Source: Nostoc sp. TH1S01 | GTDB taxonomy: Bacteria > Cyanobacteriota > Cyanobacteriia > Cyanobacteriales > Nostocaceae | NCBI GenBank assembly: GCA_018993265.1 | Contig: JAGKSW010000060.1 | Location: 1-43,481 of the forward strand | DNA: 43,481 bases | Direction of reading: 5' to 3' | Shown here: positions 1 through 43,481 of the stretch, one piece after another | How positions within the stretch are numbered: position 1 is the first letter of the stretch | How the letters are laid out: the number at the start of each line of letters is the position of its first letter | Position numbers and translations under genes: made by a program | The notes under the pieces: model-generated | What the model was told of the DNA's origin: nothing | Database searches by the model: none | What the model saw: only the letters and a program-made list of their open reading frames with translations

Positions 1-78
1 TCACGACTCGTAAAGTTAAAGGGTAAAGATGAAGCGATCGCTGTTTACGAACTTCAGATTAAATCCCAAAAATCGTAA
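1..78 (+). CDS. C-terminal end of a probable class III adenylate/guanylate cyclase (partial)
   Basis: Frame 1 is open from the window edge to TAA at 76-78, giving 25 residues. The segment VKLKGKDEAIAVYEL matches the typical end of class III nucleotide cyclase domains, where a V-K-G-K-x-x-x-V-x-V-Y-E strand closes the catalytic domain. A HIP1 site (GCGATCGC) lies inside it, as is common in coding DNA here. Only the tail is visible, so the upstream domains and catalytic residues cannot be judged. The family call rests on one short motif. Confidence 0.5.
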   Translation, partial: SRLVKLKGKDEAIAVYELQIKSQKS

Positions 79-110
79 ATTCAGGACGCAAGACCTTGCA
101 CCCCTATTCC

Positions 111-887
111 TTATTCTTCTTCAGGCAGAGTCAAAATTTCTACACCATCTTCTGTTACCACAATAGTATGTTCAAATTGTGCTGACAATTTGCGATCGCG
201 CGTCACAGCTGTCCAACCATCACTCAGCATTTCTACTGCCCAAGTGCCTTCGTTAATCATCGGCTCGATGGTAAATACCATTCCTGGTCTCAGGCGCTTA
301 CCTTTCCCACGTGTACCATAGTGCGGTACATCGGGCGCAGTATGGAAAATATTACTGATGCCGTGTCCGACAAAATCGCGGACTACAGAAAAACCCTCAG
401 ACTCAGCATACTCTTGAATTGCTGCCCCAATATCACCAATCTTAGCTCCTGGTTTCACCTCAGCAATACCCCGATAAAGGCACTCTTGAGTTACTTCTAC
501 CAATTTTTTCGCTGTTTCTGAAGGCTCACCCACAATAAATGTCTTCGATGTATCACCGTGATAGCCATCTACAATCGGCGTAACATCAATATTAATAATG
601 TCACCCTCTTTCAGGATTTGTTTAGCATTGGGAATGCCATGACAGATTACCTCATTGACGCTGGTACAGATTGACTTGGGAAAACCTTTATAGCCAAGGG
701 GCGCGCTTTTTGCGCCGTGAGCTTGTGTCCAACGTTCAGCTTCATCATTGAGTTCGAGTGTACTTACCCCAGGTTTCACTAGTGGTTCCAGATGCTCTAG
801 AAGTTTAGCTGCCAAGCGTCCTGCTCGACGCATTTTTTCAATTTCTCTTGAGGATAAAATAACGATTGTTTCGGTTTTCATGGGCAT
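111..887 (-). CDS. map: Type I methionine aminopeptidase
   Basis: Cytosolic metalloprotease that removes the initiator Met from nascent proteins. The 258 residues match the usual length for type I enzymes. The five metal ligands of the pita-bread fold can be followed: Asp in NIDVTPIVDGYHGD, a second Asp in HGDTSKTF, His in VGHGI, Glu in FTIEPM and Glu in QFEHT. The start ATG (885-887) overlaps the stop of the upstream bvdR gene by one base (TAATG), implying translational coupling. A second in-frame ATG two codons in (879-881) is an equally possible start. Cyanobacteria carry several map paralogues; which one this is cannot be told. Confidence 0.95.
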   Translation of the reverse strand: MPMKTETIVILSSREIEKMRRAGRLAAKLLEHLEPLVKPGVSTLELNDEAERWTQAHGAKSAPLGYKGFPKSICTSVNEVICHGIPNAKQILKEGDIINIDVTPIVDGYHGDTSKTFIVGEPSETAKKLVEVTQECLYRGIAEVKPGAKIGDIGAAIQEYAESEGFSVVRDFVGHGISNIFHTAPDVPHYGTRGKGKRLRPGMVFTIEPMINEGTWAVEMLSDGWTAVTRDRKLSAQFEHTIVVTEDGVEILTLPEEE

Positions 888-1885
888 TAATCTAAAGCAT
901 CATTCAAAAATATAGTTAGTCCTGTTTTTGCTGCTTTTTGGGCAGCATCAGCCACCTTGAGGGTGTATAAACTTTCTTCTGGGGTGACATACAAGGGTGT
1001 GCCATTAAACAGATAGTCTAAGACCATAGTTGTGTCTTTGGCGAATAAACCCCGACGCGTTCCCACATCTATTGCTGTGGTTTCTCCGGCTTGGATTAAG
1101 TATCCAGTATTACCATCAAAAATTAAAGCGCCTTTTTCGCCGTGAACTTCAAATTTCCGCTCTGGCTGCCAAATAGTTTCGCCTTTGGCGTAAATTACTT
1201 GTGCTAACAGTCCACTGTGAAAGCACAGTTGACTCATACACATACAGGTTTGGTAGTATTCTGATTCTACTGCCCAATATCGCTGATGACAGTTAACTGT
1301 AAAGACTTTACCGAACAAATCAATCAGACGATGCAATCGAGAAATTGCCCCAATTAAAGGAAAGCCAAATAATTCATGATTATAAGTCCACTTGCGCGGT
1401 GCGGGATTTTGGGGATTGATGGTACTGTAGCGCACATAAAACACCTCACCAACTTTATCTAAGTTTTGTTTTAAAGCTTGGTGTAAGCCACCCAAAAGTT
1501 CTATGTGTTCCACATGCAGCAATTTCTTTTGGGCTTTTGCTAAGGCAATGATTTCTTCTGCTTCTGCTAAATCTACCGACAAGGGATATTCTACAATTAC
1601 ATGTTTGCCGTGGGTGAGGGCAGCACGGGCGATCGCTCCATGATCTCGATTCACTGTGGAGATCACTACCATATCCACATCTTCCCGTGCTACTAACTCT
1701 TGCCACGAATTTAAAGCTGTGGTTTGGTATTCTTTTGCAAAAATTTCTGTTGTTTCCGGGGTATGACCAACAACTGCGGCGAGATGCGTTCGCGAAGCGT
1801 GCGCCCCGCGCTCTCGCTCATCTTGCAGCAGTGCTTCTGCTCTAAGTTTTGCTGCATACCCAGTACCTACCAAGCCGACGCGCAC
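887..1885 (-). CDS. bvdR: Biliverdin reductase (Gfo/Idh/MocA fold)
   Basis: Reduces biliverdin IXalpha to bilirubin with NAD(P)H and is linked to phycobiliprotein metabolism. The 332-residue protein starts with a Rossmann motif (VGLVGTGYAA, residues 3-12). It follows the Synechocystis BvdR sequence I recall closely, including KHVIVEYPLS, LLHVEHIELLGG, RKWTYNHELFGFPL and the GTRRGLF stretch near the C-terminus. The start is GTG at 1883-1885. About 22 residues in, the protein carries an extra arginine-rich stretch (ERGAHASR) absent from the Synechocystis protein. Its DNA looks like a cyanobacterial palindromic repeat inserted in frame (see findings). The stop overlaps the start of map by one base. 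Confidence 0.88.
   Translation of the reverse strand: MRVGLVGTGYAAKLRAEALLQDERERGAHASRTHLAAVVGHTPETTEIFAKEYQTTALNSWQELVAREDVDMVVISTVNRDHGAIARAALTHGKHVIVEYPLSVDLAEAEEIIALAKAQKKLLHVEHIELLGGLHQALKQNLDKVGEVFYVRYSTINPQNPAPRKWTYNHELFGFPLIGAISRLHRLIDLFGKVFTVNCHQRYWAVESEYYQTCMCMSQLCFHSGLLAQVIYAKGETIWQPERKFEVHGEKGALIFDGNTGYLIQAGETTAIDVGTRRGLFAKDTTMVLDYLFNGTPLYVTPEESLYTLKVADAAQKAAKTGLTIFLNDALD
1781..1826. repeat. Palindrome-rich repeat inserted in frame into bvdR
   Basis: GC-rich stretch containing CGTTCGCGAAGCG and CGCGCTCTCGC, unlike the surrounding AT-richer coding sequence. Sequences of this type are scattered through Nostoc genomes. Here it keeps the bvdR reading frame and adds roughly eight residues. 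Confidence 0.5.
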
Positions 1886-2503
<618 letters not shown>

Positions 2504-2545
2504 GAGTTACGTGTCTGAACCAAAAATCTCTTGCAAGAGTAATTA

Positions 2546-2612
2546 AAGTTGAAAAAGTTACAGCAGCACATATAGAGAATTTTTCTCTTTTCTATTTGTG
2601 CTTTTTCAACTT
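2546..2612 (+). terminator. Long hairpin after petF
   Basis: A perfect 12-bp outer stem (AAGTTGAAAAAG at 2546-2557 with CTTTTTCAACTT at 2601-2612) encloses an inner stem AGAGAA/TTCTCT. It lies 43 bases past the petF stop. It could act as terminator or as a stabilising 3' end for the ferredoxin mRNA. Confidence 0.65.
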
Positions 2613-2647
2613 GAGTTGACAAAAGATTTCATTAAAATTCTCACCTT

Positions 2648-2684
2648 AAGCAGGAACAAACATAATTGTTGTGTTCCTGCTTTA
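2648..2684. terminator. Bidirectional terminator between petF and the SpoIID gene
   Basis: The 11-bp stem AAGCAGGAACA (2648-2658) pairs with TGTTCCTGCTT (2672-2682) and is followed by a short T run. It sits in the gap between two convergent genes and can serve both. Confidence 0.75.
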
Positions 2685-2695
2685 TTAGTAGGAAT

Positions 2696-4363
2696 TTAAA
2701 ACTTAATCTTGTCGTTGAAGATTTGGATTTTCGTTCCCGGATAGTAAAACTGGAGAATTTTTGGCGTTTCCCAACCCAGTTTGGCTAAATTTTGTGCGCC
2801 AGTCTGACTCAAGCCGACACCGTGTCCTAGTCCACCACCAATGAAGGCGTATCCCCACAATTCGGGTTTACCTTTATTTAAAGGTTGTAAGTAAAACAAT
2901 GTACTGACAGGTGCAGCAAAGGCACTGCGTACTTCGTCTTTGTGTAAAGTAAATACGCCAATATCGGTTTTGACAGCTAATTCGAGGATGCGTCCACTTT
3001 GACTACGCTTGGTAACTGCGATCGCTTCAATTGTTTTAAATTTGGAGTATGGGTTGTTTTTCACCCGCAAGAATTTTTGCAAATCTTTAGCAATATTTTC
3101 GATGGAAGTTTCTTTGTGCCAACGAAATACATCCCAGTCACTTTCATTAAAGCCTTGCTTCATGTTGATAAATTTGCGGAAGTTATCTTCATCGGCCAAA
3201 CTCTGTTGTGATAGATTCCAAAAATTAATCGGCGCATCTACTACTGGTTTTAAATAAGGACGGTCTTCACCATTCCAAACATCACTAAAAAAGGCTGTGA
3301 CACCACCAGTTGTGGAAGAATACAAGGCATCAATTAGCTGGTTGTTATAAGTTAATACCATGCCTTTAGTTGCAGCGATCGCTTGATCTGTTTTGCTGGT
3401 TGCCCCACTCAGTCCGTAATAAACTTGACAGTGAGTATCAGCACATAATTGGTAGTTATCAACAGCAAATCTTCGCAAATTTCTTAAAGCGTAGGTGCGG
3501 GCTAAAATTGCTTGCGCTTCTAAGGCGGCTTTGGGCGCATTTGTCCCAATTTCGTTGGGAACAACACCACGTAAATAAGTTTCTAAAGATACTTCATTTA
3601 CTAATGTATATGTGCCGTAAGCATTGGGCTGCAATGCCATTCGCCCTGCATACAAACGGCCAGTCCCAGATTTGTCACTTTTGTTGAGGCGAATTAAGTT
3701 TTTATCGGCACTGATGGCTAAATTCATTGGGCTGTAACGTTTGCCATTCACTACCCAACTGATTTTCGGCACTTGTTTTTGGACTTTGGTATCGAGATAT
3801 GCCATTTTTGCGCCAGACTTTTGCAAGTTCTGCAATAACAATCGACGCAATAAAGGCGTACTATAAACATCCCGCTTTGCCCAGACTTGCCAACGTTCTG
3901 GCTGGGAAATTTCTACTTCTATCCCTTGAGAACGCCACTGGTTGGCACTATCTTCTGCTGTTTCAAAGGTACGGTATGTTCCTAAAACCACCACTTCCTC
4001 AACGACAGGTTTTGCCAAAGCTTGCATAACTGTTTCTAGTTTTACAGGCTTGTCGGTGACTATGGTTTGTTGCTTATTACCTGCTGGAAATTTTAACCGC
4101 AAGCGATCGCCTTTTGTTGGTTCTAGTTGTAGCTTAGCTGTGGATTTTTCTCCAAATCTCTGAACAATTCCTACTCTTAACTCTACGTCTTTGCTGTTGC
4201 TCCCAGGCCCAGATGCAGCTGTCAGCCCCAATAAGCAAAATGTCGTGATTACCGTATAAGACAAACGCCAAAACGAAAATTCGATTGTGACTTGATTCTG
4301 CCTTTTCGTATTGCGCTGGGGCAGAGTTACCATTTGCTTCGTAGCGTAGTGGTTTTGTCGCAT
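2696..4363 (-). CDS. SpoIID/LytB-domain cell wall protein
   Basis: A 555-residue protein with a single hydrophobic segment near residues 33-50, probably an uncleaved or late signal anchor placing the rest in the periplasm. Residues of about 115-200 (VVVLGTYRTFETAEDSANQW and following) resemble a SPOR-like peptidoglycan-binding region. The C-terminal half is a SpoIID/amidase-enhancer domain: RGVVPNEIG, ALEAQAILARTYAL, DTHCQVYYGL, STTGGVTAF and the terminal GLGHGVGLSQTGA. In sporulating Bacillus SpoIID is a lytic transglycosylase. In cyanobacteria the family is presumed to remodel septal or lateral peptidoglycan, which I infer only. Monocistronic, convergent with petF. Confidence 0.85.
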   Translation of the reverse strand: MRQNHYATKQMVTLPQRNTKRQNQVTIEFSFWRLSYTVITTFCLLGLTAASGPGSNSKDVELRVGIVQRFGEKSTAKLQLEPTKGDRLRLKFPAGNKQQTIVTDKPVKLETVMQALAKPVVEEVVVLGTYRTFETAEDSANQWRSQGIEVEISQPERWQVWAKRDVYSTPLLRRLLLQNLQKSGAKMAYLDTKVQKQVPKISWVVNGKRYSPMNLAISADKNLIRLNKSDKSGTGRLYAGRMALQPNAYGTYTLVNEVSLETYLRGVVPNEIGTNAPKAALEAQAILARTYALRNLRRFAVDNYQLCADTHCQVYYGLSGATSKTDQAIAATKGMVLTYNNQLIDALYSSTTGGVTAFFSDVWNGEDRPYLKPVVDAPINFWNLSQQSLADEDNFRKFINMKQGFNESDWDVFRWHKETSIENIAKDLQKFLRVKNNPYSKFKTIEAIAVTKRSQSGRILELAVKTDIGVFTLHKDEVRSAFAAPVSTLFYLQPLNKGKPELWGYAFIGGGLGHGVGLSQTGAQNLAKLGWETPKILQFYYPGTKIQIFNDKIKF

Positions 4364-4478
4364 GAACGCTCCAATAGTACCATTACCAATTTAGCTACCT
4401 AAATTACTTGCAAATCAAAGTCATAATGACTATGATTTATTTATAGGCACAGAATAGAATTAGTTGGATCAACTCCTT

Positions 4479-4742
4479 ATGGCTAAAGTCCAAGAAATTC
4501 CATTAAATCAAATTAAACGTCCGCTGCCCCGTGCTAACGATCCACAGAAGGTAAGAGCCTTAATGGAATCCATTGCGGAAATTGGGCAGCAAGAACCCAT
4601 CGATGTTTTAGAAGTAGACGGACAATATTATGGCTTTTCTGGCTGCCATCGTTATGAAGCTTGCCAGCGTTTAGGCCAAGAAACCATATTAGCCAGAGTC
4701 CGTAAAGCTCCCCGTAGCGTTCTTAAGATGCACTTCGCATAA
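4479..4742 (+). CDS. srxA: Sulfiredoxin
   Basis: ATP-dependent enzyme that reduces the sulfinic acid form of over-oxidised 2-Cys peroxiredoxin. The signature FSGCHRYEACQRLG is present, with catalytic Cys56 and ParB-like fold elements. I chose the ATG at 4479 (87 residues, MAKVQEIPL); an upstream in-frame TTG at 4464 is the alternative. It is followed by heptamer repeats and dps, which places two oxidative-stress genes side by side. The region between the srxA and SpoIID starts is short (about 115 bases) and must hold both promoters. Confidence 0.93.
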   Translation: MAKVQEIPLNQIKRPLPRANDPQKVRALMESIAEIGQQEPIDVLEVDGQYYGFSGCHRYEACQRLGQETILARVRKAPRSVLKMHFA

Positions 4743-4743
4743 A

Positions 4744-4771
4744 GAAGTATGAAGTATGAAGTGTGAAGTAC
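4744..4771. repeat. Tandem heptamer repeat (GAAGTAT type)
   Basis: Four consecutive seven-base units: GAAGTAT, GAAGTAT, GAAGTGT, GAAGTAC. The same unit recurs at about 11604-11632 and, inverted, at 18738-18772. It belongs to the short tandemly repeated repetitive sequences known in heterocystous cyanobacteria. Confidence 0.8.
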
Positions 4772-4847
4772 GAAATTTCATAATTCAGCCTTTAAACTTC
4801 ATCATTCTTAGTCCTTAATTCTCAAATAATAAGTTTAGGAGAAAATT

Positions 4848-5339
4848 ATGTCATCTCAAGCAACAGTAAAAAATGTAAATATTGGTATCGACGAAGAAAA
4901 TAGAACCAAAATTGCTGAAGGATTGTCGCGTCTGCTGGCTGATACTTACACACTTTATTTAAAAACTCATAACTTCCACTGGAATGTTACTGGGCCAATG
5001 TTCCAAACATTACACCTGATGTTTGAAACCCAGTATACAGAATTAGCTTTAGCAGTAGATTTAATCGCGGAACGCATCAGAGCCTTGGGTTATCCAGCAC
5101 CCGGAACTTATAGCGAATATGCCAAACTCAGTTCAATTCCTGAAACGCCAGGAGTTCCGAAAGCTAAGGAGATGATTCAGTTACTAGTAGAAGGACAAGA
5201 GGCTGTAGTGCGAACTGCGCGGTCGATTTTTCCGATAGTAGATGAAGTCAACGACGAACCCACCGCCGATTTGTTAACTCAGCGGATGCAAGTGCATGAA
5301 AAGACTGCTTGGATGTTGAGAAGTTTGCTGGAAGAATAG
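4848..5339 (+). CDS. dps: Dps-family ferritin-like protein
   Basis: Forms a 12-subunit cage that oxidises Fe(II) with hydrogen peroxide and stores iron, in some members also binding DNA. The 163 residues fit the family. By alignment with the Listeria-type site, the inter-subunit ferroxidase ligands would be His44 ([10 protein letters not shown]), His56, Glu60, Asp71 and Glu75 (VDLIAER). The N-terminus is short with few Lys/Arg, so strong DNA binding is doubtful. AGGAGA lies six bases before the ATG. Nostoc species have several Dps paralogues with different catalytic centres; this one looks canonical. Sulfiredoxin lies just upstream. Confidence 0.92.
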
Positions 5340-5416
5340 AGATGAGGGAATGGGGAGTAGGGAGTAGGGAATAGGTTCTCAATCCCCAAACCTTAGTACC
5401 AATTCTCTAGTAACCA

Positions 5417-6088
5417 ATGCCAAATCCTGATTTCACTCAAAAACTACAAGATTTATCCCAAAAAGTAGGGATTACAAGTTTTAAAGCTTTGAGTAAAGCT
5501 GCTGGGGTTTCCGAACGACAAATCTTGCGGTTACGACGGGGAGAGATACAACAGATCCGAGTAGATGTGTTGTTAAAGTTGGCTTCAGTTCTACAGGTAT
5601 CGTTGAACGAATTAGTCACAACTTTTTCATCACTAGAATTGAGTCAAGCTCATGAAGTATCTACTCAACAAATGTTACAAAAGATTGCAGATTTAAAAAC
5701 AGAATACCAGCGATCGCAATTACAAATAGAACAACAGCGAGATTTATTACTCCAAGAATTCCAGCAGTCAAGTTTGCAACTGCTGGAATCTTTATTATTA
5801 CAATTTCCAGCCGCAGCTCAAAAAGCACGAGAAAATCCGCAGTTGGAGGCGGTGAAGATATTACCATTAGTGGAAAACCCACTCAAAAAACTTTTACAAG
5901 CTTGGGGTATAGAAGCGATCGCACCTGTAGGCGCAGAAATCCCCTACAATCCCCAACTGCATCAATTAATGACAGGAACAGTACAGCCTGGCGAATTAGT
6001 CAAAGTCCGCTACAGTGGCTACTTGCAAGGCGATAAACTGCTCTATCGAGCGAAAGTAAGTCCTATCGATACCCTTGGGATAGGTTGA
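5417..6088 (+). CDS. Helix-turn-helix protein with coiled coil and GrpE-like C-terminal domain
   Basis: The 223 residues fall into three parts. Residues 1-70 are an XRE-type helix-turn-helix (KALSKAAGVSERQILRLRRGE, then LLKLASVLQVSLNELV). Residues of about 80-130 are a Gln/Glu-rich coiled coil (LKTEYQRSQLQIEQQRDLLL). Residues of about 155-220 resemble the beta-domain of GrpE: a W-G-I-E-x-I-x-P-V-G-x-x-x-x-x-P stretch, LHQLMTGTVQPGE, then GYLQGDKLLYRAKV. GrpE is the nucleotide exchange factor of DnaK, so this may be a DNA-binding regulator that touches Hsp70. The GrpE assignment is from remembered motif spacing. Genes beside it (sulfiredoxin, Dps) are also stress genes. Confidence 0.75.
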   Translation: MPNPDFTQKLQDLSQKVGITSFKALSKAAGVSERQILRLRRGEIQQIRVDVLLKLASVLQVSLNELVTTFSSLELSQAHEVSTQQMLQKIADLKTEYQRSQLQIEQQRDLLLQEFQQSSLQLLESLLLQFPAAAQKARENPQLEAVKILPLVENPLKKLLQAWGIEAIAPVGAEIPYNPQLHQLMTGTVQPGELVKVRYSGYLQGDKLLYRAKVSPIDTLGIG

Positions 6089-6575
6089 GAATTTTTGCTT
6101 CATTTCTCCTTTTTAGTTGCACTAATTTTTGTTAAAAAAATTACATATTTTGGGAATAATAACAAGGTTGGGGCGATCGCTTCTGAAAATATCCATCAAT
6201 TTCTTCATGGATTCACCATCTTGTTAAATAGATTTTGATGTTCTTGCTACAAAAATTACTTTGGCTTCTCAGTTATGTTCATATATCTAACTCTTTCGTT
6301 GCAATTTTGAAAAACTTAATTGCAAAAATTTCGTTTTGTCATCTAAGTTACGGCCAGATGAATAAACAATGTTTATGTATTTATCAATTTTTGTAAATGA
6401 ATTTATGGATACTTCTTAATTTAAATTATGGATATATTATCAACAATCACATCTTAAAAATATTGCCAATCAATCTAGCATTCACTAGTAATAATCACTT
6501 GTATCATGCTAGGTTTCCGCTCACAATGGCTATTATTATATAATACTAGCAAAATCAGAATCTTTTCATACAATA
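6089..6575. other. 487-base AT-rich intergenic region
   Basis: There is one HIP1 site (6174-6181) and otherwise AT-rich sequence with no convincing ORF, tRNA or strong hairpin. The last 60 bases must include the promoter of the STAS gene. Confidence 0.5.
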
Positions 6576-6590
6576 ATGGGAGAAAATATT

Positions 6591-6917
6591 ATGGATCACC
6601 AAGTACAAGTTGTGAAGCTCAACGGCATTATCAACACAAACAATTCACAAAATCTTAGAGAAAATATTACTGATCTTCAAGAAAGCGGTGCCAAAATTGT
6701 GCTAGTTGATTGCCAAGATGTAACATTTATGGATAGTTCTGCTCTGGGTGCTTTAGTATTAGCCTTCAAAACATTAAGAGCTACAGGTACAAAATTAGTT
6801 CTGTGTTCGATTAATGAACAAGTCAGAATTTTATTTGAATTGACTGGTATGGACAAAGTTTTTGAAATTTTTCCTAGCCAAGATGAATTTAAGCAAGTTG
6901 TGCTTTCAAAAAATTAA
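6591..6917 (+). CDS. STAS-domain anti-sigma-factor antagonist
   Basis: A 108-residue single STAS domain of the SpoIIAA/RsbV type. The strand-turn DSSALGALVLAF contains the conserved phosphorylatable serine (Ser49 or Ser50, counted from the ATG at 6591). I prefer 6591 over the upstream ATG at 6576 because GGGAG (6578-6582) is placed eight bases before it. Its neighbour, a receiver-PP2C phosphatase on the other strand, is the classic enzyme that dephosphorylates such proteins. The two stop codons overlap by four bases (6914-6917). The partner anti-sigma kinase is not in the window. Confidence 0.9.
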   Translation: MDHQVQVVKLNGIINTNNSQNLRENITDLQESGAKIVLVDCQDVTFMDSSALGALVLAFKTLRATGTKLVLCSINEQVRILFELTGMDKVFEIFPSQDEFKQVVLSKN

Positions 6918-8050
6918 TTAAATTGAATTTGTAAGATTGATAAGTCATCATCAAATGCCTCTTTGGAGTTTAAAGCAATAAGGTAATTCAATATTTGTTC
7001 TAGTGGGCAATCAAGAGTATTCTGTAAGCTGACCAATATCTGAATTAAACCATCTAAACTCCAAAGAGTTCCATCAGATTTCGTAATTTCGTAAGCCCCA
7101 TCACTAAAAATATAGAGATTACTAAATTCTTCAATTTGACAATAAGCATCAACATATTTTGCTTCCGGAAACATCCCAACTGGCATACCAGGAGTTCTCA
7201 GCAGATGAAATTCTGGACTTTTAGGAGATTTACCAGATACTAATACGGCTGGTGGATGTCCAGCACTAGCATAAACTAACTGCTTGGTAAGTCGATGATA
7301 AACTCCATACCATATAGTGAAGTATTTATCATTTTGATAGTTTATCTGAAAGGTTTCGTTTAGTCCCCGCAGAACATCACTAGGTTGATAGTAATTTAAA
7401 CTTTTTAGTGCCCGCGATCGCAGCAAATTTAAGACAGAAATAGACGGAAGAGTTGCTTTGAGTCCATGTCCGGCTGTATCTAATAAATAAACTGCCAAAT
7501 AATCGTCATCTAACCAATAATAATCGAAACAATCACCACCAAGCTGTCGTGAAGGAATAAAACAAGAATTAATCTTTAATGGTTCGGTTATTGGTAAAGG
7601 TAAAAGCGAACGCACATATTCAGCAGCTTGTGCCAATTCTGTTTCTAAAAGCTGCTTTTGAATTTGTAAATCTCGACTCAATTGATGTAGTCGCAATCCC
7701 GCTCTCACCCTAGCTTTTAATTCATTTTGCTCGATAGGTTTAGTAATAAAATCATCAGCACCAGCATCTAAGCCCTTAACGCGATCGGCAACAGAATCTA
7801 AAGATGTTAATAAAATAAAAAAACTGGTGGATAAGTTCGGATCATTCTTAATATAATTACATACTTCTAGTCCATTTAATACCGGCATAATCCAATCACA
7901 AATAATTAGTGCTGGACGACAGGCGAGCGCCTTGGCAATTCCCTGTTCTCCATTACAGGCAGTAATCACCTCATACCCTTGTTTTTCTAGCAGCCTTTTG
8001 AGAAATACTTGTATTGTTGGATCATCATCAATTACTAATATTTGGAACAT
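6914..8050 (-). CDS. Response regulator with PP2C (SpoIIE/RsbU-type) phosphatase output
   Basis: The 378 residues hold two domains. Residues 1-125 are a receiver: acidic Asp8/Asp9, phosphoacceptor Asp52 (IICDWIMP), and the later Thr and Lys in ILLTS and FITKPI. After a helical linker (about 125-150) comes a PPM-type Ser/Thr phosphatase with RQLGGDCFDYYW, LLDTAGHG, FSDGAYEI and DDLSILQI, the metal-binding Asp set. Phosphorylation of Asp52 by an unseen histidine kinase probably controls dephosphorylation of a STAS antagonist, most simply the convergent neighbour. That pairing is inference from position. Confidence 0.92.
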   Translation of the reverse strand: MFQILVIDDDPTIQVFLKRLLEKQGYEVITACNGEQGIAKALACRPALIICDWIMPVLNGLEVCNYIKNDPNLSTSFFILLTSLDSVADRVKGLDAGADDFITKPIEQNELKARVRAGLRLHQLSRDLQIQKQLLETELAQAAEYVRSLLPLPITEPLKINSCFIPSRQLGGDCFDYYWLDDDYLAVYLLDTAGHGLKATLPSISVLNLLRSRALKSLNYYQPSDVLRGLNETFQINYQNDKYFTIWYGVYHRLTKQLVYASAGHPPAVLVSGKSPKSPEFHLLRTPGMPVGMFPEAKYVDAYCQIEEFSNLYIFSDGAYEITKSDGTLWSLDGLIQILVSLQNTLDCPLEQILNYLIALNSKEAFDDDLSILQIQFN

Positions 8051-8130
8051 AAAAAGTTTGATATAATTAATAATTATTTGATATCATAAAAAATCAAAAA
8101 CCTAAAAGATTTAAAATTTCTCAACTTTAC

Positions 8131-8233
8131 TATAGCAATCCAATGTGAATTGTAAAAATTCATAACCTCAGATCCCCGACTTCTCAAAGAAGCCGGGGAT
8201 CTTGTTGTTCATGCATGATTTAGGACTGTTATA
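8131..8233. repeat. Dispersed stem-loop element with imperfect terminal inverted repeats
   Basis: The outer ends TATAGCAATCC (8131-8141) and GGACTGTTATA (8223-8233) are imperfect inverted repeats (8 of 11). The centre is a strong 14-bp hairpin, GATCCCCGACTTCT (8171-8184) with AGAAGCCGGGGATC (8188-8201). A second, diverged copy lies at about 31097-31170. It has the look of a small non-autonomous element. The central hairpin lies downstream of the minus-strand DUF1350 gene and could also affect transcription there. Confidence 0.6.
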
Positions 8234-8256
8234 TCTGAGCTGGAACATATAAAGAA

Positions 8257-9024
8257 TTATGGTGGTGATAAAGGATTCATCCATAAGAGGATAGCACGCT
8301 GAAGTTGGTTCAAATCGCGGTAAACCTCTTGCTTAAACCATTGTCCTAAAGCGTCAAAAGGAGTGAATGAAGCTCCTGTTTGCCATTTAATATCTTGTCC
8401 GAGAGGAGTTGTATGAGTTCCAGGTAAGGTTTGTGCTGTCACCATTTCGGGAAAGCGTTGCTGTAATATTTTCGTTAAAGCTGCTGATTGGTCGAGAGTA
8501 TCGTTATTGAATTTGATTAATAAATTCCGGCGGATTTTATAACCTTCTTGCACAATTTTATTGGTTTCTAATGGCGAGGGGGTAAACTCGATAGCCAAAG
8601 TAGAATTTAATTGCTCAACTAAGGGAATAGCATCTCTAGCCGCATAGTTATTAAAGGATATTAAGATATTTCCAGCTCTTTCTACAGGATATAAACTACC
8701 TATGAGTAAATGAAGTTTGCAACCCATACTATGTCCAATACCATAGGTAGGAAGATAAAGCTTACGCAATAAACCTGAGTCGTGTAAGCGTTCGAGAGTG
8801 CGTTCAAAGTTTAATAAAACAGACTGGGCGATCGCTATATGATCTAAAGTATTCACAAAGGGAGTAGCAATCACAACATACCCCTTACTGGCTACCTGTT
8901 CGAGTAACCAGCGATAAGTTAGGTGCGGTGCAGTAGCAACAAAGGCACCCCCTAAAAAATGGATAATACCTATAGGATTTTTGGGAATAAGTACCCAGTT
9001 ACCTCTAATCTCTTTCCAGTCCAT
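8257..9024 (-). CDS. DUF1350 family alpha/beta-hydrolase-like protein
   Basis: A 255-residue protein with the DUF1350 pattern seen in cyanobacteria and plastids: IGIIHFLGGAFVATAPHLTYRWLLE near the N-terminus and the nucleophile elbow GHSMG (in YGIGHSMGCKLHLL). The fold resembles a serine hydrolase, but no substrate is known to me. There is no signal peptide, so it is likely cytosolic or stromal-type. Monocistronic, between a dispersed repeat and the tkt terminator. Confidence 0.85.
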   Translation of the reverse strand: MDWKEIRGNWVLIPKNPIGIIHFLGGAFVATAPHLTYRWLLEQVASKGYVVIATPFVNTLDHIAIAQSVLLNFERTLERLHDSGLLRKLYLPTYGIGHSMGCKLHLLIGSLYPVERAGNILISFNNYAARDAIPLVEQLNSTLAIEFTPSPLETNKIVQEGYKIRRNLLIKFNNDTLDQSAALTKILQQRFPEMVTAQTLPGTHTTPLGQDIKWQTGASFTPFDALGQWFKQEVYRDLNQLQRAILLWMNPLSPP

Positions 9025-9223
9025 GCCTGTAGGCGATCGCTTAATTTACACTTCTTTATATTAGACTGTGAATTACAAGACTGGGGTAACATAGCAGAAT
9101 TCAGAATTCAAAATGAGAATAGGCTCTCTAACTAGTTTTGAGAACTCAATTGTGTACTTCACTCATTTGAAATCTGCTGTATTGGTATTTTGATTTCGCT
9201 GAATTATAAATCCTATGAAACAC

Positions 9224-9250
9224 AAAAAAGGGCGGGTAAATTACCCACCC
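9224..9250 (-). terminator. Rho-independent terminator of tkt
   Basis: Read on the minus strand, GGGTGGGTAA (9241-9250) pairs with TTACCCGCCC (9230-9239) through one G-U pair and is followed directly by six T residues (9224-9229). It lies 34 bases past the tkt stop. Confidence 0.85.
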
Positions 9251-9283
9251 TAGCAAATTAAGAGAATATGTTGGCTGTTGCGA

Positions 9284-11296
9284 TTAACCCAACAATTGTT
9301 TAGCCTTAGCTAACACGTTATCAACGCTAAAGCCAAACTTCTCTAAACAAACGCCACCAGGAGCGGAAGCACCAAAGCGGTCAATGGTGACAGTATCGCC
9401 TTCAGTACCGATGTACTTGTGCCAGCCAAAGCTAGAAGCAGCTTCTACAGCTAAACGCTTGGTGACAGCTTTAGGTAAAACAGATTCTTTGTAAGCTGCG
9501 TCTTGTGCTTCAAATAAATCCCAAGCAGGTAAGGAGACAACACGTACTTTCTTACCTTCGGCTGTGAGTTTTTCCGCAGCAGTGACAGCGAGGCTCAATT
9601 CTGAACCAGTACCAATGATGATTAATTCTGGTGTACCTTCAGAATCGACAACAGTGTATCCACCCTTCGCTACACCTTCAATGGATGTACCTGCCAAGTT
9701 AGGAACGTTTTGCCGAGTTAACGCCAACAAAGTAGGATCATTTTGTTTTGCTCTTTCAATCGCTACTTTGTATGCACCAGAGGTTTCGTTACCATCGGCG
9801 GGACGAATCACTGTCAGGTTAGGGATAGCGCGGAGAGAAGCGAGGGTTTCGATGGGCTGGTGGGTGGGGCCGTCTTCACCTTGACCGATGGAGTCATGGG
9901 TCATTACCCAAATCGATCCTGCTAAAGACAGGGCAGATAAGCGAATAGCCGCCCGCATATAGTCTGTGAAGATCAGGAAGGTAGCACCGTAGGGAATTAA
10001 CCCTGAACCATGCAAGGCAATACCGTTACAAATTGCGCCCATTGCATGTTCCCGCACACCAAAGTGAATGTTGGGGTTTTGGTATTGTCCTTTTTGGAAG
10101 TCACCTTTACCTTTGATTTCGGTCAAGTTGGAGTGGGTTAAGTCGGCGGAACCACCAATCAACTCTGGTACAACCGCAGCCAATTTGTTGAGGCAGGTTT
10201 CTGAGTGTTTACGGGTGGGAACACCTTTATCTTCAGGTGTATAGGTGGGGAGTACTTTATCCCAACCATCAGCCAGTTTGCCACTAAGATAGCGCTCAAA
10301 TTCAGCAGCTTCTTGAGGATACTTAGCTTTGTAATCAGCAAATGTCTTGTTCCAGTCAGCTTCGTAACCTGCACCGCGTTCTACTGCTTTGCGGGTATGG
10401 TTGAGAACGTCTTGAGGAACTACAAATGGCTCATGTTCCCAACCCAGATTTTTCCGGGTTAATTCTACTTCATCTCCACCTAAAGCTGCACCGTGAATCC
10501 CGGCGGTGTTAGCTTTGTTAGGAGAACCATAACCAATAGTTGTTGTCACCTTAATCATTGATGGTTTGTCGGTGACAGCTTTTGCTTCTTCAATGGCTTG
10601 ATGAATGGCTTCTAAATCGGTGTTGCCATCTTTGACATGAAGCACATGCCAGCCATAAGCTTCAAAACGCTTAGAAACATCTTCTGTAAATGCCACATCT
10701 GTAGAACCATCAATAGAGATGTGGTTGTCGTCGTATAGGGCGATGAGTTTACCTAAGCCCAAGTGTCCAGCCAGGGAAGCTGCTTCACCAGAAACACCTT
10801 CCATGTTGCAACCATCACCTAAAATCACATAAGTGTAATGGTCAACAATTTTGGCATCGGGTTTGTTGAACTTAGCTGCTAAATGAGCTTCAGCTATGGC
10901 TAAACCGACTCCATTGGCAATACCTTGTCCTAGAGGGCCAGTGGTAACTTCTACCCCAGCGGTCATAAAGTTTTCTGGGTGTCCAGGGGTTTTAGATTCC
11001 CACTGACGAAATTGCTTGATATCTTCGATGCTAACGCTGTCATAGCCGGCTAAGTACAGCAGTGCATACTGTAACATTGAGCCATGACCAGCAGACAAGA
11101 CAAAGCGATCGCGGTTGAACCATTTGGGATTTTTGGGGTTATACCGCATAAAGCGATCCCATAGCACAAATGCCATTGGAGCAGCGCCCATCGGCAGCCC
11201 TGGGTGTCCCGATTTTGCCTTTTCTATAGCATCGACAGCCAAGAAGCGGATTGAGTTAATACACAGTTCTTCGAGGGATTGGGTTGCAACAGCCAT
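9284..11296 (-). CDS. tkt: Transketolase
   Basis: ThDP-dependent enzyme of the Calvin cycle and pentose phosphate pathway that moves two-carbon units between sugar phosphates. The 670 residues match the family length. Visible motifs are [26 protein letters not shown], the ThDP motif GDGCNMEG followed by [22 protein letters not shown], and in the Pyr domain [14 protein letters not shown] with the catalytic Glu. Upstream on the same strand are acpP and fabF, the usual acpP-fabF-tkt order of Nostoc. A 467-base repeat-rich gap suggests tkt has its own promoter. Confidence 0.97.
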
Positions 11297-11763
11297 AATA
11301 AGATTGTTTTTAACGACGGGTTAGCACTCTGCGATCTTCTCATTTACCGGGGTTATTAGAACAGTTAACAGTTAACAGTTATCAAGATAGAATTTACTAC
11401 TGCTCTTAACTGATTACTGATAACTGATTACTGATTGGTATTCCCCTACCGTATCCTCATCATCCCATTCCCGATTGGCGATGGACAAGCGGGATCTCCT
11501 GAGTTTATGGTAATTAATCAACCTGAGAATATTGGTCATGCTGAACCCTTGGTTCAGCTGGGAATGATATCTATGATACTTTTGTCTGGCGCATCTGAGG
11601 AAAAGTATGAAGTATGAAGTGTGAAGTCTGAATCATAACTTAGCACTCAGCACTCACACTTCGACTTACCTCGACTCCCTTCTCCTATCAAAGACGCTGC
11701 GCGAACGACTACGCTCAGGGCAAGTCGCTCGGTACCAGTCGCTCAGTGTACAGCACTCAGCAC
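11297..11763. other. Repeat-rich gap between fabF and tkt
   Basis: It holds tandem heptamers (ACAGTTA three times at 11361-11381; an ACTGATT-type run about 11408-11435; GAAGTAT-type about 11604-11632; AGCACTC-type about 11640 and 11750). It also holds a GC-richer palindromic stretch (about 11690-11745). A 60-codon plus-strand reading frame (11435-11617) lies among them, but its predicted protein matches nothing I know and it ends in the repeat, so I do not call it a gene. Confidence 0.6.
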
Positions 11764-13011
11764 TCAGTACTTTTTGAAGACTAGGGTGACATTATGGCCA
11801 CCAAAGCCAAAGGAATTAGATAGAGCAACTTCAATTTTTTGGGCGCGGCTGGTGTGAGGAACATAATCTAAATCACACTCAGCATCAGGATTTTCGAGAT
11901 TGATGGTTGGGGGAATTTTCTCGTTAGCGATCGCCAGTACGGTTGCAACTGCTTCAATACCGCCAGAACCACCCAACAAATGACCTGTCATCGACTTAGT
12001 AGAGCTAACTGCTACTTTATAAGCATGGTCGCCCAAGGCTGTTTTGATGGCTTTGGTTTCGTTGGAGTCGTTAGCTGGGGTGCTGGTGCCATGCGCGTTG
12101 ATGTAGGTTACTTGTTCTGGGGTAATACCTGCATCTTTGAGTGCTAGTTGAATGGCTCTAGCTGCACCTTCTCCACCGGGAACTGGGGAGGTCATGTGAT
12201 AAGCATCACAGGTCATCGCATAACCAATGATTTCCCCATAAATGCGTGCGCCACGACTGAGAGCGTGTTGTAGTTCTTCTAGAATTAAAATTCCCGCACC
12301 TTCACCCATGACAAATCCATCGCGATCGCGGTCAAAGGGACGGCAAGCATGAGTTGGATCATCATTGCGGAAAGATAGGGCTTTACAAGCGGCAAATCCA
12401 GCTACAGATAAGGGTGTAATTGCTGCTTCACAGCCACCGCAAATCATGGCTTGGGCGTACCCTCCTTGAATCAAGCGAAAAGCATCCCCAATGGCGTTGG
12501 AACCTGCGGCGCAAGCAGTCACAGTACAATTGTTTGGCCCTTTCGCCCCAGTGTGAATTGCTGTGAGTCCGGCTGCCATGTTGGCAATCATCATCGGGAT
12601 CATGAACGGACTACAGCGATCAGGGCCACGATTCAGGTAGACTGTTTGCTGGTCTTCTAATACCTTAATCCCGCCTACACCAGAACCAATAATTACTCCT
12701 ATCTGTTCAGCGTTTAGCTCATTAATTACTAGGTTTGCGTCAGCCAGTGCCTGTTTTGCTGCTGAAACCCCAAATTGTGAAAATCGATCCATGCGCTTAA
12801 CTTCTTTGCGCTCTAAATGCTCATGTGGATCGAAGTTTTTTACTTCACCAGCAATGCGACAATCATGGCTAGACGCATCAAAATGTGTGATGTAATCAAT
12901 GCCATTGCGTCCGCTGATCAATCCTTCCCAATATTCAGATGGTGTGTTGCCAATAGGTGTAATCGCGCCAACACCAGTTACCACAACGCGTTTACGTATA
13001 TAATCTGTCAT
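11764..13011 (-). CDS. fabF: 3-oxoacyl-[ACP] synthase II (KAS II)
   Basis: Condensing enzyme of fatty acid elongation; it joins malonyl-ACP to the growing acyl chain. The 415 residues are the normal length. The catalytic triad is Cys167 (TVTACAAGSNAIG), His307 (INAHGTSTPAND) and His344 (KSMTGHLLGGSGG). It is preceded by acpP, 147 bases upstream with heptamer repeats between them. Together with acpP it supplies the type II fatty acid synthase. Confidence 0.97.
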   Translation of the reverse strand: MTDYIRKRVVVTGVGAITPIGNTPSEYWEGLISGRNGIDYITHFDASSHDCRIAGEVKNFDPHEHLERKEVKRMDRFSQFGVSAAKQALADANLVINELNAEQIGVIIGSGVGGIKVLEDQQTVYLNRGPDRCSPFMIPMMIANMAAGLTAIHTGAKGPNNCTVTACAAGSNAIGDAFRLIQGGYAQAMICGGCEAAITPLSVAGFAACKALSFRNDDPTHACRPFDRDRDGFVMGEGAGILILEELQHALSRGARIYGEIIGYAMTCDAYHMTSPVPGGEGAARAIQLALKDAGITPEQVTYINAHGTSTPANDSNETKAIKTALGDHAYKVAVSSTKSMTGHLLGGSGGIEAVATVLAIANEKIPPTINLENPDAECDLDYVPHTSRAQKIEVALSNSFGFGGHNVTLVFKKY

Positions 13012-13048
13012 GACTCAGTTAAAGGTAGCGAGAAAGCTGCAAATTAAA

Positions 13049-13155
13049 GTGCTGAGTGCTGAGTGCTGAGTTTTTAAGTAGGAAGACTAAGTGAAAAAGA
13101 TAAAATAATTCTTAACTCTTGACTACTCAGCACTCAGCACTTTTAACTCAGCACT
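13049..13155. repeat. AGTGCTG/CAGCACT heptamer repeats between fabF and acpP
   Basis: Three GTGCTGA units at 13049-13070 face inverted CTCAGCA units at about 13124-13155, giving an inverted pair that can fold into a long stem. Single copies recur near 13665 and at 14700-14726. Confidence 0.7.
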
Positions 13156-13158
13156 TTC

Positions 13159-13416
13159 TTAAGCGGATGCGGCAACTTGTTTTTCAATGTAATCAACCGC
13201 ATCTTGGACTGTCAAAATTTTCTCTGCGGCTTCATCAGGAATTTCAATCTCGAATTCTTCTTCAAAAGCCATAACTAGCTCGACGAGATCCAGGGAATCA
13301 GCACCTAGATCATCGATAAAATTAGATTGGGGAGTAATAGTAATCTTTTCTTCGTCAATACTTAGTTGATCAGCGACGCTTTTCTTGACCTTTTCAAAAG
13401 TTTCGTTTTGGCTCAT
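13159..13416 (-). CDS. acpP: Acyl carrier protein
   Basis: An 85-residue acidic four-helix protein carrying fatty acyl chains on a 4'-phosphopantetheine arm. The attachment site is Ser41 in [13 protein letters not shown], followed by the acidic helix [12 protein letters not shown]. It is the first gene of the acpP-fabF pair. Confidence 0.97.
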
Positions 13417-13732
13417 ACAATAAAATTCCTTGACCAGTTGCTATTAGCCGCTCTTGATGAGTGACATGGTTTTTGAGCATATACATCTTATCGGAAAGCG
13501 CGATCGCCCGTATACTACCGAGGTGTTTTCTTCTAGAAAACTCGCTCCCTAGCCCCCCAGGGTAAAACAAAGTAGTAGGGCAATTTCTGCGATCGCATAC
13601 ACTGTATAAATGCTTCTACTTATTAATTGTTACTATTTTTTTGGCTAATGTCCAAATAAATTCTTAGTGCTGAGTGCTGTGTAACAAACAAGACCAGCCT
13701 CCAACCCCTAACCCTTAGTCCCTTTTATTTTT
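13417..13732. other. Divergent promoter region acpP / HdrB-like gene
   Basis: A 316-base gap with two HIP1-type sites, a pyrimidine-rich stretch and one heptamer copy. There is no gene. Promoters for both neighbours should lie here, but I could not place them. Confidence 0.4.
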
Positions 13733-14659
13733 ATGATTACTCAAACCCTGAAATACGCTTATTTTCCAGGTTGTGTAGCCCAAGGTGCTTGTCGAGAACT
13801 GTATCAATCTACTCAAGCCCTCACGCAAGCTTTAGGTATTGAATTGATTGAACTCAAAAAAGCTGCTTGCTGTGGTTCCGGTACATTTAAAGAAGATTCT
13901 CAATTGTTGGAAGATACTGTTAACGCCAGAAATATTGCCTTAGCAGAAGCATTAAATCTACCACTACTCACTCATTGCAGTACCTGTCAAGGTGTAATAG
14001 GTCATGTAAATGAGCGCCTAAAAGATTGCCAAAATAGCAATCCGACTTACGTTGACCAAGTTAATGGCTTGCTACACAAAGAAGGCTGTTTACCTTATCG
14101 TGGCAGTACAGAAGTTACACATTTGCTTTATGCTTTGGTCAAAGATTATGGCTTAGAGGAAATTAAGCAACGTGTGACACGGAAGTTAACTAATTTAAAA
14201 TGTGCCGCTTTTTACGGTTGCTATCTGCTGCGTGGACAAAAAACCATGCTATTAGATGATCCTTTCCAACCAGAAGCAATGGAAAATGTGTTTCGGGCTG
14301 TGGATGCAACACCAATTTATTATCGTGGTCGCACCCAATGTTGTGGCTGGCCGTTAGCTAGTTACGCTACGACCGAATCTTTTAAGATGGCGGGAATGCA
14401 CATTCAAGAAGCTTTAGCAAATGGTGCTGATTGTTTAGTTACACCTTGTCCTTTATGCCATTTGAATTTAGATTCTCGTCAACCAGAAGTCGAGAAAGTG
14501 ATTGGTAGAAAGTTAGGTTTGCCAGTGCTACATTTACCGCAGTTAATTGCTTTAGCACTGGGGGTCAGTCCGCAAGACCTTGGCTTAGAAAGACATATTG
14601 TTTCGACAAAACCAGTGTTAGAAAAATTGGGATTGTATAGCAGTCGAAGTATAGGTTAG
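13733..14659 (+). CDS. HdrB-like double CCG-domain iron-sulfur protein
   Basis: A 308-residue protein with two cysteine-rich CCG domains. The first has GCVAQGACRE, AACCGSGTF and HCSTCQG. The second has CAAFYGCYLL, QCCGWPLA and TPCPLCHLN. This is the fold of heterodisulfide reductase subunit B, which binds unusual [4Fe-4S] clusters, and of the SdhC/SdhE subunit of the cyanobacterial and archaeal type of succinate dehydrogenase. In a cyanobacterium the latter role is likelier, but no sdhA or sdhB is nearby, so the partner is unproven. No membrane helix is apparent. Confidence 0.85.
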   Translation: MITQTLKYAYFPGCVAQGACRELYQSTQALTQALGIELIELKKAACCGSGTFKEDSQLLEDTVNARNIALAEALNLPLLTHCSTCQGVIGHVNERLKDCQNSNPTYVDQVNGLLHKEGCLPYRGSTEVTHLLYALVKDYGLEEIKQRVTRKLTNLKCAAFYGCYLLRGQKTMLLDDPFQPEAMENVFRAVDATPIYYRGRTQCCGWPLASYATTESFKMAGMHIQEALANGADCLVTPCPLCHLNLDSRQPEVEKVIGRKLGLPVLHLPQLIALALGVSPQDLGLERHIVSTKPVLEKLGLYSSRSIG

Positions 14660-14746
14660 GACTATGTTGGTGGCTGAAACTCATGAAAATACTTAGTTCC
14701 TACTCAGCACTCAGCACTCAGCACTTCACTATAATTAATTAAGGCA

Positions 14747-14790
14747 AAAATAAAAAGGTAAAATACTTTTTACTTTTACCTTTTTATTTT
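14747..14790. terminator. Bidirectional terminator, perfect 17-bp stem
   Basis: 14747-14763 is the exact reverse complement of 14774-14790, with a ten-base loop. The arms are A-rich and T-rich, so each strand ends in a T tract. It separates the convergent HdrB-like gene and lpxD. Confidence 0.85.
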
Positions 14791-14802
14791 TTACTTTTAA
14801 TT

Positions 14803-15837
14803 TTATTGACGTTGCAGGCGCTTGAATACTTGATACATATCTGGCAGACGACTAGTAATCGCACTGACCTTGAGATAAATTTTGTGAGGTATGGCTGGAG
14901 TACCAGAAACAATTTCTTTGGGCGGGACATCGCTGTGAATACCAGTTTGGGCAGAGGCGATCGCCCCATCACCGATTTTGACTTGATTGGCGACTCCTAC
15001 TTGTCCTGCTAAAATCACACGATTACCAACTGTGACACCGCCAGCCATGCCTGCTTGACCAGCGATCGCACAACCCATCCCAATTTGGCAACCATGACCA
15101 ATCTGTACTAAGTTGTCAATTTTGGTATCCTTGCCAATTCTGGTTTCGCCAACTGCTGGACGGTCAACAGCACTGTTACAGCCAATTTCTACACCATCTT
15201 CTAAAACTGTGTAGCCTGATTGTTCCATTTTGAACCAACCAGTGCGGGTAGGCACAAAGCCAAAACCTTCTGCACCGATGACAGCGCCACTGTGAACTAC
15301 GCAATCTGCACCAATTTGGCTACGTTCGTGAATTGTGCAGTTAGCGTGTAAGGTAGTGCGATCGCCAATTTTGACATCAGGATAAATCACTACATTGGGA
15401 TGAATAATTGCATTATTGCCAATTTCTACTCGTTCTTGCACTACTGCATGAGGGCCAATGTAAACATCACTGCCTATTTTGGCAGTGGGATGAATCACAG
15501 CCGTCGGATGAATTTCTGGGTTGGGGCGATATGGTTGATAAAACAGAGTCAAGACTTGGGCAAATAAAAGTTTTGGTTCTTTTGTACTTACCCAAGCAAT
15601 CCCACGTTCTTGTGCTTGAGTCTGTAAATTTTTGTCTTCTGGCAAAATTAAAGCACTTGCGCTTGTCTGATCAATTAAAGATGCAAATTTACCGCCTTCT
15701 ACATAACTGATAGTTCCAGTTGTGGCTTCATCAATAGCTGCTACTCCGGTAATGTCTATATCTCGGTCTGGGTGAGTTGTCAGGCTACTACTAGTGGTAA
15801 TGTCCCCGAATTGGTCGATGATTTCGCTGAATTTCAT
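14803..15837 (-). CDS. lpxD: UDP-3-O-acylglucosamine N-acyltransferase
   Basis: Third step of lipid A synthesis: transfers a 3-hydroxyacyl chain from ACP to the 2-amino group of UDP-3-O-acylglucosamine. From the ATG at 15837 (MKFSEIIDQFGD) it has 344 residues. A TTG nine codons upstream is a less likely start. Residues 1-100 form the uridine-binding domain. Residues of about 100-310 are hexapeptide repeats of a left-handed beta-helix (IHPTAVIHPTAKIGSDVYIGP and many more), with the active-site His in NLVQIGHGCQIG. It is distant from other lpx genes and preceded by a repeat-bearing gap. Confidence 0.93.
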   Translation of the reverse strand: MKFSEIIDQFGDITTSSSLTTHPDRDIDITGVAAIDEATTGTISYVEGGKFASLIDQTSASALILPEDKNLQTQAQERGIAWVSTKEPKLLFAQVLTLFYQPYRPNPEIHPTAVIHPTAKIGSDVYIGPHAVVQERVEIGNNAIIHPNVVIYPDVKIGDRTTLHANCTIHERSQIGADCVVHSGAVIGAEGFGFVPTRTGWFKMEQSGYTVLEDGVEIGCNSAVDRPAVGETRIGKDTKIDNLVQIGHGCQIGMGCAIAGQAGMAGGVTVGNRVILAGQVGVANQVKIGDGAIASAQTGIHSDVPPKEIVSGTPAIPHKIYLKVSAITSRLPDMYQVFKRLQRQ

Positions 15838-15932
15838 TTTGAGATTGATTGAAAATTCGTTCAAAGCAAAATTATTGTCTCTCTTTTACTAGAACTTAGG
15901 CAGTGAATTGACAAATCAAAGATAAAGGCAAA

Positions 15933-15961
15933 GGGTGTAAAGAAGCAAAAAGCTTACACCC
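15933..15961 (-). terminator. Possible terminator of the radical SAM gene
   Basis: GGGTGTAA (15933-15940) pairs with TTACACCC (15954-15961). On the minus strand the stem is followed by a T-rich stretch. It lies about 180 bases beyond the radical SAM stop, which is far, so the role is uncertain. Confidence 0.4.
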
Positions 15962-16143
15962 AATCTCAATAATGAAGTTTTTTATAAGTAAATACGGTTC
16001 AGTTAAGAAAGTTTCTCTGTAGAAGCAAGGGAACACTTCGACAAGCTTAGTGCATCGCAGGGAACGGGGAACAGCAAAAGAAAAAGGCTTATCTGAACTG
16101 TATTGTTTTATAAGTCCTGTTTATTTTCTGGCTTTTAGGTCGT

Positions 16144-17217
16144 TTACTGGCATTCTTCTGCTGATGGAACTTTGCTGTGGAGATTCTGCCTGAGTAAGAC
16201 TTTTAGCCGTTGATTATCTTCAGCCGTGATGGTTTCACCATAGTGATGAAGCTGAAATAGTTGGCAATAACGGTCTTGTTTTGCACACATTAAACAACCG
16301 TAAGCATGATTGCCATTAGCGCCACAGAGTCGATGTCCCATGACTGGGCCAAGGGAAATTTTGTGTTCACTCGCCACTGTGCTGAGAATAGAACGTAGTT
16401 GAGACTCAAATTTTGCTGATAAAAGTTGCTTGCGCCCTGGTTGTGTACGATCCCATTGGGGTACAGTTAGTCCCTTTTTTAATAAACTCTCTTCAATTTC
16501 CTCAGACATGACAATCCCAGACAAAATTACATGGTGAGCCACGTAGGGTAGAAGTGTACGTGCCAATTGCCACATCAAAGCTTCATCAAACCACTGTTCA
16601 ACCAAGGGACGGAGATACCAGCAGCAGGGAATGCCAAGTTTGACTAAATCTTGTAGCAGCTTAACTCGTCCTGGAATGGAGGCTTGTTCATAGCCTGGTT
16701 TTAAGGGTGGTAGACTCACAAAAACCGTGACTCGCAGGGCGTTCGGTCTGGCTAAGGTAGCTTTTAAACGTTCGAGAAATGCTTGACCAGGATGGACTTT
16801 GGTGGTGATGTAGACCATGTTGGCGGCTTGACGGTCAATCAGTGCATTGAGAATTGACAGTACACGTTCCCGATGCGCTGGAATAAATGGGTCGGAATAG
16901 TCGCACAAGGAAATGGGATAACCTTTTTGTCCTTCTGGGGTGGCAAAAATCCGGTCTAATAAACGATCAAGTAGGTCAGATGGAGTGAAGTTATTCTCAA
17001 AATTTTCTGGATGATGATGCCATTCACGGTCTTGATGGCAGACGCAATAAGCACATTCAACTGGACAACGATTCTGGGCATCTGGAAGAAATGGATTCAG
17101 ACTAAAATATTTAACTGCTCGTTCTTGAGAGGGAATTCCTAATACGGGAAACCCATGTAGCATATACTGACTGCCCTGCAATGTAATTTCAGACAGAGTA
17201 GATTGGTAGTTTGTCAT
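16144..17217 (-). CDS. Radical SAM protein with extra C-terminal cysteine cluster
   Basis: A 357-residue protein. Residues 51-58 (CPVECAYC, CX3CX2C) are the SAM [4Fe-4S] site, followed by strands and helices of a radical SAM barrel (PISLCDYSDPFIP, NMVYITTKVHPG, LRVTVFVSLPPL, GIPCCWYLRPLV). Near the C-terminus four cysteines (LCGANGNHAYGCLMCAKQDRYC, quoted in two parts: LCGANGNHAY and GCLMCAKQDRYC) could hold a second cluster. The layout recalls spore-photoproduct-lyase-like and related enzymes, but the spacing does not let me name a substrate. It stands alone in its transcript, so context gives no hint. Confidence 0.8.
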   Translation of the reverse strand: MTNYQSTLSEITLQGSQYMLHGFPVLGIPSQERAVKYFSLNPFLPDAQNRCPVECAYCVCHQDREWHHHPENFENNFTPSDLLDRLLDRIFATPEGQKGYPISLCDYSDPFIPAHRERVLSILNALIDRQAANMVYITTKVHPGQAFLERLKATLARPNALRVTVFVSLPPLKPGYEQASIPGRVKLLQDLVKLGIPCCWYLRPLVEQWFDEALMWQLARTLLPYVAHHVILSGIVMSEEIEESLLKKGLTVPQWDRTQPGRKQLLSAKFESQLRSILSTVASEHKISLGPVMGHRLCGANGNHAYGCLMCAKQDRYCQLFQLHHYGETITAEDNQRLKVLLRQNLHSKVPSAEECQ

Positions 17218-17422
17218 ACACCCTTTAACAAAAAATATGCGAAAAATCGCTTACTCTAGGGTGACTGCTGTCAATATGGAGTGGCAATGAGAGAAATGCT
17301 TGAAAATTAGTATTATTTTTGACAAATATGAAGTTTTTACGGAAGTAATTTTGCTCCCTCTCTACAGAATAAAAAAATATACAGTACTTAAATAGCAAGA
17401 ATTCTGAATTATTTAGTTTTTA

Positions 17423-18685
17423 TTAATTTTCTGCCATTGCTAAACCTGCTAAATAAGCGGTTGTCCAGGCACTTTGAAAGTTAAAACCACCCGTAACACC
17501 ATCAATATCTAAAATCTCTCCAGCAAAGTAAAGCCCAGTAATTAATTTACTTTCCATTGTCTTAAAGTTTACTTGATTGAGGCTGACACCACCACAGGTG
17601 ACAAATTCTTCTTTGAAAACGCCTTTGCCACTAATTAAGTATTTACCCTGAGAAATTTCTTGCACTAGTTGATTTAGGGTCTTGTTGGAAATTTCTGCCC
17701 AACGAACTTCTGTATTAATACCGACGCGGTTGATAAAGTATTGCCAAAGACGATGAGGTAGATCAACTCCACGATGTAAGGCGATCGCTTTTTTGCTCCA
17801 CTCATTTTTAACTGCTAAAATTTTTTCCCGGAGTTGTTCTTGCTGCAAATCTGGTAGCCAGTTAATCGATAATGTGGCTTGATAGCGGTTGTCATGCAGA
17901 ATTCTTGCTCCCCAAGCCGAAAGCTTCAACACCGCCGGGCCACTCACTCCCCAGTGCGTGATTAACAAAGGCCCAATTTGTTCTAAGGTCGGTTGTTCTG
18001 GAACAGATAGCCGCAAGCGTACTGGATTCACACTCACACCACTTAAGGCACGCAAATTTGGGTCAGCAATGTTAAAGGTAAACAGTGAAGGAACTGGTGG
18101 TTCAATTTGATGGCCAAATTCTTGGGCGATTTTATAGCCTATCGGGTTACTACCAGTGGCTAATAATAGGCGATCGCATTTTAAAGTTTCACCCGATTTC
18201 AAATAAACTTCAAACTGAGTGTTGGGTAGCCGTTTCACCGAGACGACTGGTCTACCAGTCCGCAGTTCTACCTCATTGTCTTCAGCTGCATTCATCAAAC
18301 ATTGCACAATTGTTTCGGAACTGTCTGTCACAGGAAACATCCGGCCATCAGCTTCTTTTTTGAGTGGGACTCCGTGGTTAGCAAACCAAGAAACAGTATC
18401 TTTAGCTTGAAAGCGAGTAAACGCACCCCGCAGCGCCTTTCCACCTCTGGGGTAATTTGGTACTAAGCCTGCTGGTTCAAAACAAGCATGAGTGACATTG
18501 CAGCGTCCACCACCTGAAATCCTCACTTTGGCTAGTGGTTGACGGCTGGCTTCGAGTAAAATAACACGGGCGTAGGGGTTGGCATTAGCACAAGCGATCG
18601 CACCAAAAAATCCCGCAGCCCCACCCCCAATAACGATAATTGTTAACGGTTGCAATTTTAAAAAGTCTCTTTTGTCAATGGTCAA
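17423..18685 (-). CDS. BaiN/HI0933-type FAD-dependent oxidoreductase
   Basis: A 420-residue flavoprotein of the HI0933/YhiN family. The Rossmann dinucleotide site IIVIGGGAAGFFGAIA is near the N-terminus; KVRISGGGRCNVTH is the family signature; the end GEILDIDGVTGGFNFQSAWTTAYLAG closes the FAD site. Members are poorly characterised; gut bacterial BaiN acts on bile acid intermediates, which has no bearing here. The start is uncertain: the longest frame begins with TTG at 18685 inside an AATGGTC heptamer repeat, and no ATG occurs before the Rossmann motif. Confidence 0.88.
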   Translation of the reverse strand: MTIDKRDFLKLQPLTIIVIGGGAAGFFGAIACANANPYARVILLEASRQPLAKVRISGGGRCNVTHACFEPAGLVPNYPRGGKALRGAFTRFQAKDTVSWFANHGVPLKKEADGRMFPVTDSSETIVQCLMNAAEDNEVELRTGRPVVSVKRLPNTQFEVYLKSGETLKCDRLLLATGSNPIGYKIAQEFGHQIEPPVPSLFTFNIADPNLRALSGVSVNPVRLRLSVPEQPTLEQIGPLLITHWGVSGPAVLKLSAWGARILHDNRYQATLSINWLPDLQQEQLREKILAVKNEWSKKAIALHRGVDLPHRLWQYFINRVGINTEVRWAEISNKTLNQLVQEISQGKYLISGKGVFKEEFVTCGGVSLNQVNFKTMESKLITGLYFAGEILDIDGVTGGFNFQSAWTTAYLAGLAMAEN

Positions 18686-18772
18686 TGGTCATTTGTCCTG
18701 AAGGCTGAAGGCAAGAGGCAGAAGGCAGAAGGATGAAATTTCACACTTCATACTTCACACTTCATACTTCCC
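18668..18772. repeat. Cluster of heptamer repeats between the flavoprotein and rubredoxin genes
   Basis: AATGGTC units (18677-18692), AGGCAGA-type units (18699-18732) and inverted ACTTCAT units (18738-18772) lie in a row. They run into the start of the flavoprotein gene and the last codons of the rubredoxin gene. Confidence 0.7.
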
Positions 18773-18926
18773 CCTGTTCAAATTGATCTTTTGTCGCGCC
18801 GCAAACTGGACACACCCAATCCTCTGGGATATCTTCAAATGGGGTTCCTGGGGGAATACCACCATCAGGATCACCTACTTCTGGATCATATACGTAACCA
18901 CAAATAGTGCATTCGTAAGTTTCCAT
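18762..18926 (-). CDS. Rubredoxin
   Basis: A 54-residue rubredoxin with one Fe(SCys)4 site: CTICGY near the start and CPVCGA near the end, with [26 protein letters not shown] between (quoted as family pattern). I take the ATG at 18926 because GGGA lies seven bases before it and it gives the standard length; an upstream in-frame start would add 13 unrelated residues. It lacks the C-terminal membrane helix of RubA, the photosystem assembly rubredoxin, so it is a soluble electron carrier. Its last codons lie in a heptamer repeat. Confidence 0.93.
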
Positions 18927-19137
18927 TGTTTTATCCCTGAATTTATTAAATGATTTCTGGCGCATCTACGTTTGAGTGTAAGCTACAATCAACACACTTT
19001 CACACCCCAGAAGAACCAACAAATATGGCTTTTGTCCCCAAAATTGCTAAGATTGAAAAGTCTGTACTAGTTATATTTCAGCCAAATTCAATAATTTAAT
19101 TTAAGTAAAATCACACAGTTTGGTAATGATTTATCGA

Positions 19138-19332
19138 TTAAAAACGCCACCATGTTCTTTGAGCAAAATTAATAATTGCCACAGCGATCGCACCGAAGAT
19201 AAATAGCCAGATAATTCCTCCTGGTAAAAATGTGAGAATCCCAAAACCCCTGAGAATCCAAATGGCGATGCCAATACCGAGTAGAATCCCAAAAGCCTGG
19301 GTTAGCAAACGATTTAATGAAGATTGACTCAT
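19138..19332 (-). CDS. Small membrane protein with two predicted helices
   Basis: A 64-residue hydrophobic protein from the ATG at 19332 (MSQSSLNRLLTQ). Two membrane segments are visible: AFGILLGIGIAIWILRGFGI and GGIIWLFIFGAIAVAIINFA. The C-terminus is QRTWWRF. AAAGG is placed eight bases before this start, so I reject the longer frame to 19467. No family is recognised. Confidence 0.65.
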   Translation of the reverse strand: MSQSSLNRLLTQAFGILLGIGIAIWILRGFGILTFLPGGIIWLFIFGAIAVAIINFAQRTWWRF

Positions 19333-19717
19333 GAAATGTGCCTTTGATTCAAAATTTATTACACTTCTATAGTAATCCGGTTTGATTTTGGAAATTATTT
19401 GTATAGACTGAGAATCGGGAGTGGGAAAGAGAATTTTTTTGGTGTACTGTATTTTCTCAGAAATCAAATATGAGTCCTATATATTTTAGAAGTAGTTATA
19501 TTGTGAAAACGGCTTAAGCTTAGATTTGATTAAATGTAATCATCAATACGATTTTATAAGTGATTTCACATAAAAATGATCTGAGATGATATTCACTTCC
19601 GGAAAATTGCGCTTGAGAGGTGAAACTAAAATTTGATTGAGTGAATCTAAAGTTTATTAGGCTTATGATTAGCGTCAACTCTGGAAGTGTGGCAAAGTGA
19701 GGAGTGAGTGAATTAGT

Positions 19718-20272
19718 ATGGCTGCGTCTCATATTTCCGACCCAATTATTGCAGGTTTAGATATGCCTTGGAGCGATGACAAGCGAAGATTATTAATGCA
19801 GGGCGAAATTTTGGTCGAAACGCGATCGTATACGGCGTGGGGTGGTGCAGTTACTGCATGGATGTATTTACCAATGATGCGATCGCAGGTATGGCAGCAG
19901 CTCACAGACTATCCTCGTTGGGTACAATATTTTCCTGATATCACCAGAAGCGAAGTTCTGCACAGAGGCGAAGTTAAACGCCTGTATCAAGCAGCACAAA
20001 AAGCCTTTTTATTTTTCACAGCCCAAGTTGAAATTTATCTCAGCGTTGCGGAAGTAATTGGACAACAAATCCACTTCCGTATGGAAAAAGGCACTTTTGA
20101 AGACTTTAGCGCCTGCGTAGATTTAAAAGATTTTGGTAACGGCACTTTGCTGGCTTATAACGTGCAAGCTACACCAAATATTCCCATTCCTTCAATTTTT
20201 ATTCAGCAAGCTATGAATTTTGAACTACCTGCAAATATGCGTAAAATGCGTCAGGTTTTGTGTAAGCAGTAA
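19718..20272 (+). CDS. SRPBCC/START-like (cyclase/dehydrase) protein
   Basis: A 184-residue protein with the helix-grip fold of the polyketide cyclase/Coq10 group: YLPMMRSQVWQQLTDYPRWVQYFPDI is the usual opening, with a hydrophobic cavity-forming C-terminal helix (IQQAMNFELPANMRKMRQVL). Such proteins bind lipids or quinone-like ligands; no ligand can be assigned here. It is followed by a clear terminator and is monocistronic. Confidence 0.8.
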   Translation: MAASHISDPIIAGLDMPWSDDKRRLLMQGEILVETRSYTAWGGAVTAWMYLPMMRSQVWQQLTDYPRWVQYFPDITRSEVLHRGEVKRLYQAAQKAFLFFTAQVEIYLSVAEVIGQQIHFRMEKGTFEDFSACVDLKDFGNGTLLAYNVQATPNIPIPSIFIQQAMNFELPANMRKMRQVLCKQ

Positions 20273-20312
20273 TCACAATATTGACAACAGAATTAATTTA
20301 GGCCTCTGCATA

Positions 20313-20349
20313 TAGCCCAGACCATACAAACGTCTGGGCTAAATTTTTT
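20313..20349 (+). terminator. Terminator of the SRPBCC gene
   Basis: The ten-base stem TAGCCCAGAC (20313-20322) pairs with GTCTGGGCTA (20332-20341) and is followed by six T residues within eight bases. Confidence 0.88.
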
Positions 20350-20730
20350 GCCAGTAGAATTTTTCGTAAAATAGCAAGCCCTAATTATTTCATAACAGAA
20401 GCCGGGAATAGAGCTGTTAGTCAGTCCTTCCGGATGGCTATACGTGTTTGTCCTGGATTTATCGCCTAGATTCATAGTGCCGAGAAGGCTTACCCCACAA
20501 GAGTTTAATCAATTTTTTGGATATACCTCAGTCAGGACAATTGTAAAGAAATATTAAAGAGTCAGAAGTTTTGCGTAAATCCAAGACTTAAGTCTGTGGA
20601 ATAATTAGCGGACAAAAAAACATTTATCAGTCTGCAATTCCAATCTAATTTTGTGATTTTGCCATTTATAAATCTGGCAATAATTATCATAATTTTAGAG
20701 ACATAAACTATATTTCATGGAGAATTAATT
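20350..20730. other. Intergenic region before the 232-residue gene
   Basis: About 380 bases with no convincing gene; a 60-codon minus-strand frame overlaps the terminator and is rejected. The final GGAGA (eight bases before ATG 20731) is a good ribosome binding site. A small RNA or long leader cannot be excluded. Confidence 0.4.
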
Positions 20731-21429
20731 ATGCCATTAGTTTCAACATTTGAATTACTTGTTAATCCAATTGCTCCTACAGATAATTTAGGTAATTTAC
20801 CACCCGATGTTGTTCAAAAGCTAGGAAAAGTTGCTCGCCGAGTTGTGCAAGGTTATTTTTTAACTATTGCTAACACTACTGATGCGGCCGCACGCTTGAG
20901 ACTGGAATTTACAGCAACAACACCTGAATTAAATTTAGTAGATACAGTCACAATCCGTGATGTTTTAGGTAACAATGAATTTTCTGAGTTAATTCCAGTT
21001 CCGGGTAATCCTAAAAAATTTACTTTCAATGTCGGTATTCCTGCTCACGATACAGCACTAATTACTTTATTACCTGATCTACAAAATGTAGACCTATTTA
21101 CAGGAGCCAAAAACTTAGAGATTCGTGGGTATGTGAGCATCTCTAGAGCTGCGATCGCCGGGCCAAGTTATGAACTGCTAGTTACTCCAGAACACCGAGG
21201 AACTTTCCTACCTAAAAATATCGATGATTCCGTTCCTGACTTTGATCAAATTGCCTACTCTCTGCCCACTGCTAGCGGTGGTAGCTTAGTTAGATTACCA
21301 TCTATTATGCGTCCGCCTGTTGTGACATCTCAACCAGGCGAATCTAATAATGTAGAAGATGGACAAGAAGTACTCAGCTTAATGGCTCAACGCATTGAAG
21401 AGTTGGAACAACGCCTAGCAAATGTTTAG
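20731..21429 (+). CDS. Uncharacterised 232-residue protein with C-terminal coiled coil
   Basis: I do not recognise the family. The first 150 residues are rich in beta-strand patterns (FELLVNPIAP, YFLTIANTTD, RLRLEFTATTP, FTFNVGIPAHDTALITLLP), as in an immunoglobulin-like sandwich. The last 15 residues, MAQRIEELEQRLANV, form a short amphipathic coiled coil. No signal peptide or membrane helix is evident. An excellent Shine-Dalgarno and a strong terminator show it is a real, separately transcribed gene. Oligomerisation through the C-terminal helix is inference. Confidence 0.8.
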   Translation: MPLVSTFELLVNPIAPTDNLGNLPPDVVQKLGKVARRVVQGYFLTIANTTDAAARLRLEFTATTPELNLVDTVTIRDVLGNNEFSELIPVPGNPKKFTFNVGIPAHDTALITLLPDLQNVDLFTGAKNLEIRGYVSISRAAIAGPSYELLVTPEHRGTFLPKNIDDSVPDFDQIAYSLPTASGGSLVRLPSIMRPPVVTSQPGESNNVEDGQEVLSLMAQRIEELEQRLANV

Positions 21430-21507
21430 TTTGTGCAAGCTAATGTAGCCTGAACTGAACGAAGTTTATGTGTTTTAGATAATTAGAGTCACCGTAATTC
21501 ACAAAAC

Positions 21508-21535
21508 AACCCCACAAATTTTAGTGGGGTTTTTA
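21508..21535. terminator. Bidirectional terminator
   Basis: AACCCCAC (21508-21515) pairs with GTGGGGTT (21524-21531), with a T run on the plus strand and a TTGTTTT run on the minus strand. It serves the 232-residue gene and probably crtO. Confidence 0.85.
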
Positions 21536-21601
21536 TTTTGTGACTGAAATGTAATAGCAATATAAGAGCGATCGCTTTTACATTTTTGTGCAAAACTGTT
21601 T

Positions 21602-23296
21602 CTAAATAATCCCAAACACAGACCCAACAGTTGATTTAATCGAATCTCTAGCATCCTTTAGTGTCTGAGTAATTGGGTGCTTCGATTGTAAAAATACCCG
21701 CGCACAATTGCGTCCTGGCATTCCCGAAATTGAACCACCTGGATGAGTACCCGCACCAGTTAAGAATAAATTGTCAATTGGGGTTTTATAGTTGGCGATT
21801 TCTGGTAAGGGGCGGAAAAAGACCATCTGATCTAAAGTCATATCAATATGATAATAATTTCCTTTGTATGCGCCTAATCTTTCTCCCAATTCTGCGGGAC
21901 TTTCCACCCGTCGAGCAATAGTCGCTGTTTTGACATTAGGAGCATAAGTAGCTAACTTGTCAACTACTTTGTCTGCAACTTGATTTTTCAATTCATCAGT
22001 CCAACCAGTACCTTTTAAGCCTGTACCTTCTGCACCAGCAATTTGATAGGGTGCAAAAAATTCAATCCAAACAGTATGTTTCCCTGCTGGTGCTAAGGTG
22101 GGGTCAAGGTAACTGGGCATGACTACATACATTGATGGATCAGAATCTGGGATTTCGCCCAAGGTACACTTACTATGAGCCTGTTCCACATGAGCAACTG
22201 AATCTGCAATTAAGATAGAACCAACCAGATACTCATCTTTGTGCGCGTGGAAAGGAAAGCGCAGAGGTTCATTTAAAGCTAAATCTATTTTCAGAATGGT
22301 TTCGTTGTTGTTAACAATGCGGCGTTCTAATCTTTCCCACAAATCAGGATCGGCTGAGTCAATATCGCTTTTATCGGTCATTTGCAAAAACAACCGCTTG
22401 GCATCAATATTAGAAATTACACCATGTTTCGCCCGATATTCTGTGCCATCTGCAACGCGCACACCAACAGCTTTACCATTATCAATTAAAACTTTTTCGA
22501 CGTGCTGATCTGTGAGAATGGTAGCGCCTTTACTAGTAACTAAATTGACTAAAGCTTTGACTAATGCACCCGTTCCACCACGTGGTCTAGCCATACCAGG
22601 ATTATGACGCATTGCCATCATAATTGCACCGATCGCAATAGTTTTTTGTGATGGAGGCGCACCTAATTCAGATGCTAATCTGGCTAGTGGTGCTTTTAAA
22701 AATTCTGAATCAAACCACTCATTGAGTAAATCTTCAGCACTGGTCATCATGTTGCGAATAAAATCGAGGGTTTTATTTGGTGAACCAATGACTGAAAATA
22801 AATCTTTGATTTTTGTAATGTCGTAGTTACCCGCAATATCGATAATTGACTTTGGCGGTGCATTAAACATCGGAATCATTGCGCCAATTGCCCGTTGCCA
22901 ATATTCAGTAAATTCGGCATATTTTTTAGCATCACGTTCACTATAACGGGCGATTTCGGCACAAGTTTTTTCTAATGATTTATGTGCTAAGAAATACTTG
23001 CCATCTGGATGAGGACAGAAAACTACTGGATCACATTCCAAATATTCTAAGCCATATTTTTTCAGTTCTAATTCTTCAACTACTGGCCCCAAGTGAATAA
23101 ATTCATGGTCAATCGCACACAAATTAAATTTAAATCCGGGGGCTTCTTTAGGTAAACATTCTTCAGTTGTTGCTGCACCACCAGGGACAGAACGTTTTTC
23201 TAAAAGTAGGACACTATAACCAGCTTTGAGCAAATATGCTGCACAAACTAGTCCGTTATGTCCTGCACCGATAATTACAACATCATACTCTTGCAT
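21602..23296 (-). CDS. crtO: Beta-carotene ketolase, CrtO type
   Basis: A 564-residue FAD-dependent enzyme of the phytoene desaturase superfamily that introduces keto groups into the carotenoid ring, giving echinenone and canthaxanthin. The N-terminal Rossmann motif is VVIIGAGHNGLVCAAYLL. The protein follows Synechocystis CrtO closely: LLEKRSVPGGAATTEE, LNEWFDSEFLKAPLARL, NNNETILKIDLAL and the C-terminal LTGAGTHPGGSISGMPGRN. Echinenone is also the ligand of the orange carotenoid protein, though no ocp gene is in view. Monocistronic. Confidence 0.93.
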   Translation of the reverse strand: MQEYDVVIIGAGHNGLVCAAYLLKAGYSVLLLEKRSVPGGAATTEECLPKEAPGFKFNLCAIDHEFIHLGPVVEELELKKYGLEYLECDPVVFCPHPDGKYFLAHKSLEKTCAEIARYSERDAKKYAEFTEYWQRAIGAMIPMFNAPPKSIIDIAGNYDITKIKDLFSVIGSPNKTLDFIRNMMTSAEDLLNEWFDSEFLKAPLARLASELGAPPSQKTIAIGAIMMAMRHNPGMARPRGGTGALVKALVNLVTSKGATILTDQHVEKVLIDNGKAVGVRVADGTEYRAKHGVISNIDAKRLFLQMTDKSDIDSADPDLWERLERRIVNNNETILKIDLALNEPLRFPFHAHKDEYLVGSILIADSVAHVEQAHSKCTLGEIPDSDPSMYVVMPSYLDPTLAPAGKHTVWIEFFAPYQIAGAEGTGLKGTGWTDELKNQVADKVVDKLATYAPNVKTATIARRVESPAELGERLGAYKGNYYHIDMTLDQMVFFRPLPEIANYKTPIDNLFLTGAGTHPGGSISGMPGRNCARVFLQSKHPITQTLKDARDSIKSTVGSVFGII

Positions 23297-23400
23297 ATTT
23301 GTAGTTTAGAATAGAGTGGCTTGTTAATATTACAAAGTGTCAACAGAAATTACAACCTTGAGTTTATTTGGTTCAATCAATTAATAATAGGATAATTTTC

Positions 23401-24159
23401 CTAATTAGAAATTTCTGAGATTGAAGGAGGTATATGTCGCATTTGAGTCTCAAGTAATAGTATCAAATTATGCTGTTTGACCTCCAGATTGATAATTTTA
23501 ACTTTCGTGCCTTCCCAAGTAAAATCTGGGAGATTAACTAGTTCTTTAACTTTCTGTATCAGTGCTAAAACTAGTTCTAAAGTCACCCCTTCACCATGAT
23601 GACAATCAAAGCTTTCTAAAATGATAGAATTAGCGTAAGTTTGGGGTTGGAATCTGGCTGTAAAACCAAGTGGACGACTTTTACCTTTCTCTTTAATTGC
23701 TATTAATCCTTGGAATTGAATTTTGTTATTGCCAGGGAAAGATAATTGCATATTTTGCATTTCAAAACTGACAATTTCGCCTTCGACATTCAAATCATAA
23801 TTTTTGGCTGAATTTTGCACAAATTCTGAATTTAATGCTTGATTAATATCCGATTCTGTCATGACAATCCGGGCGATCGCATTTACTGGTGCATTGAATT
23901 CAATCTGTCCAAAAATTGCACTTAAAGGATTTACAGCAATACTATCTGTTTGCAGTTTGATGTCTTGAACCCGGATATTTTCTTTAAAAACTAATCCTTT
24001 CCCACTCAGGGAAACACCATCTGCTTGTCCTTGAACTATTTTGAACAAATCAGTCTGCACATCTACATCAATTTGTTCAGCTTCATCCAGTTGGTTGGAT
24101 AGCCGACGTTCGGCTTCCTGTGAGATTAATTGTTCTTCCAACCTGCGTTCTTCTGGCAT
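23401..24159 (-). CDS. DUF2993 (LmeA-like) lipid-binding protein
   Basis: A 252-residue protein of the DUF2993 family, common in cyanobacteria and actinobacteria. It has long alternating strand patterns (VQGQADGVSLSGKGLVFKENI, IRVQDIKLQTDSIAVNPLSA) with the conserved MTESDINQALNSEFVQ helix. The actinobacterial relative LmeA binds phospholipid in envelope biogenesis; a lipid-binding or transfer role here is inference. No obvious signal peptide; the N-terminus is acidic (MPEERRLEEQLISQEAERR). Upstream of crtO in the same direction with a 105-base gap. Confidence 0.82.
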   Translation of the reverse strand: MPEERRLEEQLISQEAERRLSNQLDEAEQIDVDVQTDLFKIVQGQADGVSLSGKGLVFKENIRVQDIKLQTDSIAVNPLSAIFGQIEFNAPVNAIARIVMTESDINQALNSEFVQNSAKNYDLNVEGEIVSFEMQNMQLSFPGNNKIQFQGLIAIKEKGKSRPLGFTARFQPQTYANSIILESFDCHHGEGVTLELVLALIQKVKELVNLPDFTWEGTKVKIINLEVKQHNLILLLETQMRHIPPSISEISN

Positions 24160-24343
24160 GAATTTTTATCTCATAGCGTCCCATAATGGTTACTTTAGAC
24201 TTTACATACCTCAAAATGGATCTATAAGATGATATATGCAGGTGGGAGTATAGATGAAAAGGGAATAGGCACCAGGGAACAGAGAAATCTTGAGAATAAT
24301 GAGATTGAAATTAGGCAAGTAAATATTAATTCATTAATTCCAC

Positions 24344-24522
24344 TAAGAGGATGTTTTAAAAGTTTTGGGCGAATATAATTCGCTACTACACAAACAAAGT
24401 CCGCCTGCGCGGACTAATGAAAAATCAATGGTTTTGAACCCACGCAGGTGGGTTTTGTCTGTGTAGCCGCGATTTCTAATCGCCAAGAAAAGTAATAAAT
24501 TAGACTTTTAAAACAACCTCTA
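24344..24522. mobile_element. Fold-back MITE with TA-flanked 17-bp terminal inverted repeats
   Basis: The left end AGAGGATGTTTTAAAAGT (24346-24363) matches the reverse complement of the right end (24504-24520) in 16 of 17 positions. TA occurs on both outer sides (24344-24345 and 24521-24522). The interior is itself a long imperfect hairpin: GCGAATATAATTCGC and ACTACACAAAC on the left face their counterparts on the right. There is no ORF, so it must be moved by a transposase elsewhere. TA target and ends suggest an IS630/Tc1-like source. Confidence 0.75.
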
Positions 24523-24749
24523 AGCATTAAATATCAGACTCCTACTTGATTGTTGATTGTTGAAACAAACTCAGCACACTTTCTGTTCCCTGTTCCCTAC
24601 CCCATATAAGTTTTTCTGTAGCAATCATTTAAACTGCTTATCCTTTGGTTGTGAAAATGCAATCAACTGTGACAACCCCAAAGATGTAAAATTTTTGTTA
24701 AATTCAACGGGCATCTACAGTTTCCCTTCATCCTTATAAGGTACTCAGC
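24523..24749. other. Upstream region of the transketolase-like gene
   Basis: AT-rich leader without a supported gene. AAGG lies about nine bases before the ATG at 24750. Confidence 0.4.
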
Positions 24750-26963
24750 ATGACAGCAATTACACCAAAGGCATCTTCCGCGCTGCCTGAATTTTGCGAA
24801 GGAATTCAATATTTTGGCGAGGCGTTACCAGATTTTGCCACTTATGGTGCTACACCTGCGATAGATTCAGATAAAGTAGCGATCGCATCTCCTACAGATA
24901 CCACAGCCGTATATCAAACTTTACTTGCTGCTGATGCCTTGCGTTACCTGACATTGCAAATCACTGGTAGTAAAGCATCAGGACACCCAGGCGGGTTTGC
25001 CAGCCAAGCGGAAGCGTATGCAGCATTAGTCATGCTGGGCTACAAAAATATTATTACCGAAGTCGGACACCACGCCCCTGGATTTTATAGTGCCATGTTT
25101 TTGGATCGTTCCTTAGAAGACATGGGCATTTTTACAGTACAACAATTGCGCGATCGCTTCCGCGAAAAGCACGGACTTTTAGGACACCTCTCCGGTTACA
25201 TTCCTGGCATTCTCGCACCCGCCGGGCCTTTGGGACAAGGGCAACACTTTGCAATGGCGGCTGCACTTCTGCACAGAGACAAACTTTTCCCCTTCACCCT
25301 TGGCGACGGTGGACTAGGCGAACCATACATTATGAGTTCAATGGCACACTTCAACACCGCCTATCCCAGCGTCACCAACTTCTTACCTGTGCTGGTATGG
25401 AATGGATACAGCCAAGAACATCACAGTATGGTTTCCCTAAAAACCAATGATGAGATGAAAGCTTACTGGCAAGGTAACGGTTTTGAGGAAGTCATTCTCG
25501 TCGATGCCAAAGAATTTGACGACCAAAATCAACCAGGAGACTACGTTGATAGTACCGCCTTTTCCTTTGAGAAACGCCTCGCCTTTACCCAAGCTGTATT
25601 AGTAGCTGTTGATAAAGCCGCCCGTTCCGCCCTTAGCGGTAAACTCACCGTCTTCATTATCAAACAACTCAAAGGCGCAGGCGTTCACGCCAGAGGTGCG
25701 AAATCTCATAACTTGTATCCCAAAGACACCTTAGATGCACCACACATTGTCAGCGCATTGCAAGCACGCGCCTTATCACCCGAAGCTTGGCAAACAGTCA
25801 GAACCAACGCCGAACGCGCTGGTGGTGGCCCGGCTGCCAAAACTGTCGTCACAGAATTTGAATTAGAATTACCAGATTTAGGTAAATTACCTTTAGAAGA
25901 ATATGCAGTAGGCGGCGAACCCAAAGTTTCAACCACCGCAATGGGACGACTGGTGGGTGTAGTTGGACAAAAAGACCAAAATTTCCTCGTCACCAACGCC
26001 GACGGTAACGAAGCATCAGGAATTGGCAACATCAACCAAGCATTAAAGATTATTCACCCCACAACCGACGATTTATATAACCAAGCACCAAACGGTCAAG
26101 TTTATGAACCATTAAGTGAAGATGCTTGTGCAGGTTTAGCTGTTGGTTTATCACTCATGGGTGCAAGAAGTTTGTGGTGTTCTTATGAATCTTTTGCCAT
26201 CAATGGTTTACCAATTTGGCAAACAGTCACCCAAGCAATGGCAGAATTACGCCGTCAAACACCCTCAACAATTACATTATTTACTGCTGGCGCATTAGAA
26301 CAAGGTCGTAATGGTTGGACACACCAACGTCCTGAAATTGAAGCTTACTTTGCATCGATGATGCGGAATGGAAATGTCTTTCCTGTATTCCCATCCGATG
26401 CTAATAGTATTCAAGCTTGTTATGACTGGGCATTACAAACAAGAAATAAAGGAATTGTCATTACTGCTAGTAAGTCACCATTGCCAATTCGCACAACATT
26501 AAAACAAACCCAACAAGGCTTAGAAGATGGTGCAATATTATTGCATGAAATTGCTGGTGATAAGCAAGTTGTATTTGCTGTTATTGGCGATATGACATTA
26601 ATTCCTGTATTTGAAGCCGCAGCATTTTTAGAAACAGAAGGTATCGGGGTGAAGATAGTTTCTATCATTAACCCTCGCCGTTTATATCGTCCTAGTGATG
26701 TTGCTTGGGATACTTGTTCTGAACCCGATGGTGGTTTTATTGATGATGCGAAATTCGCTGAATTATTTGGTGGTGATGCACTAATTGGTGTGACTGGTGG
26801 CGCTGCGGCAATGCTAGAACCAATTATGTTAAGAAGCAACAGCAAGCGCGATACTTTTGCCTGGAAACGTGGTGAAACTACAGCCAGTGCTGGTGAGTTG
26901 ATGGCGTTTAATGGTTTGACTGCTGAAGCGTTGACGAAGCGGGCTATTGAATTGGTGCATTAA
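24750..26963 (+). CDS. Divergent ThDP enzyme of the transketolase/phosphoketolase superfamily
   Basis: A 737-residue protein. The N-terminal part has transketolase hallmarks: ASGHPGGFASQAEAY, LAPAGPLGQGQHFAMAAAL, and the ThDP motif LGDGGLGEP with the closing LVWNGYSQEHH. The C-terminal part (RNGWTHQRPEIEAYFASM, GIVITASKSPLPIRTTL, MAFNGL near the end) is closer to phosphoketolase (XFP) than to transketolase. It is shorter than typical phosphoketolase (about 800) and differs from the tkt protein at 9284. Relatives have been annotated as transketolase-like or as a xylulose-5-phosphate epimerase; the reaction here is open. It is the last core gene before the accessory island. Confidence 0.75.
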   Translation: MTAITPKASSALPEFCEGIQYFGEALPDFATYGATPAIDSDKVAIASPTDTTAVYQTLLAADALRYLTLQITGSKASGHPGGFASQAEAYAALVMLGYKNIITEVGHHAPGFYSAMFLDRSLEDMGIFTVQQLRDRFREKHGLLGHLSGYIPGILAPAGPLGQGQHFAMAAALLHRDKLFPFTLGDGGLGEPYIMSSMAHFNTAYPSVTNFLPVLVWNGYSQEHHSMVSLKTNDEMKAYWQGNGFEEVILVDAKEFDDQNQPGDYVDSTAFSFEKRLAFTQAVLVAVDKAARSALSGKLTVFIIKQLKGAGVHARGAKSHNLYPKDTLDAPHIVSALQARALSPEAWQTVRTNAERAGGGPAAKTVVTEFELELPDLGKLPLEEYAVGGEPKVSTTAMGRLVGVVGQKDQNFLVTNADGNEASGIGNINQALKIIHPTTDDLYNQAPNGQVYEPLSEDACAGLAVGLSLMGARSLWCSYESFAINGLPIWQTVTQAMAELRRQTPSTITLFTAGALEQGRNGWTHQRPEIEAYFASMMRNGNVFPVFPSDANSIQACYDWALQTRNKGIVITASKSPLPIRTTLKQTQQGLEDGAILLHEIAGDKQVVFAVIGDMTLIPVFEAAAFLETEGIGVKIVSIINPRRLYRPSDVAWDTCSEPDGGFIDDAKFAELFGGDALIGVTGGAAAMLEPIMLRSNSKRDTFAWKRGETTASAGELMAFNGLTAEALTKRAIELVH

Positions 26964-27054
26964 ATGTAACACCCCATCTAGGGTTACACTTAGGTGGGGA
27001 TTATAATCTACTAATAAATATCTATTACATCATTTTGAACTCTTTAATATATTT

Positions 27055-28761
27055 ATGGAAGGAAAATTTAAATTAGAGTTACCTACCAGAACAGGTGGAA
27101 AAGAAGAGTTATCAACTAATAGTAGTTTGTTATTTATCGGTGCTAATGGCTCAGGAAAAACTCGATTAGGCGTTTGGATTGACTCAGAACATCCAGAAAA
27201 GGTACATCGTATTTCAGCACAAAAGTCATTATCAATGCCAGACACAACAATACCTATATCTATCAACCAAGCAAAGCTTGCTTTGCTTTGTGGATATGCG
27301 GGTGTTAATGATGATAATTTTAGTCAAAATTACAAATCTCATAAAAATAGTCAGCGATGGCAGAACAAACCAGCTATTGCGTTACTGAACGATTTTGACA
27401 AATTAATGAGTTATCTGTTTTCTGAAGAAACGGAGAACAATGCAGAATACCGGAACGCAGCAAAAGCAAGTAAAGAACGTATAGAACCTCCTACAACTAA
27501 ACTCGATCAGGTAAAAAAGGTATGGGAGAAAATTCTTCCTCATCGAGAATTAATTATTAGTGGTTTAGAGATAAAAACTAAAGTTCGAGACTCCTTAGAC
27601 GACAGGTATAACTCTTCTGAAATGAGTGACGGAGAAAGGGTTATATTCTACCTAATTGGCCAATGTCTTGCAGCACCTGAAAATGGTATTATTATTATTG
27701 ACGAGCCAGAGATTCATTTACACAAATCTATTCAAGCTCCTTTGTGGGCTGAAATTGAAAAATTACGCCCAGACTGTCTTTTTGTATATCTTACTCATGA
27801 CATAGATTTTGCCACAGCACAAGAAAGTGCAGGAAAAATATGGCTAAAGTCATATGATGGTAATAATTGGGATTGGCAACGGATTGAAAAGGTAGATGGT
27901 TTACCAGAAGAATTAGTTATCCAAATCCTTGGTAGTAGAAAGAATGTCGTTTTCGTTGAAGGCGAAAATGGCAAATTTGATGCAACCTTTTACAGATCAC
28001 TACTTAGTAATTTTCTTGTAATTCCACTGGGTAGTTGTACACAAGTTATCCAATCTGTTAAAGCTCTTAGAGCTAGTAATCAACTCCATCATTTGGAGAT
28101 TTATGGCATTATTGATAGAGACCGAAGAGTTGAAAATGAAATTAGACAACTTTTGAACGATGGCATTTACGTTCTAGAAGTCGCTGAAGTAGAAAACTTG
28201 TTTTTGACTCCTGAAATTTTAGACCTTGTTAGCCAAAGACTTGCAAGAAATCCCGACGATGATTTTAAAAAAGTTTCTGATTTGGTTTTCAAACAACTTA
28301 AATCAGAAATAGAAACGCAAATATCACTAAGAACTGTTAATGAAATCAAATTTAGATTAAATCTATTTGGCGACAAATCTAAACTTCAAGAAGCTGACGA
28401 CAAATCTAAAGAGGAGATAAAACTTCAAGAAGCTGACGGCAAATCCAAAGAGGAGATAAAACTTCAAAAAGCTTTGGATAATCTTGTTAAAGGTATTAAT
28501 ATATCTGACATTTATAACTCTAGCAAGATCATTTTTGAAAAAATAATCGAAACGAAAAATTACAAAGATTTACTAAAGTATTTCAATCGTAAAACATTGG
28601 CTAAACAGGTGAGCGAATGTTTCGAGTTCAAAAATGGTAAAAGCGATGAACCTGGTCAACTTATTGAATTTGTTGTTAGACTGGCCAAAAGTAGTGACCA
28701 AGATGAAATTAAAAATCGGTTGAAAAGATACTTTGGTGAGTTTTCTCAGCACATGGACTAA
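27055..28761 (+). CDS. ABC-type ATPase fused to DUF4435 (TOPRIM-like), PARIS-like
   Basis: A 568-residue protein. Residues 1-290 are an SMC/ABC-type ATPase: Walker A GANGSGKT (29-36), signature MSDGE (190-194), Walker B IIIIDEPE (about 212-219), switch His in YLTHDID. Residues of about 293-568 match DUF4435: VFVEGENGKFDATFY with Glu302, then IIDRDRR with Asp354 and Asp356, then EVENLFL, as in TOPRIM nucleases. These are the AriA and AriB domains of the PARIS phage defence system, here in one chain as in its merged forms. Residues 443-473 contain a 13-residue tandem repeat. The neighbouring operon is convergent. An OLD/Gabija-like label is the main alternative. Confidence 0.75.
   Translation: MEGKFKLELPTRTGGKEELSTNSSLLFIGANGSGKTRLGVWIDSEHPEKVHRISAQKSLSMPDTTIPISINQAKLALLCGYAGVNDDNFSQNYKSHKNSQRWQNKPAIALLNDFDKLMSYLFSEETENNAEYRNAAKASKERIEPPTTKLDQVKKVWEKILPHRELIISGLEIKTKVRDSLDDRYNSSEMSDGERVIFYLIGQCLAAPENGIIIIDEPEIHLHKSIQAPLWAEIEKLRPDCLFVYLTHDIDFATAQESAGKIWLKSYDGNNWDWQRIEKVDGLPEELVIQILGSRKNVVFVEGENGKFDATFYRSLLSNFLVIPLGSCTQVIQSVKALRASNQLHHLEIYGIIDRDRRVENEIRQLLNDGIYVLEVAEVENLFLTPEILDLVSQRLARNPDDDFKKVSDLVFKQLKSEIETQISLRTVNEIKFRLNLFGDKSKLQEADDKSKEEIKLQEADGKSKEEIKLQKALDNLVKGINISDIYNSSKIIFEKIIETKNYKDLLKYFNRKTLAKQVSECFEFKNGKSDEPGQLIEFVVRLAKSSDQDEIKNRLKRYFGEFSQHMD
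28381..28473 (+). repeat. In-frame 39-bp tandem repeat
   Basis: Two nearly identical 39-base units (28381-28419 and 28420-28458) plus the beginning of a third, encoding the 13-residue unit KLQEADDKSKEEI. Copy number changes here would lengthen the linker without shifting the frame. Confidence 0.85.
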
Positions 28762-28818
28762 AGCTGAAAAATTGGGTTTCATAGTAACATTTATAAAATT
28801 TATATTGCACTTCTTAGT

Positions 28819-28836
28819 TACTACAATTTTGTAGTA
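28819..28836. other. Small palindrome between convergent genes
   Basis: TACTACAA (28819-28826) and TTGTAGTA (28829-28836) form a near-continuous inverted repeat. It has no T tract; it may be a weak terminator or a protein-binding site beside the parB-like gene. Confidence 0.35.
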
Positions 28837-28849
28837 TTCATTCAGTAAA

Positions 28850-29581
28850 CTAATCATCTAAGTATAAATTTTCTATGATCTCAAGCATTTTTTTCTCACC
28901 TATACCTTTCTGCATTTTTTTTCCATGAGGAATTTTAACTCTCTCTATTACATCTTGTAATGATTGAAACTGCTTTTTTTCGCGTTCATCTATTACTAAT
29001 GCTGCGATCCGATTAGCTCTTTTTGGTTGCAATCCAGTATTCCGTAGTTTAGCAGCAATTTTATCTACACTTAATTTTTTAAAAAACTCTAAAGGTTCAA
29101 CCTTATCATTTAGCTTCTTTCTAAGCTCTTTGTTTTCATTTTCTAACTTTACTTTGGTTGTTGACTCCTCTAGTAATTGTTTAGCAAGCTTATCTAAGCG
29201 AGATTCTAAATTGTTTAAAAATTTCTCTAAATCTTCTGAAGTTAAATTTATCTTTTCTGAAGCCTCATCTTTTTGCTTTCTAAATAATTCAACTTGCTTA
29301 GTTAAATTTTCCTCATTTTCAGGCTCAATAATAAATACGCCAATCATCTCACCTTTACGTGGATCTATTTCTCTAGCTCTAGCCGCAGCATAATACTCAA
29401 AATCTCCATCTACAACTTCATAAGATTGCAAACCATTTCTGCGAACTACGATAGGGTTAATGACTCCTTCAGAATCTAAAATCAACTGAGCAGCCTTTTC
29501 TAAATCATCCTCTACAAAAAGAGAGCGGGGAGTATTAGAAGTAATTTTTTTGATAGCAACAAGTGATGTGGATAATTTCAT
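28850..29581 (-). CDS. ParB-like N-terminal domain protein with coiled coil and helix-hairpin-helix end
   Basis: The 243 residues are in three parts. Residues of about 10-75 match the ParB/Srx fold (INPIVVRRNGLQSYEVVDGDFEYYAAARA). At the position of the canonical CTP-binding G-E-R-R motif it has GDFE, so CTPase activity is doubtful. Residues of about 95-160 are a charged coiled coil (LEKFLNNLESRLDKLAKQLLEE). The end (KQFQSLQDVIERVKIPHGKKM, KGIGEKKMLEIIENL) looks like a helix-hairpin-helix DNA-binding unit. The start ATG overlaps the stop of the nuclease-ParA gene by one base (TAATG), implying coupled translation and a shared complex. It lacks the usual ParB central HTH. Confidence 0.75.
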   Translation of the reverse strand: MKLSTSLVAIKKITSNTPRSLFVEDDLEKAAQLILDSEGVINPIVVRRNGLQSYEVVDGDFEYYAAARAREIDPRKGEMIGVFIIEPENEENLTKQVELFRKQKDEASEKINLTSEDLEKFLNNLESRLDKLAKQLLEESTTKVKLENENKELRKKLNDKVEPLEFFKKLSVDKIAAKLRNTGLQPKRANRIAALVIDEREKKQFQSLQDVIERVKIPHGKKMQKGIGEKKMLEIIENLYLDD

Positions 29582-30945
29582 TAAGCCATCCTGATTTTTT
29601 GTAATACTTCTATAGCTAGTAGCTGAAATTCCTGCGCTGATGTTGAATCAGGTTTAAAATCTAGCACTGAGATAGGATCAGCTATCTCCATATCTCCAAT
29701 AATTTGAATTTTCTCTGCACACTTAGCCAAATCATCTCTTTCGTAAATCACAGTATCCATTACATCAACACCATATCTGCTAGAAATTTTTTCTATGCGA
29801 TTCTTTAAGGTTGATTGCACAAACCTAGCATTTGTTGATATTTTACAAGGTAAAACACCTATAACTTCAATTGTCGATTTCCTAATCTGTTTTCTAAACG
29901 CATTAATAGTTTTGATAAATTCTTTAACATTAGTTAGTCCTTGATTAGCAAATGGTTTTAAATCAGATGGAATAATAAGATAATCTGCGGCTATCAAGGC
30001 AATTTTGGCATACAAGTTTAAAGAAGGTGGAGTGTCAATGAGTACGATATCATATTCATTTTTAACTTCTTCTAGTTTCTCAATTAGTATCAGTCGGCTG
30101 TAATCAAGTGCATTTAGTTCTGATTCTTGTCTAATCAAATCTATATGTGCAGGAACGACATAAATTTCTGGATTACTAAAATTAGATTTTCTAGCAACTT
30201 CTGAAATGGGATAAAAATCTTCTGATGATAATACATGAAAAATATTAGAATCTTTAATATCATCGAATTCTTCATCATCAAATTTAACTAAACCAGTAGC
30301 AAAGGTAGTATTCGCCTGACTATCTAAGTCAATTACTAAAACTCTTTTGCCTTTCTTTCTAATAGCAGCAGCTAGATTCACTACAGTGGTAGTTTTTCCT
30401 ACTCCGCCTTTATTATGGTAGACAGCAATGATTTTCATTGAATATTGCTCCTTGATTTCAACTTGATAACTATTTGGAATTACTGAAGGTTTTATTTTCT
30501 CCAGAGGTTCATTATTCTTCAAACTATCTCTACCAATCAAAGCTTTAATTTCTTCTAGTTTTGTCTCTACATCCTTCCCGGAACAAGAAAAAACCAAATT
30601 AACATCATTGCCTAATTTTTCATAAATTTTAATTTCTTTGCCGTTAGTTAATAATCCATATCTCACATTTAAGCTGGTTAAATAATGCCTAATCCTAAGA
30701 AAGTGATTATTTAAGTTCTGTTTAGGATGCTTTGCTTCCATCACCACACTCAATGGAGAGTTAGCATCAATGACAAAAGGTAAGACTTGTGCCGCAAATG
30801 CTAGAAAATCTAAGCGGATGCTACCAACAGCAACTTCTTGATGCCAAGTATCTGGTGTATATCCAAGCTGTGGTAGCAAATATTGAACGATGAGTTTGCT
30901 TTCAACTTCGCTTTCATTACGGCACAACTCAGGATTGAAAGCCAA
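29581..30945 (-). CDS. HsdR_N-like PD-(D/E)XK nuclease domain fused to ParA ATPase
   Basis: The 454 residues hold two domains. Residues 1-115 resemble the N-terminal nuclease domain of type I restriction HsdR: Glu15 in ESEVESKLIVQYLLPQLGY, Asp46 in IRLDFLAF, Glu70 and Lys72 in VVMEAKHP, a complete PD-(D/E)XK set, then YGLLTNGKEIKIYE. Residues 170-454 are a full ParA/Soj ATPase: deviant Walker A KGGVGKTTT (179-187), VLVIDLDSQANTT, and YDIVLIDTPPSL. GAGG precedes the first ATG by about seven bases. An internal ATG (30438, Met170) has AAGGAG (30448-30453) nine bases before it, so a free ParA may also be made. Operon with the ParB-like gene. I know no characterised protein of this layout. Confidence 0.8.
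   Translation of the reverse strand: MAFNPELCRNESEVESKLIVQYLLPQLGYTPDTWHQEVAVGSIRLDFLAFAAQVLPFVIDANSPLSVVMEAKHPKQNLNNHFLRIRHYLTSLNVRYGLLTNGKEIKIYEKLGNDVNLVFSCSGKDVETKLEEIKALIGRDSLKNNEPLEKIKPSVIPNSYQVEIKEQYSMKIIAVYHNKGGVGKTTTVVNLAAAIRKKGKRVLVIDLDSQANTTFATGLVKFDDEEFDDIKDSNIFHVLSSEDFYPISEVARKSNFSNPEIYVVPAHIDLIRQESELNALDYSRLILIEKLEEVKNEYDIVLIDTPPSLNLYAKIALIAADYLIIPSDLKPFANQGLTNVKEFIKTINAFRKQIRKSTIEVIGVLPCKISTNARFVQSTLKNRIEKISSRYGVDVMDTVIYERDDLAKCAEKIQIIGDMEIADPISVLDFKPDSTSAQEFQLLAIEVLQKIRMA
30438..30453 (-). promoter_or_regulatory. Internal ribosome binding site and ATG at the ParA domain
   Basis: On the minus strand AAGGAG (30448-30453) is followed nine bases later by ATG (30436-30438), which encodes Met170, the first residue of the ParA fold (MKIIAVYHNKGGVGKTT). 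It is a stronger Shine-Dalgarno match than that of most genes in this window. Confidence 0.6.
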
Positions 30946-31278
30946 ATTATTTACCTCGATAGAATTTAATTTATTGCATCATGCTTATATCTGTTTGATT
31001 CTGCCACAAAATTACTGATAAAAGCGGTGTATAAATAATTTTTAAGTATTTGTAAAAAAAAGAAATATCATTGTGAACAGAGTAATTGTGGAAAGGCTCA
31101 GATCCCCGACTTCTTCAATAAGTCAGGGATCTCTTTGTTTGGGAATGATTCAAGACTGCTATAATCTGACAGCCTTAATTTTTGATTTTTCACAAATATT
31201 AAATTTAACGAAAGTTTTAGTGGTTCAGGATGGGTGTACGCTACCTAGATGGGAATGCGTCGTCAGAGGAATTAACCA
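30946..31278. other. Divergent promoter region with dispersed stem-loop element
   Basis: A 333-base gap between the nuclease-ParA operon (minus) and the orphan ParA (plus). It contains a second copy of the element at 8131-8233: hairpin GATCCCCGACTT (31101-31112) with AAGTCAGGGATC (31120-31131), then the shared AGACTGCTATA end (31153-31163). AGAGGA (31265-31270) is the ribosome site of the plus-strand gene. A short plus-strand frame here is not a gene. Confidence 0.55.
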
Positions 31279-32163
31279 ATGGGATATGTAATTGCTACTG
31301 CAAATATGAAAGGCGGTGTTGGGAAAACTACTCTCACCGTCAATTTAGCAACTTGTTTGGCGAAAAATCATGGTAAGCGCGTGCTTGTCTTAGATTTAGA
31401 TACTCAAATCAGCGCCACACTCAGTCTGATGTCGCCTTTAGAGTTTGCCAAGCGTCGCAAACAAAGACTGACGTTTAGATATTTAATCGATGATGTTATC
31501 AATCCAGATCCCAATAGTAAGGTAACAATTAACGATATTATTCAAACCCAAGTCTGTGGACTCCCCGAACTTAATTTATTACCAGGGGATATCGATTTAT
31601 ATGATGAGTTTGTTGTGTCAGAAATGCTGCACAAACAAACAGTTGCTTTTGGTGAACAAAACTTTGAAACTGTTTGGAATCGGTTTGAAAGAGTTTTGTT
31701 AAATAACATTTTAAAACCCGTACGTGATCAATATGATTTTATTCTTTTAGATTGCGCTCCTGGTTATAATTTGCTAACTCGCAGTGCTTTAGCTGCTAGT
31801 GATTTTTACATTCTACCCGCCAAGCCAGAACCTTTATCTGTAGTGGGAATTCAACTTTTAGAAAGACGCATCGGCCAGTTAAAAGATAGTCACGAACAAG
31901 AAGCAAAAATAAATATCAAAATGTTGGGAATTGTTTTTAGTATGTGCAATACTAATTTGCTTACTGGCAGATATTACAAACAAGTTATGCACCGCGTTGT
32001 GGAAGATTTTGGTGTAGAACAAATTTGTAAGGCACAAATCCCAGTTGATATTAATGTGGCTAAAGCTGTTGATAGTTTTATGCCGGCTGTTTTGAATGCA
32101 CCTCAATCTGCTGGTTCTAAAGCATTTTTGCAGTTAACTCAAGAGTTGTTGCAGAAACTGTAG
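31279..32163 (+). CDS. Orphan ParA-family ATPase
   Basis: A 294-residue Soj/MinD-like ATPase with deviant Walker A MKGGVGKTT (10-18), A' motif VLVLDLDTQISATLS, and Walker B YDFILLDCAPG. It has a longer stretch after the A' motif (about residues 50-90) than the ParA domain of the neighbouring fusion, so it is not a recent duplicate. There is no ParB beside it on this strand. AGAGGA eight bases before the ATG supports the start. It may position an unknown cargo; a role with the following RHH-like and HNH genes is only suggested by order. Confidence 0.88.
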   Translation: MGYVIATANMKGGVGKTTLTVNLATCLAKNHGKRVLVLDLDTQISATLSLMSPLEFAKRRKQRLTFRYLIDDVINPDPNSKVTINDIIQTQVCGLPELNLLPGDIDLYDEFVVSEMLHKQTVAFGEQNFETVWNRFERVLLNNILKPVRDQYDFILLDCAPGYNLLTRSALAASDFYILPAKPEPLSVVGIQLLERRIGQLKDSHEQEAKINIKMLGIVFSMCNTNLLTGRYYKQVMHRVVEDFGVEQICKAQIPVDINVAKAVDSFMPAVLNAPQSAGSKAFLQLTQELLQKL

Positions 32164-32240
32164 GGGCTAGAGGCTAGAGGTTAGAGGTTAAATCTATGCA
32201 ACTAGTTTCTAGTCCCTAGCCCCCAGCCTCTAATCCCTAA
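32164..32240. repeat. Inverted heptamer repeats (TAGAGGC / GCCTCTA type)
   Basis: Direct units such as GGGGCTA, GAGGCTA, GAGGTTA are followed after a short spacer by inverted units TAGTCCC, TAGCCCC, CAGCCTC, TAATCCC, so the whole folds back. The same arrangement occurs at about 41545-41622. Confidence 0.75.
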
Positions 32241-32313
32241 AAGCTTCCAGCAGCGATCGCACCTAAACTAAAATCAAGATAGTTTCATCAAGGTATGGGT
32301 TGGAAATTGAGCA

Positions 32314-32718
32314 ATGGTCACAGAAACAATTACGCTGCAAATTCCACAAATACTTTATCAACGTTTAGTCAACACTGCCCAGGCTCAACGTCGTCCCATT
32401 GAAGAGGTAATAGTTCATGCTTTACAGGTAGGAAGTCCACCAGCATGGGACGATGTACCAGAAGAATTTCAAGCTGATATCGCAGCTTTAGATAAACTAG
32501 ATGACAATAGTTTGTGGCAAATTCTTCGCAGTTGCAAAACAGCAGAGCAAATGGAGCGATATGACTGGCTATTAGAGCGTAATTCTAGTGGTAACATAAC
32601 AGATACAGAAAAATTAGAACTCATAAAACTGCGCCACGAAACTGACCTTTTTATGCTTTGTAAAGCTCAAGCTGCTGTTTTACTCCGTTGGCGGGGACAT
32701 CATGTGCCAAATTTGTAA
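32314..32718 (+). CDS. Small protein with ribbon-helix-helix-like N-terminus, upstream of HNH gene
   Basis: The 134 residues begin TETITLQIPQILYQRLVNTAQAQRRPIEEVI, the strand-helix-helix pattern of RHH/antitoxin-type proteins. The rest is helical (LWQILRSCKTAEQMERYDWLLERN, LRHETDLFMLCKAQAAVLLRWRG). The HNH gene follows six bases after its stop, so the two form an operon. This could be an antitoxin or regulator for the nuclease; pairs like this are frequent in cyanobacteria but I know of no tested function. Confidence 0.7.
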   Translation: MVTETITLQIPQILYQRLVNTAQAQRRPIEEVIVHALQVGSPPAWDDVPEEFQADIAALDKLDDNSLWQILRSCKTAEQMERYDWLLERNSSGNITDTEKLELIKLRHETDLFMLCKAQAAVLLRWRGHHVPNL

Positions 32719-32724
32719 GATATT

Positions 32725-33156
32725 GTGTCTAAATACATTCCTGAAAGTTTAAAAACTCAAATAGCTGTTATTGATAAAGGGCGTTGTTGTTATTGCTTAA
32801 CTACTGAAGCTAATAGCGGTATTCCCATGAGTTACGATCATATTCAACCCCGTTCAAAAGGTGGTGAAACTACCTTGAATAATTTTTGTTTGGCTTGTCG
32901 TTCTTGCAATGAATTTAAAGCTGATGCAACAGAAGCCATAGATCCTTTGAGTGGAGAAACAACGCCTCTATTTAATCCACGTCAACAAAAATGGTCTGAA
33001 CATTTTACTTGGAATTATAATGCTACAAAAGTTGAAGGTTTAACTACTATTGGTAGGGCTACAATTGTTTGTTTACGAATGAATAATCCAGTTATAGTTG
33101 TTGCCCGACGACGTTGGACAATTAGTGGTTGGCATCCTCCTGATGATGTATTTTAA
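32725..33156 (+). CDS. HNH endonuclease
   Basis: The 143 residues start at GTG (32725). They carry an HNH/zinc finger: CCYC, then YDHIQPRSKGGETTLNNFCLACRSCNEFKAD, with both CxxC zinc ligands, the metal-site Asp-His and the Asn. The C-terminal half (TTPLFNPRQQKWSEHFTW, RATIVCLRMNNPVIV) is the extension found in cyanobacterial HNH proteins. It is likely a DNA nuclease. Coupled to the preceding RHH-like gene. Confidence 0.85.
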   Translation: MSKYIPESLKTQIAVIDKGRCCYCLTTEANSGIPMSYDHIQPRSKGGETTLNNFCLACRSCNEFKADATEAIDPLSGETTPLFNPRQQKWSEHFTWNYNATKVEGLTTIGRATIVCLRMNNPVIVVARRRWTISGWHPPDDVF

Positions 33157-33193
33157 CTTGAGTTTTATAAGTCTTTTTTGACCTCTCCCCCAA

Positions 33194-33216
33194 CCCCTCT
33201 CCGCGTCGGAGAGGGG
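33194..33216. other. GC-rich hairpin after the HNH gene
   Basis: CCCCTCTCC (33194-33202) pairs with GGAGAGGGG (33208-33216). Similar hairpins occur at 35464-35486 and 35501-35523, so it belongs to a dispersed family; here it may also terminate the HNH transcript. Confidence 0.6.
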
Positions 33217-33340
33217 AGAAATTTATGCTGGGGAAATCAGTTTTTGAAAAATACCTAAATACAGAACATTATCCATATTTACAGCATATTTTGGGTACAT
33301 GAGGTACAAGAGTAAAACCTAAAACCATGTAGAGACGTTA

Positions 33341-33493
33341 GAGGATGTCTGAAAACTTTTTGGTGTTGTATTTAAGACTTGTAGATCCCCCTAAATCCCC
33401 CTTAAAAAGGGGGACTTTAACTCTAGTTCCCCCCTTTTTAAGGGGGGCTAGGGGGGATCAAGTGCAATATTTAATACTTTTCAGACATCCTCT
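33341..33493. mobile_element. Fold-back MITE with perfect 15-bp terminal inverted repeats
   Basis: GAGGATGTCTGAAAA (33341-33355) is the exact reverse complement of 33478-33492. TA flanks both sides (33339-33340, 33494-33495). The interior is a second long inverted repeat built on CCCCCTTAAAAAGGGGG-type arms. The outer bases GAGGATGT match those of the MITE at 24344-24522, so both are probably moved by the same IS630-like transposase, not present here. An apparent 68-codon frame over it is not a gene. Confidence 0.8.
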
Positions 33494-33574
33494 TACATGG
33501 GGAGCATCCCAGTTTTTTGCAAACAGGGAAAGAATCAAGGAAGATAGGTAACAGACGAGAGTATTGACCAAGCT

Positions 33575-33784
33575 ATGACTCCAGAGCAAGAGCAAGCCCT
33601 TCAAGAACACATTCAGGCGATCGCGAAAATATTATACGAAGATACAGCACCAGAAAAGCTAACAAGTCTTGCGGGGATTGAACAAGCAGTGCGAAGTCAA
33701 ATGCAGAAGCATGTCATGCCAAAAGTAGGGGTTTTTTTATCGAAACGATTACAGGAACAACAGCAGGATACCAACGGAGACTAA
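33575..33784 (+). CDS. ISKra4-type transposase, first frame
   Basis: The 69 residues (MTPEQEQALQEHIQAIAKILYE...) are the N-terminal helical part of the transposase. The zero frame stops at 33782-33784. Before that, at 33733-33739, lies the slippery heptamer T-TTT-TTA in the correct phase; a -1 slip there joins this frame to the next one, giving the usual family sequence F-F-I-E-T-I-T-G-T-T-A-G-Y-Q-R-R-L-K-S. The full transposase is therefore probably a frameshift product of both frames. Confidence 0.75.
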   Translation: MTPEQEQALQEHIQAIAKILYEDTAPEKLTSLAGIEQAVRSQMQKHVMPKVGVFLSKRLQEQQQDTNGD

Positions 33785-33792
33785 AAAGCATC

Positions 33793-34641
33793 TTGGGAGA
33801 GTTACCCATAACCAGCAAACAAGCGATAGAGTTAGAAGTTGAACCGAGTAGTCAATTAAGTCCATATCTAGAAACTTGCTGTTTACGGGTAAGTGCGAAT
33901 GTCAGCTATGAAAGTGCAGCATCAGATATCGAGTACTTTACAGGTATAAAAGTTTCGCGCAGCAGTCAACAACGATTAGTCCATCGCCAGAACTTTGAAT
34001 TGCCAACACAACAACAGACAGTAGAAGAATTAAGTGTTGATGGCGGAAACATCCGTGTGCGAACTCCTCAAGGTGAAATATGTTCCTGGCTGGGCTATAA
34101 AGCGATCAGCTTACATCATCTAGGGATGGTGGGAACTTCATTTCAAGATAATCAGGTTGTGGTTAATTGGGTAAATGAGCAACCATTAGCTAGTACTCTC
34201 ACTTGTATCGGTGATGGACACGACGGCATTTGGAATATCGTTGAACAACTAGCCCCGAATACACAGCGTCGAGAAGTACTTGATTGGTTCCATTTAATCG
34301 AGAACCTCCACAAAGCTGGGGGTTCGCTCAAACGCTTGAAACAAGCGCGAGCTTTTCTCTGGAAGGGTCAAGTTGAGGAGACTAAAGCCTTATTTGCTCA
34401 TTGCAAAGGTAAACACGCCCAGAATTTTTGCCGTTACCTTGATAAGCATCGCGATCGCATTATCAATTATCAGTACCATCAAGCTGAACAGATTTGTTCA
34501 ATTGGGTCTGGGTCGGTTGAATCTGCTGTTAAACGGGTTGACCGTCGAACTAAGATATCTGGAGCGCAATGGAAACAGGAAAATGTGCCTCAAGTCCTTG
34601 CCCATCGTTGTGCCTACCTCAATGGATTATTGTCTGTTTGA
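33793..34641 (+). CDS. ISKra4-type transposase, second frame (catalytic part)
   Basis: The 282 residues contain the RNase-H-like catalytic core: a first Asp probably in VEELSVDGGNIRVR, then TCIGDGHDGIWN, EVLDWFHLIENLH, and the closing Glu region IGSGSVESAVKRVDRRTKISGAQW. The frame remains open upstream of 33793 as far as the slip site, and the annotated TTG is not a convincing start, which supports expression through -1 frameshifting. It appears intact to the C-terminus (LAHRCAYLNGLL). Confidence 0.82.
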   Translation: MGELPITSKQAIELEVEPSSQLSPYLETCCLRVSANVSYESAASDIEYFTGIKVSRSSQQRLVHRQNFELPTQQQTVEELSVDGGNIRVRTPQGEICSWLGYKAISLHHLGMVGTSFQDNQVVVNWVNEQPLASTLTCIGDGHDGIWNIVEQLAPNTQRREVLDWFHLIENLHKAGGSLKRLKQARAFLWKGQVEETKALFAHCKGKHAQNFCRYLDKHRDRIINYQYHQAEQICSIGSGSVESAVKRVDRRTKISGAQWKQENVPQVLAHRCAYLNGLLSV

Positions 34642-34790
34642 CTTTTCTTCAAAAAGTGAGATGCTCCCCTTACATGTAACGTCTCTACAGTATTTCACGA
34701 ATATCGAAACTGCTGTAGGTATATCATTTTTAAAACACCATTAAAATAATGAATAAAGGATTTATTAATCTTCTTTATAATATTATCCGC

Positions 34791-35399
34791 TTACCAAATT
34801 TGACTTAAATCTAAAACAAATTCTAGTAATAGATTTTCACCGCTTAATGTCGAAGGGTTATCTAATTCTTCTACAGCTTTTTCAGGACGATAAATAAATA
34901 CTTTGTGTTGTTTTCTATCTATTAACCAACTTAATTCTGTACCATTAGCTATATATTCTGCCATTTTTTCTTGTAATGTTTTCAGATTATCTGTCTCTGA
35001 ACGCAATTCCACTACAAATTCAGGACAAATAGGCGCAAACTTCTTTCTTTGTTCTAAAGGTATTGCTTCCCATCGGGCTTTTTTTATCCAGGCTGTATCA
35101 GGAGAACGCACTGCACCATTAGGTAAGGTAAAACCACCGCTAGAACCAAAACCTACACCCGTACCATCTTGCTTTGTCCAAATACCTAACTGGACAATTA
35201 AATTAAAATTGCGTTCATCTGTTTCTGCGCCTGTGGGGGGCATAATTAATAATTCTCCCTGGTGATTACGTTCAATGCGAAAATCACGATTTACTTGACA
35301 GAAATCAAAAAGTTGCTCGTCACTCACGATGATGTTTGCTTGCATTTTCAGCACCATTCCTAAGAAGTCTGTGGTTACAGGTGATTGGGTGTTCATCAT
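34791..35399 (-). CDS. Uma2-family (DUF820) restriction-endonuclease-like protein
   Basis: A 202-residue member of the Uma2/DUF820 group, very numerous in cyanobacteria. Pattern: FRIERNHQGELLIMPPTGAETDERN, GFTLPNGAVRSPDTAWI, CPEFVVELRSETD (PD-(D/E)XK-like Asp and ELRS), then LQEKMAEYIANGTELSWLIDR. Biological role unknown; many are found near mobile DNA. An internal ATG at residue 15 is another possible start. It lies between the insertion sequence and a block of hairpin repeats. Confidence 0.88.
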   Translation of the reverse strand: MMNTQSPVTTDFLGMVLKMQANIIVSDEQLFDFCQVNRDFRIERNHQGELLIMPPTGAETDERNFNLIVQLGIWTKQDGTGVGFGSSGGFTLPNGAVRSPDTAWIKKARWEAIPLEQRKKFAPICPEFVVELRSETDNLKTLQEKMAEYIANGTELSWLIDRKQHKVFIYRPEKAVEELDNPSTLSGENLLLEFVLDLSQIW

Positions 35400-35463
35400 C
35401 TTGGAAAATATAAATTCCTAAATAAAACGCCATGTGCAACTTTTTCTCAAACCTAATCCCCAA

Positions 35464-35523
35464 CCCCTTCCCTACGAGGGAAGGGGAGCAAAATTCAAAG
35501 CCTCTCTCCGCTTCGGGGAGAGG
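35464..35523. repeat. Pair of GC-rich hairpin repeats
   Basis: CCCCTTCCC (35464-35472) with GGGAAGGGG (35478-35486), then CCTCTCTCC (35501-35509) with GGGGAGAGG (35515-35523). They are of the same dispersed family as 33194-33216. Confidence 0.65.
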
Positions 35524-35567
35524 TTTGGAGAGGGGTTTAAAGAATAAGTCGCACATCACGTTAAATA

Positions 35568-35601
35568 AATGTAGAGACGTTTGATCAAACGTCTCTACAT
35601 T
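35568..35601. repeat. Perfect 34-bp palindrome
   Basis: AATGTAGAGACGTTTGA is followed directly by its reverse complement. It is the intact relative of the split copy at 33328/34677. It lies 16 bases beyond the ileS stop and may act as its terminator. Confidence 0.85.
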
Positions 35602-35616
35602 CATGTTAAACCTGTT

Positions 35617-38499
35617 TTAAAACTCACCAGCTAAGGCAGGAATGCACCTTTCGCACAATAAGGGATGCTCTTGTGATTCTCCCACATGGGTTGAGTAATT
35701 CCAGCAGCGATCGCATTTTTCCCCATCTGCATTCACTACCCCAATTCCCCAACTATCAGACTGCAAGTTATATTTCACATCTTGCAATTTCTCAGGCGAA
35801 TCTAATAACTCTACCTGAGAAGTGAGGAATAAATAGCGCAGTTCATCGATACCGTTACCGCTAACAGGATTTAAAGTTGCAATGGTGGTGCGAGATTTTT
35901 CATCCTTGACGTAAATCAAAGCTTTAGCTTCTAGGGAAGAGCCAATCATTTTTTCTATCCTAGCTTGTTCTAAAACCTTGTTTACATCAGTACGCAACTG
36001 GCGTAATTGTTGCCAAGATTCCGCCAACTCTGGATTATGCCATTTATCCTCTAGTTTCACCCAACCAGCTTCAAATACTGATTTGTAGGGTGTTTTGTAG
36101 GGGAGATATTGCCAGATATCTTCGGCAGTATGGCAGAGAACAGGTGCGATCGCTCGTGCTAAATTCTCTAAAGCGATGTGTATTACTGTTTGGCAACTGC
36201 GACGGCGGAAAGCATTCGGCGCACTGATATATAGCCTATCTTTAGCGATATCTAAATAGAAGTTGGATAAATCCACAACGCAGAAATTCTGCACTGTTTG
36301 GAAGAAGCGGAAGAATTGGAAACTCTCAAACGCTTCCGTCACTTCTTGAAACACCTCACGGATGCGGTGCAGCATATATTTATCTAACTGCGGCAAATCC
36401 TCAAAAGGTACTGCATCTTTTTCTGGGTCAAAATCATGCAAGCTACCCAGCAAGAACCGCGCTGTATTGCGAATCTTACCGCGCACATCGTTAAGCTGCT
36501 TGATGATATTTTTACCAATGCGGACATCACCGGAATAGTCTACCGATGATACCCACAATCTCAGTACATCTGCACCATAAGCTGGGTCAGATTTTTGATT
36601 TTTCCCACCTTCAATGATTGCATTGGGGTCAACCACATTTCCTTCAGACTTGCTCATCTTACGCCCTTGCTCATCCAAAGCAAAGCCGTGAGTTAACACA
36701 GTTTTATAAGGTGCAATCCCATTTACTGCCACACTGGTTAGCAAACTCGACTGAAACCAACCGCGATGCTGGTCGGAACCTTCTAAATAGATATCGGCGG
36801 GATAGCGTAACTCTGGACGTTGCTTAAGTACAGCTGCCCAAGATGAACCAGAATCAAACCATACGTCCATTGTGTCTGTACCTCTGCGGTAAGACTTGCC
36901 GTTATTGCGATAAGACTCTGGTAACAATTCTTCTACCGACAATTCCCACCAAGCATCAGAACCTTTTTCGGCGATGATGGCTTGAACGTGGTTGATAGTT
37001 TCCTCATTTAATAGTGGTTCGCCTGTGGCTTCATCGTAGAACACTGGAATTGGCACACCCCAAGCACGCTGACGAGAAATACACCAGTCAGAACGTTCCG
37101 CCACCATTGGCGTGATGCGATTTTCACCTTGGGCTGGAATCCATTTTACCGATGCGATCGCCTTTAGTGCCTCATCCCTAAATCCTTGCACCGAAGCAAA
37201 CCACTGTTCCGTCGCCCGGAAAATTGTTGGTTTTTTCGTCCGCCAGTCATAAGGATATTTGTGCTGATAAGGTTCCTCCTTCAACAGCGAACCCGCCGCC
37301 GTCAGCGCATCAATTACCGCCTGATTCCCATCACCCAACACATTCAACCCAGCAAACTGTCCCGCCTCCTCGGTAAAGTTGCCGTTATCATCCACCGGCG
37401 CAAGGATAGGCAAACCGTAACGCTGACCTACAATGTAGTCTTCTTGACCATGACCAGGGGCAGTATGCACCAACCCAGTACCCGACTCAGTAGTGATGTA
37501 ATCACCACCTACTACAACCGGACTTTCGCGGTTATATAAAGGATGACGGTAAGTAGTATGTTCTAACTCCTTGCCTTTAAATGTCGCTTTGACAGTCAAC
37601 TCAGCCGAGATAGTCGCCGCTAACCGTTCTACCAAATCCGCCGCCACAATAAGATACTTAAAGCCTCTCTGCGCCTCTGCGTCTCTGCGAGAAACTTCCA
37701 CCACCGCGTAATTCAAATCCCCATTCACCGCCACAGCCAAGTTACCGGGAATTGTCCAAGGCGTAGTCGTCCACACAGCCACACCCAACTCTGACTGATA
37801 TTCTCCCAATATCGATTTCGCCGCCTCCGACAAACCAGTCACAGGGAACGCAGCATAAATACTCCGGGAAGTATGACCTTCTGGATATTCCAATTCCGCC
37901 TCAGCCAAAGCAGTTTTAGAACTCGGACTCCAATGAACCGGCTTTAACCCGCGATAGATGTATCCTTTTAACACCATCTGCCCAAATACACCAATCTGCG
38001 CCGCTTCATATTCCGGCTTCAGCGTCAGATATGGGTTATCCCAGTCACCCCAAACACCGTAGCGTTTAAAACTTTGGCGTTGAGCATCTACCGTTGCTAA
38101 AGCGAATTCCTTAGCTTTTTGCCGCAATTGCAAAGGCGTTAAACTCTGCCGTTCTGCCGACTTAAGATTTTGCAAAACTTTCAGTTCAATTGGTAAGCCG
38201 TGGCAGTCCCAACCAGGCACATAACGAACCTTACGCCCTTGTAACAACTGGTAGCGGTTAATAATATCTTTGAGAATTTTATTTAAGGCATGACCAATAT
38301 GCAGAGAGCCATTTGCGTAGGGAGGGCCATCGTGCAGTATAAATAATTCGCCTGGATTTTCTTGCGACAGGCGTTCAAAAATTTGATTATCTGCCCAAAA
38401 CTTTTGAATTTCCGGTTCACGCTTGATGGCGTTAGCCCGCATCTCAAAATTAGTTTTAGGTAGATTTACAGTGTCTTTGTAACTTCCAGTTTCCGTCAC
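35617..38499 (-). CDS. ileS: Isoleucyl-tRNA synthetase
   Basis: Class I aminoacyl-tRNA synthetase of 960 residues. The HIGH motif is in GPPYANGSLHIGHALNK, the editing domain includes TTTPWTIPGNLAVAVN and GTGLVHTAPGHGQEDY, the KMSKS loop is GRKMSKSEGNVV, and the C-terminal zinc finger has CDRCWNYS and LCERC. Within the editing domain the protein has SRRDAEAQRG, encoded by DNA (about 37664-37694) that looks like a dispersed cyanobacterial repeat inserted in frame (see findings). Monocistronic. Confidence 0.97.
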   Translation of the reverse strand: MTETGSYKDTVNLPKTNFEMRANAIKREPEIQKFWADNQIFERLSQENPGELFILHDGPPYANGSLHIGHALNKILKDIINRYQLLQGRKVRYVPGWDCHGLPIELKVLQNLKSAERQSLTPLQLRQKAKEFALATVDAQRQSFKRYGVWGDWDNPYLTLKPEYEAAQIGVFGQMVLKGYIYRGLKPVHWSPSSKTALAEAELEYPEGHTSRSIYAAFPVTGLSEAAKSILGEYQSELGVAVWTTTPWTIPGNLAVAVNGDLNYAVVEVSRRDAEAQRGFKYLIVAADLVERLAATISAELTVKATFKGKELEHTTYRHPLYNRESPVVVGGDYITTESGTGLVHTAPGHGQEDYIVGQRYGLPILAPVDDNGNFTEEAGQFAGLNVLGDGNQAVIDALTAAGSLLKEEPYQHKYPYDWRTKKPTIFRATEQWFASVQGFRDEALKAIASVKWIPAQGENRITPMVAERSDWCISRQRAWGVPIPVFYDEATGEPLLNEETINHVQAIIAEKGSDAWWELSVEELLPESYRNNGKSYRRGTDTMDVWFDSGSSWAAVLKQRPELRYPADIYLEGSDQHRGWFQSSLLTSVAVNGIAPYKTVLTHGFALDEQGRKMSKSEGNVVDPNAIIEGGKNQKSDPAYGADVLRLWVSSVDYSGDVRIGKNIIKQLNDVRGKIRNTARFLLGSLHDFDPEKDAVPFEDLPQLDKYMLHRIREVFQEVTEAFESFQFFRFFQTVQNFCVVDLSNFYLDIAKDRLYISAPNAFRRRSCQTVIHIALENLARAIAPVLCHTAEDIWQYLPYKTPYKSVFEAGWVKLEDKWHNPELAESWQQLRQLRTDVNKVLEQARIEKMIGSSLEAKALIYVKDEKSRTTIATLNPVSGNGIDELRYLFLTSQVELLDSPEKLQDVKYNLQSDSWGIGVVNADGEKCDRCWNYSTHVGESQEHPLLCERCIPALAGEF
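37664..37694. repeat. CTCTGCG-type repeat inserted in frame into ileS
   Basis: CCTCTCTGCGCCTCTGCG and GTCTCTGCGAGAAAC are a well-known intergenic repeat type in Nostoc-group genomes. Here it lies in the coding sequence of the IleRS editing domain and keeps the frame. Confidence 0.65.
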
Positions 38500-38546
38500 A
38501 GCTTCATGCCTAAGAATATATGTGCAGGTTTTATCAATTATAGAAG

Positions 38547-38765
38547 ATGCCAGGAAGTCTAAAATTACCTCTTTTGCTCACACGCGCAAGTTTAACTAAG
38601 CAATATGAATTTGGACAAAGCTACACAGTAGACAGTGCTTTAGAAAGGCAAAATATAAACGCAACTATGTTTACTAGTTGGATTATAGAAAATAATTCTG
38701 ATGTTGCAACGTTAACAAGTTGCTATATTAAGTTGGAAAATTTAGAGATTATACCTAATGAGTAA
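38547..38765 (+). pseudogene. 5'-truncated DUF6883 remnant
   Basis: The 72 residues match only the second half of DUF6883 proteins: YEFGQSYTVDSALE, then FTSWIIENNSDVATLTSCYI. Full members are over 100 residues and begin further upstream, but here ileS starts 47 bases before. The end overlaps the ATG of the DUF4926 gene by eight bases, as in intact pairs. It could still be translated as a short protein. Confidence 0.5.
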
Positions 38766-39006
38766 CAATATACCGGATTTACTAGATATAGTAGCACTGA
38801 CAATTGACCTGCCTGAATATAATTTGTTACGTGGTCAAGTTGGTACGATAGTCGAAATATTAGCTGATGGTGATGCGTTTGAAGTAGAGTTTAGTAACCA
38901 CAATGGTCAAACTTACGAATCTGTTGGTTTACGTCCAGAGCAAATTGTGGTGTTACATTTTGAGCCAGCATCACCTAGTTATGCATCAGAAATTGTTAAA
39001 GCATAA
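38758..39006 (+). CDS. DUF4926 protein
   Basis: The 82 residues match DUF4926: LLDIVALTIDLPEYNLLRGQVGTIVEILADGDAFEVEFSNHNGQTYESVGLRPEQI, with the L-R-G-x-x-G-T-I-V-E core typical of the family. These small proteins usually follow a DUF6883 partner, and the pair has been suspected to be a toxin-antitoxin module. Here the partner is truncated, leaving this gene probably orphan. Confidence 0.8.
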   Translation: MSNNIPDLLDIVALTIDLPEYNLLRGQVGTIVEILADGDAFEVEFSNHNGQTYESVGLRPEQIVVLHFEPASPSYASEIVKA

Positions 39007-39236
39007 ATAAGCGTAGGCTAGTTTTAATTAAAAAAACTAACACTAATACTTAAAAATCAAAGGTTTGGGTAATTTGAGCGATCGCTTTAATTATTCATCT
39101 TATCTTCATGCCAGAGTCTGATTAAAAACAAAGTAGGCAGTTACCCTACAATTAAAACAGTGCGAAGATATAGAGTTGCGATCGCTCCTACAATCTCCAA
39201 GACAGAGCCAGATTAGCACGATTTTTTTAGTCTTGT

Positions 39237-40346
39237 TTAAGGCTGCGCTTCGACAACTCCGGTGTCAGGATCAGCACGATAAATGCCAGTAGTGCCATCC
39301 GCAAGTTTGGCATAAAAAACAACTTGACTGTTATTATTCAGGCTCTTGCTAGAAACATAAAGGTCTGTAACTGTTGAACCAAACAGTTTGTCACCTGCGG
39401 CAACTACTTTATCAGCTACAGGGTCTGCGCCAGTATAGATACCTAAAGTACCATTTTTCAAAACACCCTTAAAGACAACCTTACCTGCATCGTTGATAGC
39501 TGGGTTTTCAAAAAAGTTAAAAGAGCTAACATTATCGGCAATAGTCACGGTACTTTGACCATCAGTGGTAAAAACTCCCTGTCCACCAATTTTCCGCAGC
39601 GCCTTAAATACTAATGTACCAAGGTTGTTCATTGCCGGGGTATACAGAAAGCTAAATGGGCTATAAGGATCTTTTGTGTAAATTAATCGATTTGAAACTC
39701 CATTGGTATTGAGGTAAAGTGCATAACCGCCAACATCCAACCTAGTTACAAAAGCGGCAGTACCTACATCATTGATGGTATATCCATAGAAGTTGCTGAT
39801 CTCTCCTTGGGTGTCAGCAATAGTGGTAGTTTTTCCACCACTAGAACGGAACACCGCACGACCAGTATTTGAAGAACCCGCAAACAAAATAACGTTATCA
39901 TTATTGATTTTTGGCTCGTCAAAAGCACCTGTAGCAGTACTACTGCTGGCAATAGTATTCACCGTTCCTTTATTAATAGTGAAAATACTACTACCAATGC
40001 TATCTAAGTTAGCCCGAAATGCAACTGTGCCTAAATCATTGAGTACAGGAACATTGCCAAATAAGCTAAAAACATTACTAGTATTAGCAGCAGCAATAGT
40101 AGTAGTTTGTCCACCATTGCCGATGACAATACTAGTTGCTCCCCCATCTGGAGCTAGGTTAGCTGCAAAGACAACATTTCCAGCATTATTAATGATGGGG
40201 TAACGCCCGAAGCTAGTAAAGTTGGGATTGCTAGTATCGGCGATTTTTGTGTAAGTGTAAGCAAAAGCCTCACCTATTGTCAGCCAACTCATGGTCAGAC
40301 CGACTGTTGTAGCTACTAAGCATCGTTTCAGTGTATTTACAGACAT
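39237..40346 (-). CDS. Secreted repeat protein (choice-of-anchor/NxxG beta-propeller-like)
   Basis: The 369 residues begin with a signal peptide (MSVNTLKRCLVATTVGLTMSWL, cut probably after AFA at residue 29). The mature part is about seven repeats of roughly 50 residues, each with an Asn-rich turn such as PIINNAGNVVFAANL, PVLNDLGTVAFRANL, PAMNNLGTLVFKAL and PAINDAGKVVFKGVL. It resembles the DUF7453 / exosortase-associated repeat proteins. No C-terminal PEP-CTERM anchor is seen, so it is likely exported freely. Function unknown. Confidence 0.75.
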   Translation of the reverse strand: MSVNTLKRCLVATTVGLTMSWLTIGEAFAYTYTKIADTSNPNFTSFGRYPIINNAGNVVFAANLAPDGGATSIVIGNGGQTTTIAAANTSNVFSLFGNVPVLNDLGTVAFRANLDSIGSSIFTINKGTVNTIASSSTATGAFDEPKINNDNVILFAGSSNTGRAVFRSSGGKTTTIADTQGEISNFYGYTINDVGTAAFVTRLDVGGYALYLNTNGVSNRLIYTKDPYSPFSFLYTPAMNNLGTLVFKALRKIGGQGVFTTDGQSTVTIADNVSSFNFFENPAINDAGKVVFKGVLKNGTLGIYTGADPVADKVVAAGDKLFGSTVTDLYVSSKSLNNNSQVVFYAKLADGTTGIYRADPDTGVVEAQP

Positions 40347-40768
40347 TATGTGTTACTCCCGCGATTTTTAAGTAATAATAATTTGTTAAAATTCATTCAT
40401 CCACAGTGATTTGACTGTGAATTGTTAACTTTATAATCTCGCAATACGGCGAATATTCCACCAAATCATCTTCGTTATCCCGATAAAACTTAGTAATTGA
40501 TGTTTAATAGCTTGATTAAAGCAGTTTATCAGCTACTTGTATTTAAGTCCATAATTAATGATGTCAAGAATATACAGAAAAAATAACCACGATAAATAGT
40601 ATATAATAATACTAAAATTGCGTATCTTTACGAAAAGTTATTGTAATTAAAGTTAAATAGTCTGATCCCAATTGCTATTGATGTCATAAAACAACAGGGT
40701 TTGCAACAGCAGTGTATATAGTGTGGCGATCGCTGGCAAACATACTTGCTTTTAACATTGAGATAAAA
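40347..40768. other. AT-rich intergenic region
   Basis: About 420 bases between two minus-strand genes with no supported ORF. It contains the upstream region of the secreted protein gene and a HIP1-like GGCGATCGC near 40727. Confidence 0.4.
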
Positions 40769-40806
40769 TGAAACCCAACATCATATTGGGTTAAGGTTGG
40801 GTTTCA
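40769..40806 (-). terminator. Terminator of the ycf66 gene
   Basis: TGAAACCCAAC (40769-40779) pairs with GTTGGGTTTCA (40796-40806). The loop contains a further TTGGGTT that can compete for pairing. It lies 16 bases past the ycf66 stop. Confidence 0.75.
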
Positions 40807-40821
40807 CACAATTGAACTAAC

Positions 40822-41520
40822 TTAACTATTCGGTGGAATTTGTTCTGGTGGTGTTTCCGCAGGGGGAGCAAGCACCGCATCAGGCGCAATTTCTTCTACA
40901 GGGATTGGTTCTTTATTTTCTGCTTCTGGATGTACTTGTGCAGCTTCCACCAATTCCGGGGATGGAGGATGGGGTGGAATTACTTCTGGAACAGTTTCAG
41001 TTACAGGTGCAGTATCTGTAGTTGCAGGTACTTCTTCAGCAGCAGGTTCTGGTATGGGTGTAGTTTTGTCAATAATCTCAACAGCAGGTTTTTCTGCTGG
41101 TACATTTTTACTGACAGATGGTTGTACTTTGTCCTTCACACCGCTAAATGTACTAGTCAAACTTTGTTGTAACTTGCCAAGGCGTTCTTGAAGCGATAAC
41201 TTTGTCACCTGTTCTTGAAGAGAAGTTTTCACAGCTTCCGAACTAGGTACAGGCGTTTGTTGTAACTGTGGTGTGACTTGGCGACGCAGTGATAAAGTTT
41301 GCCAACCAAACCACACTAAAAGAGCCACACTTGCCACATGGCCTAGTAATAATCCGCCACCAATGTGCGGTGCAAATACCCATAATACTAAAGCGTAAAA
41401 CAGCCCAATGCCACTCCAAATAAAATCATTCTTGCGATGGATTTCGGGAAAAAAGAACGCCGATATGTAGAGTAATAAACTACCAATACCGACTACCAAA
41501 GCTAGGACGTATGCCAGCAT
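40822..41520 (-). CDS. ycf66: Ycf66 family membrane protein
   Basis: The 232 residues start with three hydrophobic segments within the first 75: LAYVLALVVGIGSLLLYISAFF, WSGIGLFYALVLWVF, and LLGHVASVALLVWFGWQTL, with the family pattern LRRQVTP. The C-terminal 100 residues are low-complexity Pro/Glu/Val (PEPAAEEVPATTDTAP...), probably disordered. Ycf66 occurs in cyanobacteria and plastids and is thought to be thylakoid-associated; its function is unknown. Divergent from gnd. Confidence 0.9.
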   Translation of the reverse strand: MLAYVLALVVGIGSLLLYISAFFFPEIHRKNDFIWSGIGLFYALVLWVFAPHIGGGLLLGHVASVALLVWFGWQTLSLRRQVTPQLQQTPVPSSEAVKTSLQEQVTKLSLQERLGKLQQSLTSTFSGVKDKVQPSVSKNVPAEKPAVEIIDKTTPIPEPAAEEVPATTDTAPVTETVPEVIPPHPPSPELVEAAQVHPEAENKEPIPVEEIAPDAVLAPPAETPPEQIPPNS

Positions 41521-41544
41521 TTTTGGTTACTCCTTAATTGTTCA

Positions 41545-41622
41545 CTAGAGGCTAGGGGCTAGAGGTTAGAGACTAGAATCAGAAGTTACTCTAGTCCCTA
41601 ACCCCTAGTCTCTAGCCTCTTT
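41545..41622. repeat. Inverted heptamer repeat block (TAGAGGC type)
   Basis: Direct units GAGGCTA, GGGGCTA, GAGGTTA, GAGACTA are followed by their inverted counterparts TAGTCCC, TAACCCC, TAGTCTC, TAGCCTC. The arrangement mirrors the block at 32164-32240 and can form a long stem. Confidence 0.8.
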
Positions 41623-41816
41623 AACTAGTTATTTCAATTTTGCAAATTTTGCAGCACAATTGTTGAATTAGATACAATTTAAAACTTGTTATATGTGATG
41701 TTAGTTCTGAGCTTTTACTAATCAAGGTAACTCTTAATGTCTTCTTTAGGGGATAAGAGAAACTCTCGGATTACCCTAAAAGATGAAAGAATCTGCAAGA
41801 GTTAGCCAAACTAGTT

Positions 41817-43247
41817 ATGACACTACAAAGCTTTGGTGTGATTGGATTAGCCGTTATGGGCGAGAATATCGCTCTCAACGTGGAACGTAATGGTTTTCCA
41901 ATTGCAGTATACAACCGCTCCCGCGAAAAAACCGATGCTTTCATGGCTGAACGTGCGCCTGGGCGGAACGTTAAAGCAGCCTTTACTTTAGAAGAATTCG
42001 TCGCAGCACTAGAACGTCCCCGCAAGATTCTAGTGATGGTGCAAGCTGGTAAACCCGTAGATGCGGTTATTCAACAGCTAAAACCGTTGCTCGACGAAGG
42101 CGATATCATTATTGATGGTGGCAACTCTTGGTTTGAAGATACCCAAAGACGTACCGAAGAATTAGAACCTCTAGGTCTGCGGTTTATTGGTATGGGTGTA
42201 AGTGGTGGTGAAGAAGGTGCATTAAACGGCCCTTCACTTATGCCTGGTGGTACCCAAAGTTCTTATGAGTATCTCTCACCAATTTTCAATAAAATTGCTG
42301 CCCAAGTTGATGATGGGCCTTGTGTGACCTACGTTGGCCCTGGTGGTTCCGGTCACTATGTGAAGATGGTACACAACGGCATCGAGTACGGTGACATGCA
42401 GCTGATTGCTGAAGCCTACGACCTCCTAAAGAATGCTGGTGGACTTGACCACAATCAGCTTCACGAAGTGTTTGCTGAATGGAACACTACAGACGAACTC
42501 AACTCATTTTTGATTGAGATTACAGCTAATATCTTCCCTTACATTGACCCAGAAACCAGCCTACCTCTGGTAGATTTGATTGTGGACGCAGCAGGTCAAA
42601 AGGGTACTGGTCGTTGGACTGTACAAACTGCTTTGGAATTGGGTGTTTCTATTCCTACCATTACAGCAGCGGTGAATGCTCGGATTATCTCTTCGATTAA
42701 AGACGAGCGGATAGCTGCATCTAAACAACTCTCAGGCCCCAGCGGCAAATATAGCGGTACTACCAAAGAGTTTATTAACAAAGTCCGGGATGCGTTATAT
42801 TGCTCCAAGATTTGTTCTTACGCTCAAGGGATGGCATTGCTATCCACCGCTTCCAAAACCTTCAACTGGAATTTGGAATTAGGCGAATTAGCTCGGATTT
42901 GGAAAGGTGGCTGTATTATTCGCGCTGGCTTCTTAAATAAGATTAAAAAGGCCTTTACCGAAAATCCCGCATTGCCTAACTTGCTCTTAGCTCCTGAATT
43001 TAAGCAAACAATTCTTGACAGACAAGCAGCTTGGCGGGAAGTTATCATTACTGCTGCTCAACTGGGTATTCCTGTCCCAGCTTTTAGCGCATCTTTAGAT
43101 TATTTTGACAGCTATCGCCGCGATCGCTTGCCCCAAAACCTCACTCAAGCACAACGCGACTACTTCGGCGCACACACCTATCTGCGTCTCGACAAACCTG
43201 GTTCTTTCCACACAGAATGGGTTCCCATCGAAGAGGCTAAAAAGTAA
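41817..43247 (+). CDS. gnd: 6-phosphogluconate dehydrogenase, decarboxylating
   Basis: Oxidative pentose phosphate pathway: converts 6-phosphogluconate to ribulose-5-phosphate, CO2 and NADPH, important for dark metabolism and for supplying heterocyst reductant. The 476 residues match the family. NADP-binding site GLAVMGENIALNVERNG, substrate site VSGGEEGALNGPSLMPGG, and the catalytic Lys in GSGHYVKMVHNGIEYGD are present. It ends with a clear terminator. Confidence 0.97.
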   Translation: MTLQSFGVIGLAVMGENIALNVERNGFPIAVYNRSREKTDAFMAERAPGRNVKAAFTLEEFVAALERPRKILVMVQAGKPVDAVIQQLKPLLDEGDIIIDGGNSWFEDTQRRTEELEPLGLRFIGMGVSGGEEGALNGPSLMPGGTQSSYEYLSPIFNKIAAQVDDGPCVTYVGPGGSGHYVKMVHNGIEYGDMQLIAEAYDLLKNAGGLDHNQLHEVFAEWNTTDELNSFLIEITANIFPYIDPETSLPLVDLIVDAAGQKGTGRWTVQTALELGVSIPTITAAVNARIISSIKDERIAASKQLSGPSGKYSGTTKEFINKVRDALYCSKICSYAQGMALLSTASKTFNWNLELGELARIWKGGCIIRAGFLNKIKKAFTENPALPNLLLAPEFKQTILDRQAAWREVIITAAQLGIPVPAFSASLDYFDSYRRDRLPQNLTQAQRDYFGAHTYLRLDKPGSFHTEWVPIEEAKK

Positions 43248-43300
43248 ACTTTCACTTTGAGTATCTTATGAAAGTTTAATTTGCTGTCGGTTAAAAATGA

Positions 43301-43336
43301 GAAAGAGACTCTGAATTTCAGAGTCTCTTTCTTTTT
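43301..43336 (+). terminator. Terminator of gnd
   Basis: The 14-bp stem GAAAGAGACTCTGA (43301-43314) pairs with TCAGAGTCTCTTTC (43318-43331) and is followed by TTTTT. Confidence 0.92.
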
Positions 43337-43396
43337 AAAATTATTGTGACTTTACCCATAACTTTGCCGTAGCTGGAAGCATAAGCTTGCCGCAAA

Positions 43397-43454
43397 ATGT
43401 CACTTAAAGGATAATGTGGCCGTTTTTAAAGCATAAAGTGGCCGCAGTAGTGAA
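43397..43454. other. Possible transposon end with direct repeats
   Basis: After AAAATGTCACTTAAAGG come two related units, GGATAATGTGGCCG (43409-43422) and GCATAAAGTGGCCG (43430-43443). Spaced short direct repeats near a TGT end recall IS21-like or Tn7-like termini. The window ends before any transposase, so this is tentative. Confidence 0.3.
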
Positions 43455-43481
43455 ACCTGAGAAAAAGGCGAAGAAATAAGA

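Follow-up and report, generated by a model that had tools for sequence, protein, structure and literature searches.

What is a nuclease-type domain doing on a ParA protein? To our knowledge, the established work of ParA proteins is to move DNA and other cargo, and cutting is no part of it. On the reverse strand of the DNA analysed here (the window, 43,481 nucleotides of Nostoc sp. TH1S01), gene A (29581..30945; 454 aa, TTG start) joins an HsdR_N-like PD-(D/E)XK domain to a ParA ATPase. Gene B (28850..29581, reverse strand; 243 aa) encodes a ParB_N fold, a coiled coil and a C-terminal HhH, and its start overlaps the stop of gene A by one base (TAATG). The A/B pair is a real, conserved two-gene family, frequent among the filamentous cyanobacterial relatives of Nostoc. 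Its architecture and the selection acting on it are solidly established; for its function we propose a candidate explanation.

The nuclease-like domain of A (the N-domain) covers residues 1-144 (30514..30945, reverse strand) on the evidence of Pfam, conservation and dN/dS. In Pfam, residues 17-110 score as HSDR_N_2 (25.8 bits, cutoff 25; E 1.2e-5) and residues 170-349 as the ParA-type AAA_31 (E 1e-57). The ParA domain (29581..30438, reverse strand) is supported by Pfam, alignment and a fold match, and its K179, K184, D208 and D304 are invariant in a 32-row alignment (A3), as in a Walker-type ATPase of the ParA kind. An earlier note, made from the letters of the window, had described this fusion with E15 (30901-30903), D46 (30808-30810), E70 (30736-30738) and K72 (30730-30732, all reverse strand) in the nuclease part and K184 in the ATPase, and each residue lies where it was placed.

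The catalytic residues are also conserved in homologues, and their loss is seen only in one protein (L124). D46, E70 and K72 are kept in 39 of 39 fused orthologues and E15 in 38 of 39. This set comprises the window protein and 38 relatives at about 52-90% identity; both domains had to be open, which left out 14 more ORFs that are partial, split or unfused. The same three residues stay invariant when six proteins of a second clade join the N-domain alignment (24 of 24 rows; L124 lies outside this alignment). They are among the ten invariant N-domain columns across two clades whose N-domains are approximately 25% identical. Judged from the sequences, the conserved D/ExK pattern in the N-domain exceeds chance. 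The N-domain dN/dS is 0.05-0.13 in all 12 pairs tried which, together with the invariance of the catalytic residues, indicates strong purifying selection on the N-domain.

The proposal of a nuclease fold in the N-terminus stands in part. In an AlphaFold2 model of A (mean pLDDT 86.5), residues 11-111 run in the order helix, three strands, helix, strands, which fits a PD-(D/E)XK core, and conservation and the model together place the D and ExK on the expected strands. A match to a solved nuclease did not follow. The 50 listed of 1292 Foldseek matches to the model are all ParA/MinD-type proteins (the ParA half matches Soj), and an N-domain sequence profile compared with solved structures gives a best E of 0.18, with BpuSI at 0.59 and a type I R subunit at 1.8, none of them convincing. 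The nuclease fold is therefore assigned from Pfam, the residues and the order of elements in the model. A shares the HSDR_N_2 domain and the intact D and ExK with HsdR_N proteins of Type I and related restriction endonucleases, but it lacks their SF2 motor and its ATPase is of the ParA type. Pfam detects no HsdR helicase motor in A, where the ParA domain is found instead and only a ResIII trace (E 0.065) falls on the P-loop, and no HsdM or HsdS partner among the eight window proteins scanned. We infer that A is likely to cleave DNA.

The coupled protein proposed to be ParB-like, with a coiled coil and an HhH, is equally real. ParB_N lies at residues 10-69 of B (29375..29554, reverse strand; 34.9 bits, cutoff 26.3), and in structure comparison the first half of an AlphaFold2 model of B (mean pLDDT 84.7) matches Noc, ParB and PadC. 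The C-terminal region (28862..29059, reverse strand) carries the HhH, which is weak in Pfam for the window protein (HHH_6, E 0.025, under the cutoff), better in the B family profile (AF1531, E 5e-5) and over the cutoff in the B protein of a Beggiatoa relative (HHH_3); some relatives have a Rho_N/SAP-type domain there. The GERR box of ParB is linked to CTP binding. In B an alignment with Noc shows it replaced, by GDFE in the window protein and mostly by G[HD][FL]E across 51 B sequences. No HTH_ParB match is found in B with Pfam, and the six HTH_ParB matches of this genome are on other contigs. The pair thus resembles the ParABS systems (Soj/Spo0J, plasmid ParA/ParB) in its ParA ATPase with intact motifs and in a partner with the ParB N-terminal fold encoded just downstream. 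It differs in the nuclease-type domain on ParA and in a partner that lacks the HTH and the GERR box and ends in HhH or Rho_N/SAP. It also shows no parS in the one region examined, is not found on plasmids and is not linked to the origin. B probably contacts A.

The earlier note called for a search of cyanobacterial genomes for the fused architecture and its neighbour. An open fused gene A was found in 39 of the 100 genomes searched (the window's own included). B is matched at E 0.001 in 51 of the 100 and has no match in about half, including 3 of the 11 of the genus. Other forms among these genomes are ParA alone with B, split, or frame-shifted. Across the phylum the B profile matches 59 of 292 cyanobacterial genomes at E 0.001, where we suspect that the weak matches include ordinary ParBs, and 44 at 1e-18 or better. 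A scan of named genomes listed 80 of 561 candidates, of which 38 were examined: 25 have an open fusion with a downstream B match, two are broken, one is at a contig end, four are ParA-only and six belong to the second clade. B is matched after A in all 25 of these open fused clade-1 loci, the match being partial in L110. Fusions also occur on metagenome contigs named Desulfobacteraceae (48% identity), Beggiatoa (51%) and Synergistaceae (41%), names that may reflect binning errors, above all for the 3-kb Synergistaceae contig. The Synergistaceae homologue (L124) lacks the catalytic D and ExK on sequence reading, with an N-terminal region of similar length and an open ParA; its B match is cut by the contig end. 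In L114 the N-domain is reduced to a piece ahead of open ParA and B.

The second clade (L129-L134) is 27-34% identical to the first and aligns with it over nearly the full length (hhalign E 2e-60). HSDR_N_2 is over the cutoff in both clade-2 proteins scanned with Pfam, and a ParB-like gene follows A in six of six loci. ParB_N is detected at E 0.05 or better, once over the cutoff, in four of the six partners and in the L064 relative, and Pfam does not find it in the partners of L131 and L133. The B profiles of the two clades align with a probability of 94.6 (E 7e-8). The clade-2 partners end in Rho_N (over the cutoff in L132, under it in L134), HeH (L129, under the cutoff) or HhH by eye; in clade 1, the B proteins of L052 and L088 have Rho_N over the cutoff as well. 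Clade-2 type B is matched in 37 of the 292 phylum genomes at E 0.001 and in 21 at 1e-18. In L085 and L086 a gene of this type lies downstream of B, near the clade-1 pair (B2-type matches in G060 and G092), so both partner types can co-occur.

Codon 170 (ATG, 30436..30438, reverse strand) is the first of the ParA domain and a proposed internal start for a free ParA of 285 aa. All 39 orthologues have a start codon here (ATG in 34, GTG in five), and no other such column was found in the alignment; the GTG rows cluster together in the ParA tree and so do not represent five events. In the window a Shine-Dalgarno-like AAGGAG (30448..30453, reverse strand) lies 9 bases ahead. Predicted anti-Shine-Dalgarno pairing before codon 170 averages -3.94 kcal/mol versus -1.35 elsewhere in the genes (p 5e-8, optimistic because the rows are related and not independent). 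Just upstream, AGG makes up 18 of 24 arginine codons, versus 105 of 754 elsewhere. By a strict motif test, a match of at least five bases precedes codon 170 in only 9 of 39 orthologues, and six of the 39 have no match, against a background of 4.4% of other codons with five or more matching bases. Five of seven unfused ParA ORFs have a first residue that aligns at window residue 170, those of L063 and L073 being 12 and about 15 residues longer. A start codon is found at the boundary between N-domain and ParA, or one codon off, in six of six clade-2 genes, and at the boundary in L117, L118 and L124. The start codon in 39 of 39 together with the frequent Shine-Dalgarno-like sequence suggests that a ParA without the nuclease may be a second product of A. 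An internal start of this kind, with its proposed role, would have a counterpart in McrBC, where an in-frame internal start lets mcrB give a long and a short product; the short one, McrB-S, can interfere with the long one, McrB-L (PMC3874153). By analogy the codon-170 product may resemble this short modulating form of McrB. McrBC also combines an NTPase with a PD-(D/E)XK nuclease, but there the NTPase forms AAA+ GTPase rings, the nuclease is on a separate subunit, and the short form lacks DNA binding rather than the nuclease.

The two halves of the locus have diverged to different degrees. Compared with the window, four loci of the same genus (L053, L059, L060, L071) are 89-91% identical in the N-domain, 55-67% in ParA and 35-45% in B, and their dS is 0.45-0.56 in the N-domain versus 1.13-1.57 in ParA. 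The closest relative, L041, shows no exchange (N-domain 88%, ParA 95%, B 67%; dS 0.74 in the N-domain and 0.56 in ParA). In 24 loci with the neighbouring gene C, identities correlate between C and N-domain (0.82) and between ParA and B (0.70), and not between N-domain and ParA (-0.02) or C and ParA (0.01). The decoupling is weaker over all 39 loci (N-domain and ParA 0.32, N-domain and B 0.58, ParA and B 0.74). In a ParA tree of 33 rows ten type-II rows separate with full SH-aLRT support, whereas the N-domain tree leaves them ungrouped; in an AU test the ParA type-II grouping is not rejected by the N-domain tree (p 0.079). The differences in identity and synonymous distance point to recombinational replacement of the 3' part of the locus, and recombination is the probable cause. 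The ParA domain and B seem to be swapped as a unit, with the nuclease domain ahead of them staying constant. This apparent joint exchange and the conservation of the start at codon 170 are new here.

Tentatively, and somewhat short of even confidence, we favour the explanation that A/B is a ParA-driven, B-targeted chromosomal DNA nuclease system, with foreign DNA as our likeliest guess at its target. The C-terminal HhH (or SAP/Rho_N) domain of B would hold DNA and the ParB-fold half of B would engage the ParA ATPase, while ATP-bound ParA dimers of A would sit on DNA. At a target marked by B, A would be gathered and its ATPase presumably triggered, so that two or more nuclease domains could meet and cut. 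Free ParA from the internal start would dilute the nuclease-bearing form and limit cutting, and joint exchange of the ParA domain and B would change recognition and leave the nuclease constant. This explanation is supported by the invariant D46, E70 and K72, the N-domain dN/dS, the intact ParA motifs and the presence of B after A. Further support comes from the codon 170 signals, the cassette exchange, the patchy distribution, the orthologues in contigs of other phyla, the loss of nuclease residues or domain while ParA stays open (L124, L114), and further nuclease or helicase modules adjoining or attached to the same kind of ParA-B, or adjoining gene C. Against it we count the lack of a clear excess of defence genes, of a depletion of plasmid-type ParBs and of a PADLOC model covering A/B, as well as the weaker 39-locus decoupling, L041, the AU result and the few strict Shine-Dalgarno matches. 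A little more doubtful is the broader view of an undescribed class of ParA-driven DNA interference, in which a ParB-like adaptor marks, a ParA-nuclease cuts, an internal-start ParA brakes and the ParA-B cassette is exchangeable, with two cyanobacterial clades and outliers in the contigs of three other bacterial lineages. If true, a conserved ParA-nuclease with its own ParB-like partner would link the fields of DNA segregation and DNA restriction. The predicted dual product of one gene and the exchangeable recognition cassette are direct, testable hypotheses. Given how often A/B occurs in the filamentous relatives of Nostoc, it may bear on the ease with which foreign DNA becomes established there.

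A complete ParA and ParB-like pair invites another explanation: A/B would partition or organise the DNA of the chromosome (or a domesticated element), and its nuclease-fold domain would make only rare cuts, such as to resolve tangled or surplus chromosomes in polyploid cells. We regard this as unlikely. It is favoured by the plasmid searches, in which neither A (at E 1e-60) nor B (at E 1e-5) has a match in 72,556 plasmid records. The N-domain (at E 1e-5) matches only two Thermus plasmid methylases in plasmids and phages, B is not found in the phage collections searched, and an origin of A/B from plasmids or phages was rejected on these searches. An HTH_ParB match is absent in 40 of 100 genomes, so these genomes need not have a canonical ParB, which also suits a partition role. 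So does position: A/B is often found at a recurrent chromosomal site beside gene C, a second, unfused ParA (31279..32163, forward strand) that is a frequent neighbour with unproven membership in the system (28 of 51 A/B loci), and sometimes also beside ileS (15 of 51). Gene C also turns up in each of the 31 further genomes searched, and B has no match in 27 of these, so C looks core and A/B accessory beside it. Partition is opposed by the lack of a B match in about half of the genomes, by the missing HTH and GERR box, and by the lack of a clear parS-like repeat in 18 aligned A-C intergenic regions, the only region examined, where promoter-like blocks alone are seen. The distance from A/B to dnaA spans 3-49% of the chromosome in 12 genomes (a set that includes G006, whose A is frame-shifted) and fits a uniform spread (p 0.68), on which origin-linked chromosomal partition was rejected.

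Classical anti-phage or anti-plasmid defence within a defence island, which the earlier note argued from an adjoining ATPase-DUF4435 gene, is unlikely. A/B is patchy, apparently exchanged and horizontally moved, and that gene is indeed a defence system: it matches PADLOC fused AriAB (PARIS) over its full length (27055..28761, forward strand; E 3e-185). It has no homologue in 50 relative loci, however, and PARIS was rejected as part of the A/B system; the two share only a neighbourhood and are different proteins. No PADLOC family is matched in more than 1 of 139 A/B neighbour ORFs (12 genomes), versus up to 3 of 138 in controls (138 of 170 ORFs, 10 of 12 regions). The families matched number 87 near A/B versus 62 in controls, counts that are silent on the number of different ORFs and make this a coarse scan. 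A defence island as a general feature of A/B thus finds no clear support. Nor does the anti-plasmid idea gain any, since carriers hold no fewer plasmid-type ParBs (2.03 per carrier, n=39, versus 1.15 per other genome, n=61; p 0.19) and plasmid exclusion is not seen. Distinctly unlikely is that the N-domain, without cutting, binds DNA or serves autoregulation, which would make A/B a device for regulation or positioning. The N-terminal HTH of type Ia plasmid ParA proteins gives precedent for an extension at this end of ParA that contacts DNA; L124 keeps a similar N-terminal length without the catalytic residues, and ParA-only forms with B exist. Such a role sits poorly with catalytic residues among the ten invariant columns across two clades, their loss being read in the one protein L124.

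The suggestion that no named system has this layout held up in Pfam, NCBIfam, PADLOC, PHROGs and the open-access literature searched, where no title or abstract describes the A/B architecture (preprints and most subscription papers lie outside that scope). No PADLOC model covers most of A or B; in A the matches are partial and confined to ParA (best PDC-M28B, E 3e-10), and B has a single one (ZorA, E 0.064). Osa, which we take to be a ParB/Srx protein used in conflicts between elements, and other ParB/Srx proteins resemble B in having this fold in a DNA-conflict setting, and we know of no ParA-nuclease partner for them. Nickase activity of ParB/Srx proteins in inter-element conflicts is cited in PMC12839542. 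Short peptide patterns, the sole kind of query used on IMG/VR, brought up a B-like stretch (L223, 62% over residues 1-112), in which no ORF of at least 80 aa matched B, and one other HsdR_N-type protein (L224).

Several further arrangements were seen around these genes. Two clusters, glycosyltransferases by eye, surround A/B in 17 and 13 of the 51 loci. Gene C is often near ileS, and no ParB-like gene of its own was noticed. A three-gene unit, recognised by gene sizes and with Pfam on L203 only, lies beside gene C in five (L203, L204, L205, L207, L209) of eight further C loci, which come from six genomes without a B match and from G010 and G044, where B is elsewhere. In L203 (8433-14026) its products are approximately 280 aa (weak winged-helix), 700 aa (AAA_16) and 870 aa, the last with a DEDD exonuclease, a Cas4-like PDDEXK_1 and an FtsK translocase; the L203 and L062 copies of this product partially match SspH/mad8. 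Clusters of this unit adjoin A/B in L055, L062, L069, L073 and L081, partially in the L055 and L081 stretches. In L064 (7774-10974) the ParA that accompanies the same B partner is joined to an SF1 helicase C-lobe, and L064 was rejected as an HsdR_N fusion because its ParA carries this helicase part; the ORF directly before that ParA has a helicase N-lobe and a weak DUF559/MTES_1575 nuclease-like start. In L063, L066 and L126 a gene for a pentapeptide-repeat protein of about 500 aa (repeats by eye) stands ahead of unfused ParA-B. Between gene C and ileS the window holds an HNH-nuclease gene (32725-33156; HNH, E 6.5e-9) and an ISKra4-type transposase in two ORFs (33575-34641).
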